The notes under the pieces are model-generated. The model was not told the origin of the DNA. It saw only the letters and a list, made by a program, of their open reading frames with translations, and did no database searches. The position numbers were made by a program, and so were the translations under genes. This document shows positions 1 through 64,000 of a stretch of 64,000 bases of DNA, one piece after another. Within the stretch, counting starts at the first letter, position 1. Each line of letters starts with the position of its first letter. The stretch covers positions 372,001 through 436,000 of the forward strand of contig NZ_RJVO01000003.1 of NCBI RefSeq assembly GCF_003730135.1. The letters run 5' to 3'. Source of the stretch: Stagnimonas aquatica (GTDB lineage Bacteria > Pseudomonadota > Gammaproteobacteria > Nevskiales > Nevskiaceae).

Positions 1-1
1 C

Positions 2-2404
2 TGCTGGGACAGCCCCGGCGCCTGCGCCGGCCTGATCGCCGGCGATGGCGGTGGCCCGGCCGTCGAGGAGCAGGCCCTGCTCGGCAACCCGGGCAAGCAC
101 TACTTCGTCAACCAGCTCTGCGACGGCGCGCCGGACAACACGGTCATCGACTGGCAGGCCGATCCGCGCCGTTTCATGCTCCAGAGCAGCGGCAACATCG
201 ACAACGACCAGTACGCCGTCCACTTCAACGATCCCTTCGAGATCTGCCACACCGAGACGCTGTTCGAGAACCAGGCCAAGCAGAACGAACTGCGGCTGGC
301 CGCCGGCAAGACGCCGATCCACACCGCCAAACCCTATGCCGCGACCTGCGGCGAATGGCGTGCGCGGGTGAAGGAAGGGCATGACTGGATCGCCTACTCG
401 CCCACCAATTCGCCTCGCAATGGCAGCGGCGGTGGCGGCATCGGCGGCAGCGATGCCCAGTCCTGGAACAAGCTCTGGCAGGTTTGGGGCTATTCGCAGC
501 GGCCGGACAACTTCGACTCCCAGGTTTCCGAGCGCTACGGCCACTCGCCGACCCCGCCGCGCCCTGGCAGTGCGCCGGGCAGCTACGAGTACGAGTACCC
601 GAATCCGTATCCGGTGATCGACAGCGCCAAGGGCATTGACGAGACCAAGCTGCTCAGCAAGACCTTCGGCGGCACCGGGCGTCTGCCGCTGGGCTATGCC
701 CAGGGACGTGATGCCGACGGCGTCTATAACGGCCAGCTAGGGCTCAACTGCTTCAGTTGCCACGCGGGGCAGATCGGCGAGGGCGAGGTAGCCGGCCGCG
801 ATGGGCTGCGGCAGGCGTTCAGCTACGGCAGCAACTCCGACGGCAGCTTCATGGGGCTGCCCAATACCGACACCGAACTGGGTGTGCTGATCGTCGATCT
901 GATCCACGCCCAACAGCCGTTCAACCTGCACCTGCCGCCGGTGGGTTACCTGCCGCTGGTCAACACCACCCGCGGCAGCAATGCCGCCGATACCGAGATC
1001 GAGGCGATCGTCGCGATCCGCGATTTCGACACCCTCAACTTCAACCACGCCTTCGTCGACCCCGCGCACCCGAGTTACGGCGACCAGGACCCACCGGCCT
1101 GGTGGTGGCTGCACAACAAGTCGCGCTATCTCTGGTTCGGCGGCCACAGCACCGACTCCTCGCGCGGCAACATGTACTTCGGCAGCGTCAACAGCCTCAG
1201 CGGCGACGACGTGCTCAACAACGAGGGCATCTTCGAGAGCGTGCACGACTGGTCGCTGACGGTGGAGGCGCCGGACTACCCGCAGGGCTATTGCAGCGGC
1301 AGCGACGGCAGCCCGGCGCCGGGCGACAAGGAGGGCTGCATCAACCGGCCACTGGCCGAGCAGGGCGCGATCCTGTTCCACGAAAAAAACCTCTGGGCCG
1401 ACGGCAAGAACGCCGACATCCCGCAGCCCAAGGGCAATGGCGCCTGCGCCGGCTGCCACGGTGCCTATTCGCCGCGCTACGCCAACGACAAACGCTTCCT
1501 GCCCGATCCGAAAATGATCGGCCTGGCCGGCTATACCGTGCCGATCGAGATCATCGGCACCGATCCGGCGCAGGCGACCGGCTGGGCGAAGAACATCCGT
1601 GGCTTCGTCAGCACCTTCTGGTGGTCCTACCCGGATGCCCAGCCCAACTACCGCTTTCCCGAGAACAAGGATCCGCTGACCGAGTTCCTAGACGACTACT
1701 CCGGCTACGTTGACGGCCTCACCAACGGCCCCGCACTCGCCGACCAGCTCGGCCGCAATCTCGACGGCATGGGCCTGCTGCAACCGTTAGGCGATGTGCT
1801 GACGAGCGTGCTCGGCGCCACCTTGCCGCTGATCGCGCCGATCCCGGCCAGCGAGACCATGGGCCGGGTGAAGGGTGCCTGCGGCTTCGAGGAAAAGACG
1901 GTGGGCTATGTGACGCCGCCGCTGCACGGCGTCTGGGCCAGCGCGCCGTACTTTCACAACGGCTCGGTGCCCACCGTCTGGGACGTGCTCAAGCCGAGCG
2001 ACCGGCCGAGCATGTGGCGGCGCCAGAGCACCACGACGCCGGACCATCTGGTGAATGCTTTCGAGCACCGCCTGAGCGGCGAGGACGGCGGCTACGACTT
2101 CGAGGCGCTGGGCTGGAAGCACGAGACCCTCAGTTGCGGCGCCGGCCCCCAGGGCATCCCGTACTACAGCTGCCAGCCGGATACGCCGCTGCCCACCGAG
2201 ATCGACTGGGTGCTGCGCACGGTCGGTGGCGGTCTGCTGTGGCCGAGCTGGATCGTGCCGCCCCCGGTCGGCGACGCCGGCATGGAGATCCGCAAGATCT
2301 TCAACACCAATCTCTATTCGAAGAAGAACAGCGGCCACGAGTGGACCCAGGCGCTGACCGATGCTGAGCGGCGCGCGCTGCTCGAATACATGAAGACGCT
2401 GTGA
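2..2404 (+). CDS. RoxA-like dihaem c-type cytochrome (partial, 5' end outside window)
   Basis: The frame is open to the left edge, so the signal peptide and N-terminus are missing; about 800 residues are visible. Two c-type haem motifs are present, CFSCH at visible residue 250 and CAGCH at 482. The motif YFHNGSVPTVWDVLKPSDRP near the C-terminus and TGRLPLG before the first haem resemble the RoxA/RoxB rubber oxygenases and the wider MauG/bacterial cytochrome c peroxidase superfamily. Family members are periplasmic or secreted dihaem proteins of about 650-800 residues, and RoxA cleaves polyisoprene oxidatively. The substrate here cannot be deduced. The stop is followed 17 nt later by the DUF4266 gene, so the three genes to position 3833 probably form one operon. 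The superfamily call is firm; true rubber oxygenase activity is only a possibility. Confidence 0.8.
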   Translation, partial: CWDSPGACAGLIAGDGGGPAVEEQALLGNPGKHYFVNQLCDGAPDNTVIDWQADPRRFMLQSSGNIDNDQYAVHFNDPFEICHTETLFENQAKQNELRLAAGKTPIHTAKPYAATCGEWRARVKEGHDWIAYSPTNSPRNGSGGGGIGGSDAQSWNKLWQVWGYSQRPDNFDSQVSERYGHSPTPPRPGSAPGSYEYEYPNPYPVIDSAKGIDETKLLSKTFGGTGRLPLGYAQGRDADGVYNGQLGLNCFSCHAGQIGEGEVAGRDGLRQAFSYGSNSDGSFMGLPNTDTELGVLIVDLIHAQQPFNLHLPPVGYLPLVNTTRGSNAADTEIEAIVAIRDFDTLNFNHAFVDPAHPSYGDQDPPAWWWLHNKSRYLWFGGHSTDSSRGNMYFGSVNSLSGDDVLNNEGIFESVHDWSLTVEAPDYPQGYCSGSDGSPAPGDKEGCINRPLAEQGAILFHEKNLWADGKNADIPQPKGNGACAGCHGAYSPRYANDKRFLPDPKMIGLAGYTVPIEIIGTDPAQATGWAKNIRGFVSTFWWSYPDAQPNYRFPENKDPLTEFLDDYSGYVDGLTNGPALADQLGRNLDGMGLLQPLGDVLTSVLGATLPLIAPIPASETMGRVKGACGFEEKTVGYVTPPLHGVWASAPYFHNGSVPTVWDVLKPSDRPSMWRRQSTTTPDHLVNAFEHRLSGEDGGYDFEALGWKHETLSCGAGPQGIPYYSCQPDTPLPTEIDWVLRTVGGGLLWPSWIVPPPVGDAGMEIRKIFNTNLYSKKNSGHEWTQALTDAERRALLEYMKTL

Positions 2405-2421
2405 GCAGGGGGCGCCCGACC

Positions 2422-2646
2422 ATGGTCATGAAGCACAGACTGCTGCTCGGCCTGCTGATGGTGCCGCTCGCCAGCGCCTGCAGCCTGCAGCCGGTTCAGC
2501 CCTGGCAGCGAGGCCATCTGGCCCGCCCGGAGATGGCCTGGGAGCCCGATCCGCTGCTGGCGGCTTATCGCCGCCACGTGCAGTTCAGCAAGGAGGCCGC
2601 GACCGGCGGCCCGGTGCTGGGCGGTGGCGGCTGCGGCTGCAACTGA
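2422..2646 (+). CDS. DUF4266-family small lipoprotein
   Basis: A 74-residue protein with a hydrophobic N-terminal signal and a candidate lipobox ending in Cys20 (LASAC). The mature part contains the conserved-looking PVQPWQRGHLARPEMAW segment and FSKEA, and ends in GGGGCGCN, the pattern I associate with DUF4266. ATG 2422 follows a purine-rich AGGGGG about 10 nt upstream; ATG 2428 in the same frame is an alternative. The gene overlaps the next one (DUF3570) by one base (TGATG), so the two are probably translationally coupled. Known biology, from memory: DUF4266 and DUF3570 genes are common neighbours, often with thioredoxin-like and ApbE genes. Neither of those two is present here. Function is unknown; the glycine-cysteine tail could bind metal or be modified. 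Confidence 0.8.
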   Translation: MVMKHRLLLGLLMVPLASACSLQPVQPWQRGHLARPEMAWEPDPLLAAYRRHVQFSKEAATGGPVLGGGGCGCN

Positions 2647-3833
2647 TGCGCGCCCGTTCTGCCACCCTGCTCGCGCTCAGCCAGGCGGCACTGGCCCTGC
2701 CGGGCCTCGCCACCGCCGATGGCGAAACCCTGCAAACCGACTACCTCTACAGTCGCTACGAGGAGGCCAGCCTGCCGGCGGCCCGCAGCGCCAGCGGCAG
2801 TGCCAGCCCGCGCTTTCGCATCGACACGCACCTGCTGCGCGCCAGCCTGGCGGTGGACGACAGCAACTTCGGGCTCGATCTGAACTACGAAACCCTCAGC
2901 GGTGCCTCGCCCTGGTTCATCCTGCCGGACGCCGAGGGGCGACCGGTGCAGGTGATGAGCGGAGCCAGCATCCAGGAGCAGCGCACGGCCCTGCAAGCCA
3001 GCTGGAACCGCTCTCTGCAAACCCTGCTCGACGGTCTCGATGCCAGCGCCACGCTGGGCTATTCCAGCGAGGACGACTACCGCTCGCTCAGTGGCGGCGC
3101 CGAACTTGGCTTCAGCCCGGAAGGCCGCCAGCTGACCTATACCGCTGGCTTCAGCTATTCCAGCGACACGCTGCAACCGACTCGCGGCGCCAGTTCGCCC
3201 ACGGTCATTGCCAGCGCCCAGAAGCGCAGCCACAGCCTGTATGGCGGCCTGGCCTGGGTGTTGGGCCCGGAGACGGTGGTGCAGGCTAGCCTCAGCTATC
3301 TAGGCAACAGCGGCTACCTCAGCGATCCGTACAAGCTGGCGTATCTCACCGACACGGCCAGCACCACCGCCGACGAGCGGCCGGACGGCCGCGTTGCCTG
3401 GGCGCTGACCGGGCGGCTGCGACAGTTCCTGCCGCGCGCAAACGCGGCTCTGCATCTCGACTACCGTTGGTACCGCGACGACTGGAAGATCGAGTCGCAC
3501 ACGGTCGACCTGGCCTGGTACCAGACGCTGCCCGGCGACTGGCAGCTGGTGCCCTCGCTGCGCTGGTACAGCCAGAGCCAGGCCTACTTCTATGCCCCCT
3601 ACTACCGTCGCGAACGCGCCGACGGCTTTGCCTCCAGCGACTACCGGCTGTCGCCGTTCGGAGCCCTGTCCGGTCGGCTGGCGGTGAGCAAGCGCTTCGG
3701 CGGCTGGCTGCTAGGCGCCGGCGTCGAGCATTACCAGGCCAAGGCCGGCTACGCGCTCGGCGAGGTCGAGCTGGAGAATCCCGGGCTGGTGCAGTTCACC
3801 AGCCTTGATCTGCGGGTCAGCTGGCAGTTCTAG
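2646..3833 (+). CDS. DUF3570-family outer-membrane beta-barrel protein
   Basis: A 395-residue protein with an N-terminal signal sequence (about residues 1-25, ending ATADG). A long run of alternating polar/aromatic strand-like segments follows, and the protein ends in a phenylalanine (SWQF), as expected for a BAM-assembled outer-membrane barrel. Length and the partnership with DUF4266 fit DUF3570. Function is unknown. As the third gene after the dihaem cytochrome it could be the outer-membrane component for anchoring, substrate access or electron exchange of that enzyme; this is inference from operon structure. Start ATG overlaps the DUF4266 stop by one base. Confidence 0.75.
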   Translation: MRARSATLLALSQAALALPGLATADGETLQTDYLYSRYEEASLPAARSASGSASPRFRIDTHLLRASLAVDDSNFGLDLNYETLSGASPWFILPDAEGRPVQVMSGASIQEQRTALQASWNRSLQTLLDGLDASATLGYSSEDDYRSLSGGAELGFSPEGRQLTYTAGFSYSSDTLQPTRGASSPTVIASAQKRSHSLYGGLAWVLGPETVVQASLSYLGNSGYLSDPYKLAYLTDTASTTADERPDGRVAWALTGRLRQFLPRANAALHLDYRWYRDDWKIESHTVDLAWYQTLPGDWQLVPSLRWYSQSQAYFYAPYYRRERADGFASSDYRLSPFGALSGRLAVSKRFGGWLLGAGVEHYQAKAGYALGEVELENPGLVQFTSLDLRVSWQF

Positions 3834-3947
3834 TCCTGGCATCGCGGTCCATGGCGCCGGGGCTGTCTCGTCCGCGTCGCCTGACGGCTGCCACGGAGTT
3901 TCCTGGGGCTCCTCATGGGCAGGCTGCGACAGCCGTTTGCGGCCCAC

Positions 3948-3975
3948 AAAAAACCCCGCAGCGCGGCGGGGTTTT
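3948..3975 (-). terminator. Rho-independent terminator of tRNA-Asn
   Basis: On the minus strand a 10-bp stem (CCCCGC core with flanking A/T pairs; arms 3950-3959 and 3966-3975, loop 3960-3965) runs into a T-tract, 33 nt after the tRNA-Asn 3' end. The symmetric A/T flanks mean it may also stop transcripts arriving from the DUF3570 gene. The rest of the 174-bp gap 3834-4007 holds no gene I can support. Confidence 0.8.
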
Positions 3976-4007
3976 CGTACTTTCTCAGACAGTGCGTCCG
4001 AAAGATT

Positions 4008-4083
<76 letters not shown>

Positions 4084-4103
4084 ATAACTCGGTAAGGGCG
4101 CGC

Positions 4104-4132
4104 ATTGTAGTGAGCGCCCCACACGGCTGCAA
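4104..4132 (-). promoter_or_regulatory. Sigma-70 promoter of tRNA-Asn
   Basis: On the minus strand TTGCAG (-35), a 17-nt spacer and TACAAT (-10) are followed by a GC-rich stretch, with tRNA-Asn starting 20 nt after the -10. Spacing and hexamers are close to consensus. Confidence 0.7.
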
Positions 4133-4149
4133 GCCGTAAGAACCTGGCC

Positions 4150-5331
4150 TTAGCCGGCCAGCGCCTTGATCCGCTCGACGCTGCCGGAGAGCACCTTCTC
4201 GCTGGTTGCGAAGGACAGGCGGACATGACCCGGGGTGCCGAAGGCAGAACCCGGAACCAGCGCCACCAGGGCCTCGTTGAGCAGCTTGTCAGACAGCTCC
4301 AGGTCGGTCTTGCAGCCCAGCTTGGCCATCAGCCCTTCGACGTTGGGGAATACGTAGAAGGTGCCGTCGCCGGGCAGGCAACGCACGCCGGGGATGCTGT
4401 TGAGGTCGGCGACCAGCTTGTCGTGGCGGGCCTTGAACACCAGGCGCATTTCCTCGACGCAGGACTGGTCACCGGCCAGCGCCGCCTCCGCCGCCACCTG
4501 GGCGATGGAATTGGGGTTGCTGGTGGACTGGCTCTGGATGTCGGTCATCGCGGTGATGAGCTTGGCCGGGCCGCAAGCCCAGCCGATGCGCCAGCCGGTC
4601 ATCGAATAGGTCTTGCTCACCGCGTGGATCACGACGGTGCGGTCGTAGAGGTCCGGGCAGGCGTTGACGATGTTGCTGTAGGGCTCGTCGGTCCAGAGGA
4701 TCTTCTCGTACATGTCGTCGCTGGCGATCAGCACCTGCGGGTGCCGGCGCAGCACTTCGCCCAGCGCCACCAGCTCGGCCTTGGTGTAGGCCATGCCGCT
4801 GGGGTTGGACGGGCTGTTGAGGAAGATCATGCGGGTGCGCGGGGTGATGGCGCGCTCCAGCTGTTCCGGGGTGATCTTGAAGCGGGTGGCGGCGGTGGTC
4901 TCGAGAATCACCGGGGTGGCATCGGCCAGCAGCACCATGTCCGGGTAGCTCACCCAGTAGGGTGCCGGGATGATCACCTCGTCAGTGGCGTTGAGGTAGG
5001 CCATGCACAGGTTGTAGCAGCTCTGCTTGCCGCCGCAGGACACCAGCACCTGGTTGGGCTTGTAGTCCAGGCCGTTGTCGCGCTTCATCTTGTCGATGAT
5101 GGCCTTCTTCAGGCTGGGCGTGCCGCCCACCGGGGTGTACTTGGTGAAGCCGGAGTCCATCGCCTTCTGCGCCGCCGCCTTGATGTGGGCGGGGGTGTCG
5201 AAGTCCGGCTCGCCGGCACCCAGGGAAAGCACGTCTTTGCCTTGCGCTTTCAGCTCCGCCGCCTTGGCGGTGACGGCAAGGGTGGGGGACGGCTTGATGC
5301 GGCCGACGCGCTGGGCGAGGGTCAGTTCCAC
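4150..5331 (-). CDS. aspC: Class I aspartate aminotransferase (PLP-dependent)
   Basis: A 393-residue fold-type I aminotransferase that interconverts aspartate and oxaloacetate with 2-oxoglutarate/glutamate. Visible signatures are NSPSNPSG (about 172-179), SDDMY (about 204-208) and the PLP-lysine motif SKTYSMTGWRIG with Lys240. Length and motifs fit the bacterial AAT subgroup that may also use prephenate. I chose GTG 5331: it is preceded by GGAG at suitable distance and matches family length, whereas the open frame continues about 200 residues upstream without homology. In Pseudomonas a related aminotransferase gene lies beside uvrB; here an RND/Hsp70 block of about 6 kb separates them. The 235-bp gap to the divergent RND gene (5332-5566) holds no further gene. 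Confidence 0.92.
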   Translation of the reverse strand: MELTLAQRVGRIKPSPTLAVTAKAAELKAQGKDVLSLGAGEPDFDTPAHIKAAAQKAMDSGFTKYTPVGGTPSLKKAIIDKMKRDNGLDYKPNQVLVSCGGKQSCYNLCMAYLNATDEVIIPAPYWVSYPDMVLLADATPVILETTAATRFKITPEQLERAITPRTRMIFLNSPSNPSGMAYTKAELVALGEVLRRHPQVLIASDDMYEKILWTDEPYSNIVNACPDLYDRTVVIHAVSKTYSMTGWRIGWACGPAKLITAMTDIQSQSTSNPNSIAQVAAEAALAGDQSCVEEMRLVFKARHDKLVADLNSIPGVRCLPGDGTFYVFPNVEGLMAKLGCKTDLELSDKLLNEALVALVPGSAFGTPGHVRLSFATSEKVLSGSVERIKALAG

Positions 5332-5566
5332 GGGGAGTCTCCAGGGCTGCTGCGGGAAAAAAGCGCGCAATGATACGCAAAGCCGGCTTGCCCGGCTGCA
5401 CCGGGAGGTTGGCAATCGGTCTTTCCCCGGAGATGCGAAAATGTTTTCAAACGCCGGGACCATCCCGCGCATCGGAGGCAGGTCGCAGCCCTTGGAGGGC
5501 GCGATGATCCGCATAACTAGGCGATAACCCGCCACGGCACATTCAGAGAGACAGGGACGACCCAAG

Positions 5567-6769
5567 ATGACTCCGGACTTTTCACAGCGGCCCCGGCGCG
5601 CCTCGCCGATCAAGTGGATCCTGCTGATTTTGCTGATCGCCGCCGCAGCCTGGTTTTTCCTGCTGCGCTCCGGCGCCGGCGCGGGCAAGCCGACGGCAGC
5701 ACCGGCCGACGCCGCAGCCGAGGGCGAGAAGAAGCCGACCGGGCCGCTGGAGCTGGCCGCCGGGGATGTCGCCAGCGTGAGCACCGCCTCGCTGGTGCGA
5801 CGCCTGCCGCTGTCCGGCTCGCTGACCCCGCTGTCGCAGACCACGATCAAGGCCAAGGTGGGTGGCGAACTGCTGGAAGTCCGGGTGCGCGAAGGCCAGG
5901 CGGTGAACAAGGGCGAGGTGCTGGCACGCATCGACACCCGCAACCAGCAGGCTCAGGTCGCCAGTCAGCGTGCCGGCCTCGAGAAGGCCAAGGCCGACCT
6001 GGCGCTGGCCAAGCTCAATCTGGAGAACAACCAGCGCCTGTTGCAGAAGAATTTCATCGCCCAGAACGTGCTCGATACCTCGCAGAGCACCTACGAGTCG
6101 GCGGTGGCCAACGTGAAGCTGGCCGAGGCACAGCTGCAACTGGCGGAGATCGGCCTGCACGACGCCGTGGTGCGCGCGCCGTTCGCCGGCATCATCTCGC
6201 GCCGGCTGGCCGAGCCGGGCGAGAAGGTGTCGTCGGATTCGCCACTGCTCGGGCTGGTGGACCTGACCCAGCTGGAGTTGCAGGCTTCGGCGCCGGCCTC
6301 GGAAATCCCCTCGGTCAAGCCCGGCCAGAAGGCGCAGGTGCGCGTCGACGGCTACGGCGACCAGCGTTTCGAAGCGACGGTAGCGCGGATCAATCCGGCC
6401 ACCGAGCAGGGTTCGCGCTCCATCCTCATTTATCTGTCGCTCGACAACAGCGCAGGGTTGCTGCGCGGCGGCATGTTCGCCCAGGGCGAGTTGGTGATCG
6501 GCCAGAGCGGCGAGGGGCCGGTGGTGCCGGTTGCCGCGATCCGCAGCGAAGCCGGCCTGAAGTACGTGATGGCGGTGGTCGACGGCAAGCTGCAGCAGAA
6601 GTCGGTGAAGCTGGGCCTTTCGACCGAGGACAACGCGCTGGTCGAAGTACTGGAAGGCCTGAAACCCGGTGATGTGGTGGTGGTAGGGCGGCTGGACAGT
6701 CTCAAGTCCGGCACTGCGGTGGTGCTGAAGAGCGCCGCTGCGCCGGCCGCCGCCGGCAACGGCGGCTGA
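5567..6769 (+). CDS. RND efflux periplasmic adaptor (membrane fusion protein)
   Basis: A 400-residue adaptor that would link an inner-membrane RND permease to an outer-membrane channel. It has a cytoplasmic N-terminus, one membrane segment (about 17-34), a split lipoyl/barrel-sandwich domain (AKVGGELLEVRVREGQAVNKG and VRAPFAGIISRRLAEPGEKV), a helical hairpin between them (about 125-185) and beta-barrel and membrane-proximal domains. The N-terminal segment has no lipobox, so it is probably anchored by the helix. An AGGGA sequence precedes ATG 5567. The permease gene starts 25 nt downstream. No TolC-like gene is nearby, so the outer-membrane partner must be elsewhere. Substrate is unknown. Confidence 0.92.
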   Translation: MTPDFSQRPRRASPIKWILLILLIAAAAWFFLLRSGAGAGKPTAAPADAAAEGEKKPTGPLELAAGDVASVSTASLVRRLPLSGSLTPLSQTTIKAKVGGELLEVRVREGQAVNKGEVLARIDTRNQQAQVASQRAGLEKAKADLALAKLNLENNQRLLQKNFIAQNVLDTSQSTYESAVANVKLAEAQLQLAEIGLHDAVVRAPFAGIISRRLAEPGEKVSSDSPLLGLVDLTQLELQASAPASEIPSVKPGQKAQVRVDGYGDQRFEATVARINPATEQGSRSILIYLSLDNSAGLLRGGMFAQGELVIGQSGEGPVVPVAAIRSEAGLKYVMAVVDGKLQQKSVKLGLSTEDNALVEVLEGLKPGDVVVVGRLDSLKSGTAVVLKSAAAPAAAGNGG

Positions 6770-6794
6770 GCCGCCGCGCGTCCGGAGCCCCGAC

Positions 6795-9700
6795 ATGTGG
6801 ATCACCAAGACCAGCATCAACCAGCCCGTATTCGCGACCATGGTGATGTTCGCCCTGGTCGTGCTCGGTGTGTTCGCCTACAACCGGCTGCCGGTCGAGC
6901 AGATGCCGGATGTCACCGTGCCGGTGGTGTTCATCCAGCTCGAATATCCGGGCGCGGCGCCGGAGGCGATCGAGAACGACCTGATCAAGCCGATCGAGAA
7001 CGTCGTCAACACCGTCAGCGGCGTCAAGCGCATCTACGGCACCGCGCGCGAGGGCGTGGGCTGGCTCAGCATCGAGTTTCGTCTGGATGTCGATGTCACC
7101 GCCGCCGCCCAGGAAGTGCGTGACAAGGTTGCCGACCTGCAGCCGAGCTTCCCGCGCGAGGCCAAGACGCCACGGGTGAGCCGTACCCAGGCGGACGAAA
7201 ACTCCTCGCCGGTCATCAACCTGGCGGTGTACTCCGAGACGCGGCCGCTGCGCGAACTGTCGACGCTCACCGAACAGGTGATCGTCAAGCGGCTGCAGAG
7301 CGCGGCCGGCGTCGGCAACGTCACCACCAGCGGCTCGGTCGAGCGGCAGATCCAGGTCTTCCTCAAGCCGGAGCAGTTGCGCAGCTACGGCATCGGCGTC
7401 GACGAAGTGATCGCCGCGATCCAGGCCGCCAATCAGGATCTGCCGGCCGGCAGCATTCGCCGTGGCGCCACCGAACAGCTGGTGCGTATCGAAGGCCGCA
7501 TCAAGGAGCCGGCGGAGTTCGGCCGGATCATCGTCGCTACCCGCGGCAGCGCGGTCTACCTGCAACAGGGCGGGGTGCCCATCCATCTCGACCAGGTCGC
7601 CGAGGTGGTTGATGGCGAGGCCGAGGAAACCTCCCGGGCACGGCTCAACGGCAAGCCCTCGCTGAGCCTCAACGTCTTCAAGATCCAGGGCGCCAACGTG
7701 GTGAACACTGCGGCGGCGGTGCAGGACGCCCTGGTCGATCTGAAAAAGCGGCTACCGGAAGACGTGCAGATCGTCACCATCTACTCGAACGCCGAGTGGG
7801 TGAAGGGCTCGCTGGACAGCGTCAAGCGCACCATTCTCGAAGGTGGCCTGCTGACGGTGCTGATCGTCTTCCTGTTCCTGCACTCCTGGCGCTCGACCAT
7901 CATCACCGGCCTGACCCTGCCGATCTCGGTGATCGCGACCTTCATCGTCGTCTACGCGATGGGCTTCACGCTCAACTTCCTGACGCTGATGGCCTTGAGC
8001 CTCTGCATCGGTCTGCTGATCGACGACGCCATCGTGGTGCGCGAGAACATCGTCCGTCACCTCAACATGGGCAAGTCTCACTTGCAGGCGGCGCGCGAAG
8101 GCACCGAGGAGATCGGCCTGGCGGTAATGGCCACCACCTTCGCGATCCTGGCGGTGTTCGTGCCGGTCGCCTTCATGAGCGGCATCATCGGCAAGTTCTT
8201 CTTCCAGTTCGGCATCACCGTCGCGGTGGCGGTGCTGGTGTCGCTGTTCGTCAGCTTCACGCTCGACCCCATGCTCTCGGCGGTCTGGCGCGATCCGCCC
8301 AAGAACCGCTTCAAGTACCTGCCCTGGCTGGGGCGGCTGATGGAGCGCATCGAGCGCGGCGTCGATTGGCTGCACGAGGTCTACGGCCGGACGCTGGACT
8401 GGGCTCTGCAAACCCGCCGTCGCCGCGCCTGGTTCCCGTTGTTCGGGCTGACCCATGCCGCCCGCACGCTGGACTGGCGGCAGATCGGCACGATCAGCAA
8501 CCGTGGCATCGTGCTCTGGACGGCGGCGGTGATCTTCTTCGGCAGCTTCCTGCTGGTGCCGCTGATCGGCACCGAGTTCTTCCCGGAGGACGACGACGGT
8601 TTCACCTCGCTGCGCATCAACACCCCGATCGGCTCCAGTCTGGAATACACCGACGCCAAGACCCGGCAGGTCGAAGAGGCGCTGAAGGCATTTCCCGAAA
8701 TCGAGCTGGTCGACACCCAGGTGGGCACCGAGGACGGTCGCAACTACGCGCGCCTCAACCTCAAGCTGACCGATGTGCTGAAGACCAAGCGTCGGCCGCA
8801 GCAGGAAATCGAGAAAGCGATCCGCGACCGTGTCGCGCAGATCGCGGGGCTGGAGATGTCGGTGGGCTTCAACAAGCCGATCTTCGTCTCCATCCTCGGG
8901 CCGGACGCCACCCGTCTGACCGAGATCTCGCAACTGCTGATGGCGAAGATGGCGAAGATCCCCGGCATCGCCGACTTGGAGAGCAGCGAGAAGGGCGCCA
9001 ACCCGACCGTCGCGGTGCGCATCAACCGTGAGCTGGCCAGCGATCTGGGCCTCTCCAATGAACGCATCGGTCGCGCCCTGCGGCCGCTGGTGGCTGGCGA
9101 CCAGATCAGCTACTGGCTGGGCCCGGACGGCCAGAACTACGAGGTGATCGCCCGTCTGCCGCAGAACCAGCGGCAGATCGCCAGCGACCTCGGTGAGCTG
9201 TACCTGACCAGCAACCGTCTCGATGGACAAGGCCTGCCGCTGCTGGTGCCGCTCAAGCAAGTGGCGGAGTTCGTCGAAACCACCAGCCCGGAGCAGATCA
9301 AGCGCCAGGACCTGGAGCGTCGCATCTCGCTCTATGCCGGTGCCGAAGGCCGGCCGGCGGGTGATGTCGGCAACGACGTCAAGAAGCTGATGAAGGAGAT
9401 GGAAGACCAGCTGCCGCCGGGTTACCGCTTCGATGTCGGCGGCCAGCAGCAGGACATGGAGGAGTCGTTCGCAGCGGCCCTGGCGGCGCTGGGGCTGGCG
9501 GTGATCTTCATCTACATCATCCTCGCCTCGCAGTTCGGCAGCTTCCTGCAGCCGCTGGCGATCATGGCCTCGCTGCCGTTGTCGCTGGCGGGTGTGTTCA
9601 TCGCCCTGATGATCACCGGCACCACGCTGAACCTGTTCTCGATCATCGGCTTCATCATGCTGATGGGCCTGGTGACCAAGAACGCCATCCTGCTGGTGGA

Positions 9701-10019
9701 CTTCACCAACCAGGCCCTGCGCGAGGGCAAGCCCTTGCGGCAGGCGCAGCTGGACGCCGGTCAGGTGCGCCTGCGGCCGATTCTGATGACCACGCTGGCG
9801 ATGATCTTCGGCATGCTGCCGATGGCCATCGGCGCCGGCCTCAGCGGCGAAACCAATGCGGCGATGGGGCGGGCGGTGATCGGCGGCATCATCACTTCCA
9901 GCCTGCTGACCCTGGTGGTGGTGCCGGTGCTCTACACCTACCTCTACGCCCTCGGCGAGCGTGCCAAACGCTGGTTTGGCTCCTCGCCGGACGAGGAGGA
10001 GGCGACGCTACCGCACTGA
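6795..10019 (+). CDS. RND multidrug/hydrophobe efflux permease (HAE-1 type)
   Basis: A 1074-residue proton-driven transporter of the AcrB/MexB superfamily. It has twelve predicted membrane segments in two halves, with large periplasmic loops after TM1 and TM7. The proton-relay aspartates are seen in TM4 as the pair D410-D411 ([12 protein letters not shown]), and the TM10-11 region carries [11 protein letters not shown]. The N-terminus ([19 protein letters not shown]) starts at TM1. It forms an operon with the adaptor upstream. Its stop codon overlaps the 3' end of the convergent Hsp70-like gene by 12 bp. The sequence is closer to the HAE-1 branch than to heavy-metal CzcA, but substrates cannot be read from it. 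Confidence 0.93.
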
Positions 10020-11279
10020 GGTCTTCTTGCCGCCGAACAGCATGCCGGCGTAGACGCCGAGGCCGCGGGCGACGCTCGCAAACGGGTCACCCATGACCGC
10101 CTCGGCGTCGCCCACGGCGGCGGCGATGGCGCTGCGCAGCTCACGCACGCCGGTGGAGCCGCCGGTGAAGTAGATGGCGTCCAGGCCGCCGGGCGCGATC
10201 CCGGCCAGCTTCAGGGTTTCCAGCGCGGTGGCGGCGATGCTGCTCACCGCCTTCTGGATGGCGCCGTTGAGACCGGCTTCATCGACCTCGGCCGCCAGCG
10301 CCTCTTCGATGAAGTCGAGCGGAATGCGGGTGCTGCCGCCGTTGGCGACCGCCACCTTGGCATCTTCCACCAGGCCGGCGATGCGGTGCCCCTCGCGCTC
10401 GCGCAGCACCCGCATCAGGCGGGCGTGCAGGCGCTCGTCGGCATAGAACGGGCGCAGCGTCTCCGCCTGCGCCAGCTCGCGTGGCGCGTACAGGAAGTTG
10501 ATCTTGTGCCAGGTCGCCAGCTCGAAATAGGTATGGGCTGGCACCGGTTTGCCGCTGCGGCCGAGGCTGCCCAGGCCTAAGCAGGGCATGGCGCTGACCA
10601 AGCTCAGTTGTTGGTCGAAATCGGTGCCGGCCAGATGCACACCAGCGCTGGCCAGCACGTCGGCGCTGCGGTCCTCGCGGCCGGCACGGCCAGGACCCAG
10701 GCGCACCAGCGAGAAGTCGGAAGTGCCGCCGCCGATGTCGGCGACCAGCACCAGGGCCTCGCGTTCCAGCTTGGACTCGTAGTCGAGCGCGGCGGCGATC
10801 GGCTCGTACTGGAAGCGCACCTCGGTGAACCCCACCTCGCGGGCGATATCGGCCAGGGTCGACTCGGCCAGACGGTCGCGCTCGGGGTTGTCGTCGACGA
10901 AATGCACCGGCCGGCCCAGCACCACCGGCCCGACCGGGCCTTTGGCCTGGGTCTCGGCGGCGGTCTTCAGGTGGGCGAGAAACTGGGCGATGATTTCCCG
11001 GTAGGCCAGCGGCCGGCCGTTGACCAGGGTGGTTTCGCCGAGCAGGTCGCTGCCGAGCAGGCTCTTCAGCGAGCGCATCAGGCGGCCACCGTAGCCGGCC
11101 TGGTATTCGGACAGAGCCTGGCGGCCGAAGGCGGTGTGCTGCTCGTCGGCGTTGAAGAACACCGCCGTGGGCAGGGTGTCCTTGCCTTGCTCCAGCGGCA
11201 CCAGCCGGCGCTTCTGCTTGATGCCCAGACACACTGCCGAGTTGGAGGTGCCGAAGTCGATGGCGGCGTAGGCAGTCAT
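10008..11279 (-). CDS. YegD-like Hsp70-family ATPase, lacking the substrate-binding domain
   Basis: A 423-residue actin/Hsp70-fold ATPase. Phosphate-1 motif DFGTSNSAV sits at the N-terminus, phosphate-2 motif VADIGGGTSDFSL in the middle and an adenosine motif (YFTGGSTGVRELRSAI) near the C-terminus. The chain stops just after the nucleotide-binding domain, so the peptide-binding beta-sandwich and lid of DnaK are absent, as in E. coli YegD. No DnaJ or GrpE partner is nearby. The biological role of YegD-type proteins is poorly defined. The gene is divergent from uvrB and its last 12 bp overlap the RND permease gene tail to tail. Confidence 0.88.
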   Translation of the reverse strand: MTAYAAIDFGTSNSAVCLGIKQKRRLVPLEQGKDTLPTAVFFNADEQHTAFGRQALSEYQAGYGGRLMRSLKSLLGSDLLGETTLVNGRPLAYREIIAQFLAHLKTAAETQAKGPVGPVVLGRPVHFVDDNPERDRLAESTLADIAREVGFTEVRFQYEPIAAALDYESKLEREALVLVADIGGGTSDFSLVRLGPGRAGREDRSADVLASAGVHLAGTDFDQQLSLVSAMPCLGLGSLGRSGKPVPAHTYFELATWHKINFLYAPRELAQAETLRPFYADERLHARLMRVLREREGHRIAGLVEDAKVAVANGGSTRIPLDFIEEALAAEVDEAGLNGAIQKAVSSIAATALETLKLAGIAPGGLDAIYFTGGSTGVRELRSAIAAAVGDAEAVMGDPFASVARGLGVYAGMLFGGKKTSVR

Positions 11280-11426
11280 GGGAGGGTGGAACCGGGCCGC
11301 AGGCCAAAAAAATGGCCGCGGAGTCTACCCGGCGGACCGCCGGTCGCCTAGCGCCGGCGCGCAAGCAGGCCGGGGGCGCCTCGTCTGAGGCAAACTAGAT
11401 GGTCCCTTCGCCAGGTGTCAGTTCCC

Positions 11427-13511
11427 ATGTCCGATCTGGTCGTCGAGCACGTCTCCGGCAAGCTGGTCCGCCTCAAGCGCCGGCAGGATCTGCTGTTCCA
11501 GCTCAAGCAGGAGTGGCCGCCGGCGGGCGATCAGCCGGCCGCCATCGCCGGCCTGGTGCAGGGACTCAACGACGGTCTGGCGCACCAGACCCTGCTCGGC
11601 GTCACCGGCTCCGGCAAGACCTACACCATCGCCAACGTCATCCAGCAGGTGCAGCGGCCCTGTCTGATCATGGCGCCGAACAAGACCCTGGCGGCGCAGC
11701 TCTACGGCGAGTTCAAGGAGTTTTTCCCCGACAACGCCGTCGAGTACTTCGTCTCCTATTACGACTATTACCAGCCGGAAGCCTATGTGCCGTCCTCCGA
11801 CACCTTCATCGAGAAGGACTCGGCGGTAAACGAGCACATCGAGCAGATGCGTCTGTCGGCGACCAAGGCGCTGATCGAGCGGCGCGACGCCATCATCATC
11901 GCCAGCGTCTCGGCGATCTACGGCCTGGGCGACCCCGAGAGCTACTTCCAGATGGTGCTGCACGTGGTCAAGGGCGACCGCATCAGCCAGCGCGACATCA
12001 TCCTGCAGCTCACCGCCATGCAGTACACCCGCAACGAAACGGTGCTGGAACGCGGCCAGTTCCGGGTGCGTGGCGAGGTGATCGACATCTACGCGGCGGA
12101 ATCCGACGATGAGGCGGTGCGCATCGAGCTGTTCGATGGCGAGGTGGACAGCATCGCCTATTTCGATCCGCTCACCGGCGCGATACTGCGGCGGGTGCCC
12201 CGGGTCAGCGTCTACGCCGGCAGCCACTACGTGACGCCGCGCGAGCGCACGCTGGGCATGATGGGGACCATCAAGACCGAGTTGCAGGAGCGCATCGCCT
12301 ACTTCCGCTCGGTGAACAAGCTGGTGGAGGCACAACGCATCGAGCAGCGCACCCACTTCGATCTGGAGATGATCCAGGAGATCGGCTACTGCAAGGGCAT
12401 CGAGAATTACAGTCGTTATCTGTCCGGCAAAAAAGCCGGTGAGCCGCCACCCTGTCTGTTCGACTACCTGCCGCCCGATGCCCTGGTGGTGCTTGACGAG
12501 TCGCACGTGACCGTCCCGCAGATCGGCGGCATGTACAAGGGTGACCGGGCGCGCAAGGAAACCCTGGTCGAGTACGGCTTCCGTCTGCCTTCGGCGCTCG
12601 ACAACCGGCCGCTGAAGTTCGAGGAGTTCGAGCGCATCTGCCCGCAGACCATCTACGTCTCGGCGACGCCGGGTCCGTATGAACTGAAGAAGTCGGACGG
12701 GCAGGTGGTCGAACAGGTGGTGCGGCCCACCGGCCTGGTCGATCCCCAGGTGGAGGTGCGGCCGGCGCTGAGCCAGGTCGACGACGTGCTGGGCGAAATC
12801 CGGCTGCGGGTGGAGCGGCAGGAGCGGGTGCTGATCACCGTGCTGACCAAGCGCATGGCCGAGGATCTGACCGATTACCTCGACGAGCACAGCGTGAAGG
12901 TGCGCTATCTGCATTCCGACATCGACACGGTCGAGCGCGCCGAGATCATCCGCGACCTGCGCCTGGGCGTGTTCGACGTGCTGGTCGGCATCAATCTGCT
13001 GCGCGAGGGCCTGGATATTCCCGAGGTTTCTCTGGTGGCCATCCTTGATGCCGACAAGGAGGGCTTCCTGCGCTCCGAACGTTCGCTGATCCAAACCATC
13101 GGCCGTGCGGCGCGCAACCTCAATGGCCGCGCCATCCTCTACGCCGACCAGATGACCGAGTCGATGAAGAAGGCTATCGGCGAAACCAATCGCCGGCGCG
13201 AGAAGCAGGTGAGCTTCAACCTCGCGCAGGGCATCACCCCGCGCGGCGTCAAGAAGAAGGTGCAGGACGTCATGCGCCTCGGCTACGAAACCCTGCCCGA
13301 GGACCGGCGCAAGGGCGGCGCCCGCGAGCTGCCCAAGGCGGCCGAGCCGCTGGTCAGCTACGAGGACCCGGCGAAGCTGGGCCGCAACATCGTCCGCCTG
13401 GAAAAGGAGATGAAGCAGGCGGCGCTGAATCTGGAGTTCGAGAAGGCGGCCCGCCTGCGCGACCAGATCCGACAGTTGCGGGAGGCGGCTCTGCGTTCGG
13501 CGGTGGTTTAG
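11427..13511 (+). CDS. uvrB: Excinuclease ABC subunit UvrB
   Basis: A 694-residue DNA-damage-verifying helicase of nucleotide excision repair, acting with UvrA and UvrC. Walker A GVTGSGKT is at 58-65, the beta-hairpin region is [15 protein letters not shown], Walker B includes VVLDESHVT, helicase motif VI includes QTIGRAARN, and a C-terminal UVR domain ([20 protein letters not shown]) binds UvrC. ATG 11427 was chosen because AGGTG lies about 9 nt upstream; GTG 11415 is an in-frame alternative. I see no LexA-type CTGT-N8-ACAG operator in the short upstream gap, so SOS control is not evident here. Confidence 0.97.
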
Positions 13512-13520
13512 CGCGACGGG

Positions 13521-13549
13521 TTGCCCTTTGCGAGGCGGGACAGTATTCT
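13521..13549 (+). promoter_or_regulatory. Sigma-70 promoter of tRNA-Val
   Basis: TTGCCC, a 17-nt spacer and TATTCT, followed by a GC-rich discriminator. The tRNA starts 22 nt after the -10. The GC-rich discriminator is typical of stable-RNA promoters under stringent control (inference). Confidence 0.65.
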
Positions 13550-13571
13550 TCGCGCCCTCGAACGAACTTTT

Positions 13572-13648
13572 GGGCGTGTAGCTCAGCTGGTTAGAGCACC
13601 ACCTTGACATGGTGGGGGTCGTTGGTTCGAGTCCAATCGCGCCTACCA
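13572..13648 (+). tRNA. tRNA-Val (GAC)
   Basis: A 77-nt cloverleaf with D-arm GCTCAGCTGGTTAGAGC, anticodon arm CCACC-TTGACAT-GGTGG (GAC anticodon), variable loop, T-arm TTGG-TTCGAGT-CCAA and encoded CCA. The acceptor stem GGGCGTG/CGCGCCT has two wobble pairs, including a terminal G1-U72. The body matches the enterobacterial tRNA-Val(GAC) pattern closely. Confidence 0.95.
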
Positions 13649-13655
13649 AAACACG

Positions 13656-13680
13656 AAAACCCCGCTCCGGCGGGGTTTTT
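13656..13680 (+). terminator. Rho-independent terminator of tRNA-Val
   Basis: Arms 13656-13665 and 13670-13679 (AAAACCCCGC and complement) enclose a TCCG loop and end in five Ts, eight bases after the tRNA. The remaining gap to the EAL gene (13681-13788) shows no other feature I can support. Confidence 0.85.
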
Positions 13681-13788
13681 CGTTGGTGCTGGCCGGTGCT
13701 GGTTCCTGGCCCTGCGGCTTGCTGGGTTTGCCAGTGCTTTCAGGCCGATGCCATCATCCATAACCAAACCAAAAATAGGGTGCAGCGG

Positions 13789-15018
13789 ATGGACATTCCG
13801 CTCCTGCGGGGGGCAATAGAGGAGCGCTACTGCCGGCTGGTCGAGGCCGGGGAAGTCTTGTTCCGGCAAGGCGAGCACGGCGACGCCGCTTACGTGATTG
13901 ACGTCGGGGTCGTTGAGATTTACGCCGAGGATGCCGACGGCCGCCACACTATCGCCCGGCTCACTGAAAACGAGCTGTTCGGCGAAATGGCGCTGCTGGG
14001 TGACAGCCGGCGCAGCGCCTCGGCGGTGGCCTTGGAGGCGACGCGGCTGCTGGTGATCACTCCCGACCACCTGCGCGAGCGGCTGGAAAGCGCCGACCCA
14101 CTGACCCGGCATCTGCTGCGCACCCTGGTGCTGCGCAGTCGCGAACTGCTGCAGCGCCATCGTCCGGGGCCGGCACCGAGCAACGGCGCCGACCTTATCG
14201 CCGAGGAACTGGCGGCCAACGACCGGCGCCTGGCCTTCGGCCGGGTACGGATCGAGCAGGCCATGGAACTGGCCTTGCAGCGCCGCGAGTTCCAGCTGTA
14301 CTTCCAGCCGGTACTGCGTCTGCCAGCGGGGCCGGTGGCTGGCTATGAAGCGCTGATTCGCTGGATCAAGCCGGACGGCAGCCGCGTGCCACCGGCCGAG
14401 TTCATTCCGATCGCCGAAAGCTCGGACCTGATCTGGCCGATTGGACGCTGGGTGCTGGAAACTGCGGTGGACGGCCTGCTGCGCTTGGCGCAATCCGGGC
14501 TGGGGGAGTCCGTCGACACGCCCTTGTTCATGAACGTCAACCTGTCAGCCCGGCAGTTGCAGGATCCGGAGTTGCTGCCACTGCTGGCGTCACAGGTGGC
14601 GCGCCTGCACGGTCGGCACTGCCGGCTGAAGCTGGAGGTCACCGAGTCGCTGATGATCGGCAATGTGGCGCTGATGCAGGATTTCATCGTCCGCTGCCGG
14701 GAGCTGGGAGTACCGGTGGTGCTCGACGACTTCGGTACCGGTTATTGCTCGCTGTCCTATCTGCATCTGTTCGACGTGCAGGCGATGAAGCTGGACCGCT
14801 CCTTCGTGCGCGGTATCTCGGTGAGCCGGGCCAGCGAGAAAGTGGTGCGCGGCATCGTCGGCATGGCCCACGAGTTGGGGCTGGAGGTGGTGGTCGAGGG
14901 CGTGGAAACCGCCGACCAGGCCCAGCAGGCCAGTGATCTGGGCGTCGATTTCGCGCAAGGTTTCTACTTTGCCCGACCCGCCCCCCTGGACGAATTGCTG
15001 CCAGCACGGGCGCCCTGA
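13789..15018 (+). CDS. Cyclic-nucleotide-binding/EAL domain protein, probable c-di-GMP phosphodiesterase
   Basis: A 409-residue cytoplasmic protein. Residues 1-125 form a CRP-like nucleotide-binding fold with phosphate-cassette elements FGEMALL and RRSASA. From about 155 to the end is an EAL domain with the signature elements in place: [45 protein letters not shown] and QGFYFARP. No GGDEF domain is present. The catalytic set predicts hydrolysis of c-di-GMP, possibly modulated by cAMP or another ligand at the N-terminus. ATG 13789 is preceded by AGGG at 8 nt; the open frame upstream overlaps tRNA-Val and is not coding. It sits directly before infC, where thrS is common in relatives. Confidence 0.88.
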
Positions 15019-15038
15019 GCCGGCGGCGCCAGCCCAGC

Positions 15039-15068
15039 TTGTCTTGAGGTGGGCTGCTCGAATATCAT
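15039..15068 (+). promoter_or_regulatory. Putative promoter of the infC-rpmI-rplT operon
   Basis: TTGTCT, an 18-nt spacer and TATCAT lie between the EAL stop and infC. A transcript starting near 15075 would have a leader of about 47 nt. Hexamers are moderate and the spacer is one base long, so this is a candidate only. Confidence 0.4.
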
Positions 15069-15121
15069 CCGCGACCTTTATTTTTGGCCGCCCGTCCGGG
15101 TTTCGGCTGGAGGATTTAGTT

Positions 15122-15640
15122 ATCTCGACAGAAAAGCAGGATCGTCGCAATGAGGAGATCAACGTACCCCGCGTACGTGTGATTGGCTCCGACGGTGCAC
15201 AGATTGGCGTGATCCCCACACGCGAAGCGATCGCCATGGCGGTTGCCGAGGGTCTGGAGTTGGTGGAAATCTCCCCCAACGCCGAACCGCCGGTCTGCAA
15301 GATCATGGATTACGGCAAGTTCCTGTATCAGAAGGACAAGCAGCAACAGGCCGCGCGCAAGAAGCAGAAGCAGATCCAGATCAAGGAAATGAAGTTTCGC
15401 CCCGGTACCGAAGAGGCGGACTACAACACCAAGTTGCGGCAGATCAGGGGCTTTCTGGAAGAGGGGGACAAGGTCAAGATCAACCTGCGCTACAAGGGCC
15501 GCGAAATGGCCCACCAGGAGATCGGCCTGCAGATGATCGAACGCATCAAGGCCGACTTGATCGAGCTTGCGGTGGTCGAGCAGCACCCCAGGATGGAAGG
15601 TCGCCAAGCCGTCATGGTGATGGGGCCGAAGAAGAAGTAG
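15122..15640 (+). CDS. infC: Translation initiation factor IF-3 (AUC start)
   Basis: A 172-residue IF-3: N-terminal domain to about residue 75 ([20 protein letters not shown]), lysine/glutamine-rich linker helix ([14 protein letters not shown]) and C-terminal domain ending in VMVMGPKKK. It prevents 30S-50S association and checks start-codon pairing. No ATG, GTG or TTG fits the family N-terminus. An ATC at 15122 lies 8 nt after a perfect GGAGG (15109-15113). Known biology: infC of E. coli starts with AUU, and IF-3 represses its own translation by rejecting non-canonical starts; an AUC start here would serve the same feedback. GTT at 15119 is a less likely alternative. Confidence 0.92.
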
Positions 15641-15813
15641 GGCGGTCCCCGCATGGCGGGGCGGCCAGATGGGTCGGTCAGCCAGAGCAGACCGACGTGG
15701 TTTTCAGCAGCACCCGAAGCCTTGCTGGATTTTTCAGCAAGCCCGGTCAGCTCCCGTTTTGATGTCGTGGGATGTGAAGCCGGTTAAAAAATGCAGACAT
15801 CAGGAGCATCAAG
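15641..15813 (+). promoter_or_regulatory. infC-rpmI intergenic leader with two hairpins
   Basis: This 173-bp spacer has a CCCCGC/GCGGGG hairpin (15647-15652 with 15656-15661) and a CTTGCTG/CAGCAAG hairpin (15721-15727 with 15735-15741), neither followed by a T-tract. In E. coli the region before rpmI folds into an L20-binding pseudoknot that represses rpmI-rplT. An analogous role here is inference; I could not confirm an L20-site mimic. Confidence 0.3.
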
Positions 15814-16011
15814 ATGCCGAAGTTGAAAACCAAGAAGGGCGCTGCCAAGCGCTTTTCGGCCACCGGCAAGGGTGGTTTCAAGCGTGGTCACGCGTTCAAG
15901 CGCCACATTCTCACCAAGATGTCGGGCAAGACCATCCGCCATTTGCGCGGCGAAACCCAGGTCCACCCGTCGGACGTGGCCGAAGTGAAGCAGATGCTTC
16001 CCTACGCCTAA
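15814..16011 (+). CDS. rpmI: 50S ribosomal protein L35
   Basis: A 65-residue, strongly basic protein beginning [14 protein letters not shown] and containing [16 protein letters not shown], the L35 family pattern and length. It is a component of the large ribosomal subunit. An AGGAG lies 8 nt before ATG. It is followed after 28 nt by rplT and probably co-transcribed with infC. Confidence 0.97.
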
Positions 16012-16039
16012 CGCCACCCCCATCTAAAGGAGAATCACC

Positions 16040-16399
16040 ATGGCTCGTGTCAAGCGTGGCGTTACCGCCAAGGCCCGTCACAAGAAAATCCTCAACGCGG
16101 CGAAGGGCTACTACGGCGCCCGTTCGCGCGTCTTCCGCGTCGCCAAGCAGGCGGTCATCAAGGCTGGCCAGTACGCCTTCCGCGACCGTCGCGTCAAGAA
16201 GCGCGAGTTCCGCGCCCTCTGGGCCCAGCGCATCAATGCCGCCGCCCGCGAGAGCGGTCTGTCCTACAGCAAGTTCATCCACGGCCTGAAGCTGGCCGGC
16301 ATCGAGCTGGACCGCAAGGTCCTGGCGGAACTGGCTGTCAGCGACAAGCCGGCGTTTGCGGGTCTGGTTGAGCAGGCCAAGGCCAAGCTCGCCGCCTGA
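16040..16399 (+). CDS. rplT: 50S ribosomal protein L20
   Basis: A 119-residue basic protein starting [19 protein letters not shown], with [15 protein letters not shown] and [20 protein letters not shown], diagnostic of L20. It is an early-assembly 23S rRNA binder and, in well-studied bacteria, autogenous repressor of rpmI-rplT. AAAGGAG lies about 7 nt upstream of the ATG. A strong terminator hairpin follows 20 nt after the stop. Confidence 0.98.
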
Positions 16400-16419
16400 T
16401 CGCGCGACTAGCATCAAGC

Positions 16420-16456
16420 GGGGGAGCGGCAGGTCTGCCGTTCCCCCTTTTTGTTT
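16420..16456 (+). terminator. Strong rho-independent terminator/attenuator between rplT and pheS
   Basis: A 12-bp stem (16420-16431 with 16436-16447, one G-U pair) and 4-nt loop are followed by TTTTTGTTT. It ends 15 nt before the pheS ATG, so pheST expression requires read-through or a promoter inside this short region. No phenylalanine-rich leader peptide like E. coli pheM fits in the 20 nt before the stem. Confidence 0.85.
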
Positions 16457-16471
16457 GTGGACCTTAGCGAA

Positions 16472-17473
16472 ATGAGCGACCCACTTCTCGAACTGCAAAC
16501 CCAAGCGCAGGCGGACATCGCCGCCAGCGCCGACGCCCGGGCGCTGGAAGCGCTGCGGGTCGACCTGCTCGGCAAGAAGGGCCGGGTGACCGAGTTGCTG
16601 AAGAGCCTGGGCGGCATGGCCCCGGACGAGCGCAAGGCCTTTGGCGAGCGCGTCAACCGGGTCCGTGACGCGGTGAACCAGGCGCTGGATGGCCGCGCGA
16701 AGACGCTGGCCGAGGCGGAGCTGAGTCGCAAGCTGGCTTCGGAAACCCTGGACGTGACGCTGCCCGGCCGTGGCGAGACCGTGGGCGGCCTGCACCCGAT
16801 CAGCCGCACCATCGCCCGCATCTCGCGGCTGTTCAACGATCTCGGTTTCGAGACCGTCGAAGGGCCGGAGATCGAGGACGATTTCCACAACTTCCAGGCG
16901 CTCAACATTCCCGAAAGCCATCCGGCGCGGGCGATGCAGGACACCTTCTATCTCAAGAACGGCAGCCGCCTGCTGCGCACGCACACCAGTCCGGTGCAGG
17001 TGCGGACCATGCTGTCGTGCACGCCGCCGATCCGTATCATCTGCCCGGGGCGGGTCTATCGCGTCGACTACGATCGCACCCACAGCCCGATGTTCCATCA
17101 GGTCGAGGGCCTGTACGTGGCCGAGAAGGTCAGCTTCGCCGACCTCAAGTACGACATCGTCACCTTCCTTTCGCGCTTTTTCGAGCGCGAGGTGGAAGCG
17201 CTGTTCCGCCCCAGCTACTTCCCCTTCGTGGAGCCCGGTGCCGACGTGCACATCAAATGGGACGACCCGGATAAGGGGCCGCGCTGGCTGGAGGTGATGG
17301 GCTGCGGCATGGTCCACCCCAACGTGCTGAAGGCGGTGAACATCGATCCCGAGCGCTACACCGGCTATGCCTTCGGCATGGGCGTGGAGCGCATGGCCAT
17401 GCTGCGCTACGGCGTCAGCGATCTGCGCGACTTCTTCCAGAACGACGTCCGCTTCCTCGAACAATTCAAGTAA
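16472..17473 (+). CDS. pheS: Phenylalanine-tRNA ligase alpha subunit
   Basis: A 333-residue catalytic alpha subunit of the (alpha-beta)2 class II synthetase. It has an N-terminal coiled coil (about 1-90), then the core with motif 2 region ([20 protein letters not shown]) and motif 3 ([17 protein letters not shown]). ATG 16472 begins MSDPLLEL as expected. In-frame TTG 16451 and GTG 16457 lie in or next to the terminator T-tract and are rejected. No clear Shine-Dalgarno is visible before the ATG, which is unusual for this operon. pheT follows after 11 nt. Confidence 0.96.
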
Positions 17474-17484
17474 GAGAGCCAGCC

Positions 17485-19860
17485 ATGCAAGTCTCCGAAC
17501 GCTGGCTGCGCGAATGGGCGAATCCGCCTGTTACCGCCGCCGAACTCGCTCATAAGCTCAACCTCGCTGGCCTCGAATGCGAGGCGGCGCCCCTGCTCGC
17601 CGAGCGAGCCAGCGGCGTGGTGGTCGGGCGCATCCTCAGCGCCGAGCGGCATCCGCAGGCCGACCGTCTGCAGGTTTGCAGCGTCGATGTCGGTGATGGC
17701 CAGCCGCGCCAGATCGTCTGCGGCGCGCCCAACGCCCGCGCTGGCCTCTGCGTGCCCTGCGCGCTGCCGGGCGCAAAGCTGCCCGGTGGCATGGAGATCA
17801 AGGACGCCAAGCTGCGCGGCGTCGACTCCAGCGGCATGCTCTGCTCAGCCAAGGAGCTGGCGTTGTCGGACAAGTCCGAAGGCCTGCTGGAACTCGACGA
17901 CAGCGCGGTGCCGGGCACGCCCATCGAAACCTATCTGCAACTCGAGGACGGCCTGCTGACCCTGGAGCTGACCCCGAACCGTGGGGACTGCCTGTCGGTC
18001 GCGGGCTTGGCGCGTGAGGTGGCGGCCCTGTATGGCCTAGAAGCCTGCCGGCCGGCGGTGAGCGCGGCGACGCTCGACAGCGAACAGACGCTGGCGGTGG
18101 CGGTCGATAGCGCGGCTGATTGCACGGCCTACTCCGGCCGCGTCATCAGCGGCCTGAATCCGGCCGCGCGGACGCCGGACTGGATGCGCGAAAAGCTGCG
18201 CCGCTCCGGCATCCGCAGCATCCACCCGGTGGTGGACATCACCAATTACGTGCTGATCGAGCTGGGGCAGCCGCTGCATGCCTTCGATCTCGCCAAGCTG
18301 TCCGGCCCGATCCGGGTGCGGCGTGCGCGTGCCGGCGAGACCATCAAGCTGCTCAATGACGACACCGTCCAACTGCGTGACGAGCTGTTGATTACCAGCG
18401 GCGAGGTGCCGGTGGCACTGGCCGGCGTCATGGGCGGCGCCGAGTCCGGCGTGGGCGAGGGCACCACCGCGATCTTCTTCGAGTCCGCCGCCTTCACGCC
18501 GGCGGCGATTGCCGGCGTCGCCCGCCGCCACAAGCTCAGCTCCGACGCTGCCTATCGCTTTGAGCGCGGCGTCGACCCGGCCCTGCATCGCGAGGCGCTG
18601 GAACGCGCCACGGCGCTGACCCTGGTGATCTGCGGCGGGCAGGTTGGCCCGATCAGCTTCGCCGGCGCGGAGCGTCCGGCGGTGGCGGCGATCCGCCTGC
18701 GGCATGCGCGCCTGCTGGCGCTACTCGGTTGCGAGGTGCCTGCCTCCGAGGTGGAGACCCTGCTGCGCCGTCTTGGCATCGCGCTGACCGCTGCCGGCGA
18801 TGGCGAGTGGCTGTGCACGCCGCCCAGTTGGCGCTTCGATCTGGCCATCGAGCAGGACCTGATCGAGGAGGTGGCGCGCCTCCACGGCTACGAGAACATC
18901 CCGGTGCTGCCCTATGCCGCTGCTCTGTCGCCGGCCGTGCAGTCGGAAGCCCTGCGTCCCTCGGTCCGGATCAAGGACGCGCTGGTCGCCCGTGGCTGGC
19001 AGGAGGCGGTGACCTACAGCTTCGTCGACGCCAAGCTGCAGGCGCGGCTGACGCCGGAGTTCACCGGCATCCCGCTCGACAATCCGATCGCCGAGACCAT
19101 GGGCGTGATGCGGACCAGCCTCTGGAGCGGCCTGATTGGCGCCTGGCTGCACAATCACCAGCGCCAGAACAAGCGCGCCCGCTTCTTCGAGCTGGCTGCC
19201 ACCTTCGCCGAAAACACCGAAGGCATCGTCGAGACCCCCCGTCTGGCCGGTCTCGCGAGCGGCCCTTTGCTGGACGAGCAGTGGGGCGTCGGCAGCCGGC
19301 CGGTCGACTTCTACGACATCAAGGCCGATCTCGAAGCGGTCTGCGCCATCTTCGGCGGTGAGGCGGCGCGTTTCCGCTTCGAGGCCGGTCGCCATCCGGC
19401 CCTGCATCCCGGTCGTACCGCCCGCCTGCTGCGCGACGGCATCGAGGTCGGCGTCTACGGCGAGCTGCACCCGGTACTGGCCCGCGAGCTGGACCTGCCG
19501 GCGGCACCGCTGCTGTTCGAGCTGGACTGGGCGCAGCTGTCCCAGGCCTCGGTGCCGGCCGCCCGGCCGGTGTCGGAGTTCCCGGCCTCCCGTCGCGATC
19601 TCGCCGTAGTGGTCGACGAGGCGGTGCCGGCCCAGGCCCTGCTGGACCTCGTCCGCGCCACCGCCGGCCCCAGTCTCAGCAGCTTGCGCTTGTTCGACGT
19701 CTACCGTGGCCAGGGTTTGCGTGAAGGATCAAAGAGTGTCGCTTTGGGATTGATTTTCCAAGATTATTCCCGCACCCTAACCGTCGAGGATATCGATGCG
19801 GCCATCGCAAGGGTGACCTCGGCATTGGCCCGCGACCTCGGCGCCGTGTTGAGGGAATAA
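17485..19860 (+). CDS. pheT: Phenylalanine-tRNA ligase beta subunit
   Basis: A 791-residue beta subunit, the usual length. It contains an N-terminal OB-fold tRNA-binding domain (about 40-150), the B3/B4 editing region in the middle, a B5 domain, a synthetase-like core and a C-terminal ferredoxin-like anticodon-binding domain (SEFPASRRDLAVVVDE onward). Together with PheS it charges tRNA-Phe and edits Tyr-tRNA-Phe. It lies between pheS and ihfA in the conserved gammaproteobacterial order. The stop is 33 nt before the chosen ihfA start. Confidence 0.97.
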   Translation: MQVSERWLREWANPPVTAAELAHKLNLAGLECEAAPLLAERASGVVVGRILSAERHPQADRLQVCSVDVGDGQPRQIVCGAPNARAGLCVPCALPGAKLPGGMEIKDAKLRGVDSSGMLCSAKELALSDKSEGLLELDDSAVPGTPIETYLQLEDGLLTLELTPNRGDCLSVAGLAREVAALYGLEACRPAVSAATLDSEQTLAVAVDSAADCTAYSGRVISGLNPAARTPDWMREKLRRSGIRSIHPVVDITNYVLIELGQPLHAFDLAKLSGPIRVRRARAGETIKLLNDDTVQLRDELLITSGEVPVALAGVMGGAESGVGEGTTAIFFESAAFTPAAIAGVARRHKLSSDAAYRFERGVDPALHREALERATALTLVICGGQVGPISFAGAERPAVAAIRLRHARLLALLGCEVPASEVETLLRRLGIALTAAGDGEWLCTPPSWRFDLAIEQDLIEEVARLHGYENIPVLPYAAALSPAVQSEALRPSVRIKDALVARGWQEAVTYSFVDAKLQARLTPEFTGIPLDNPIAETMGVMRTSLWSGLIGAWLHNHQRQNKRARFFELAATFAENTEGIVETPRLAGLASGPLLDEQWGVGSRPVDFYDIKADLEAVCAIFGGEAARFRFEAGRHPALHPGRTARLLRDGIEVGVYGELHPVLARELDLPAAPLLFELDWAQLSQASVPAARPVSEFPASRRDLAVVVDEAVPAQALLDLVRATAGPSLSSLRLFDVYRGQGLREGSKSVALGLIFQDYSRTLTVEDIDAAIARVTSALARDLGAVLRE

Positions 19861-19893
19861 CGACATTTTTCGCAACTTTGGGAGCCGGTGGCG

Positions 19894-20190
19894 GTGACGT
19901 TGACGAAGGCGGAGCTGGCCGACGCTTTGTTCGAAGAGCTGGGCTTGAACAAGCGCGAAGCCAAGGAGTTCGTGGATCTCTTCTTTGAAGAGATGCGCAC
20001 GCGCCTGGAAGCCGGCGAAGAGGTCAAGCTTTCCGGCTTCGGCAATTTCGAGCTGCGCACCAAGAATCAGCGCCCTGGGCGCAATCCCAAGACCGGTCAG
20101 GAGATCCCCATTTCCGCCCGCCGGGTGGTTACTTTCCGTCCAGGTCAGAAGCTCCGCCTGAGGGTCAGCATCGATGAAAGCGAAGGCTGA
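19894..20190 (+). CDS. ihfA: Integration host factor alpha subunit
   Basis: A 98-residue DNA-bending protein of the HU/IHF family. [40 protein letters not shown], and PITARRVV-type [15 protein letters not shown] identify IHF-alpha, with the proline that intercalates DNA in [11 protein letters not shown]. Two GTG codons are possible. GTG 19894 is chosen because GGGAG ends 9 nt before it and the N-terminus then aligns with E. coli IhfA; GTG 19888 would leave only 3 nt. The gene overlaps the merR-like gene by 17 bp. Confidence 0.95.
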
Positions 20191-20605
20191 GCCGTTGCCG
20201 CTGTCCCCGGCGGAAATTCCCCGCAAGCGCTACTTCGCCATCGGCGAGGTCAGCGAGATCTGCGGCATCAAGCCGCACGTGCTGCGCTACTGGGAGCAGG
20301 AGTTCCCGCAGCTCAAGCCCATCAAGCGGCGCGGCAACCGTCGCTACTACCAGTTTGACGACGTCGAGATGGTGCGGCGCATCCGCAGTCTGCTCTACGA
20401 ACAGGGCTTCACCATCGGCGGCGCCCGCCAGCGCCTGCGCGAAGCGCGCGCCGAGCGCGTCGAGGTCGCCGCCGCGTCGGTCGCACCCTTGATGCCGGTT
20501 GCCGGTCCGGCCCGGCCATCACCCGCCGCTGCGGCCGCGCGTAAGGAAAAGCTGCACGACATTCGCACCGAACTGGAAGATTTGTTGAAGCGCTGGCCGG
20601 TCTAA
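20174..20605 (+). CDS. MerR-family transcriptional regulator
   Basis: A 143-residue protein. The N-terminal winged helix-turn-helix is [25 protein letters not shown] followed by RRGNRRYY and a MerR-type helix ending [10 protein letters not shown], read in segments at about residues 16-85. A proline/alanine-rich linker and a short helix follow. No cysteine metal-binding signature is present. This ihfA-linked MerR protein is widespread in gammaproteobacteria and lacks a known ligand. An AGGG lies 9 nt before ATG inside ihfA, consistent with coupled translation. Confidence 0.9.
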
Positions 20606-20608
20606 AGC

Positions 20609-20638
20609 TTTCGGCTGAGCCGCTACTTCGGCTACACT
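20609..20638 (+). promoter_or_regulatory. Putative promoter of tRNA-Pro
   Basis: TTTCGG, an 18-nt spacer and TACACT end 12 nt before the tRNA. The -10 is good and the -35 poor. Co-transcription from the upstream operon is also possible because no terminator intervenes. Confidence 0.4.
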
Positions 20639-20650
20639 TATGGTCTGGTT

Positions 20651-20727
<77 letters not shown>

Positions 20728-20749
20728 ACTTCATTCCCCGCTTTGCAGC

Positions 20750-20779
20750 AAAGCCCGCTTCGGCGGGCTTTGTCGTTTT
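20750..20779 (+). terminator. Rho-independent terminator of tRNA-Pro
   Basis: AAAGCCCGC (20750-20758), a TTCG tetraloop and the complement (20763-20771) are followed by a T-rich tail. The rest of the gap to 20927 has no supported feature. Confidence 0.8.
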
Positions 20780-20927
20780 CGCCGTCCGTCGGGCTTTTGC
20801 TCGCGGCTGTTGGCGATCTTCTGCTCAAAGCGGTTCCCGCGCCGATAGTTCAGCCATCAGAGCTTCTTCCCGTGCAGGATGCCGGGGAAGACTTGCCAGG
20901 AGGCTGGGGTCAGCGCGGGAGGCAAGC

Positions 20928-21611
20928 ATGTCGAAGAATGGTCGGGAGCGGAGGCGCAAGGGGCTGATCGCGGCTTGTCGCCGTGGGGCCTACGGGCTGA
21001 TGCTCTGGCTCAGTGGTCAGCAGCTCGCGGCCGCCGGACAGGCGCAGGAGCTGTTCGGCAGCATTCCCTTGAACGTGAACCTGAGCATCGAGGCGCAAAA
21101 GGGGTATTCCGGCGACGTGCTTGGCGTTTACCGCATCGGGTTTTCCACCAATGACCCGCGTCTGAGTGGTGCCTTCAACCGCCTGGCGCGCCTGCTGCAA
21201 CTGCGCAATCACGAGGTGGTAGAGCAGGTCCGAGACATTCGCAACGGTATTGGTGTCGATTTCGACCTGCCGGACGCTGGCAAGCTGCACTTCATGCTGC
21301 ATCCGCGCGGCGACGAGCTGGATCGCGGTGCCCGCTGGATACTGGGGGAGGACCAAAGTCCGGAGCCCTCGGAGTTGTGGTCCCTGGGGGCGGCGGTGGA
21401 TCTGGTCAGCGTCGATCGCTTCGACGCCTCGTTTCAGATTCGCGACCGTGACCGCCGCCTGCAGGTCGCGCCACAACTCATCATCGACGCCGATCGCCTG
21501 CTCGGCCTGCGTGGCAAGGCGGTTATCACCATCCAGCAGGCTTGCTGGAAGAGCAGCACCGGCCAGCAGGATGAGCCGGTGCTACAGATGCGTCTGAAGT
21601 GGCGGTTCTGA
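20928..21611 (+). CDS. Exported protein of unknown function
   Basis: A 227-residue protein I do not recognise. The N-terminus is very basic (KNGRERRRK), followed by a hydrophobic stretch (about 22-35) and a possible signal-peptidase site near AGQA/QE, so export is likely. The mature part is rich in charged and strand-like segments, contains a candidate Cys near the C-terminus (QQACWKSS) and ends in MRLKWRF. The terminal aromatic residue is compatible with, but does not prove, an outer-membrane or beta-rich protein. A strong GGGAGG precedes ATG 20928 at good spacing; the upstream open frame overlaps tRNA-Pro and is not coding. The gene stands alone between a tRNA terminator and convergent queF. 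Confidence 0.7.
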   Translation: MSKNGRERRRKGLIAACRRGAYGLMLWLSGQQLAAAGQAQELFGSIPLNVNLSIEAQKGYSGDVLGVYRIGFSTNDPRLSGAFNRLARLLQLRNHEVVEQVRDIRNGIGVDFDLPDAGKLHFMLHPRGDELDRGARWILGEDQSPEPSELWSLGAAVDLVSVDRFDASFQIRDRDRRLQVAPQLIIDADRLLGLRGKAVITIQQACWKSSTGQQDEPVLQMRLKWRF

Positions 21612-21638
21612 GAGCCTTCAGCCTGGCCGCACGCGCGC

Positions 21639-22064
21639 TCAGTGGTTCTGGTAACCCTCCCACTTCGCCGGCGGCAGGCCGCTGGGGTCGGCGAAAGCGG
21701 GGGTGAAACCGGGCTGGCGGTGCTCGACGGTGACATGGGTGTAGATGCCGCCGCGCACGTACCAGTCGGCGGTCAGGCGCATGAACTTGGGCTGGGTGGC
21801 GGCCGCCAGATCGTCGAGGATCTGGTTGGTCACCGCCTCGTGGAACGCGCCTTCGTTGCGGTAGCTCCACATGTACAGCTTCAGTGACTTCAGCTCCACG
21901 CACAGCTCGCCCGGGATGTACTCCAGGTAGAAGGTCGCGAAGTCGGGTTGACCGGTCTTCGGGCACAGGCAGGTGAATTCCGGCATCCGCATGCGGATCA
22001 GGAAATCGCGCGCCGGATTCGGGTTGGGGAAGGTTTCTAGGGCCTTCGAGGGCTGGGTGGACAT
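21639..22064 (-). CDS. queF: NADPH-dependent 7-cyano-7-deazaguanine reductase (unimodular QueF)
   Basis: A 141-residue T-fold enzyme that reduces preQ0 to preQ1 in queuosine synthesis. The catalytic cysteine lies in [14 protein letters not shown]. The QueF-specific helix contains [13 protein letters not shown] and FHEA. It is the short single-domain type rather than the two-domain E. coli type. ATG 22064 gives the family N-terminus ([15 protein letters not shown]); the longer open frame upstream has no homology. No Shine-Dalgarno is evident. The gene is convergent with the unknown exported protein (27-bp gap) and divergent from smc. Confidence 0.94.
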
Positions 22065-22133
22065 GGCGGAGGACTGCCTGCAAGGTTGGAAAATCGGGTG
22101 CGACCGGGACGGCGAGGCCGCAAGAGGGCGTGA

Positions 22134-22162
22134 ATTATTGATGCGCTCCGGCAAACTTGAAA
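22134..22162 (-). promoter_or_regulatory. Putative queF promoter
   Basis: On the minus strand TTTCAA, a 17-nt spacer and AATAAT lie about 70 nt before the queF ATG. Both hexamers are approximate. No preQ1-riboswitch-like fold is evident between it and the start. Confidence 0.3.
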
Positions 22163-22190
22163 GCATCGCCAGCTTCGGCGCTATGGGCGG

Positions 22191-22220
22191 TTCGAGTGCG
22201 GCGGCCCGAATTAGTACACT
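22191..22220 (+). promoter_or_regulatory. Putative smc promoter
   Basis: TTCGAG, an 18-nt spacer and TACACT lie 55 nt before the smc ATG. The -10 is good and the -35 weak. The 211-bp divergent queF/smc spacer otherwise holds nothing I can identify. Confidence 0.35.
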
Positions 22221-22275
22221 AGGCGTCCGCCCGTCCATCTAGACCGCGACCACGCGGCTCCAAGCCAAACCGTCA

Positions 22276-25200
22276 ATGCGTCTTACCGCCATCAAGCTCG
22301 CGGGCTTCAAGTCTTTTGTCGATCCGACCTCGCTGCCGCTGCCGTCCAACCTGACCGGCGTGGTCGGCCCCAATGGCTGCGGCAAGTCCAACCTCATTGA
22401 CGCGGTGCGCTGGGTGCTGGGCGAGACCAGCATCAAGAACCTGCGCGGCGCCGACTCCGAGGACGTGATCTTCAACGGCTCGAAGTCGCGCAAGCCGGTC
22501 GGCCGTGCCTCGGTGGAGCTGGTGTTCGACAACTCCGACCAGCAGATCGTCGGCCCCTACGCCGCCTACACCGACATCTCGGTGAAGCGCGAGCTGACCC
22601 GCGACGGCAACTCGCAGTACTACCTGAACGGCAAGAAGTGCCTGAAGCGCGACGTCACCGATCTTTTCCTCGGCACCGGTCTGGGCGGCAAGAACCAGTA
22701 CGCGATCATCGAGCAGGGCATGGTCAGCCGTATGGTCGAGGCCAAACCCGACGAGTTGCGCCAGTGGCTTGAAGAAGCGGCCGGCATCAGCAAGTACAAG
22801 GAGCGCCGGCGCGAAACCGAGTCGCGAATCAAGCAGACGCGGGAAAACCTTTCCCGCCTCAATGACTTGCGCAGCGAACTTGGTACGCGACTGGAGGTTT
22901 TGGCCAAGCAGGCCTCCAACGCTGAGAAGTTCAAGGAATTCAAGGCTCAGGAGCGACAACTTCGCGCTGAGATTCTGGTGCTGCGCCTGGTCGCCCTGGA
23001 GCAGCAGCGCAGCGCCACCCTGGCCCAGATCGCGGCCCAGGAGCAGGCCTTCGAGGCCGCCAAACGGGCGGTGATCGAGAGCTATGCCGGCCGCCAGCAG
23101 GCCGAGGCGGCGTTCAAGGCCGAGCAGGACTTGCTCAATGGCGAGCAGGCCCAGGTCTACGAGGCCGAAGCCGCCCTGGCCCGCCACGAGCAGGCGCTCA
23201 AGCACGCTCGCGAGCTGCAAAGCCTGAAGGCGCGCGAACTGGAACAGCTCAGCCGCCAGCTTCTGGAATTGCAGCAGCGCGAGCAGCGCGAGCAGCAGCG
23301 GCTGCTGTCGCTCAACGCCGATGTCGCCGCGCTGGAGCAGCAGGCGCAGGACGCCGAGACCGCCGAGGGCGAGGCCCTGGCGGCGGTCAGCAAGGCCGAG
23401 GCCGAGTCCCAGGCCGAGCAGCAGAAGTGGAACGAACACCTGGCGCGCGCCGAAGCGCCGCTGACCCAGGTCGAGGCCGAGCGCGTGCGCGTGCAACAGC
23501 TCGACCGCGCCCGGCTGATGCTGGACGAGCGGGTCAAGCGCCTCGCCGGCGAGCAGGCGACGCTGGACGCGGCACCGATCCAGGCCAGCCTGAGCGATTG
23601 CGATGCCGAGCTGGCTAGCCTGCAAACCGAGCTGGCCGAGGCCAGTGCCCGCTTGCAGCAGGTCGATCAGGAGCTGGCCAGTCAGCGCGACATCCGCGCC
23701 AATCTGGAAAAGAACCTGCACGAAGACCGCCAGACCCTGCAGTCGGCGCGCGGCCGTCTGGCCTCGCTGGAAACCCTGCAACAGGCCGCGCTGCGCCAGG
23801 ACGATGCCGAGCTGAACCAGTGGCTGCGGGCGCAGAACCTCACGGAGGCGCCGCGCCTGGCCTCGCAGTTGAGCGTTGAAGGTGGCTGGGAGGCGGCGGT
23901 GGAGCATGTGCTCGGCGGCCTCTTGCAGGCGCCGCTGACGCCCACCTACGCCGATGCCGCCAGTGCGCCCAAGGCCGGCATCGCCCTGCTCGACGCTACC
24001 CCCGGCGTGCCGCCTGGCGATGCCGACCGCCTCTCGCACCATGTGCGCGGGCCGGCAGCAGTGCTGGAATTTCTGCACGGCGTGTTCGTCGCGCCGAATA
24101 CCGAAGCGGCGCGCGGTCGCGCCGAAACCCTGCTCGCCGGCGAGTCGGTGGTAACCCCGGACGGCGTCTGGCGCGGCCGTGGCTGGGTGCGCCACCCCAA
24201 GACCGGCGACGCCCAGAGCGGCGTGCTGGCGCGCGCCCAGTTGCTCAAGCAGCTCAAGTCACAGGTGGACGCCCTGGCGGCAAAGGTCGCCGAGCAGGAG
24301 CAGAGCCTGGGCGGCCTGCGCAATCAGGCGCAGAGCCTCGAAGCCGAGCGCCGCGAACAGGCCGCGCGGGTCGAGCAGCGCCGGCAGCGGCAGTCGCAGC
24401 GCCAGGCCTTCCGGCAGGCGCAGGCGGTGCGCCTGGAGCAGGTGCTCAACCGGCTCAACCAGTTGAGTCAGGAATTGCAGACGCTGCACGCCCAGCAGGA
24501 GCAGCAGAGCCAGGAGCTGGCCGCCTCCCGCGAGCAGTTGGTGCAGTTGGAGGCCACCGCCGCCCGCCTGCGTCAGGAGCGCGTCGAGCTGCAGCAGTCG
24601 CAGGCGCGCGCCCGCGATCAGGTCAACCGCGTGCGTGCCCTGCTCAACCAGGCGGCGCAGGCGCGCAACGCCGTGCAACTGCGCCTAGCCGGGCAGAAGA
24701 GCGCGGTCACCGCGCTGCAACAGGCCTTGCAGGATCTCGCCGCGCGGGTCACCGCGCAGGCCGAGGCCAAGGCCGAGTACGAGGCCCAGGCCGGCGAGCT
24801 GGATGCGCCGGTCACCGAAACCGCTGGCGAAGTCGAAGCTGCCCGCGAGCTGGTCGCCGCCAAGCGCGAGCAACTGCGCGGCGCCCGTGAGCGCCTGAGC
24901 GCTGCCGAGCGGGCGCTGAGCCAGGCGCAGGAAGCTGCGCGCACGGCCGAGTTTGGCCAGGACGCCGCTCGCGACGCGCTACAGCAGTCGCGCCTGGAAG
25001 CCGAGGGCGACAAGGCCCGCGAGGCCTCGCTGCTGGAGCAGGTGGCCGAGACCGGCTTCGAGCTGGAACCGCTGCGTGCCGGCCTGCCGGCCGACGCCGC
25101 CGCCGAACCCTGGGAGGAAAAGCTGGCCTCGATGCTGCGCCGCATCGAGCGTCTGGGCGCGATCAATCTGGCCGCGATCCAGGAGCTGGAGGAGGCGCAG

Positions 25201-25791
25201 ACCCGCGCCACCTACCTCGACGAGCAGAACCAGGATCTCACCGGCGCGCTGGACACGCTGGAAGAGGCGATGCGCAAGATCGACGCCGAGACCCGTGATC
25301 TCTTCAAGCAGACCTTCGACACCGTCAACACTGTGTTCATGGACCGCTTCCCCAAGCTCTTCGGCGGCGGCGAGGCCTATCTGGAGCTGACTGGCGACAA
25401 CCTGCTCGACACCGGTGTGCGGGTGATGGCGCGGCCGCCGGGCAAGCGCAATTCCACGATCCAGCTGCTCTCGGGCGGTGAAAAGGCGATGACGGCGGTG
25501 GCGCTGCTGCTGGCGCTGTTCCAGCTCAATCCAGCACCGTTCTGCCTGATGGACGAGGTCGATGCGCCGCTGGATGACGCCAACGTCGGCCGGTTTTGCG
25601 AGATCGTCCGGGAAATGTCGCAAGGCGTTCAATTCATTATCATTACGCACAACAAGATCACCATGGAGCTGGCCAACCAGTTGCACGGCGTCACCATGCA
25701 GGAGCCGGGCGTCTCGCGCCTAGTGAGTGTGGACGTGGCGCAGGCAGTGGAATTGACCGGTTCGGAGTTGCCACAAGAGAACGCACGATGA
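22276..25791 (+). CDS. smc: Chromosome segregation ATPase SMC
   Basis: A 1171-residue SMC protein. The N-terminal ATPase half has Walker A GPNGCGKSN at 31-39; two long glutamine/alanine/glutamate-rich coiled-coil arms flank a hinge at about 515-620. The C-terminal half has the signature LLSGGEKAM and Walker B FCLMDEVDAPLDD. It organises and compacts the chromosome as a ring with ScpA and ScpB, whose genes lie 6.5 kb downstream in this window. This indicates the Smc-ScpAB system rather than MukBEF. No clear Shine-Dalgarno precedes ATG 22276. The stop overlaps the zipA start (ATGA). Confidence 0.97.
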   Translation: MRLTAIKLAGFKSFVDPTSLPLPSNLTGVVGPNGCGKSNLIDAVRWVLGETSIKNLRGADSEDVIFNGSKSRKPVGRASVELVFDNSDQQIVGPYAAYTDISVKRELTRDGNSQYYLNGKKCLKRDVTDLFLGTGLGGKNQYAIIEQGMVSRMVEAKPDELRQWLEEAAGISKYKERRRETESRIKQTRENLSRLNDLRSELGTRLEVLAKQASNAEKFKEFKAQERQLRAEILVLRLVALEQQRSATLAQIAAQEQAFEAAKRAVIESYAGRQQAEAAFKAEQDLLNGEQAQVYEAEAALARHEQALKHARELQSLKARELEQLSRQLLELQQREQREQQRLLSLNADVAALEQQAQDAETAEGEALAAVSKAEAESQAEQQKWNEHLARAEAPLTQVEAERVRVQQLDRARLMLDERVKRLAGEQATLDAAPIQASLSDCDAELASLQTELAEASARLQQVDQELASQRDIRANLEKNLHEDRQTLQSARGRLASLETLQQAALRQDDAELNQWLRAQNLTEAPRLASQLSVEGGWEAAVEHVLGGLLQAPLTPTYADAASAPKAGIALLDATPGVPPGDADRLSHHVRGPAAVLEFLHGVFVAPNTEAARGRAETLLAGESVVTPDGVWRGRGWVRHPKTGDAQSGVLARAQLLKQLKSQVDALAAKVAEQEQSLGGLRNQAQSLEAERREQAARVEQRRQRQSQRQAFRQAQAVRLEQVLNRLNQLSQELQTLHAQQEQQSQELAASREQLVQLEATAARLRQERVELQQSQARARDQVNRVRALLNQAAQARNAVQLRLAGQKSAVTALQQALQDLAARVTAQAEAKAEYEAQAGELDAPVTETAGEVEAARELVAAKREQLRGARERLSAAERALSQAQEAARTAEFGQDAARDALQQSRLEAEGDKAREASLLEQVAETGFELEPLRAGLPADAAAEPWEEKLASMLRRIERLGAINLAAIQELEEAQTRATYLDEQNQDLTGALDTLEEAMRKIDAETRDLFKQTFDTVNTVFMDRFPKLFGGGEAYLELTGDNLLDTGVRVMARPPGKRNSTIQLLSGGEKAMTAVALLLALFQLNPAPFCLMDEVDAPLDDANVGRFCEIVREMSQGVQFIIITHNKITMELANQLHGVTMQEPGVSRLVSVDVAQAVELTGSELPQENAR

Positions 25792-26477
25792 CGCCACTGC
25801 AGTGGGCGCTGTTGGTTGTGGGGGTAGGGGCCGCAGTCGCGGTCTGGTGGGCGTCGCGTCGGCGCGGCAACGGTCTGCGCGACTGGCAACCCGGTGGCGG
25901 CGGTGAGCCTACGCTGGGCCTGCCTCGGCGTGCCGCCGAGGCCCAGCTCGACATGTTCAACAGCACCGGCCAGTTCGACGAGTTTGGTGTCGGCAAGCCG
26001 CGCAAGGTCGCGCCGCGCCTGGATGGTGCGCCCACCGCTTCCGAGGCCGCGACCCGTCCGCCGGTACAGCAAAAGATTGTCGCCCTGCTGATCGCCGAGC
26101 GCGACGGCACCCACATCAACGGCCCGAAGATTCATGCCGCGCTCAAGGCGCAGGGTCTGGCGTTTGGCGACAAGCAGATCTATCACCGCCTGGCGGGCGG
26201 CGAGCCGGTGTTCAGCGTCGCCAGCCTGCTCAAGCCCGGCTATCTCGACCCCGCCGAGGCGACCGGCTTCAGCACCCCGGGCCTGTCGATGTTCCTGGTG
26301 CTGCCGGGGCCGCTGCCGCCGGTCACCGCCTTTCGCGAGATGTTGCAGACCGCCCATGCCCTGGCCCAGGCGCTCAACGCCGAGGTCTACGACATGCGCC
26401 GCAAGCCGCTGACGCCGGAGGCGCTGCTGAAGCTCGAACACGATGTCGAGCACTGGGCGCGGCAACACCCCACCGCC

Positions 26478-26480
<3 letters not shown>
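25788..26480 (+). CDS. zipA: Cell division protein ZipA
   Basis: A 230-residue bitopic membrane protein that tethers FtsZ to the inner membrane. It has an N-terminal membrane segment (about 4-22, WALLVVGVGAAVAVWW), a short basic/linker region and a C-terminal FtsZ-binding domain from about 95 (VALLIAERDGTHINGPKI; FSVASLLKPGYLDP; GLSMFLVLPGP). The linker is short relative to E. coli ZipA. It is translationally coupled to smc and followed by ligA in the conserved smc-zipA-ligA order. Its stop codon lies at the edge of an inverted-repeat element. Confidence 0.94.
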
Positions 26481-28759
<2,279 letters not shown>

Positions 28760-28775
28760 AGCGCCTTGCGCGGGA

Positions 28776-29042
28776 TCAGGCTGGCGGTCGCGCCTCGATC
28801 GCCAGCGCGTGGATGTCGGTCTGCATCAGCTCGCCCAGCGCGGCGTAGACCGCGCGATGGCGCGCCAAGAGCGGCTGGCCGCTGAAGGTCGCCGAAACCA
28901 GCCTCACCCGGAAATGCCCGCGACCGCTGGCGGCACCGGCATGGCCGAGGTGTTGCGCGCTGTCGTCCTGCACCTCAATGTCGGCGTCGGGAAAAGCCAC
29001 TCGCAAAGCCGACTCGATGCGCGCGACGCGGCCGGCGCTCAT
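28776..29042 (-). CDS. BolA/IbaG-family protein
   Basis: An 88-residue BolA-fold protein. The core contains IEVQDDSAQHLGHAG, FRVRLVSATFSGQPLLARHRAVY and a conserved histidine region (DIHALAIEA). Family members bind [2Fe-2S] clusters with monothiol glutaredoxins and affect cell shape and stress response. Its start overlaps the yciI stop (ATGA). Last gene of the yciB-yciI-bolA leftward unit. Confidence 0.9.
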   Translation of the reverse strand: MSAGRVARIESALRVAFPDADIEVQDDSAQHLGHAGAASGRGHFRVRLVSATFSGQPLLARHRAVYAALGELMQTDIHALAIEARPPA

Positions 29043-29341
29043 TCTGGGAAGGTCTTGACGAAGGGCTGCACCAGCACCTGCTCGTACACGCCCTGCAACA
29101 GGTAGGGATCGGCCGCCGCCCAGGCCTCGGCTTCGGCCAGGCTGGCGAACTCGGCGACGATCAGGCTGCCGTGGAAGCCGGCCTCGTTCGGGGCATCGGA
29201 ATCGACCTTTGGTCTGGGGCCCGCCAACACCAGCCGACCCTGCGCTTGCAGTGCGCGCAGGCGCTCAACGTGCGCAGGGCGCGCCAGCTTGCGCTTGGGC
29301 AGCGCGTCGGGGCCGTCCTGGCCGAGGATCATGTAGAGCAT
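29039..29341 (-). CDS. yciI: YciI-family protein
   Basis: A 100-residue dimeric ferredoxin-like (YCII) protein: MLYMILGQDGPDALPKRKLARP, read in two parts, and the C-terminal EAEAWAAADPYLLQGVYEQV region match YciI. No firm enzymatic role is known in most bacteria. ATG 29341 is chosen over GTG 29344 because it aligns with E. coli YciI and overlaps the yciB stop by one base (TGATG), implying translational coupling in both directions of this short operon. Confidence 0.9.
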   Translation of the reverse strand: MLYMILGQDGPDALPKRKLARPAHVERLRALQAQGRLVLAGPRPKVDSDAPNEAGFHGSLIVAEFASLAEAEAWAAADPYLLQGVYEQVLVQPFVKTFPE

Positions 29342-29892
29342 CACTTCTTCTCCGCGCCGTCCTGCTCCTGCACCAGATAGCGGCTCAGGAAGGGCAGGTG
29401 GGCAAACATGAAGGCCATCATGATCAGCGAGAAACCGAAGGCCTTGAGCTTGACCCAGGTGGCCTCGTCGAAATGGTGGGCGACGTAGTAGTTGAGCACT
29501 GCGCAGAACAGGAAGAACGCCGCCCAGGCCAGGTTCACCCGCTTCCAGACCGTGTCTGGCATCACCAGCATCTTCTGCGGGATGCGTTGCAGCAGCACCT
29601 TGTCACCGATCAGATGACTGCCGAGCAGGGCGGCGGCGAACAGCGTGTAGACCACGCTGGGCTTGAGCTTGATGAAGTCCGGGTCGCGGAACACCAGGGT
29701 GATGCCACCCAGCACCAGGGCCGCCAGGGCGCCGATGAAGTGCGCCTTGTGCAGCTTGCGACTGATCAGCCAGTGGCCGGCGACGGTGACGAACATGGAA
29801 ACGATCAGCACGCCGGTGGCGAGGTAGATGTCGCCGAAGTAATAGGCGCAGATGAAGGCGATGGCGGGCAGCAGGTCGAGCAGGGTTTTCAT
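29341..29892 (-). CDS. yciB: Inner-membrane septation protein YciB (IspZ)
   Basis: A 183-residue integral membrane protein with about five hydrophobic segments. Start MKTLLDLLPAIAFICAYY and the motif VNLAWAVFF-like VNLAWAAFFLFCAVLNYYVA identify YciB, implicated in envelope integrity and septation. ATG 29892 aligns exactly with E. coli YciB; the longer open frame is rejected. A TACAAT hexamer ends only 6 nt before the start on the minus strand, so the mRNA may be leaderless. Shares a 31-bp divergent spacer with yciO. Confidence 0.94.
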   Translation of the reverse strand: MKTLLDLLPAIAFICAYYFGDIYLATGVLIVSMFVTVAGHWLISRKLHKAHFIGALAALVLGGITLVFRDPDFIKLKPSVVYTLFAAALLGSHLIGDKVLLQRIPQKMLVMPDTVWKRVNLAWAAFFLFCAVLNYYVAHHFDEATWVKLKAFGFSLIMMAFMFAHLPFLSRYLVQEQDGAEKK

Positions 29893-29898
29893 CCCGCG

Positions 29899-29918
29899 AT
29901 TGTAGCTGGGCCTACAAT
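29899..29918. promoter_or_regulatory. Symmetrical divergent promoter pair for yciB and yciO
   Basis: The sequence ATTGTAGctgggcCTACAAT is a perfect 7-bp inverted repeat with 6-bp spacer. Each arm supplies a TACAAT -10 hexamer, one facing yciB (6 nt before its ATG), the other facing yciO (5 nt before its ATG). Initiation 6-7 nt after each -10 would begin at or next to the start codon. No good -35 hexamer is visible for either direction. Confidence 0.6.
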
Positions 29919-29923
29919 GTGCG

Positions 29924-30553
29924 ATGCCCGCCGAATTTCTCGAACTGCATCCGGTCAATCCGCAGAAGCGCCTGCTCGCGCAGGCCGCCGAGCAACTGCG
30001 CCGTGGCGCGGTGATCGCCTATCCCACCGACTCCTGCTACGCGCTCGGCTGCCAGCTCGACGACAAGGCCGCCGCCGAGCGGCTGCGGCGCATCCGCGAC
30101 TTCGACAAGCACCACCAGTTCACCCTGGTCTGTCGTGATCTGTCCGAGATCGCGCATTACGCCAAGGTCGACAACTGGCAGTTCCGCATCCTCAAGCTGC
30201 TCACGCCCGGGCCTTATACCTTCATCCTGCCAGCCTCGAAGGACCTGCCCAAGCGGCTCAGCCACGAGAAGCGCAAGACCATTGGCATCCGCGTGCCCGA
30301 GCATGTGGTGGCGCAGGCGCTGCTGGAGGCGCTGGGCGGGCCGCTGATCTCCTGCACCCTGCAATTCCCTGGCGAGGATCAGCCGGTCAGCGAGCCGCAG
30401 GACGCCGAGAAGCAGTTGCTGCATTCGGTCGATCTGGTGCTGGATGCCGGCAACTGCGGCCTGACACCGACGACAGTGATCGACCTCTCCGGTGACGCGC
30501 CGGTGCTGGTGCGCCAGGGGCGTGGCGACGTTTCCATGTTGGGGCTCGGTTAA
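29924..30553 (+). CDS. yciO: YciO-type Sua5/YrdC-domain protein
   Basis: A 209-residue YrdC-fold protein related to threonylcarbamoyl-AMP synthases. ELHPVNPQKRLLAQA at the start, VIAYPTDSCYALGC, KHHQFTLVCRDLSEI, TPGPYTFILPASK and EKRKTIGIRVP match E. coli YciO throughout, so I name it YciO rather than TsaC. Whether YciO contributes to t6A synthesis in vivo is not settled. The N-terminus aligns with E. coli YciO at this ATG, which has no Shine-Dalgarno and lies 5 nt after TACAAT. Followed by the M50 protease gene. Confidence 0.92.
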   Translation: MPAEFLELHPVNPQKRLLAQAAEQLRRGAVIAYPTDSCYALGCQLDDKAAAERLRRIRDFDKHHQFTLVCRDLSEIAHYAKVDNWQFRILKLLTPGPYTFILPASKDLPKRLSHEKRKTIGIRVPEHVVAQALLEALGGPLISCTLQFPGEDQPVSEPQDAEKQLLHSVDLVLDAGNCGLTPTTVIDLSGDAPVLVRQGRGDVSMLGLG

Positions 30554-30591
30554 GCCTCGTAGAGGGCGCCGGGCTGGGACGGAGCGGCAGG

Positions 30592-30597
30592 TATAAT
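30592..30597 (+). promoter_or_regulatory. Consensus -10 immediately before the M50 protease start
   Basis: A perfect TATAAT is followed by six bases (GCTGCC) and the ATG, predicting a leaderless or near-leaderless transcript. No convincing -35 hexamer is found at 16-18 nt upstream. Confidence 0.5.
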
Positions 30598-30603
30598 GCT
30601 GCC

Positions 30604-31263
30604 ATGCCCGAACTCCTCCCTCTCGTCCAGAAGATCGCCGTCTGGGCGCTACCCGTGCTGTTCGCCATCACCTTGCACGAGGTGGCGCACGGCTATGTCG
30701 CCCGCCAGTTGGGCGACAACACCGCCGCCGCCCAAGGGCGGCTGTCGCTCAACCCGATCAAGCACATTGATCCGATTGGTACCTTGCTGGTGCCGGCGCT
30801 GCTGCTGCTCCTGGGTGGCTTCCTGTTCGGCTGGGCCAAGGCGGTGCCGGTCGATTACCGCAATCTCAAGAACCCCAAGCGCGACATGGCCATCGTCGCG
30901 GTCACCGGCCCGGCGGTGAATCTGCTCATGGCCATGGGCTGGGCGCTGCTGCTGAAAATGGCTCTGGGCCAGGATGTCAGCGCCGGCCTCTGGCTGGGCG
31001 TGGCGCAGATGAGCATCGCCGGCATCAGCATCAACCTGGTGCTGATGGTGCTCAATCTGCTACCGATGCCACCGCTGGACGGTGGCCGCGTCGCGGTCGG
31101 TCTGCTGCCGATGAAGCCCGCCATCGCCCTTGCCAAGCTCGAGCCCTACGGCCTGGTGATCCTCATCGTGCTGATGGCCACCGGCATCCTCGGCAAGATT
31201 CTCGGCCCCCTGGTGGGCATCAGCCAAACCCTCATCCTCGGCCTGTTCGGCATCCAGGCTTAG
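30604..31263 (+). CDS. Site-2 protease family (M50) membrane metalloprotease
   Basis: A 219-residue polytopic membrane protein. The zinc-binding motif HEVAH lies at 25-29 in the first membrane segment (ITLHEVAHGYVARQLGD), and the second signature NLLPMPPLDGGRV near residue 155 supplies the third ligand. It resembles the compact YwhC/Rip-like group without a PDZ domain. Substrates are unknown. It sits between yciO and trpS, in the same direction; the start matches family N-termini (about 20 residues before HExxH). Confidence 0.92.
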   Translation: MPELLPLVQKIAVWALPVLFAITLHEVAHGYVARQLGDNTAAAQGRLSLNPIKHIDPIGTLLVPALLLLLGGFLFGWAKAVPVDYRNLKNPKRDMAIVAVTGPAVNLLMAMGWALLLKMALGQDVSAGLWLGVAQMSIAGISINLVLMVLNLLPMPPLDGGRVAVGLLPMKPAIALAKLEPYGLVILIVLMATGILGKILGPLVGISQTLILGLFGIQA

Positions 31264-31273
31264 CGCGCAACTC

Positions 31274-32275
31274 ATGTCCAACAGCAAATCCATCGTCCTC
31301 TCCGGCATCCAGCCCTCCGGCAAGCTCACTATCGGCAACTACCTGGGCGCGCTCAAGAACTGGGTGCCGCTGTCGGAGCGCTACTCCTGCTACTACATGC
31401 TGGTGGACCTGCACGCGATCACCGTGCGCCAGGACCCGGCGGTGCTGCGCGAGCGCTGCTACGAGTTTCTGGCGCTCTATATCGCCTGCGGTCTCGACCC
31501 CGCGAACAACACCCTGTTCGTGCAGAGCCATGTCGGTGCCCATGCGCGCCTGGGTTGGGTGCTCAACTGCTACACGCAGATGGGCGAGCTCAACCGCATG
31601 ACCCAGTTCAAGGACAAGTCCGCCAAGCATGCCGACAACATCAACGCCGGCCTGTTCGACTACCCGGTGCTGATGGCGGCCGACATCCTGCTCTACCAAG
31701 CGCATCAGGTGCCGGTGGGCGACGACCAGAAGCAGCATCTGGAGCTGGCCCGCGACATCGCCCAGCGTTTCAACGGTCTTTACGGCGCCGTGTTCACGGT
31801 GCCGGAGCCGATGATCCCGCCGGTGGGCGCGCGGGTGATGGGCCTGCAGAACCCGACCGCGAAGATGAGCAAGTCCGGCGACGCCGAGACCGACGCCATC
31901 TATCTGCTCGACGCGCCGGACGTGGTGACGCGCAAGATCAAGCGCGCGGTCACCGACCTGGGCAGCGAGATCCGCTTTGATATCGCCGAGAAGCCGGGCG
32001 TCTCCAACCTGATGTCCATCCTCGGCGCGATCAAGGGCGAGAGCTTCGACAGCATCGCCGCGCGCTATGTCGGCAAGGGCTATGGCCACTTCAAGACCGA
32101 GGTCGCCGAGGCGGTGGTGGAATGCCTGAAGCCCATCCAGGCCCACTACGCCAGCATCCGCGAAGACGTGCCCGGCCTGCGCAAGGTGCTGCGCGCCGGC
32201 GCCGATGCCGCCGCTGCGCAGGCCGATGCCACGCTCAAGCGCGTGCACGAGGCGCTGGGGTTCATTCCGGAATGA
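31274..32275 (+). CDS. trpS: Tryptophan-tRNA ligase
   Basis: A 333-residue class I synthetase. The HIGH-like signature is PSGKLTIGNYLGA at about residues 15-27 and the KMSKS motif is AKMSKSGD around residue 197. DHQKQH-type tryptophan-binding element appears as GDDQKQHLELARDIA. Size is typical of bacterial TrpRS. The stop overlaps the scpA start (ATGA). Only 10 nt separate it from the protease gene. Confidence 0.97.
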   Translation: MSNSKSIVLSGIQPSGKLTIGNYLGALKNWVPLSERYSCYYMLVDLHAITVRQDPAVLRERCYEFLALYIACGLDPANNTLFVQSHVGAHARLGWVLNCYTQMGELNRMTQFKDKSAKHADNINAGLFDYPVLMAADILLYQAHQVPVGDDQKQHLELARDIAQRFNGLYGAVFTVPEPMIPPVGARVMGLQNPTAKMSKSGDAETDAIYLLDAPDVVTRKIKRAVTDLGSEIRFDIAEKPGVSNLMSILGAIKGESFDSIAARYVGKGYGHFKTEVAEAVVECLKPIQAHYASIREDVPGLRKVLRAGADAAAAQADATLKRVHEALGFIPE

Positions 32276-33144
32276 GCGAGACCGAGCCCAGCGTCGTCGA
32301 GCCGAGCCCGGAGGCGCTGGTCGCGCATCCGGTGAAGGTGCACGGCCAGGTGCTGGAGAAGCTGCCGGACGACCTCTACATCCCGCCGGACGCGCTGGAG
32401 GTGGTGCTCGAGGCCTTCGAAGGCCCGCTGGACTTGCTGCTGTACCTGATCCGCCGGCAGAACCTCGACATCCTCGACATCCCGGTGCTGACCATCACCC
32501 GTCAGTACGTGCAGTACATCCAGCTCATGCAGGGTCTGCGCCTGGAGCTGGCGGCCGAGTACCTGGTGATGGCCGCGCTGCTGGCCGAGATCAAGAGCCG
32601 CATGCTGCTGCCCAAGCCGGTCGCCGAGACCGACGAGGGCGGCGACCCGCGCATGGAGCTGGTGCGCCGGCTCCAGGAATACGAGCGCTTCAAGACCGCC
32701 GCAGAAAACCTCGACGGCCTACCGCGCCTGGGCCGCGACTGGCATCTGGCCTCGGCCAAGCCGGAAGAGATCAAGCTGGAGCGGCCGCTGCCGACGCCGC
32801 ATCTGCGCGAGCTGTTGCTGGCGCTGCGCGATGTCCTGCAGCGCGCCGAGCTGTTCAGCCGTCACCAGGTGGCGCGCGAGCCCTTGTCGGTGCGCGAGCG
32901 CATGAGCCGGGTGCTGGAGCATGTGAAGAACCACGGCGCCTGCGAGCTGCGCGATCTGGTCGATCTGTCCGAGGGCAAGGCCGGCGTCGTGGTGGTGCTG
33001 CTGGCGATTCTGGAACTGACCAAGCTGGCGCTGATCGACCTGGTGCAGGACGCGCCGTTCGCGCCGGTGCTGATCGACGTCGGCCGCCCGCGCGAGGACC
33101 GCGACGTCAACGAGGACTGGACCGAAGAGGCGAGCTACGAATGA
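32272..33144 (+). CDS. scpA: Segregation and condensation protein A
   Basis: A 290-residue kleisin that bridges the two Smc heads. The N-terminal Smc-binding helices contain VLEAFEGPLDLLLYLIRRQNL (in two parts), and AAEYLVMAALLAEIKSRMLLP is characteristic; a winged-helix C-terminal domain follows. ATG 32272 overlaps the trpS stop; the 50 residues read upstream in the same frame lie inside trpS and are rejected. Its stop overlaps the scpB start (ATGA). Confidence 0.95.
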   Translation: MSETEPSVVEPSPEALVAHPVKVHGQVLEKLPDDLYIPPDALEVVLEAFEGPLDLLLYLIRRQNLDILDIPVLTITRQYVQYIQLMQGLRLELAAEYLVMAALLAEIKSRMLLPKPVAETDEGGDPRMELVRRLQEYERFKTAAENLDGLPRLGRDWHLASAKPEEIKLERPLPTPHLRELLLALRDVLQRAELFSRHQVAREPLSVRERMSRVLEHVKNHGACELRDLVDLSEGKAGVVVVLLAILELTKLALIDLVQDAPFAPVLIDVGRPREDRDVNEDWTEEASYE

Positions 33145-33863
33145 ACGAGATTGAAGACCAGCCCGAACTCGAAGCCGCCGAAGCGCCGGAAGCCGCAGCG
33201 GCGCCGGCTCATGATCTGGAGCGCCTGTCGCGCCTGGTCGAGGCGCTGCTGCTGGCCGCCGACCAACCGCTGAGCCTGGACGCGCTGGTGAAGCTGCTGG
33301 CACCGGATGCGCCCATCGGCCGCCGCGAGCTGCGGCTGGCGCTGGAGCGCCTGGAACAGCGCCTGGCCGACAGCGCCGCCGAGTTGCGCGAGGTCGCCAG
33401 CGGCTGGCGCATCCAGGTCAAGGCCGACTACGCCGAGGTGGTGGCGCGGCTCTGGCAGGAAAAGCCGCCCAAGCTGACCCGCGCCCTGCTCGAAACCCTG
33501 GCACTGATCTGCTATCGCCAGCCGATCACCCGTGGCGAGATCGAGGAGATTCGCGGTGTGGCGGTGTCGCCCAACATCCTCAAGACCCTGATCGAGCGTG
33601 GCTGGATCCGCGAGGTGGGTGTGCGCGAAACCCCGGGCCGGCCCAGCCTGTTCGGCACCGCGCCGCAGTTGCTCGACGATCTCGGCCTGCGCTCGCTGGA
33701 CCAGTTGCCGTCCCTGCCCGAGATCAAGGACATGGAGCAGCTGGAAGCCGCGCTCAGCCGCCTCGCCGGTCAGCCGCTGGAGATCGCGGTGGCCGATTCC
33801 GAGTCCGAGGAGCCGGCGCCGGTGATCGAGACCGATCCGCCGGCCGATGTGACGATTCACTAG
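33141..33863 (+). CDS. scpB: Segregation and condensation protein B
   Basis: A 240-residue protein with two winged-helix domains: LVEALLLAADQPLSLDALVKLL at the start of the first, and LLETLALICYRQPITRGEIEEIRGV within the second, plus IRGVAVSPNILKTLIERGWI, each quoted in part. An acidic, alanine/proline-rich segment (about 1-25) and an acidic C-terminal tail flank the core. It binds ScpA as a dimer in the Smc complex. Followed by a REP-type palindrome rather than a simple terminator. Confidence 0.95.
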   Translation: MNEIEDQPELEAAEAPEAAAAPAHDLERLSRLVEALLLAADQPLSLDALVKLLAPDAPIGRRELRLALERLEQRLADSAAELREVASGWRIQVKADYAEVVARLWQEKPPKLTRALLETLALICYRQPITRGEIEEIRGVAVSPNILKTLIERGWIREVGVRETPGRPSLFGTAPQLLDDLGLRSLDQLPSLPEIKDMEQLEAALSRLAGQPLEIAVADSESEEPAPVIETDPPADVTIH

Positions 33864-33871
33864 ATTTGCTT

Positions 33872-33951
33872 GTCATTCCGGCGAAAGCCGGAATCCAGTC
33901 GTGGAGTCCGCTCAAGGGCTGGGACTGGATGCCGGCTTTCGCCGGCATGAC
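33872..33951. repeat. REP-type inverted pair between scpB and rluB
   Basis: Two 29-bp arms (33872-33900 and 33923-33951) are inverted and match at 27 of 29 positions, separated by 22 bp. Each arm contains its own GC-rich hairpin (CCGGCGAAAGCCGG or equivalent). This GTCATTCCGGCGAAAGCCGG-type sequence is a familiar dispersed proteobacterial repeat. It could stabilise the scpB 3' end or weaken read-through to rluB (inference). Confidence 0.8.
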
Positions 33952-34022
33952 GATCACGATGCCTGGCTATCATCGCCAGCTTTCTTTTTTCGCGCCGTGA
34001 GGCGCCACGACCGAGCCGTCCC

Positions 34023-35876
34023 ATGTCCGAACGCATCCAGAAATACCTCTCCAATCTTGGCTACGGCTCGCGCCGGGAGGTCGAGGACTGGATCGTCGAA
34101 GGTCGCCTGGTGGTCAACGGCCAGCCGGCGGAAATTGGCCAGAAGATCGACGAGAGTGATGCCGTCAAGCTCGACGGCAAGCGGCTCTCGCTCAAGGGCG
34201 GCAACGAACCTCTGAAGGTGCTGATCTACAAAAAGCGCACCGGCGAAATGGTCACCCGCGAAGACCCGGAAGGCCGGCGCACGGTGTTCCGCAAACTGCC
34301 GGACCTGGAAACCGGGCGCTGGATCGCGGTCGGCCGCCTGGACGTCAACACCTCCGGCCTGCTGCTGATGACCAATCACGGCGAGCTGGCGCGGCGGCTG
34401 ATGCACCCGAGCTTCGAGCAGAAGCGCGAGTACGCGGTGCGTGCGCTCGGCGAGCTGCCCGAGGGCTTCATGCAGCGCCTGCAGTCCGGCGTGCAACTGG
34501 AAGACGGCCCGGCGCATTTCGAGACCATCCGCTTCGGTGACAACGAGATCGAAGACGACGAGTCGGAAGGCGAAGGCAGCGGCGGCCGTGCCAATCACTG
34601 GTTCGTGGTCACCATCACCGAGGGCCGGCACCGCGAGGTGCGGCGCCTGTTCGAGTCGCAGGGGCTCACCGTCAACCGCCTGATCCGCACCGGCTACGGG
34701 CCGATCAAGCTCGGCCGTGGCATCAAGAGCGGCAGCTACCGCGAGGCGACCCGCGACGAGATCCACAAGCTGCTCGACGCCGTCGGCATGGACCACAGCG
34801 AAGCCCTGCCGGAGCGGGTGCGGGAATCGCACCGCGCCAAGAGCGAGTTTCCGCAGGGTGGCAAACCCAAGGCTGCCGGGCCCAAGCCGCAGTTCAAGTC
34901 CGGTGCCGAGGGCTGGAGCAAGGCCAGCCGCGACGAGCGCAAGCAGGTCGAACGCACCGAGCGCTTCGAGAAAAAGCGGGATGCGGCCGCCCCGGGTCCG
35001 GCCCGCGCGGCCAGCGCCTATGAAGCCGGCGCCAAGCCTCGGGCCGGCAAGCCCAGCCCCTGGCGCAAGGAAGTGGCCGGCGCGGTGCCGGCCGGCGGCG
35101 GTGAGCCGCAGCAGTTCAAGGCGCGCGGTTTCGGTGCCAAGTCCGAGCGTAGCTACGCCGAGCGTGGCGACAGCGCGCCGCCGCCGCGCCGTCGCGAGAC
35201 CGGTGGCGAGCGCCCCTACGCGCCGCGTGGCGAGGCGGCTGGCCGTCCGGTCTACGGCAAGAAGCCCTATGGCGAGCGTGGCGCCGCCGGCGCTGAACGC
35301 CCGGCCTACAAGCCGCGTGCCGCGCGCGAAGATGGCGCCGCGCGTCCGGCCTACGCCAAGAAGCCTTATGGCGAACGCCCGGCGCGTGCCGGCGAGGGCG
35401 AGCGTCCGGCGTTCAAGCCGCGCTTCGCCCGCGAGGAGTCCGGCGCCCGTCCGGCCTACGGCAAGAAGCCCTATGGCGAGCGCGCCGCCGCTGGCGGTGA
35501 GCGCCCGGCCTACAAGCCGCGCGCCGCGCGTGAGGACGGCGCCGTCCGTCCTGCCTATGGCAAGAATCCCTACGGCGAGCGCCCGGCGCGTGCCGGCGAG
35601 GGCGAGCGTCCGGCGTTCAAGCCACGCCTTGCCCGCGAGGACGGCGCTGCACGCCCCGCCTATGCCAAGAAAGCCTATGGCGAGCGTCCGGCGGGAGCCC
35701 GCCCCTTTGGCAAGCCGGCCGGTGAGGGCGGTGGCTACCGGGGCAGCAAGCCGGACGCGGCGCGAGCGCCGAAGAAGAACCTGCAACGCTTCACGGTGCG
35801 CGACGGCCAGGCCGCCAGCGGCAACGGCAAGCCCAAGCTGGGCTTGCGCGGCAAGAAGAAGGGCGACGAGGACTAG
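34023..35876 (+). CDS. rluB: 23S rRNA pseudouridine synthase RluB with long repetitive basic tail
   Basis: Residues 1-60 form an S4 RNA-binding domain and 65-250 the RsuA/RluB-type catalytic domain, with catalytic Asp107 in GRLDVNTSG and TEGRHREVRRLF. Family enzymes modify U2605-equivalent in 23S rRNA. E. coli RluB is about 290 residues; this protein is 617. The extra C-terminal part (about 260-617) is rich in Arg, Lys, Gly, Pro and Ala, and residues 408-560 are tandem repeats of the RPAYGKKPYGER and ERPAYKPRAARED types. The tail is probably disordered and RNA-binding (inference). The frame stays open throughout and ends normally. Confidence 0.93.
   Translation: MSERIQKYLSNLGYGSRREVEDWIVEGRLVVNGQPAEIGQKIDESDAVKLDGKRLSLKGGNEPLKVLIYKKRTGEMVTREDPEGRRTVFRKLPDLETGRWIAVGRLDVNTSGLLLMTNHGELARRLMHPSFEQKREYAVRALGELPEGFMQRLQSGVQLEDGPAHFETIRFGDNEIEDDESEGEGSGGRANHWFVVTITEGRHREVRRLFESQGLTVNRLIRTGYGPIKLGRGIKSGSYREATRDEIHKLLDAVGMDHSEALPERVRESHRAKSEFPQGGKPKAAGPKPQFKSGAEGWSKASRDERKQVERTERFEKKRDAAAPGPARAASAYEAGAKPRAGKPSPWRKEVAGAVPAGGGEPQQFKARGFGAKSERSYAERGDSAPPPRRRETGGERPYAPRGEAAGRPVYGKKPYGERGAAGAERPAYKPRAAREDGAARPAYAKKPYGERPARAGEGERPAFKPRFAREESGARPAYGKKPYGERAAAGGERPAYKPRAAREDGAVRPAYGKNPYGERPARAGEGERPAFKPRLAREDGAARPAYAKKAYGERPAGARPFGKPAGEGGGYRGSKPDAARAPKKNLQRFTVRDGQAASGNGKPKLGLRGKKKGDED
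35244..35690 (+). repeat. In-frame tandem repeat in rluB, 204-bp higher-order period
   Basis: Five RPxYxKxxYGER modules start at intervals of 33 and 35 codons alternately, so the pattern repeats every 68 codons. The first and fifth modules begin at 35244 and 35652, exactly two 204-bp periods apart. Between them alternate ERPAYKPRAARED-type and GERPAFKPR-type modules. The pattern indicates duplication of a two-module unit. Confidence 0.85.
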
Positions 35877-35906
35877 AGCCGTCTTCCTTGTCGGCTGCCG
35901 GGCGGG

Positions 35907-36653
35907 TTACAGCGCCTGGCCGCTGACGCCGCAGCTGTCCGCGCTCAGCAACCAAAGCAGCCGCCGCGCGGCGGCGTCCGGCGGCGGGGTTTCCTGCACA
36001 CCTTCGCCGGCATAGCCCTTGACCCGAATCGCGGTACGCATCGGCCCCGGGTAGTAGCTGTTGATGCGCAGCTTGGGATGGCTGCCGGCGCATTCCTGCG
36101 CCCAGGTCGCCGCCATCGCTTCCACCGCCGCCTTGGTGATGCCGTAGACGCCGTGGTAGGCCTTGGGCCGACGGCCGCCAGCGTCGCTGACGAACACCAG
36201 ACTGGCGTCCGGCGATTTCTCCAGCAGTGGCAGGCAGGCCCGGCTCAGCACATAGGCGGCAGTCAGGTTGGTTTGCAGGCTGTCCATCCAGTCCTTCGGG
36301 GCCAGTTCCGCCAGTCGCGCGAAGCCGGTGAAGTGGGCGGCGCAGTGCACCAGGCCGTCCAGGCGGCCGAACTCGGCTTCCAGGGTCTCGGCCAGCGCCA
36401 GATGATCGTTCCAGGTGGCGCCGTTGAGATTCAGCGGCACGATGCCCGGCTGCGGGCCGCCGGCCTTCTCGATGGCGTCGTAGGTCGCTTCCAGCTTCTT
36501 GATGGTGCGGCCGAGCAGGATGGTGGTGGCGCCGGCCGCAGCGGCGGCGAGCGCGGTGGCCTTGCCCAGGCCATCGCCGGCGCCGGTGATCAGGATCACC
36601 CGGTCCTTGAGGCTGCCGGGCTGCGGCTGGTAGTCGGCGGGCAGGGTGCTCAT
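35907..36653 (-). CDS. yciK: YciK-like short-chain dehydrogenase/reductase
   Basis: A 248-residue Rossmann-fold oxidoreductase. The cofactor motif is TGAGDGLG (about 24-31), the catalytic Ser lies in VFVSDAGG and the Tyr/Lys pair in YGITK; NLTAAYVLSRA is also typical. The sequence follows the YciK group, which lies near rluB in E. coli and beside mupP in Pseudomonas. The substrate is unknown. Start overlaps the mupP stop (ATGA). It converges on rluB with a 30-bp gap. Confidence 0.9.
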   Translation of the reverse strand: MSTLPADYQPQPGSLKDRVILITGAGDGLGKATALAAAAAGATTILLGRTIKKLEATYDAIEKAGGPQPGIVPLNLNGATWNDHLALAETLEAEFGRLDGLVHCAAHFTGFARLAELAPKDWMDSLQTNLTAAYVLSRACLPLLEKSPDASLVFVSDAGGRRPKAYHGVYGITKAAVEAMAATWAQECAGSHPKLRINSYYPGPMRTAIRVKGYAGEGVQETPPPDAAARRLLWLLSADSCGVSGQAL

Positions 36654-37321
36654 GCGATCAGTTCCAGCAGGTCGATGGGACGGGCGAGGATGAGCTCGGC
36701 GCCCCAGGTGTGGATGGGATGCGGGCCTTCGTAGCCCCAGGCGGCAGCGACGGTGCGCATGCCGGCGGCGCGGCCGGCGAGGATGTCGCGCTGGTCGTCG
36801 CCGACGTACCAGCAGTCCTCGGGCTTCAGTCCGGCGCGCTCGCAGGCCAGCAGCAGGCCATCCGGCGCCGGCTTGGCCTGGGCAACTTCGTCGGCGCTGA
36901 CCACGGCCGCCGCGCGGCGGTCGAGGCCAAGTGCGGCCATCAAGGCGTCGGTGTAGCGCTTGGGCTTGTTGGTCATCACGCCCCAGGCCAGGCCATGCGC
37001 GGCATAGGTCGCGAGCACCGTCTCGAAGCCCTCGAACAGCGGCGACTGATCGGCGAGGTGCTCGGCGTAGTGGGCCAGGAAGGCGTCGCGGTGACGGGGA
37101 AAGTCCGCGTGTTCGGGGCTAATGCCCAGCGCCTTGCCCAACAGGCCGCGCGCGCCCGCCGAGGCTACCGGGCGGTAGTCGAGCAGCGGCAGCGGCGGCA
37201 GGCCCAGTGAGAGGCGGACGTGGTTGGCGGCGCCACCGAGGTCCGGCGCGGTATCGACCAGGGTGCCGTCGAGGTCGAAGAAGAAGGCCCGCGCGGCGCG
37301 GCCGGGGCTGCTGGTGCTCAT
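36650..37321 (-). CDS. mupP: HAD phosphatase, probable N-acetylmuramic acid 6-phosphate phosphatase MupP
   Basis: A 223-residue HAD-family enzyme. The nucleophile motif DLDGTLVDT carries Asp16 and the acid/base Asp18; the motif II/III region has GVMTNKP and the motif IV region has YVGDDQRDI. The pattern GLPPLP, AGARGLLG and WGYEGPHPIHTWGAE resembles Pseudomonas MupP, and the yciK-mupP-ubiG-mtaD-mtnA order is the same. MupP dephosphorylates MurNAc-6-P in cell-wall recycling; phosphoglycolate phosphatase (Gph) is the alternative. I see no other recycling genes in the window. Start overlaps the ubiG stop. Confidence 0.82.
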   Translation of the reverse strand: MSTSSPGRAARAFFFDLDGTLVDTAPDLGGAANHVRLSLGLPPLPLLDYRPVASAGARGLLGKALGISPEHADFPRHRDAFLAHYAEHLADQSPLFEGFETVLATYAAHGLAWGVMTNKPKRYTDALMAALGLDRRAAAVVSADEVAQAKPAPDGLLLACERAGLKPEDCWYVGDDQRDILAGRAAGMRTVAAAWGYEGPHPIHTWGAELILARPIDLLELIA

Positions 37322-38058
37322 GCCGGCTTCCGGCAATGCAGGAAGTAGTTCACGTCGATGTCGCTGCCCAAGCGCGCCTGTCTGCTCACCGGGTTGTAGC
37401 TCAGCCCCTTGACCTCGACCGCCTCCAGGCCGGCGGCGCGCGCCCAACTGGTCAGCTCGGAAGGGCGGATGAACTTGCCGTAGTCGTGGGTACCGCGCGG
37501 CACCAGGTTGAGCACGTACTCGGCGCCCAGCACTGCCAGCGCATAGGCCTTGGGGTTGCGGTTGATGGTGGACAGCACCACCGTGCCACCCGGCTTCACC
37601 AGCGTGGCAATCGCGCGCAGCACGCTGGCCGGGTCGGGGACGTGTTCCAGCATTTCCAGGCAGCAGACCAGGTCGTAGGCGGCCGGGGTTTCGGCGGCCA
37701 GGGCCTCGGCACTGATCGCGCGGTAGCCGGGCTTCACGCTGCCGGCCCAATGGCCGGCCAGCTCCTGCTCCAGTCCGTGCAGACGGGCGACTTCCAGCGC
37801 CTCGTCGGCGAGGTCGATGCCGGTGGCAGTCGCGCCCCGCGCCGCCAGTGCCTCGGTCAGCAGGCCGCCGCCGCAGCCGACATCCAGCGCCGTCTTGCCC
37901 TTCAAGCCACCGGCGCAGGCCTCGATGTAGGCGACCCGCGGGCCATTGATGTGGTGCAGAGCGCGCATCGGCCCGTTCGGGTCCCACCAGGTCGCGGCCT
38001 GTTTCTGGAAGTTGGCGATTTCGCTGTGATCGACGTTGCTGCTGGAACTGTGGTTCAT
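37318..38058 (-). CDS. ubiG: Ubiquinone biosynthesis O-methyltransferase UbiG
   Basis: A 246-residue SAM-dependent methyltransferase for both O-methylations of ubiquinone synthesis. The N-terminus NVDHSEIANFQKQAATWWDP, SAM motif ALDVGCGGGLLTE, VCCLEMLEHVPDP and STINRNPKAYALAVLGAEY are UbiG signatures. ATG 38058 gives the family N-terminus; the larger open frame is rejected. It overlaps the small ABM gene upstream by 4 bp and mupP downstream by 4 bp, so the whole leftward unit is tightly coupled. Confidence 0.96.
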   Translation of the reverse strand: MNHSSSSNVDHSEIANFQKQAATWWDPNGPMRALHHINGPRVAYIEACAGGLKGKTALDVGCGGGLLTEALAARGATATGIDLADEALEVARLHGLEQELAGHWAGSVKPGYRAISAEALAAETPAAYDLVCCLEMLEHVPDPASVLRAIATLVKPGGTVVLSTINRNPKAYALAVLGAEYVLNLVPRGTHDYGKFIRPSELTSWARAAGLEAVEVKGLSYNPVSRQARLGSDIDVNYFLHCRKPA

Positions 38059-38390
38059 GGTTTTCCGTAGGCGCGCTCGACCTTGGCGACGCGCAATTCG
38101 TAGTGCTGATACCAGCGTTCGCGGCCCTGGCGACGGGCCTCGCTGTGTTCCAGTTGCCGCTTCCAGGCCTGGATCGCGGCCTCGCTCTCCCAGTAGGAGA
38201 CGGTGATGCCGAAGCCATCGGTGCCGCGCGTGCTCTCCACGCCCAGATAGCCCGGCTGCTGCTGGGCCAGTTGCACCATGCGCTCGGCGGTTTCGCCATA
38301 GGTGGCGCCGTCGTCGGCCTGGCGGGTGGAGCTGAAGATCACCGCGTAGTAGGGCGGTTGCGGTGTGGTCGCGAAACGCGGGTCGCTCAT
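38055..38390 (-). CDS. Antibiotic biosynthesis monooxygenase-like (ABM) domain protein
   Basis: A 111-residue ferredoxin-like dimeric alpha/beta-barrel protein. YYAVIFSSTR at the N-terminus, GYLGVESTRG-type segment, ITVSYWESEAAIQAWKRQLEH and a C-terminal RWYQHYELRVAKV fit the ABM/DUF-type stress monooxygenases. Such proteins range from haem-degrading to quinol-oxidising enzymes or unknown roles. No cofactor is evident. It sits between mtaD and ubiG with ATGA overlaps on both sides, which fixes ATG 38390 as the start. Confidence 0.85.
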   Translation of the reverse strand: MSDPRFATTPQPPYYAVIFSSTRQADDGATYGETAERMVQLAQQQPGYLGVESTRGTDGFGITVSYWESEAAIQAWKRQLEHSEARRQGRERWYQHYELRVAKVERAYGKP

Positions 38391-39733
38391 GGCCGGATTT
38401 TCGCCGCCCACTCACGCGCCTTGGCGCGCAGGGCCGTTTCGTCCAGCGTGGTCAGCAGTCCGCCGCGTAACAGCGGCTTGCCGGCCACGTACACCTCGGA
38501 GACCTGGCGGCTGTTGACCGCATAGGCGAGTTGGGAGAGGACGTTGTAGACCGGCTGGGTGTTGAGGGCATCGAGGTCGATGGCGATGAAGTCGGCCTGC
38601 TTGCCCTCCTTCAGCGAACCGATCTGCTCGTCCAGGCCCAGGGCCTTGGCGCCGGCCAGGGTCGCCATGTGCAGGGCGGCCTGCGCCGGCAGCGTTTCTG
38701 CGTCGCCGGCCACCGCCTTGGCCAGCAGGGCGGCGGTCTTCAGCTCGCCGAACAGGTCGAGATCGTTGTTGCTGGCGGCGCCATCGGTGCCGAGCGCGAC
38801 GTTGACCCCGGCCTTGAGCAGCTTGCCGACCGGGCAGAAGCCGCTGGCGAGCTTCAAGTTGCTCTCCGGGCAGTGCGCGACGTGCACGCCGAACTCGGCG
38901 GCCTCGGCGATTTCCTCGTCGCTGAGCTGGGTCATGTGCACGGCGATGAAGTCAGGGCCCAGCAGTTCCAGCTCCTTGAGCCGCTGCCAGGGGCGCTTGC
39001 CCGTGGCCTGCACCGCCATCGCCACTTCGCCAGCGGTTTCGTGCACGTGCATGTGGATGCCGATGGACAGCTCGTTGGCGTAGGCGCGGATCTTGGTCAG
39101 CGGCGCGTCGCTGACCGTATAGGGCGCGTGCGGACCGAAGATGGTGGTCACCAGTGGGTTGCCCTTGAGCGCGTCGTGCAGCGCCAGGCCCTTGTGGATG
39201 TACTCGTCGGCGTTGGCTGCCCAGGCGGTGGGGAAGTCCAGCACGATCAGGTTGGCGACCGCCCGCATCCCGGCCGCGCTGAAGGCGGCGGCGCTGGCGT
39301 CGGGGAAGAAGTACATGTCGTTGACGCAGGTGACGCCGCCGCGGATCAGCTCGGCGGCGGCCAGCGAGACGCCGTCGCGGCAGAACTCGGGCGAGACATG
39401 CGCGCCCTCGGCCGGCCAGATGTGCTCCTGCAACCAGGTCATCAGCGGCAGATCGTCGGCGATGCCGCGCAGCAGGCTCATCGCCGCGTGGCTATGGGCA
39501 TTGACCAGGCCCGGCATCAGCGCGTGACGGTCCAGCCGCAGGGTTTCCCGCGCCTGGTAGCGCTGGGCGGCCTCGGCGGCGGGCAGCAGCTCCAGGATGC
39601 GGCCGCCATGCACGGCCAGGGCGTGCTGCTCCAGCACCAGGCCGGCGGGCTCCACCGGCACCAGCCAGCGGGGAAAGACGAGCAGATCAATGGGCTGCAT
39701 GGCGGCGCCAGGGTCGTGGTGAGGGTTTGTCAT
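38387..39733 (-). CDS. mtaD: Amidohydrolase, probable 5'-methylthioadenosine/S-adenosylhomocysteine deaminase
   Basis: A 448-residue TRZ/ATZ-type metal-dependent deaminase. Metal ligands are in LVNAHSHAAMSLLRG, HMHVHETAG and LGTDGAASNNDLD; GPHAPYTVSD is also conserved. It is expected to deaminate MTA/SAH, linking SAM by-product recycling to the divergent mtnA, as in Pseudomonas where mtaD and mtnA are adjacent. Start is uncertain: ATG 39733 (used here) or ATG 39700, which would give 437 residues; neither has a strong Shine-Dalgarno. A TAAAAT -10 candidate for this direction lies at 39784-39789. Confidence 0.88.
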   Translation of the reverse strand: MTNPHHDPGAAMQPIDLLVFPRWLVPVEPAGLVLEQHALAVHGGRILELLPAAEAAQRYQARETLRLDRHALMPGLVNAHSHAAMSLLRGIADDLPLMTWLQEHIWPAEGAHVSPEFCRDGVSLAAAELIRGGVTCVNDMYFFPDASAAAFSAAGMRAVANLIVLDFPTAWAANADEYIHKGLALHDALKGNPLVTTIFGPHAPYTVSDAPLTKIRAYANELSIGIHMHVHETAGEVAMAVQATGKRPWQRLKELELLGPDFIAVHMTQLSDEEIAEAAEFGVHVAHCPESNLKLASGFCPVGKLLKAGVNVALGTDGAASNNDLDLFGELKTAALLAKAVAGDAETLPAQAALHMATLAGAKALGLDEQIGSLKEGKQADFIAIDLDALNTQPVYNVLSQLAYAVNSRQVSEVYVAGKPLLRGGLLTTLDETALRAKAREWAAKIRP

Positions 39734-39801
39734 GACGGCGCGAGGCGGATGACCGACAATTCGCGCCCTTTCGTCACCCGACCATTTTAAGGGCAAGCTC
39801 C

Positions 39802-40794
39802 ATGTCTTCTGTTGTACAGCCGATCATCTGGGCCGCCGACCACCTGCAATTGCTCGATCAGCGGCTGTTGCCGCAGGAGGTGCGGATGCTCGCCTGCCGC
39901 AGCGCCGCCGAGGTGGCGCGCGCCATCCACGACATGGCAGTGCGCGGCGCGCCGGCCATCGGCATCGCCGCCGCCTACGGCCTGGTGCTCGATGCCCAGC
40001 AGGGCCGCGACTACCAAGCGGCGGAGCAGGTTCTGGCCGAATCCCGGCCCACCGCCGTCAACCTGCGCTGGGCGCTGGAGCGCATGCGCGCGGTCGCCCC
40101 GCGCAGCGCCGACGCGCTGCTGGCCGAGGCCGAGGCGATCCATCAGGAAGACCTGGCGCAGAACCTGCGCATGGGCGCGCTGGGCGCGGCCCTGCTGCCG
40201 GCAGGGGCGGTGGTGCTCACCCACTGCAACACCGGCGCACTTGCCACTGGCGGGCATGGCACCGCGCTGGGGGTGATCCGCAGCGCCCATGCCGCCGGCA
40301 AGCTGAAGTTCGCCTACAACACCGAGACCCGGCCCTGGCTGCAGGGCGCGCGGCTCACCGCCTTCGAGCTGGCGCAGGAGGGCATCCCCGGCAAGCTCCT
40401 GGCCGACGGCGCCGCCGCGCACCTGATGAAGAGCGAGAAGATCGACTGGGTGATCGTCGGCGCCGACCGCATCGCCGCCAATGGCGACACCGCCAACAAG
40501 ATCGGCACCTACGCGCTGGCGCTGGCGGCCAAGGCGCACGGTGCGAAGTTCATGGTGGTGGCGCCCAGCGGCACCTTCGATCTGCACTGCCCGGACGGTG
40601 GCCACATCCCCATCGAGGAGCGCAGCGCCGCCGAGCTGACCGAGTTTCGCGGCGCACCGGTGGCACCGCTCGGTTACGCCGCCTACAACCCGGTGTTCGA
40701 TGTCACGCCGGCCTCTCTGATCGACGCCATCGTCTGCGAACACGGCGTGATCGAGCGGCCTGACGCCGCCAAGATTGCCGCCCTGCTTGGCTGA
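39802..40794 (+). CDS. mtnA: S-methyl-5-thioribose-1-phosphate isomerase
   Basis: A 330-residue eIF2B-like isomerase of the methionine salvage pathway, converting methylthioribose-1-phosphate to methylthioribulose-1-phosphate. The substrate-binding [13 protein letters not shown], catalytic Cys in [14 protein letters not shown] and Asp in [18 protein letters not shown] are present. An AGGG lies 8 nt before the ATG. It is divergent from mtaD across a 68-bp spacer and is followed after 45 bp by lpxD. No other mtn genes are in the window. Confidence 0.95.
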
Positions 40795-40839
40795 GCCCAG
40801 GTTCGCGCGCCGCCGCCGCTGCCGTTAATGTTGCGCCCC

Positions 40840-41916
40840 ATGACTGAATCCAGCCCCAGCTACACCCTGGCCGAACTGGCCGAGCGCTTCCAGTTGGAAG
40901 TGGTCGGCGACGGCCAGACCCGCGTCGCCGGTCTTTGCGAACTCAAGCCCGGCGAGCCCGGCAAGCTCGGCTTTCTCGCCAGCCCGCAATACCGCGCTCA
41001 GCTTGCCGACACCCGCGCCGCCGCCGTCGTGGTCGGCAAGCGCGATGTCTCGGCGCTGACCACGCCGGGGCTGTTGGCGCGCGATCCCAGCCTCGCGTTT
41101 GCGCGCATCGCCCGCCTGTTCGACGCCAGCCGCGCCTTTGCGCCCGGCGTCGATGCCAGCGCCAGCGTCGCCGGTTCCGCCCGGCTGGCCACCGGCGTCT
41201 TCGTCGGGGCGCGCGCGGTGATCGAGGCCGGCGTCAGCGTCGGCGAGGGCAGCTACATCGGGCCGGGTAGCATCCTGCGCGCCGACGCCAGCCTCGGTCC
41301 TGGCTGCCGACTGGAAGCGGCGGTGACGGTCGGCGAGCGGGTGCGGCTCGGCGCCCGCGTCCTGGTGCAGCCGGGCGCGGTGATCGGCGCGCGCGGCTTC
41401 GGCAATGTCCGCCTGCCGGATGGCTCCTGGGAGGAAATGCCCCAGCTCGGCACCGTCGTGGTCGGCGACGATGTCGAGATCGGCGCCAACACCACCATCG
41501 ACCGTGGCGCGCTCGGTGACACCGTCATTGAGGACGGCGTGCGCCTCGACAACCAGATCCAGATCGCCCACAACTGCGTGATCGGCAGGAACACCGCCAT
41601 CGCCGCCTGCACCGGCATCGCCGGCTCCACCCGCATCGGCCAGCGCTGCATGATCGGCGGCGCCGCCGGCATCGGCGGACACCTGGTGATCGCCGACGAC
41701 GTGGTGCTGCTGGGCAGGGCGATGGTGACCAATTCCATCGATACACCGGGCGTGTACGGCTCCGGCCTGCCACTGGCGCCGGCGCGCGAATGGCGCAAGA
41801 CCGTGGCGCGGGTGCGCCGCCTCGACAAGCTGACCGAGCGGGTGAAGCATCTGGAAGGCCTGCTCCACGTAAAGGCGCAGGAGAGCGCCGATGCCTCCGA
41901 AGGAAACGACAACTAG
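40840..41916 (+). CDS. lpxD: UDP-3-O-acylglucosamine N-acyltransferase
   Basis: A 358-residue left-handed beta-helix acyltransferase for the third step of lipid A synthesis. An N-terminal uridine-binding domain (SFLANPQYR-like [12 protein letters not shown]) precedes hexapeptide repeats, with [13 protein letters not shown] carrying the catalytic-histidine region and a C-terminal helix ([14 protein letters not shown]). ATG 40840 best matches related N-termini; ATG 40828 would add four residues. No clear Shine-Dalgarno. First gene of the lpxD-fabZ-lpxA-lpxB cluster; the skp/bamA genes that precede lpxD in many relatives are absent, and mtnA is upstream. Confidence 0.94.
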
Positions 41917-41919
41917 TTC

Positions 41920-42402
41920 ATGAGCCAGATCAATCTCGACATCCGCGCCATCATGGGTCTGCTGACCCATCGCTCGCCCTTTCTGCTGGTGGACCGGGTG
42001 ATCGCCTACGAAAAGCAGAAGACGCTCACCGCGATCAAGAACGTCACCTACAACGAGCCGTATTTCACCGGCCACTTCCCGCTGGTGCCGACCATGCCCG
42101 GGGTGTTGATGCTGGAGGCGCTGGCGCAGACCTGCGGCCTGTTGGCGGTGCTCGACTCCGGCATCCGCCCCGACTCCGGCTACCTGCTGTATTTCGCCGG
42201 CGTCGACGGGGCGCGCTTCAAGCGGCCGGTGGTGCCGGGCGACCAGTTGACCCTGCACGTGGAGCTGGACAAGCAGAAGCGCCATGTCTGGCGCTTCAAG
42301 ACCAGCGCCCGGGTCGGCGAGGAGCTGGCCTGCGAAGCGGTGCTGACCTGCGTGCTGAAGCATCCCGACGAGGGTCGTGCGGCTGCGGAGGCCTCGGCAT
42401 GA
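41920..42402 (+). CDS. fabZ: 3-hydroxyacyl-ACP dehydratase FabZ
   Basis: A 160-residue hot-dog-fold dehydratase of type II fatty-acid synthesis. MGLLTHRSPFLLVDRV starts the core, with catalytic His in YFTGHFP and Glu in GVLMLEALAQ. Three bases separate it from lpxD, and its stop overlaps the lpxA start (ATGA). Placement between lpxD and lpxA balances 3-hydroxyacyl-ACP use between phospholipid and lipid A, as known from other gammaproteobacteria. Confidence 0.97.
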   Translation: MSQINLDIRAIMGLLTHRSPFLLVDRVIAYEKQKTLTAIKNVTYNEPYFTGHFPLVPTMPGVLMLEALAQTCGLLAVLDSGIRPDSGYLLYFAGVDGARFKRPVVPGDQLTLHVELDKQKRHVWRFKTSARVGEELACEAVLTCVLKHPDEGRAAAEASA

Positions 42403-43199
42403 GCGCGCCGCGCATCCATCCCACCGCGATTATCGACGCCAAGGCCGAGCTGCATGGCTCGGTGCAAGTGGGTCCGTACTCGATCATCGGCCCCGGTGTC
42501 GAGATCGGCGAGGACTCCTGGATCGGCCCGCACGCGGTGCTCACCGGCCCGCTCAAGCTCGGCAAGCGCAACAAGGTCTACCAGTTCGCCAGCGTCGGCG
42601 AACTCTCCCAGGACAAGACCGCGACGCCGGAGCAGCCGACCAGCACGGTGATCGGCGACGACAACATCATCCGCGAGTACGTCAGCATCCAGCGCGGCAC
42701 GATGAAGGAGTACGAGACCAAGCGCGGCGAAACCCGCATCGGCGACCGCAACCTGATCATGAATTACTGCCACATCGCGCACGATTGCGTGGTGGGCAGC
42801 GACACCATCTTCGCCAACAACGCCAGCCTTGCCGGCCACGTCGAGATCGGCGACTGGGTGATCCTCGGCGGCTACACCCTGGTCTACCAGTTCTGCCGCA
42901 TCGGCCCGCATGCCTTCACCGCCTACGCGGCCGGCCTGTCCGGCGACGTGCCGCCGTTCGTGATGGTGCAGGGCAGCCCGGCCGACGCCCGCGCCATCAA
43001 CAAAGAAGGTCTGCGCCGCCGTGGTTTCAAGCCGGAGGAGATGGCGCCCATCGAAGAGGCCTTCAAGCTCATCTACCGCTCCGGCAAGGTGATGGCCGAG
43101 GTCAAGGCCGAACTGGCCGAGATGGCCAAGACCTCCGAGCACGTCCGGCTGATGTCCGAGTTCATCAACTCGGGCAAGCGGCCGCTGGCGCGTGGGTGA
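42399..43199 (+). CDS. lpxA: UDP-N-acetylglucosamine acyltransferase
   Basis: A 266-residue hexapeptide-repeat trimer catalysing the first lipid A step. IHPTAIIDAKAELHGSVQVG opens the left-handed beta-helix; NYCHIAHDCVVG contains the catalytic histidine region and YGLNxxGL-like AYAAGLSGDVPP precedes the C-terminal helices. ATG 42399 is fixed by homology and the fabZ overlap; the 200 residues read upstream in frame are a shadow of lpxD/fabZ. Its stop abuts the DUF559 start without a gap. Confidence 0.97.
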   Translation: MSAPRIHPTAIIDAKAELHGSVQVGPYSIIGPGVEIGEDSWIGPHAVLTGPLKLGKRNKVYQFASVGELSQDKTATPEQPTSTVIGDDNIIREYVSIQRGTMKEYETKRGETRIGDRNLIMNYCHIAHDCVVGSDTIFANNASLAGHVEIGDWVILGGYTLVYQFCRIGPHAFTAYAAGLSGDVPPFVMVQGSPADARAINKEGLRRRGFKPEEMAPIEEAFKLIYRSGKVMAEVKAELAEMAKTSEHVRLMSEFINSGKRPLARG

Positions 43200-43655
43200 A
43201 TGACGGCTCCTGGCTATTCGAGAGAAGGCCTCGCTCGTGCCCGCAAGCTGCGGCGCGAGATGCCTCCGGCCGAGCGCAAGCTGTGGTTCGAAGGTTTGCG
43301 GCTGCTGCCTCAGCATTTTCGGCGGCAGCGGCCGTTTGGGCCGTATATCGTGGATTTTTACTGCGCGGCTGCGAAGCTCGTGATCGAGCTTGATGGTGAG
43401 AGCCATGACGGATTTGAAGCCCAGCATCTGGATCAGCGGCGCGATGCCTATCTGGCGGGTCTCGGTTTGAAGATTCTGCGGTTCACCAACGTGCAGGTGA
43501 TGGACGAGTTCGAGGGGGTGATGGCGGCGATTGCCGAGGCCGCGCCGACCCCTCCGTCACCTGCGGTGACACCTCCCCTGCGAGCAGGGGAGGCAAAGGC
43601 GGAGTGCCTCCCCTGCGAAGTAGGGGAGGTGGCGGCGCAGCCGCCGGAGGGGTAG
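43200..43655 (+). CDS. DUF559-family endonuclease-like protein with repeat-encoded tail
   Basis: A 151-residue protein. Residues 1-110 match DUF559, a PD-(D/E)xK nuclease-like fold: RKLRREMPPAERKLWF, FRRQRPFGPYIVDFYC, KLVIELDGESH and LKILRFTNVQV. Enzymatic role is not established. The last 35 or so codons run through GC-rich palindromic repeats and give a proline/alanine tail without resemblance to the family, so the ancestral stop may lie earlier. The ATG follows the lpxA stop directly. This gene is an insertion in the otherwise standard lpxA-lpxB order. Confidence 0.85.
   Translation: MTAPGYSREGLARARKLRREMPPAERKLWFEGLRLLPQHFRRQRPFGPYIVDFYCAAAKLVIELDGESHDGFEAQHLDQRRDAYLAGLGLKILRFTNVQVMDEFEGVMAAIAEAAPTPPSPAVTPPLRAGEAKAECLPCEVGEVAAQPPEG
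43572..43655 (+). repeat. Tandem palindromic repeats in the DUF559 tail
   Basis: Two copies of CCTCCCCTG-loop-CAGGGGAGG form hairpins at 43572-43593 and 43607-43629 (the second with a single mismatch pair at the loop), followed by a GGCGGCGCAGCCGCC palindrome and GGAGGGG. Similar CCTCCCC/GGGGAGG units are common dispersed repeats next to DUF559 genes in proteobacteria. The final GGAGGGG serves as the Shine-Dalgarno of lpxB. Confidence 0.8.
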
Positions 43656-43661
43656 TTGCGC

Positions 43662-44822
43662 ATGCACGGCCGCCCCCACTTCGCCCTCATCGCCGGCGAA
43701 CTCTCCGGCGACCTGCTCGGCGCCGCGCTGATCCGTGCCCTGCGCCAGCGCTATCCGCAGGCGCGCTTCAGCGGCGTCGCCGGCCCGCGCATGCTGGCCG
43801 AGGGCTGCGAGGCGGTGGCCAGTATCGAAACCCTGTCGGTGATGGGCCTGGCCGAGGTGCTGCCGGCGGTTCCGCGCCTGCTCAAGCTGCGCAGGATGCT
43901 GGTGAGCCATTACACCGCCGGCCGACCGGAAGTGCTGATCGGCATCGACGCGCCCGACTTCAATCTGGGCCTGGAAGCCCGCCTGAAACGTCGGGGCCTG
44001 CGTACCGTGCATCTGGTCAGCCCCACGGTCTGGGCCTGGCGCGAGGGCCGGGTGCAGACCGTCGCCAAGGCGGTCGAGCGCATCCTCTGCCTGTTTCCCT
44101 TCGAGCCGGCGGTCTACGCCAAGTACGGCGTGCCGGCCGCCTACATCGGACATCCGCTGGCCGACGAGCTGGATGATGCGGTCAGCCCCGCCGCCGGCAA
44201 GCAGGCGCTGGGGCTCGATCCGGCACGGCCGGTGCTGGCGCTGCTGCCGGGCAGTCGCAGCGGCGAGGTAAGCCGGCTGGCGGAACCCTTTGCCGAAGCG
44301 GCCAGGCGCCTGAGCGAGCAGATTCCGGGGCTGCAAGTCATCACCCCGGTCGCCAAGCCCAGCCTGCGGCCCTTGCTGGAGCAGGCGCGCCAGCAGTATG
44401 CGCCGGGCCTGGACTGGCGCCTGCTCGACGGCCAGTCGCGCGAGGCCATGCGCGCCGCCGATGCGGTACTGCTGGCCAGCGGCACCGCCACCCTGGAATG
44501 CCTGCTGCTCGGACGGCCGATGGTGGTCGGCTACCGGCTCAGCGGCTTTACGGCCTGGCTGCTGCGGCGCCTGTTGAAGGTCAGCAGCGTGAGCCTGCCG
44601 AACTTGCTCAGCGGCGAGAATCTGGTGCCGGAGTTGCTCCAGGAAGACTGCACCCCGGAACGCCTGGCGGAGGCCCTGCGGCTGCTGCTGACGGCGGACG
44701 GGGCGGCGACGCGGCAGACCGCCGGATTCGCCGCCGTGCGCGCGGAACTGCGCCGTGACGCCGCCAGCCAGGCCGCCGCCGCCATCGCCGAGCTGCTGGA
44801 AACGCCGTCAGCACGGGCTTGA
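43662..44822 (+). CDS. lpxB: Lipid-A-disaccharide synthase
   Basis: A 386-residue GT19 glycosyltransferase that condenses UDP-2,3-diacylglucosamine with lipid X. FALIAGELSGDLLGAALI at the N-terminus, VSPTVWAWREGRV, LPGSRSGEVSRL and ASGTATLECLLLGRPMVVGYR are LpxB signatures. ATG 43662 has GGAGGGG at 9 nt; TTG 43656 is possible but worse. The ribosome-binding site is contributed by the upstream repeat. rnhB follows after 60 nt. Confidence 0.96.
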   Translation: MHGRPHFALIAGELSGDLLGAALIRALRQRYPQARFSGVAGPRMLAEGCEAVASIETLSVMGLAEVLPAVPRLLKLRRMLVSHYTAGRPEVLIGIDAPDFNLGLEARLKRRGLRTVHLVSPTVWAWREGRVQTVAKAVERILCLFPFEPAVYAKYGVPAAYIGHPLADELDDAVSPAAGKQALGLDPARPVLALLPGSRSGEVSRLAEPFAEAARRLSEQIPGLQVITPVAKPSLRPLLEQARQQYAPGLDWRLLDGQSREAMRAADAVLLASGTATLECLLLGRPMVVGYRLSGFTAWLLRRLLKVSSVSLPNLLSGENLVPELLQEDCTPERLAEALRLLLTADGAATRQTAGFAAVRAELRRDAASQAAAAIAELLETPSARA

Positions 44823-44882
44823 GCGGGGAATCGGCATCCGTCAAGTCGTGAAATCCAGCGCGTGCGCAGGCAAGCTGTGGTC

Positions 44883-45520
44883 ATGAGTGCCGCCCCCCTC
44901 CCTGACTCCGTCCGGCTGATCGCCGGGATCGACGAGGCTGGGCGCGGCTGTCTGGCCGGGCCGGTGATGGCGGCGGCGGTGATTCTGCCCGCCGTCCACG
45001 GCCTCGTCGGCCTGAACGACTCCAAGCAGTTGTCGGCGCGGGCACGGGAAAAACTGTTCCCGCAGATCCAGCAGCGCGCCCTGGCCTGGGCCGTCGGCAC
45101 AGCCAGCGTCGCGGAAATCGACCAGTTGAATATCCTGCAGGCGAACTTCCTGGCGATGCGCCGCGCGGTGGCCGCGCTCGGGCGGGTGCCGGCGCTGTGC
45201 CGGGTCGATGGCAACCAGGATCCTCGCCTGGGCCTGCCCACCGCGCTGGTGGTGGGTGGCGATGCCCTGCATGCCGAGATCATGGCGGCGAGCATCCTCG
45301 CCAAGGTGTCCCGAGATCGGCTGCTGCTCGAACTCGACGGCCGCTACCCGGGTTACGGATTCGCCCAGCACAAGGGCTATGGCACTGCTGCGCACCTCGC
45401 GGCACTGCGCCGTCTTGGACCCTGCGCCGAGCACCGGATGAGCTTCGCGCCCTGCGCGCAGCGGTCCTTGCTGGAGGCCGCCTCACGCACCGCGCAGGCC
45501 GCCGGTGCGGGAGCGGGCGC

Positions 45521-45524
<4 letters not shown>
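44883..45524 (+). CDS. rnhB: Ribonuclease HII
   Basis: A 213-residue enzyme removing ribonucleotides from DNA and RNA-DNA hybrids. Active-site residues are in [15 protein letters not shown] (Asp, Glu), RVDGNQ and the [12 protein letters not shown] motif; [17 protein letters not shown] is also typical. ATG 44883 gives the usual length; an in-frame GTG 44862 is the alternative. The stop overlaps dnaE (ATGA). Short alanine-rich C-terminal extension. Confidence 0.95.
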
Positions 45525-49104
<3,580 letters not shown>

Positions 49105-49108
<4 letters not shown>

Positions 49109-50094
49109 ACCTGAACTATCTCGACTTCGAACAGCCCATTGCCGACCTGCAGCAGAAGATTGAAGAGCTGCGCTTCGCCACCCAGGGCAGCGAGGTCAAC
49201 CTCACCGCCGAGATCGCGGCGCTGGAGGGCAAGATCGTCCAGCTCACCGAGCAGATCTTCGCCAATCTCACACCCTGGCAGGTCGCCCAGCTGGCCCGCC
49301 ACCCGCAGCGCCCCTACGCGCTGGACTACATCAACGGCATCTTCACCGAATGGGAAGAGCTGCACGGCGACCGCCACTATGCCGACGACCCCGCCATCGT
49401 CTCTGGCGTCGCCCGGCTGGAAGGCCGCGCCTGCGTGGTGATTGGCCAGCAGAAGGGTCGCGACGCCAAGGAGCGGGTGCTGCGCAACTTCGGCATGCCG
49501 CGCCCCGAGGGGTATCGCAAGGCCTTGCGGCTGATGAAGATGGCGGAGAAGTTCCAGTTGCCGGTGATGACCTTCATCGACACCCCCGGCGCCTATCCGG
49601 GCATCGGTGCCGAGGAGCGCAACCAGTCCGAGGCCATCGCCCGCAATCTCTTCGAGCTGTCGCGTCTGCGTACGCCGGTGATCGCCACCGTGACTGGCGA
49701 GGGCGGTTCCGGCGGCGCGCTGGCGATTGGCGTCGCCGACGTGGTGATGATGCTCCAGTACAGCATCTACTCGGTGATCTCGCCCGAGGGCTGCGCCAGC
49801 ATCCTGTTCAAGTCCGCCAGCCGGGCTCCGGAGGCCGCCGCCGCCATGCGCGTCGGCGCGCAGGACATCTACAACCTGAAACTGATCCACGAAGTCATCC
49901 CGGAGCCGCTGGGCGGCGCCCACCGCGATCCGGCGGCGATGATCGCCAGCGTCAAGGCGCGTCTGGTGGAGCATCTCGAGCGCTTGGTGCAGCGGCCGAT
50001 GACGGTGCTGCTGCACGACCGCTACCAGCGTCTGATGAATTTCGGCGCCTACGAGGAGCCGCAGGTCGTCACCCATCTGAAGGCCGTTGGCTAA
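49105..50094 (+). CDS. accA: Acetyl-CoA carboxylase carboxyltransferase subunit alpha
   Basis: A 329-residue subunit that, with AccD, transfers carboxyl from biotin to acetyl-CoA to make malonyl-CoA. It has an N-terminal helical segment ([15 protein letters not shown]) and crotonase-like core with [20 protein letters not shown] and [19 protein letters not shown]. Operon order dnaE-accA-tilS is conserved in gammaproteobacteria. Its 3' end overlaps tilS by 8 bp. Confidence 0.97.
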
Positions 50095-51394
50095 ACCCCC
50101 AGCCAGCCCCTGGGCCGGCCTGCTGCGGGCGCCGGCCGGTCACGGCGAGGCACCCTGTCTGCTGGCCTACAGCGGTGGTGCCGATTCCACCGCCCTGCTG
50201 CATCTGGCCGTGGAGCACCGGCTGCCGGGCTTGCGTGCCGTCCACGTCCACCATGGCCTGCAAGCCGCCGCCGACGACTGGGCCGCGCACTGCCAGGCAG
50301 TCTGTGCCGGACTCGGCGTGCCGCTGGAGGTGCTGCGCGTGCAGGTTGCGGCCGACGATCCGGCGGGGCCGGAGTCCGCCGCCCGCACCGCCCGCTATGC
50401 CGCGCTGCGCAGCCGCCTGCCGCCGGGCGGGTTGTTGCTCACCGCGCACCAGCGTGACGATCAGGCCGAAACCCTGCTGCTGCGGCTACTGCGCGGCAGC
50501 GGCGTCGAGGGTTTGGCGGCGATCCGTTCGTTCACCTCCTTCGACCCGGGCTGGCTCTGGCGGCCGCTGCTGGCGGTGCCCGGCGCGGCGCTGCGCGACT
50601 ACCTGCGCGCGCGCGGCCTGTCCTGGATCGAGGACCCGCACAATCGCTCGCCACGCTACGCCCGCTCCTGGCTGCGGCAGACCTTGATGCCCGGGTTGCG
50701 CCAGCGCTGGCCGGAGGCGGAGCGGCAACTGGCGTCCACGGCGGCGCGCTGCGCGGAGGCGGCCGAGCTGCTCGCGGAACTGGCCGCCGAGGGCCTGCCG
50801 GCGGTCCAGCGGCAGGACGGTGGTCTCTCGGTTTCCGGTCTGCTGGCCTTGAGCCCGGCGCGCCGGCACCTGCTGCTGCGGCATTGGCTGGAGCGCTTGA
50901 AGCTGCCGGCCGTCTACGACGAAACCCTGCACCACCTCGACCGCGAGGTGCTGCCGGTACGACCCGACGCCGAGCCGCTGCTGGCCTGGCCGGGTGGCGA
51001 GTTCCGCCGCTACCGCGACGGGCTCTACGCCGCCGCGCGCCTGCCGCCGCTACCCGAGGACTACGCCGTGGAGTGGGACGGCCGGGGTGTGCTGGAACTG
51101 CCCGCCGGCTGCGGTCGGCTGCTGCCGGCAGGACCGCTGCGCGCGACCGTGCGTCTGCCCCAAGGCGGCGAGCGTCTGCGCCTGGCCGGCGAAGCCCACC
51201 ACCGCAGCCTGCGCGCCCTGGCCCAGCGCGAGGGCCTGCCGCCCTGGCTCCGTCAGCGCCTGGCGCTGGTCTACGTCGACGGCGAGTTGCACTCCGTTGC
51301 CGGCCGTTGGCGGACGGAGCACAAACTGCCTTGTGAATACATCCAATCTTGGTCTACTGCCGAACTGCCCGGCCTGCCGCTAAGCTGGCGTTGA
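50087..51394 (+). CDS. tilS: tRNA(Ile)-lysidine synthase (TTG start)
   Basis: A 435-residue N-type ATP pyrophosphatase that converts C34 to lysidine in tRNA-Ile(CAU). The PP-loop SGGADS is at 29-34; [21 protein letters not shown] and SWIEDPHN follow, with N- and C-terminal TilS domains after it. TTG 50087 is the only start between the upstream in-frame stop and the PP-loop, and gives about 29 residues before it, like other TilS proteins. AAGG lies close upstream inside accA. Confidence 0.93.
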
Positions 51395-51436
51395 CAAAGT
51401 TTCAACAAACCATCGCCTGCCTGGAGGAGAACCTAG

Positions 51437-54824
<3,388 letters not shown>

Positions 54825-54833
54825 GGACTCTCC

Positions 54834-55700
54834 ATGAAACTCTGCGGCCGCGACATTGGCATCGACCAGCCCCTGTTCCTGATTGCCGGCCCGGATACCC
54901 TGGAGTCCCAGCAACTGGCCCTGGATGTCGCCGGACACATCAAGCCGATCGCCGACAGGCTGGGCATCCTCTACATCTTCAAGGGCAGCTTCGACAAGGC
55001 CAACCGCAGCAGCCACAAGAGCTACCGTGGCCCGGGCCTGGAAGGCGGCCTGAAGATCATGGAAGAGGTGAAACGCCAGATCGGCGTGCCGGTGCTCACC
55101 GACGTGCACGAAGACACTCCGCTGGCGGAAGTGGCGAGCGTGATCGACGTGATCCAGACCCCGGCCTTCCTCTGCCGGCAGACCAATTTCATGCAGAACG
55201 TGGCCAAGACCGGTCGGCCGATCAACGTCAAGAAAGGCCAGTTCATGTCGCCCTGGGAAATGGGCAACGTGATCGAGAAGATGAAGGCGGTCGCGCCGCA
55301 GCAAGCGGAGGCCTCGGCCTCCGCGCACAAACATAACTTCATGTTGTGCGAGCGCGGTTTCAGCTTCGGCTACAACAATCTGGTCGCCGACATGCGCGGC
55401 CTGGCGATCATGCGCCAGTACGCGCCGGTGGTGTTCGACGGCACCCACACCGTGCAGTTGCCAGGCGGGCAGGGCACCGCCAGTGGCGGCATGCGCGAGA
55501 TGATCCCGGTGCTGGCGCGCGCTGCGGTCGGCGCTGGCATCTCCGGCCTGTTCATGGAAACCCATCCGGACCCGGACTCCGCGCTCTGCGACGGCCCCAA
55601 CTCCCTGCCGCTGGCCAAGATCGCCGACTTGCTGGAGACCCTGGTCGAGCTGGACCGGGTGGTCAAGAAGCGGCCGCTGCTGGAAGCCGCCCTGGTCTGA
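54834..55700 (+). CDS. kdsA: 3-deoxy-8-phosphooctulonate (KDO-8-P) synthase
   Basis: A 288-residue TIM-barrel aldolase that makes KDO-8-P for lipopolysaccharide. [66 protein letters not shown] (two parts) and [17 protein letters not shown] are KdsA hallmarks. Co-directional with pyrG, as in Pseudomonas and E. coli relatives. No intrinsic terminator is evident in the 105-bp gap after it. Confidence 0.97.
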
Positions 55701-55805
55701 GCGAGGCCGTCGGGCGCGCCTAGCCCGTTCGGCTGACTACAGCTGTCAGGTCTGGCGTTAGACTCCGCCCAGCCGGCCCGTTTTGGCGTCGGCAGGAGGA
55801 GAACC

Positions 55806-56201
55806 ATGAAAGGCGCAAAGTACGCCCGTTCGTCGCTGCGGGTGCTCGCGGCGGCACCCATGCTGGTATTGCTGGCCTGCGGCGGTCAGCAGAAGGCGGA
55901 ACACCTCAAGATCGCCAGCGAGTCGGCCGTTCGACTGCAGGAAGGCGTGGTCGAATTCGCCACCAGCCAGCAGCGCTGGCCGTCGCGCATCGAGGATCTC
56001 AAGGTGGGCGGTGACCAGCTTCCCGGAGTGACCTACGGTGTTAGCGATGGCGGCATGATCAGCATCTGGTTCCGCGAGGGCTCCTCGCTGCCGGGTGCCG
56101 TGCTCCGCTACACGCCCCGCCAGGACGCCAGCGGTGCGGTGAGCTGGACCTGCACCAGCGAGGCGCTGGACAGCGAACTCAAGCCGGCCGGCTGCGTCTA
56201 G
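55806..56201 (+). CDS. Lipoprotein with pilin-like C-terminal domain
   Basis: A 131-residue protein. The N-terminal signal ends in a lipobox LLAC with Cys25, so it is predicted to be a lipoprotein. After it, KIASESAVRLQEGVVEFATS looks like the start of a pilin alpha-helix, and the C-terminal WTCTSEALDSELKPAGCV has a Cys116-Cys130 pair like the disulfide D-region of type IV pilins. A pilin prepilin-peptidase site (G/FTxxE) is absent. Shine-Dalgarno AGGAGGAG is strong. It lies between kdsA and eno, genes that are adjacent in many relatives. Role unknown. The 193-bp gap to eno holds a GCCCTC/GAGGGC hairpin at 56240-56255 with no T-tract. Confidence 0.7.
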   Translation: MKGAKYARSSLRVLAAAPMLVLLACGGQQKAEHLKIASESAVRLQEGVVEFATSQQRWPSRIEDLKVGGDQLPGVTYGVSDGGMISIWFREGSSLPGAVLRYTPRQDASGAVSWTCTSEALDSELKPAGCV

Positions 56202-56361
56202 CCGGCCACTGCAAATTCAGGCTTCACCCGTTGCATCAAGCCCTCTTCTGAGGGCGGGAGGGCTGTCGTCCAGCATCCGCTGTTGCTGATGGCATCAGTC
56301 AATGGCGGGGCAGGCGATGCCAGCCGCAGCAACTGGCCCTAAAATGCGCGCCATTCTTTGA

Positions 56362-57696
<1,335 letters not shown>

Positions 57697-57726
57697 GCAT
57701 CAGTCTCGGCGCTGCCGGAGCCGGCC

Positions 57727-58008
57727 ATGCCACGTCGCCTAGTGACCTGGCTGCTGCTGGCTCTGGTGCTGGTGTTGCAGTACCGGCTCTGGCTGGGTGA
57801 CGGTGGCTACGCCGACAAGCGTCGGCTGTCGGCCCAGGTGGAAGCGCAGCGGCTCGAAGTCGAGCGGCTGCGCGCCCGCAACGCCGCCCTGCAAGCCGAA
57901 GTCGATGACCTCAAGGCCGGCGTGGCGGCCGTCGAGGCCCGCGCCCGCGCCGACCTCGGCATGATCCAGCCCGGCGAGACCTTCTACCTGATGACACCCA
58001 AGCCGTGA
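57727..58008 (+). CDS. ftsB: Cell division protein FtsB
   Basis: A 93-residue bitopic protein with a short cytoplasmic N-terminus, one membrane helix (about 6-23, WLLLALVLVLQYRLW) and a periplasmic coiled coil (about 33-75, AQVEAQRLEVERLRARNAAL), ending ARADLGMIQPGETFY, typical of FtsB. It works with FtsL and FtsQ to control FtsWI. CGGAG lies upstream of the ATG. The stop overlaps the ispD GTG start (GTGA). Confidence 0.94.
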   Translation: MPRRLVTWLLLALVLVLQYRLWLGDGGYADKRRLSAQVEAQRLEVERLRARNAALQAEVDDLKAGVAAVEARARADLGMIQPGETFYLMTPKP

Positions 58009-58733
58009 GTGGCTCTCTTTCCTCGCGCCCCGCCTGTCGCTACTGGGCAGTGGTGCCGGCCGCCGGCGGCGGCACCCGCATGGGTCTCAACCGGCCCAAG
58101 CAGTACCTCCCATTACGCGGTCGCAGCCTGATCGAATGGAGCCTGCAACCCCTGCTGGATGCCGGCTGGATCGACGGCATCGTGGTGGTGCTGGCCAAGA
58201 GCGACAGCGAGTTCGCCAGCCTGGCGCTCGCCGGGCATCCGAAGATCGTGGTCACCACCGGCGGCGCCGCGCGCGCTGACTCGGTGCTGGCCGGTCTGGC
58301 CACGGTGGCGGCACGCGCGGCAGCCTTCGAGGACGTGCGGGTGCTGGTGCACGACGCCGCTCGCCCCTGCCTTGAGGCTTCGGCGCTGGAGCGCCTGCGC
58401 GAGGAATGCGGCGAGCCGCACGGCGGCCTGCTGGCGCTGCCCTGCACCGACACGCTCAAACGCGCCAAGTCCAACAAGGTGGTGGAGACCGTCGACCGTG
58501 CCTTCTACTGGCGAGCGCAGACCCCGCAGCTGTTCCCACTGACGCTGCTGAGCGCGGCCTTGCAGGAGTGCCGCGCGCGCGACCTGGAAGTGACGGACGA
58601 GGCGAGTGCGATGGAACGTGCCGGCTACAAGCCACGGCTGGTCCGTGGCCACGAGAGCAATCTGAAAGTGACCTATCCCGAAGACCTGCCGCTGGCCGAA
58701 TTCTGGCTGTCGCGGCGCGAGCGCCACGCATGA
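58005..58733 (+). CDS. ispD: 2-C-methyl-D-erythritol 4-phosphate cytidylyltransferase (GTG start)
   Basis: A 242-residue Rossmann-like nucleotidyltransferase of the MEP isoprenoid pathway. The CTP-binding PAAGGGTRMG and KQYLPLRGRSLIEWSL, VLVHDAARPCL and VTDEASAMERAGYKP are IspD signatures. GTG 58005 overlaps the ftsB stop; an ATG at 58081 lies inside the CTP-binding motif and is excluded. It overlaps ispF by 4 bp. Confidence 0.96.
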   Translation: MSGSLSSRPACRYWAVVPAAGGGTRMGLNRPKQYLPLRGRSLIEWSLQPLLDAGWIDGIVVVLAKSDSEFASLALAGHPKIVVTTGGAARADSVLAGLATVAARAAAFEDVRVLVHDAARPCLEASALERLREECGEPHGGLLALPCTDTLKRAKSNKVVETVDRAFYWRAQTPQLFPLTLLSAALQECRARDLEVTDEASAMERAGYKPRLVRGHESNLKVTYPEDLPLAEFWLSRRERHA

Positions 58734-59218
58734 GCGGCCTGCCGTTCCGCATTGGTCACGGCTTTGATGCCCATCGCATCGAACCGGGCGAGGGCGTCAG
58801 CCTGGGCGGCGTGTTCATCGCCTGCGACTGGCGGATCATTGCCCACTCCGACGGCGATGTGCTGATCCACGCGCTCTGCGACGCCCTGCTGGGCGCCATC
58901 GCCGGCGGCGACATCGGCAAGCTGTTCCCCGACAACGATCCGCAGTTCAAGGGCATCGACAGCCGGAAACTGCTGGCGGTGGTGATGGAGCGGGTGCGCG
59001 CCGCCGGCTACGCGCCGGCCAACGCCGACCTGACCCTGATCGCCGAGGTGCCGCGCGTCGCCAAGCACGTGCCGGCGATGCGCGAGGCCCTGGGCACTGT
59101 GATGGGCCTGGGGCTGGACGCCATCAACGTCAAGGCCACCACCAACGAGACCATGGGCCACATTGGCCGCCGCGAGGGCATTGCCGCCCACGCGGTGGTG
59201 TTGCTGGCGAAGGTCTAG
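58730..59218 (+). CDS. ispF: 2-C-methyl-D-erythritol 2,4-cyclodiphosphate synthase
   Basis: A 162-residue trimeric zinc enzyme of the MEP pathway. Zinc ligands are in IGHGFDAHR (D13, H15) and AHSDGDVLIHALCDALLG; DIGKLFPDNDPQFKGIDS and KATTNETMGHIGRREG complete the family pattern. Start overlaps ispD (ATGA). It converges with the ceramidase-like gene with a 12-bp gap, with no hairpin visible there. Confidence 0.97.
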   Translation: MSGLPFRIGHGFDAHRIEPGEGVSLGGVFIACDWRIIAHSDGDVLIHALCDALLGAIAGGDIGKLFPDNDPQFKGIDSRKLLAVVMERVRAAGYAPANADLTLIAEVPRVAKHVPAMREALGTVMGLGLDAINVKATTNETMGHIGRREGIAAHAVVLLAKV

Positions 59219-59230
59219 GCCAAACCCGGC

Positions 59231-61972
59231 CTAGTCGCCGGGCTCCGGCGTGCGATTGCCCCAGCGGTCCTCGCCGCTGGCGCTATCGGTGCCCGCCGCT
59301 GGCAGGCGCACCCGATAGCGGGCGTAGACCCTGCCCTCGATCTCCTCGATCTCCGGCTTGCTGGCGACCGCCACCCGCGAGCCCGACTGGAAGCGCACGC
59401 GCCCCTGGCGCACCGGCGCCGGCTGCTCGACCTCGCCTTCCGGCTCGATGTTGCGGTAGTTGCCGGGCACCGGCGTGTAGGCCAGCGTGGCGTTCAGCCA
59501 TTCGCCCTCGCGCTGCAGGTCTTCCAGCACCAGGTTGTCGGCCTCGGAGACGGTGAAGGGTTCGGAGCTGAACTCGTAGGGCGCCTGCACCGGCAACTGC
59601 TGCGCGACGCCGCGCACGTGGAAGCGGTACTCGCCGACCGGGAAATCCTTGGCCGGCTCGAAGCGGACGTTCCAGCCGTGGCGGCCGTTGGTCATCAGAT
59701 ATTCCAGCCAGAACTCGTAGTAGGGCTGCAGCACCCGGCTGTCGCTGCGCCGCATCGGCTGCCAGCTCTCGCCGACCTTTTCCTCCAGGGTCACCACCGG
59801 CAGGTCGATCACCGGATCGCCGCCTTCAAAACGCAGATGGTTGTTGCCGAAGCGCGCGATGCTGGCCGGCTGCACCAGCACGCTGCCCGGGCTGAGCGAA
59901 GGCAGCGCCGGTGGCGGCAGAGCCGGCAGCAGCGAGAAGTAGTTGACCTGGAATTCATCCGGTGGCGGCTCGCTGTGGTTCTTCAGTGCGTTCAGCAGAG
60001 CCACGGTGCGATCGAGGATCAGACCGCCCTGTTTCCAGCCCCAGAACGTGGTGGTGCCCTCGGTGCCACCCAGATCCCAGTCGGCCTTGAGGTCGGGCAG
60101 GATGTAGCCGACGTGGTCCTGCGAATAGCCCCAGATGAAGCTGTGCTCGCGCGGGAACGGGCTGGCCTCCAAGAGCCGCAGGCCCTGCTCGGTGAGCGGT
60201 TCGCCCGGTTGCAGGATCAGCACCGCATCGCCGATCTGCGCCACGCCCAGATGAGTGTCCTGGGGCACGAAGGCGTCGTTTTCGGCGACGCCGTTGTCGA
60301 GCAGATCCTCCGGCCCGGAGGGGGTCGCCGGCAGGCATAGCGGCAGGGGCGCCAGCGCATTGCACTGCACCGCGCCGAACGGGTAGGGATATTCGCTGGG
60401 CGCGTAGCCGAGCTTGTCCAGGCTGAGGATGACGCGCTGGCTGAGCAGTTTGAGTTCCGGCGCGCGGTTGAAATTGTCGATGCCCCGCCAGAGATCGAGG
60501 ATCTGCGGCGCGATCAGTTCGCCGAAACGCTCGACCCGCTGACGGGTGGGGCCGCCATCGGCACGCGGACTGACGTCGCCGGTCGCGCCCTGGATCAGCA
60601 TCGCCACCACCGGCGTCTCGAAGCGCGCCTGCACGCTGCGCTCCAGGCCGGCCAGGCAGTCGCCGGAGAAGTACAGGTTCTCGACATCGAACATGATGCC
60701 GTGGGCGGCGTAGTTGACCATCACCGCCAGCGGCCGCACCGGTGCGCCCTGGGCATCGACCTCGTCGAGGCGGAATACCCCGATGCGCCGGCGCAATAGC
60801 GTCTGCTCGGCGACGCGCTCCTCGCTGTAGGGCTCGCGCGAGCGGCGGAAGGAATTCAGGTAGCGGTCCTCGCCACGGCCCTGTTCCAGGCCTTCGGTGA
60901 AGCCGAAGCGCGCCGGCACCCGGTTGGCGAGCGCCTGCACCACCACCTCGCTGACGCTGTGCACGATCTGCGCGAACAGGTCGGGGTGGTAGACATCCAG
61001 CGCTGCCCAGAAGTACTTGATCGACAGATTGCCGATCGCGCCCGGGCCGTCGTGGGTGTGGGTGGCCGACATGATCAGGCCGTCGCCGAGATCAATGCCG
61101 GTGCGGCTCTTCACCTCGGCGGCCACGCCGACCACCAACTCGTCGAGCATGCCGACGGTGTCGGTCTTCACCAGCACCAGGGTCTTGCCGTCGCGGCTGA
61201 GCGCGATGGCCTTGGTCATCAGCGAGTCGTAGTAGCCGCGCGAGGACGGCGAGATGGTCGAATAGGGCGAGCGGCGCAGCTCGTTGGGCGGGGTGACATT
61301 GATGCCGCCGCCCTCGCTGATCGCCGGGATGAAGCCGAGCAGGGCCTGGAAGAAGGGCAGCGGATTGCCACCGGCCAGCTCCTCCAGTTGCGGCGCGTAC
61401 TCGCCGCCCAGCGGTGGCCGCAGATAGCCGCCCAGGGGGACGCCGACCGGCACCCGCAGCGCGCCTTCGGCGGCGCCGGCGCAGAACAGGCCGGGTGCCG
61501 CTTGCCGGCAATCCGGGACCAGGTCGTCGTCGACGATCAGCCCCTGGGCGCTGGCGCCGCGCAGGTTGCCGCCACTGACCTCGCTGAGCAATAGCTCGAA
61601 TCGCTTGTCAGGTTCTGGACGTGCGTCGTCGATCAGAGGCACGACGACGTAGGCGCGCCGTTCGCCGGCCGGGATGCTCAGGCTGCCGACGGTTTCCTGG
61701 TAGTCCTCTCCGGCCCTCGCGTCGCCGTCGCGGGTCCGGTAGCGCAACTGCACAGGCTGGTCGCTGATCCGGCTCAGCCGCAGCTCGAAACGCAGCGCTG
61801 CGGCGCCGCCCTCGCCCTCGCGAATCGGCGGGCCGGCGAGCACTTCCAGGTCGGGCAGGGCAGGATCGCCGATCACGCCATCCCCGGCGCCCAGCTCTGG
61901 GCGTGAGGAGTTGCCGCAGGCGGCCAACAGCAACCCGGCCGCGATGGCCAGGGCGGTCGTCCGGCGGCTCAT
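59231..61972 (-). CDS. Calx-beta/neutral ceramidase-like lipoprotein
   Basis: A 913-residue predicted lipoprotein with a lipobox LAAC (Cys19). Residues about 40-150 form a Calx-beta-like domain (RYRTRDGDARAGEDYQ; IDDARPEPDKRFELLL). From about 160 to 650 it resembles the N-terminal domain of neutral/alkaline ceramidases, with SATHTHDGPGAIGN, NYAAHGIMFDVENLYFSGD and LIQGATGDVSPRADGG as candidate zinc and active-site segments. A beta-rich C-terminal region follows. It may hydrolyse an amide- or ester-linked lipid outside the cytoplasm, but it is a divergent member and the true substrate is unknown. The start overlaps the stop of the upstream hydrolase gene (ATGA), so the two form an operon. Confidence 0.75.
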   Translation of the reverse strand: MSRRTTALAIAAGLLLAACGNSSRPELGAGDGVIGDPALPDLEVLAGPPIREGEGGAAALRFELRLSRISDQPVQLRYRTRDGDARAGEDYQETVGSLSIPAGERRAYVVVPLIDDARPEPDKRFELLLSEVSGGNLRGASAQGLIVDDDLVPDCRQAAPGLFCAGAAEGALRVPVGVPLGGYLRPPLGGEYAPQLEELAGGNPLPFFQALLGFIPAISEGGGINVTPPNELRRSPYSTISPSSRGYYDSLMTKAIALSRDGKTLVLVKTDTVGMLDELVVGVAAEVKSRTGIDLGDGLIMSATHTHDGPGAIGNLSIKYFWAALDVYHPDLFAQIVHSVSEVVVQALANRVPARFGFTEGLEQGRGEDRYLNSFRRSREPYSEERVAEQTLLRRRIGVFRLDEVDAQGAPVRPLAVMVNYAAHGIMFDVENLYFSGDCLAGLERSVQARFETPVVAMLIQGATGDVSPRADGGPTRQRVERFGELIAPQILDLWRGIDNFNRAPELKLLSQRVILSLDKLGYAPSEYPYPFGAVQCNALAPLPLCLPATPSGPEDLLDNGVAENDAFVPQDTHLGVAQIGDAVLILQPGEPLTEQGLRLLEASPFPREHSFIWGYSQDHVGYILPDLKADWDLGGTEGTTTFWGWKQGGLILDRTVALLNALKNHSEPPPDEFQVNYFSLLPALPPPALPSLSPGSVLVQPASIARFGNNHLRFEGGDPVIDLPVVTLEEKVGESWQPMRRSDSRVLQPYYEFWLEYLMTNGRHGWNVRFEPAKDFPVGEYRFHVRGVAQQLPVQAPYEFSSEPFTVSEADNLVLEDLQREGEWLNATLAYTPVPGNYRNIEPEGEVEQPAPVRQGRVRFQSGSRVAVASKPEIEEIEGRVYARYRVRLPAAGTDSASGEDRWGNRTPEPGD

Positions 61973-64000
61973 GGCTCGAACTTGCGGGTGGCGCAGGGCT
62001 TGCCGCCGCAGGTATCGACCACTGCGCCGTTGGGGTGGTAGAAGGCGTCCTTCTGCTGGCGGCTGGCGGCGGTGGAGCGGGGGTATTCGTGCGGATCGGC
62101 GCCGTAACCCAGTTCCGGTCGTGGCGGCGTATTGGTCACCGGCGGCGGCGCGACGCCGGAGAGCTTCTCGCCGCTGTCGTCGGCGTCGTTGCGCGGCGTG
62201 CCGTCGGCGCGCAGGGTGGGGCCGGAGTCCCAGACCACCAGCGCGTTGCCGACATGCGGATTGCTCAGGCAGGGGATTGCGTAATAGGGCTCGTCGTCCG
62301 GGTGCCGGCGATTGAGATCGAGCGGATCCAGGCCGATGGCGGCATTCACCAGGTCATAGACCCCGCGACCGCGCTGCGGACTGCTCCCGCGTGCCACCGC
62401 CGGGCAGTGCACCCCGGCACCGATGGTGCGCGCCATCACTTCCGCCGTGGTCATGGTCACCTGGTGGTCGCCGAAGGCCGGGTGCAGCAGCACGCGCTTG
62501 GGGCTGGCGCCGGGCAGGTTCTTGCCCGCTGCCAGGCTCCAGGCATAGCCGTTGTTCTCGGCGCGGTCCCAGAGCATCTGGATCAGCGACAGCACGAACT
62601 GCTGGTCCAGGCTGGCCTGGTAACTCGCGTAGAAGAACGTGGCGTAGAGGTCGAAATCGACGCTGCGCGACAGCAGGGTCGAGTAGTTCATGCCCGGCAC
62701 GCCGAGCACGCCGGCCTTGATGTCGGGACTCACCGCCATCAGGGCGCCGCCGATGATGCCGCCCTGGGAATTGCCGTCGTAGTAAAGCTCGGTGCGGTCG
62801 AGCAGGCACTGATCGCCAACCTTGAAGGCGTCGAGTTTGCAGAAGCCGTCCGGGTGCATCACCGCCCGGCCCAGATAGGTGAAGTTGATCAGGCTCTGCT
62901 GCACGCGGTCGGTGAGCGTGGTGAAGTTGCTCATGTCGATCAGCAGCGTCAGCACGTTCAGCACGTCGCCCAGCGGCGGGTCGTAGTAGACCGTGTCGAA
63001 GGGCTTGGTCGGGTCGAAGTTGTGGCTGGCCATGCCGATCCAGTCGGTGGCGCAGTAGATCATCCCGACCTCCTGGATGATCGCGCCGACCTGCCCGCTG
63101 CCCTCGCTCTGCGAGCCCAGCAGGCCGTGGCCGTACAGCGCCGGCCGCTGCGGATTGCCCTTGGTGGCGGTGGCCGGATCCTGGGCGCCGTCGAAGGCCC
63201 GGCGCGGGATGCGGCAGAGGAAGTCGAAGGTCTGCGTGCCCTTGATCGGATTGCGGTCGGGCAGGCCGTCGCCGTAGAGGCCGTCGGTGCTGGGCGTGTA
63301 ATAGAAGCGCGAGCCGGCCGGGCCGTTGGGAATATTCAGATAGCTCGGCACGGTGATGACGCCGCGCACCTCGCGGGCGATGTTTTCGTCGCCGACGCGG
63401 TCACTGACGGTGATGTTGGAGATAGTCGGCGCCTCGCCCTGGACGATGCCGTCGGCCGGGGTGTTGTCGCCCAGCGCGGCCAGGGCGTCGTCGCGGATGT
63501 GCAGCACTCGCTCGGTCAGGTTGCGCTCGCTGGCGACGGTGAAATCCCAGGTGAGGAACAGCTCGCCGCGCGGGATGCCGGCCTTGCCCAGGCTGGTGAA
63601 CAGATCCTCGAAGTGCGCGCGCCGGCCTTCCACCATCGGCAGGCTGCTGCTGTGGTTGTCGCGGTAGATGCGGAACGCCGCCGGGGCCTCGATGGCCTTG
63701 CCATCCGTGTCCTTGAGGTTGCGCAGCACCACGATGTAGCGGTGGCCCGGCGTGAAGTTCTTCGCCGGGCGGATGATCAGCGCCGGGCCGGGGTCCACCA
63801 GCGGGTTACTGATCGCCGGCAACTGGCCGCAGTAGCCGCGCAGGGTGTTGGCCAGGGTTTCGACGCTGTCCACACCCGGCAGGCCGACTTCACCCAGCAG
63901 ATTGCCCAGGGTGGCGACGATCCCGAGAGTGTCGCAGCCCTCGAACTTGGTGATGTTGGCATCCATCTCCGCCCAGATCAGCTGGCGCTCGCCGGTGTCG
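61969..64000 (-). CDS. Alpha/beta-hydrolase-like protein (partial, N-terminus outside window)
   Basis: The frame stays open to the right edge: 12 codons precede the first in-window ATG (63966), so the real start is probably outside. About 677 residues are visible. The nucleophile-elbow motif YYDGNSQGGIIGGAL suggests a serine hydrolase, YGHGLLGSQSEGSG is a possible oxyanion-hole segment, and HPAFGDHQVTM near the C-terminus could supply Asp/His. The N-terminal part visible resembles a beta-rich Ig-like region (GHRYIVVLRNLKDTDGKAI). The product is probably exported, like its operon partner, but the signal peptide cannot be seen. Substrate unknown. Confidence 0.65.
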   Translation of the reverse strand, partial: DTGERQLIWAEMDANITKFEGCDTLGIVATLGNLLGEVGLPGVDSVETLANTLRGYCGQLPAISNPLVDPGPALIIRPAKNFTPGHRYIVVLRNLKDTDGKAIEAPAAFRIYRDNHSSSLPMVEGRRAHFEDLFTSLGKAGIPRGELFLTWDFTVASERNLTERVLHIRDDALAALGDNTPADGIVQGEAPTISNITVSDRVGDENIAREVRGVITVPSYLNIPNGPAGSRFYYTPSTDGLYGDGLPDRNPIKGTQTFDFLCRIPRRAFDGAQDPATATKGNPQRPALYGHGLLGSQSEGSGQVGAIIQEVGMIYCATDWIGMASHNFDPTKPFDTVYYDPPLGDVLNVLTLLIDMSNFTTLTDRVQQSLINFTYLGRAVMHPDGFCKLDAFKVGDQCLLDRTELYYDGNSQGGIIGGALMAVSPDIKAGVLGVPGMNYSTLLSRSVDFDLYATFFYASYQASLDQQFVLSLIQMLWDRAENNGYAWSLAAGKNLPGASPKRVLLHPAFGDHQVTMTTAEVMARTIGAGVHCPAVARGSSPQRGRGVYDLVNAAIGLDPLDLNRRHPDDEPYYAIPCLSNPHVGNALVVWDSGPTLRADGTPRNDADDSGEKLSGVAPPPVTNTPPRPELGYGADPHEYPRSTAASRQQKDAFYHPNGAVVDTCGGKPCATRKFEP

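Follow-up and report, generated by a model that had tools for sequence, protein, structure and literature searches.

The short DUF559 gene between lpxA and lpxB of Stagnimonas aquatica is probably one copy of a widespread two-part, REPtron-like system that associates a homing-type nuclease with its cognate REP-like palindromes. We studied it in a window of 64,000 nucleotides (the whole stretch of DNA analysed). Our reading builds on the architecture of DUF559 loci, their copy-specific ends, the co-occurrence of gene and hairpins, the host genes that contain the domain in frame, the gene-less sites in relatives and the nuclease fold of the protein.

The gene (43200..43655, plus strand) encodes a nuclease-like protein of 151 residues. 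Its ATG at 43200 directly follows the stop codon (TGA, 43197-43199) of lpxA (42399..43199, plus strand), which was recognised by Hexapep and Acetyltransf_11 matches in a Pfam scan from the second codon. It ends with TAG at 43653-43655, leaving 6 nt before the ATG of lpxB (43662..44822, plus strand; LpxB Pfam match, E=6.2e-113). The DUF559 domain spans residues 11-113 (43230..43538, plus strand), as delimited by Pfam. The match to PF04480 (E=3.5e-29) scored 101.3 bits, for a cut-off of 20.6; with the NCBIfam equivalog model for DUF559 (PRK09767) the protein scored 65 bits, below the cut-off of 218. Past the domain, the reading frame runs through an inverted pair of palindromic units, visible in the sequence and in the predicted RNA fold. 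Each unit combines a C/G-rich tag, a small hairpin and a main hairpin of 22-23 nt, and a spacer separates the two. Unit 1 (43548..43593, plus strand) starts with the tag ACCCCTCCG (43548-43556), followed by the small hairpin (43557-43569) and the main hairpin (43572-43593). Unit 2 (43607..43653, minus strand) is inverted, with the main hairpin at 43607-43629, then the small hairpin and the tag CGGAGGGGT (43645-43653). The preliminary description of this DNA had reported a frame that abuts the lpxA stop and reads through the hairpins, and a GGAGGGG 9 nt ahead of lpxB; the coordinates bear this out, with GGAGGGG at 43646-43652, inside unit 2. The tag of unit 1 lies on the gene side, as at the right ends of other DUF559 loci. 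This copy has repeats on the right only, none on the left, and a comparison of its two flanks gave no match (score 15.5). It is an untypical, divergent copy.

By its predicted fold, DUF559 groups with the Vsr/EDxHD nucleases. The AlphaFold2 model of residues 1-114 had a mean pLDDT of 91, and the same two PDB entries came out best by profile comparison (3hrl, E=9.3e-38; 3r3p, E=1.3e-4) and by Foldseek (3hrl, 2.5e-6; 3r3p, 2.5e-4, with a TM of 0.66 by query length). The former is the Neisseria gonorrhoeae protein NGO0050, described as putatively endonuclease-like, and the latter is the homing endonuclease I-Bth0305I, to which the Vsr-type fold of the model is related. Vsr itself (1vsr) was matched by Foldseek with E=0.022. 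Sixteen residues, all within the domain, were invariant among the 17 aligned DUF559 sequences, including E25, D52, E63, D65, H69 and D78, which are candidates for the E, D, H and D of an EDxHD active site. According to the available text of these sources, a 2005 study counted YcjD, the E. coli member, among the PD-(D/E)XK proteins, with a profile that picks up Vsr (PMC1189080), a 2022 paper took a DUF559 gene for a member of the EDxHD homing family (PMC9403480), and in Caulobacter lacking a cytosine methyltransferase the DNA-damage response depends on VsrA, a protein with a DUF559 domain that its authors read as a predicted mismatch-repair enzyme (2026, PMC12907096). The structural matches and these papers support an active nuclease, not a role in repeats. 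Y1_Tnp was absent from the five Pfam matches up to E=0.1. A library of defence genes returned only a weak partial match to DpdF (E=9.4e-6 over 46 residues), and in a phage library the matches were to two families whose function is not known, the better one (E=1e-8) covering only a part of a long profile.

The preliminary description had also proposed that DUF559 is associated with such repeats elsewhere. Seen from the DUF559 side, this association is very strong across genomes. We searched for hairpins with a score of at least 8 within 150 bp of DUF559 and used the interval at 1000-1150 bp as a distal control. The loci were mostly drawn from the best-scoring matches, with more than one locus in some genomes, so that weak DUF559 relatives are under-represented. 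Five weak loci (L047-L051) and a duplicate (L029, identical to L003) were set aside, and three of the remaining 119 had short flanks, which left 116. Strong hairpins were present on both sides at 62 of these loci, versus none of the 116 distal controls, and on at least one side at 107 versus 16; they were missing on one or both sides at 54. A gene-centred control, i.e., the longest neighbouring ORF, could be applied to 106 of the 119 loci and gave hairpins on both sides at 59 of the DUF559 genes and at one of the neighbours. The same pattern extends beyond the phylum, in 80 loci from named genomes (Clostridia, Cyanobacteria, Planctomycetes, candidate phyla, one archaeal MAG, Pseudomonadota and others). 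Among the 59 with full flanks, 35 had hairpins at both flanks and 57 at one flank or more (distal: 0 and 9), and the gene-centred control, feasible for 74 of the 80, gave 42 DUF559 loci versus 5 neighbouring ORFs with hairpins on both sides.

The two ends of a locus resemble each other. The left end compared with the inverted right end of the same locus gave a mean score of 27.0, against 14.7 between loci and 12.1 for distal sequences. The ends are also specific to each copy: in 13 multi-copy genomes, the own pair was the best match for 30 of 40 copies (13 expected at random; mean 30.0 vs 17.9), and another pair was better for the other 10. The 18 nt beside the hairpin were G-rich (at least 55%) on the gene side in 37 of 147 left ends and 44 of 156 right ends, and on the far side in 2 and 2; hence the polarity of the hairpins is fixed in those that can be scored, while in most hairpins neither side reaches this threshold. 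The tags seen at DUF559 loci are of the ACCCCTCCG, CCCTCACCC or CGCCCCCATCCC types. In one genome (G388), two DUF559 copies with 93% identity have in common a block whose end lies at the right-hand palindrome, in a locus that is a complicated array. On plasmids of Sinorhizobium and Azospirillum, we saw no clean empty allele of DUF559 sites among the matches listed.

Gene and repeats also go together at the level of whole genomes. We analysed 397 genomes of Pseudomonadota, of which 161 had PF04480 matches, 125 of them at E<=1e-10 (strong DUF559). Hairpins were counted with the pattern CCCTCNCCC-N1-8-GGGNGAGGG, the CCCTC type, which is the repeat type of the commonest DUF559 flanks and not that of the window. 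Of the 125 genomes with strong DUF559, 86 had at least five such hairpins; among the remaining 272, only 17 did (odds ratio 33, Fisher P=7e-39). When DUF559 status was shuffled within families (294 of the 397 genomes had a family assigned), the observed value was never reached in 20000 trials. Most genomes had few or no copies of the reversed pattern, although a small number had as many as 19; the Stagnimonas genome has 79 CCCTC-type hairpins and no reversed ones. Sixteen of the 125 strong-DUF559 genomes had none of this hairpin type. As the CGTC-tagged REPs are also mildly enriched in strong-DUF559 genomes (21 of 125 vs 19 of 272, odds ratio 2.7), general repeat richness may account for part of the genome-level effect. 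Sequence comparison could hardly make the association of DUF559 with hairpins firmer.

The repeats could instead be spread by RAYT/Y1 transposases, with DUF559 as a hitchhiker. Both systems have inverted palindromic ends, and Y1_Tnp matches are common (201 of the 397 genomes). However, their presence did not predict the hairpins, which occurred in 53 of 201 genomes with Y1_Tnp and 50 of 196 without (P=0.91; 715 of 5000 within-family shuffles reach this value). At the locus level, none of the 21 Y1 loci listed had a matching CCCTC-type pair, and about half had GGGGTCAG-like ends, as judged by eye. In the Stagnimonas genome itself, a RAYT-like gene (L220), and not DUF559, is flanked by repeats of the GTAG type, also by eye. 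With both the genome-level and the locus-level comparisons against them, we rejected these transposases as the cause of the CCCTC repeats, and the hitchhiking of DUF559 is scarcely credible.

The genome of S. aquatica has four DUF559 genes. The three copies other than that of the window have matching hairpins on both sides, each with its own pair as the best match and with its own repeat type. One (L002) lies in frame inside metH, in the linker ahead of the activation domain identified with Pfam. Another (L003) lies between two genes that we take to encode cystathionine beta-synthase and cystathionine lyase. The third (L004) is in frame in a gene whose homologue in a congener (L105, in G004) has a CoA-transferase family III domain. 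Repeats of the window type are abundant as well: the pattern CCTCCCCTGCN5AGGGGAGG, with up to 3 mismatches, gave 28+25 strand hits in the genome, compared with 2+0 for the reversed pattern. In the 64-kb window alone, a similar search (up to 3 mismatches) gave one match, with 0 mismatches, which is not significant, as at least one match occurred in 41 of 100 shuffles. Most of the window-type copies lie away from DUF559 and, by eye, several are short inverted pairs. The preliminary description had regarded repeats found equally often away from DUF559 genes as an argument against the link. For the 53 strand hits of the window type (up to 3 mismatches) and the 79 hairpins of the CCCTC type, most copies do lie away from the four genes. 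Yet this is how gene-less copies would behave, and the test was therefore badly posed.

Relatives provide sites without the gene. In line with the preliminary description, the lpxA-lpxB junction lacks DUF559 in four congeners (G001-G004, loci L090-L093), where it bears other palindromes, as seen by eye. The metH gene is filled in S. aquatica, has neither DUF559 nor repeat in two congeners (G003, G004), and has a shorter linker insertion of another kind in a third (G002). In a different genus (G008, G019), this linker of metH also contains a DUF559, whose sequence is more distant, suggesting an independent insertion. Inspection by eye showed that the junction between the cystathionine genes is filled in S. 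aquatica (G000), in G004 and in G023, which belongs to another genus; it is empty in G003, G010 and G017, and has a different sequence ahead of the lyase gene in G001, G002 and G019. Owing to the divergence of the flanks, exact ends could not be assigned to the insertions in metH, in the CaiB-type gene and between the cystathionine genes.

Some DUF559 domains are part of much longer reading frames. In 15 of the 119 loci, the frame stays open over 150 codons or more upstream of the domain and over 60 or more downstream. Ten of them, selected by us, were scanned with Pfam (i.e., all but L004, L032, L038, L045 and L071). The ten proteins combine DUF559 with domains of DnaE, asparagine synthase, N6_N4_Mtase, two helicases (which we take to be HrpA-like), HsdM, HsdS, MetH (twice) and CoA-transferase III. 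In six of the ten, DUF559 is enclosed by host domains: five by domain coordinates (DnaE, the two helicases and both MetH), and the asparagine synthase through two separate matches to its amidotransferase domain. For HsdM, HsdS, the methylase and the CoA-transferase, only one flank has a domain that Pfam recognises, and the frame goes on at the other; by eye, this continuation resembles the rest of the host protein in HsdM and HsdS. The upstream frame of L071 looks, by eye, like a wrong-frame reading. These proteins suggest a route by which a nuclease domain may have entered DnaE, MetH and HsdS without loss of the reading frame.

One may ask if DUF559 is a passenger or housekeeping nuclease, i.e., a Vsr-like repair or defence gene, next to hairpins that are terminators or insulators. 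The mismatch-repair role proposed in the available text on Caulobacter VsrA (PMC12907096), which has a DUF559 domain, would fit, and so would the presence of Vsr among the structural matches. Yet terminators leave unexplained the hairpins on both sides of the domain inside reading frames, the matching ends and the genome-wide copy number that tracks the gene, and such flanks are rare at neighbouring ORFs. We give this explanation a slim chance.

The relation could also be the reverse, with something else spreading the palindromes and DUF559 genes homing into existing inverted pairs. Such landing pads would be consistent with the homing-type fold of DUF559, with the in-frame repeat arrays without DUF559 seen by eye at the CaiB-type linker (L109), and with the 17 genomes that have at least five CCCTC-type hairpins but no strong DUF559. 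Twelve of these have no match to the profile and five have weak matches only; examples of high counts are G114 (68 hairpins), G306 (155) and G412 (114). On the other hand, within families most genomes without strong DUF559 have few such hairpins, with exceptions. Furthermore, the ends are copy-specific within genomes, the metH sites of G003 and G004 are without both repeat and gene, and the Y1 transposases, the one further enzyme tested, have no predictive value for the repeats. We therefore hold the landing-pad explanation to be unlikely, if worth keeping in mind.

The role of the repeat pair in the expression of lpxB deserves separate consideration. The RNA fold of 43541-43660 has -90.8 kcal/mol, compared with -56.0 +/- 4.3 for 200 shuffled sequences (z=-8.2), and in this predicted fold GGAGGGG pairs with the first tag. 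Hence, it would need to be opened if it served lpxB. The ATG at 43662 lies within one or two codons of the ATG starts in three of the four congeners (L090, L092, L093), as compared by eye, and no GGAGG was seen by eye in the 20 nt ahead of the lpxB start in the four. The proposal that the repeat provides the ribosome-binding site of lpxB was thus not borne out. Ribosomes translating the DUF559 tail may open the fold, which would couple the translation of lpxB to that of DUF559. A search for a known structured RNA in Rfam gave five matches up to E=1, all far under their gathering scores, and we rejected such an RNA as an explanation. One could still argue that the pair matters only as a regulator of lpxB, either as a ribosome-binding site or as an attenuator, given its strong fold and the position of GGAGGGG 9 nt ahead of the ATG. 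This is very improbable: similar repeats occur at many other places, the four congeners run lpxA-lpxB without the pair, and GGAGGGG is base-paired in the predicted fold.

The preliminary description suggested that the nuclease-like protein may take part in repeat movement. The most economical reading is that DUF559 itself drives the spread of the repeats, which we consider rather likely. The system would consist of a single-domain nuclease of the Vsr/EDxHD fold and of palindromes, each made of a GC-rich hairpin and a G/C-rich tag, that stand inverted at both ends of many gene copies and are also scattered without the gene elsewhere in the genome. We infer that the nuclease cuts or nicks DNA at its own palindromes and/or at a target; host repair would then insert copies elsewhere, either of the entire unit or of short inverted pairs. 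Units in frame inside genes would survive, since the palindromes can be translated without meeting a stop codon. A bolder proposal, possible but somewhat doubtful in our view, is that DUF559 units form a separate class of mobile elements in many phyla. Their single-domain homing-type nuclease would recognise its own palindromic ends and would need nothing but host repair, and no transposase, integrase or splicing, to copy itself and short hairpin-only derivatives; units would enter essential genes in frame as well, and repeats like those beside fabI of E. coli would be debris. If so, essential enzymes hit in frame would then carry a nuclease domain. These data suggest an overlooked kind of gene-plus-repeat element, able to lie in frame inside essential genes.

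REPtrons are among the closest known analogues. As far as the available text of the sources goes, RAYT (TnpA-REP) genes lie between inverted palindromic repeats, with dispersed gene-less copies and repeat-specific enzymes (PMC2817692, PMC3733652). The DUF559 system is alike in its many dispersed gene-less copies and, at 62 of the 116 loci though not in the window copy, in the hairpins on both sides of the enzyme gene. However, RAYT is an HUH Y1 transposase associated with GTAG/GTGG tags, whereas DUF559 has an unrelated nuclease fold, its repeats have C/G-rich tags without GTAG, and it has copies inside reading frames. The DUF559 system would work in the manner of a REPtron without being one, since the enzyme and the tag differ. 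I-Bth0305I is the second-best PDB entry by profile and fold, but it is a long multi-domain enzyme placed, in the available text, among the homing endonucleases of group I introns (PMC3943268), whereas the DUF559 protein consists of one domain and its gene has hairpin ends, with no intron or intein noticed in passing. The Rickettsia palindromic elements are also found in frame in protein genes; they are about 150 bp long and encode a conserved peptide, and the available text mentions no nuclease for them, whereas DUF559 units carry a nuclease domain (PMC10969869). In the open-access literature, as far as its available text goes, we found no link between DUF559 and repeats.

The CGTC-tagged REPs are palindromic, dispersed and described, in the available text, as being without a dedicated transposase (PMC3733652). 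We considered DUF559 as their missing enzyme and rejected it: the pattern CGTCAT[TCG][CG]C was found near 13 of 199 loci and at the distal position of 15 of 199, i.e., with no enrichment at DUF559 flanks, and the four genomes richest in CGTC repeats are without strong DUF559. At the level of genomes, these REPs do show the mild enrichment with DUF559 given above (21/125 vs 19/272).

For several families of REP-like palindromes we know of no enzyme. DUF559 offers a concrete, testable partner for the large class of untagged ones, including those of laboratory E. coli, where the gene is ycjD. This neighbour of fabI carries a DUF559 annotation, and CCCTC repeats, which have copies elsewhere, adjoin it on the 3' side; no matching left repeat was seen by eye. 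The repeats beside fabI are, we presume, Box C repeats, and ycjD with its repeats is possibly a decaying system. We counted 16 CCCTC hairpins in one E. coli record. The sapF-ycjD-fabI region was tried as a clean empty site and discarded, since ycjD and the eef operon replace each other there. Among 60 records listed, the median number of repeat places per record differed only slightly, with 4 in those with ycjD (37 rows) and 3 in those without (22 rows), in a comparison made by eye and confounded by phylogroup. The segments of E. coli that bear these repeats vary in presence between strains. At least 80% of a repeat-bearing stretch by soxR is covered in 155 of 5426 genomes, and the same coverage at three other repeat-bearing sites is reached in 270, 5126 and 621 of the 5426, with partial coverage not split into empty sites. 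The termini of the insertion at the soxR site are, by eye, not inverted repeats, unlike those of a MITE. The alignment of three sequences of this stretch, one filled and two empty, shows a clean difference of 178 bp with a perfect direct duplication of 24 bp.

At the soxR locus of Escherichia coli, a filled copy (L374) differs from two empty ones (L372 and L373) by a segment of 178 bp. This segment bears a pair of CCCTC repeats, and the edges of the difference show a perfect direct duplication of 24 bp. The soxR-locus query was covered over at least 80% of its length in 155 of the 5426 E. coli genomes. In a plasmid record of Klebsiella pneumoniae (NZ_CP129740.1), cysP and the gene for a Dyp-type peroxidase enclose a broken DUF559 remnant, which has CCCTC repeats on its 3' side. 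An experimental evolution study of Legionella pneumophila describes three segments with transposase and DUF559 as hotspots of mutation and recombination (PMC12308824).

Four of the compared genomes (G258, G292, G316 and G350) had no copy of the tested CCCTC-type hairpin in the per-genome pattern counts, and 10, 19, 18 and 6 copies, respectively, of the reversed control pattern. The presence of the latter in the absence of the former suggests that these genomes carry another repeat family, of opposite polarity. CGTC-tagged REPs were very abundant in G145 (493 strand hits) and G109 (267), and the profile search of these two genomes gave no match to PF04480. Stagnimonas aquatica itself has two coexisting repeat systems, because a RAYT-like Y1 gene of its genome (L220, contig C1, positions 327267-327590) is flanked by GTAGGAGCGGGCTTGCCCGCGA repeats.

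By eye, the lpxA-lpxB junctions of four congeners (L090-L093) contain other palindromes, in tandem in L090. Judging from these, the junction looks as if it were a favoured site for repeats. Inspection by eye also revealed repeats inside reading frames. In one CaiB-type gene (L109), the linker that carries DUF559 in relatives holds several repeat units, which are in frame and have no DUF559 among them. An asparagine synthase gene (L079) carries DUF559 and further in-frame repeat arrays, the latter at a second place of the protein.
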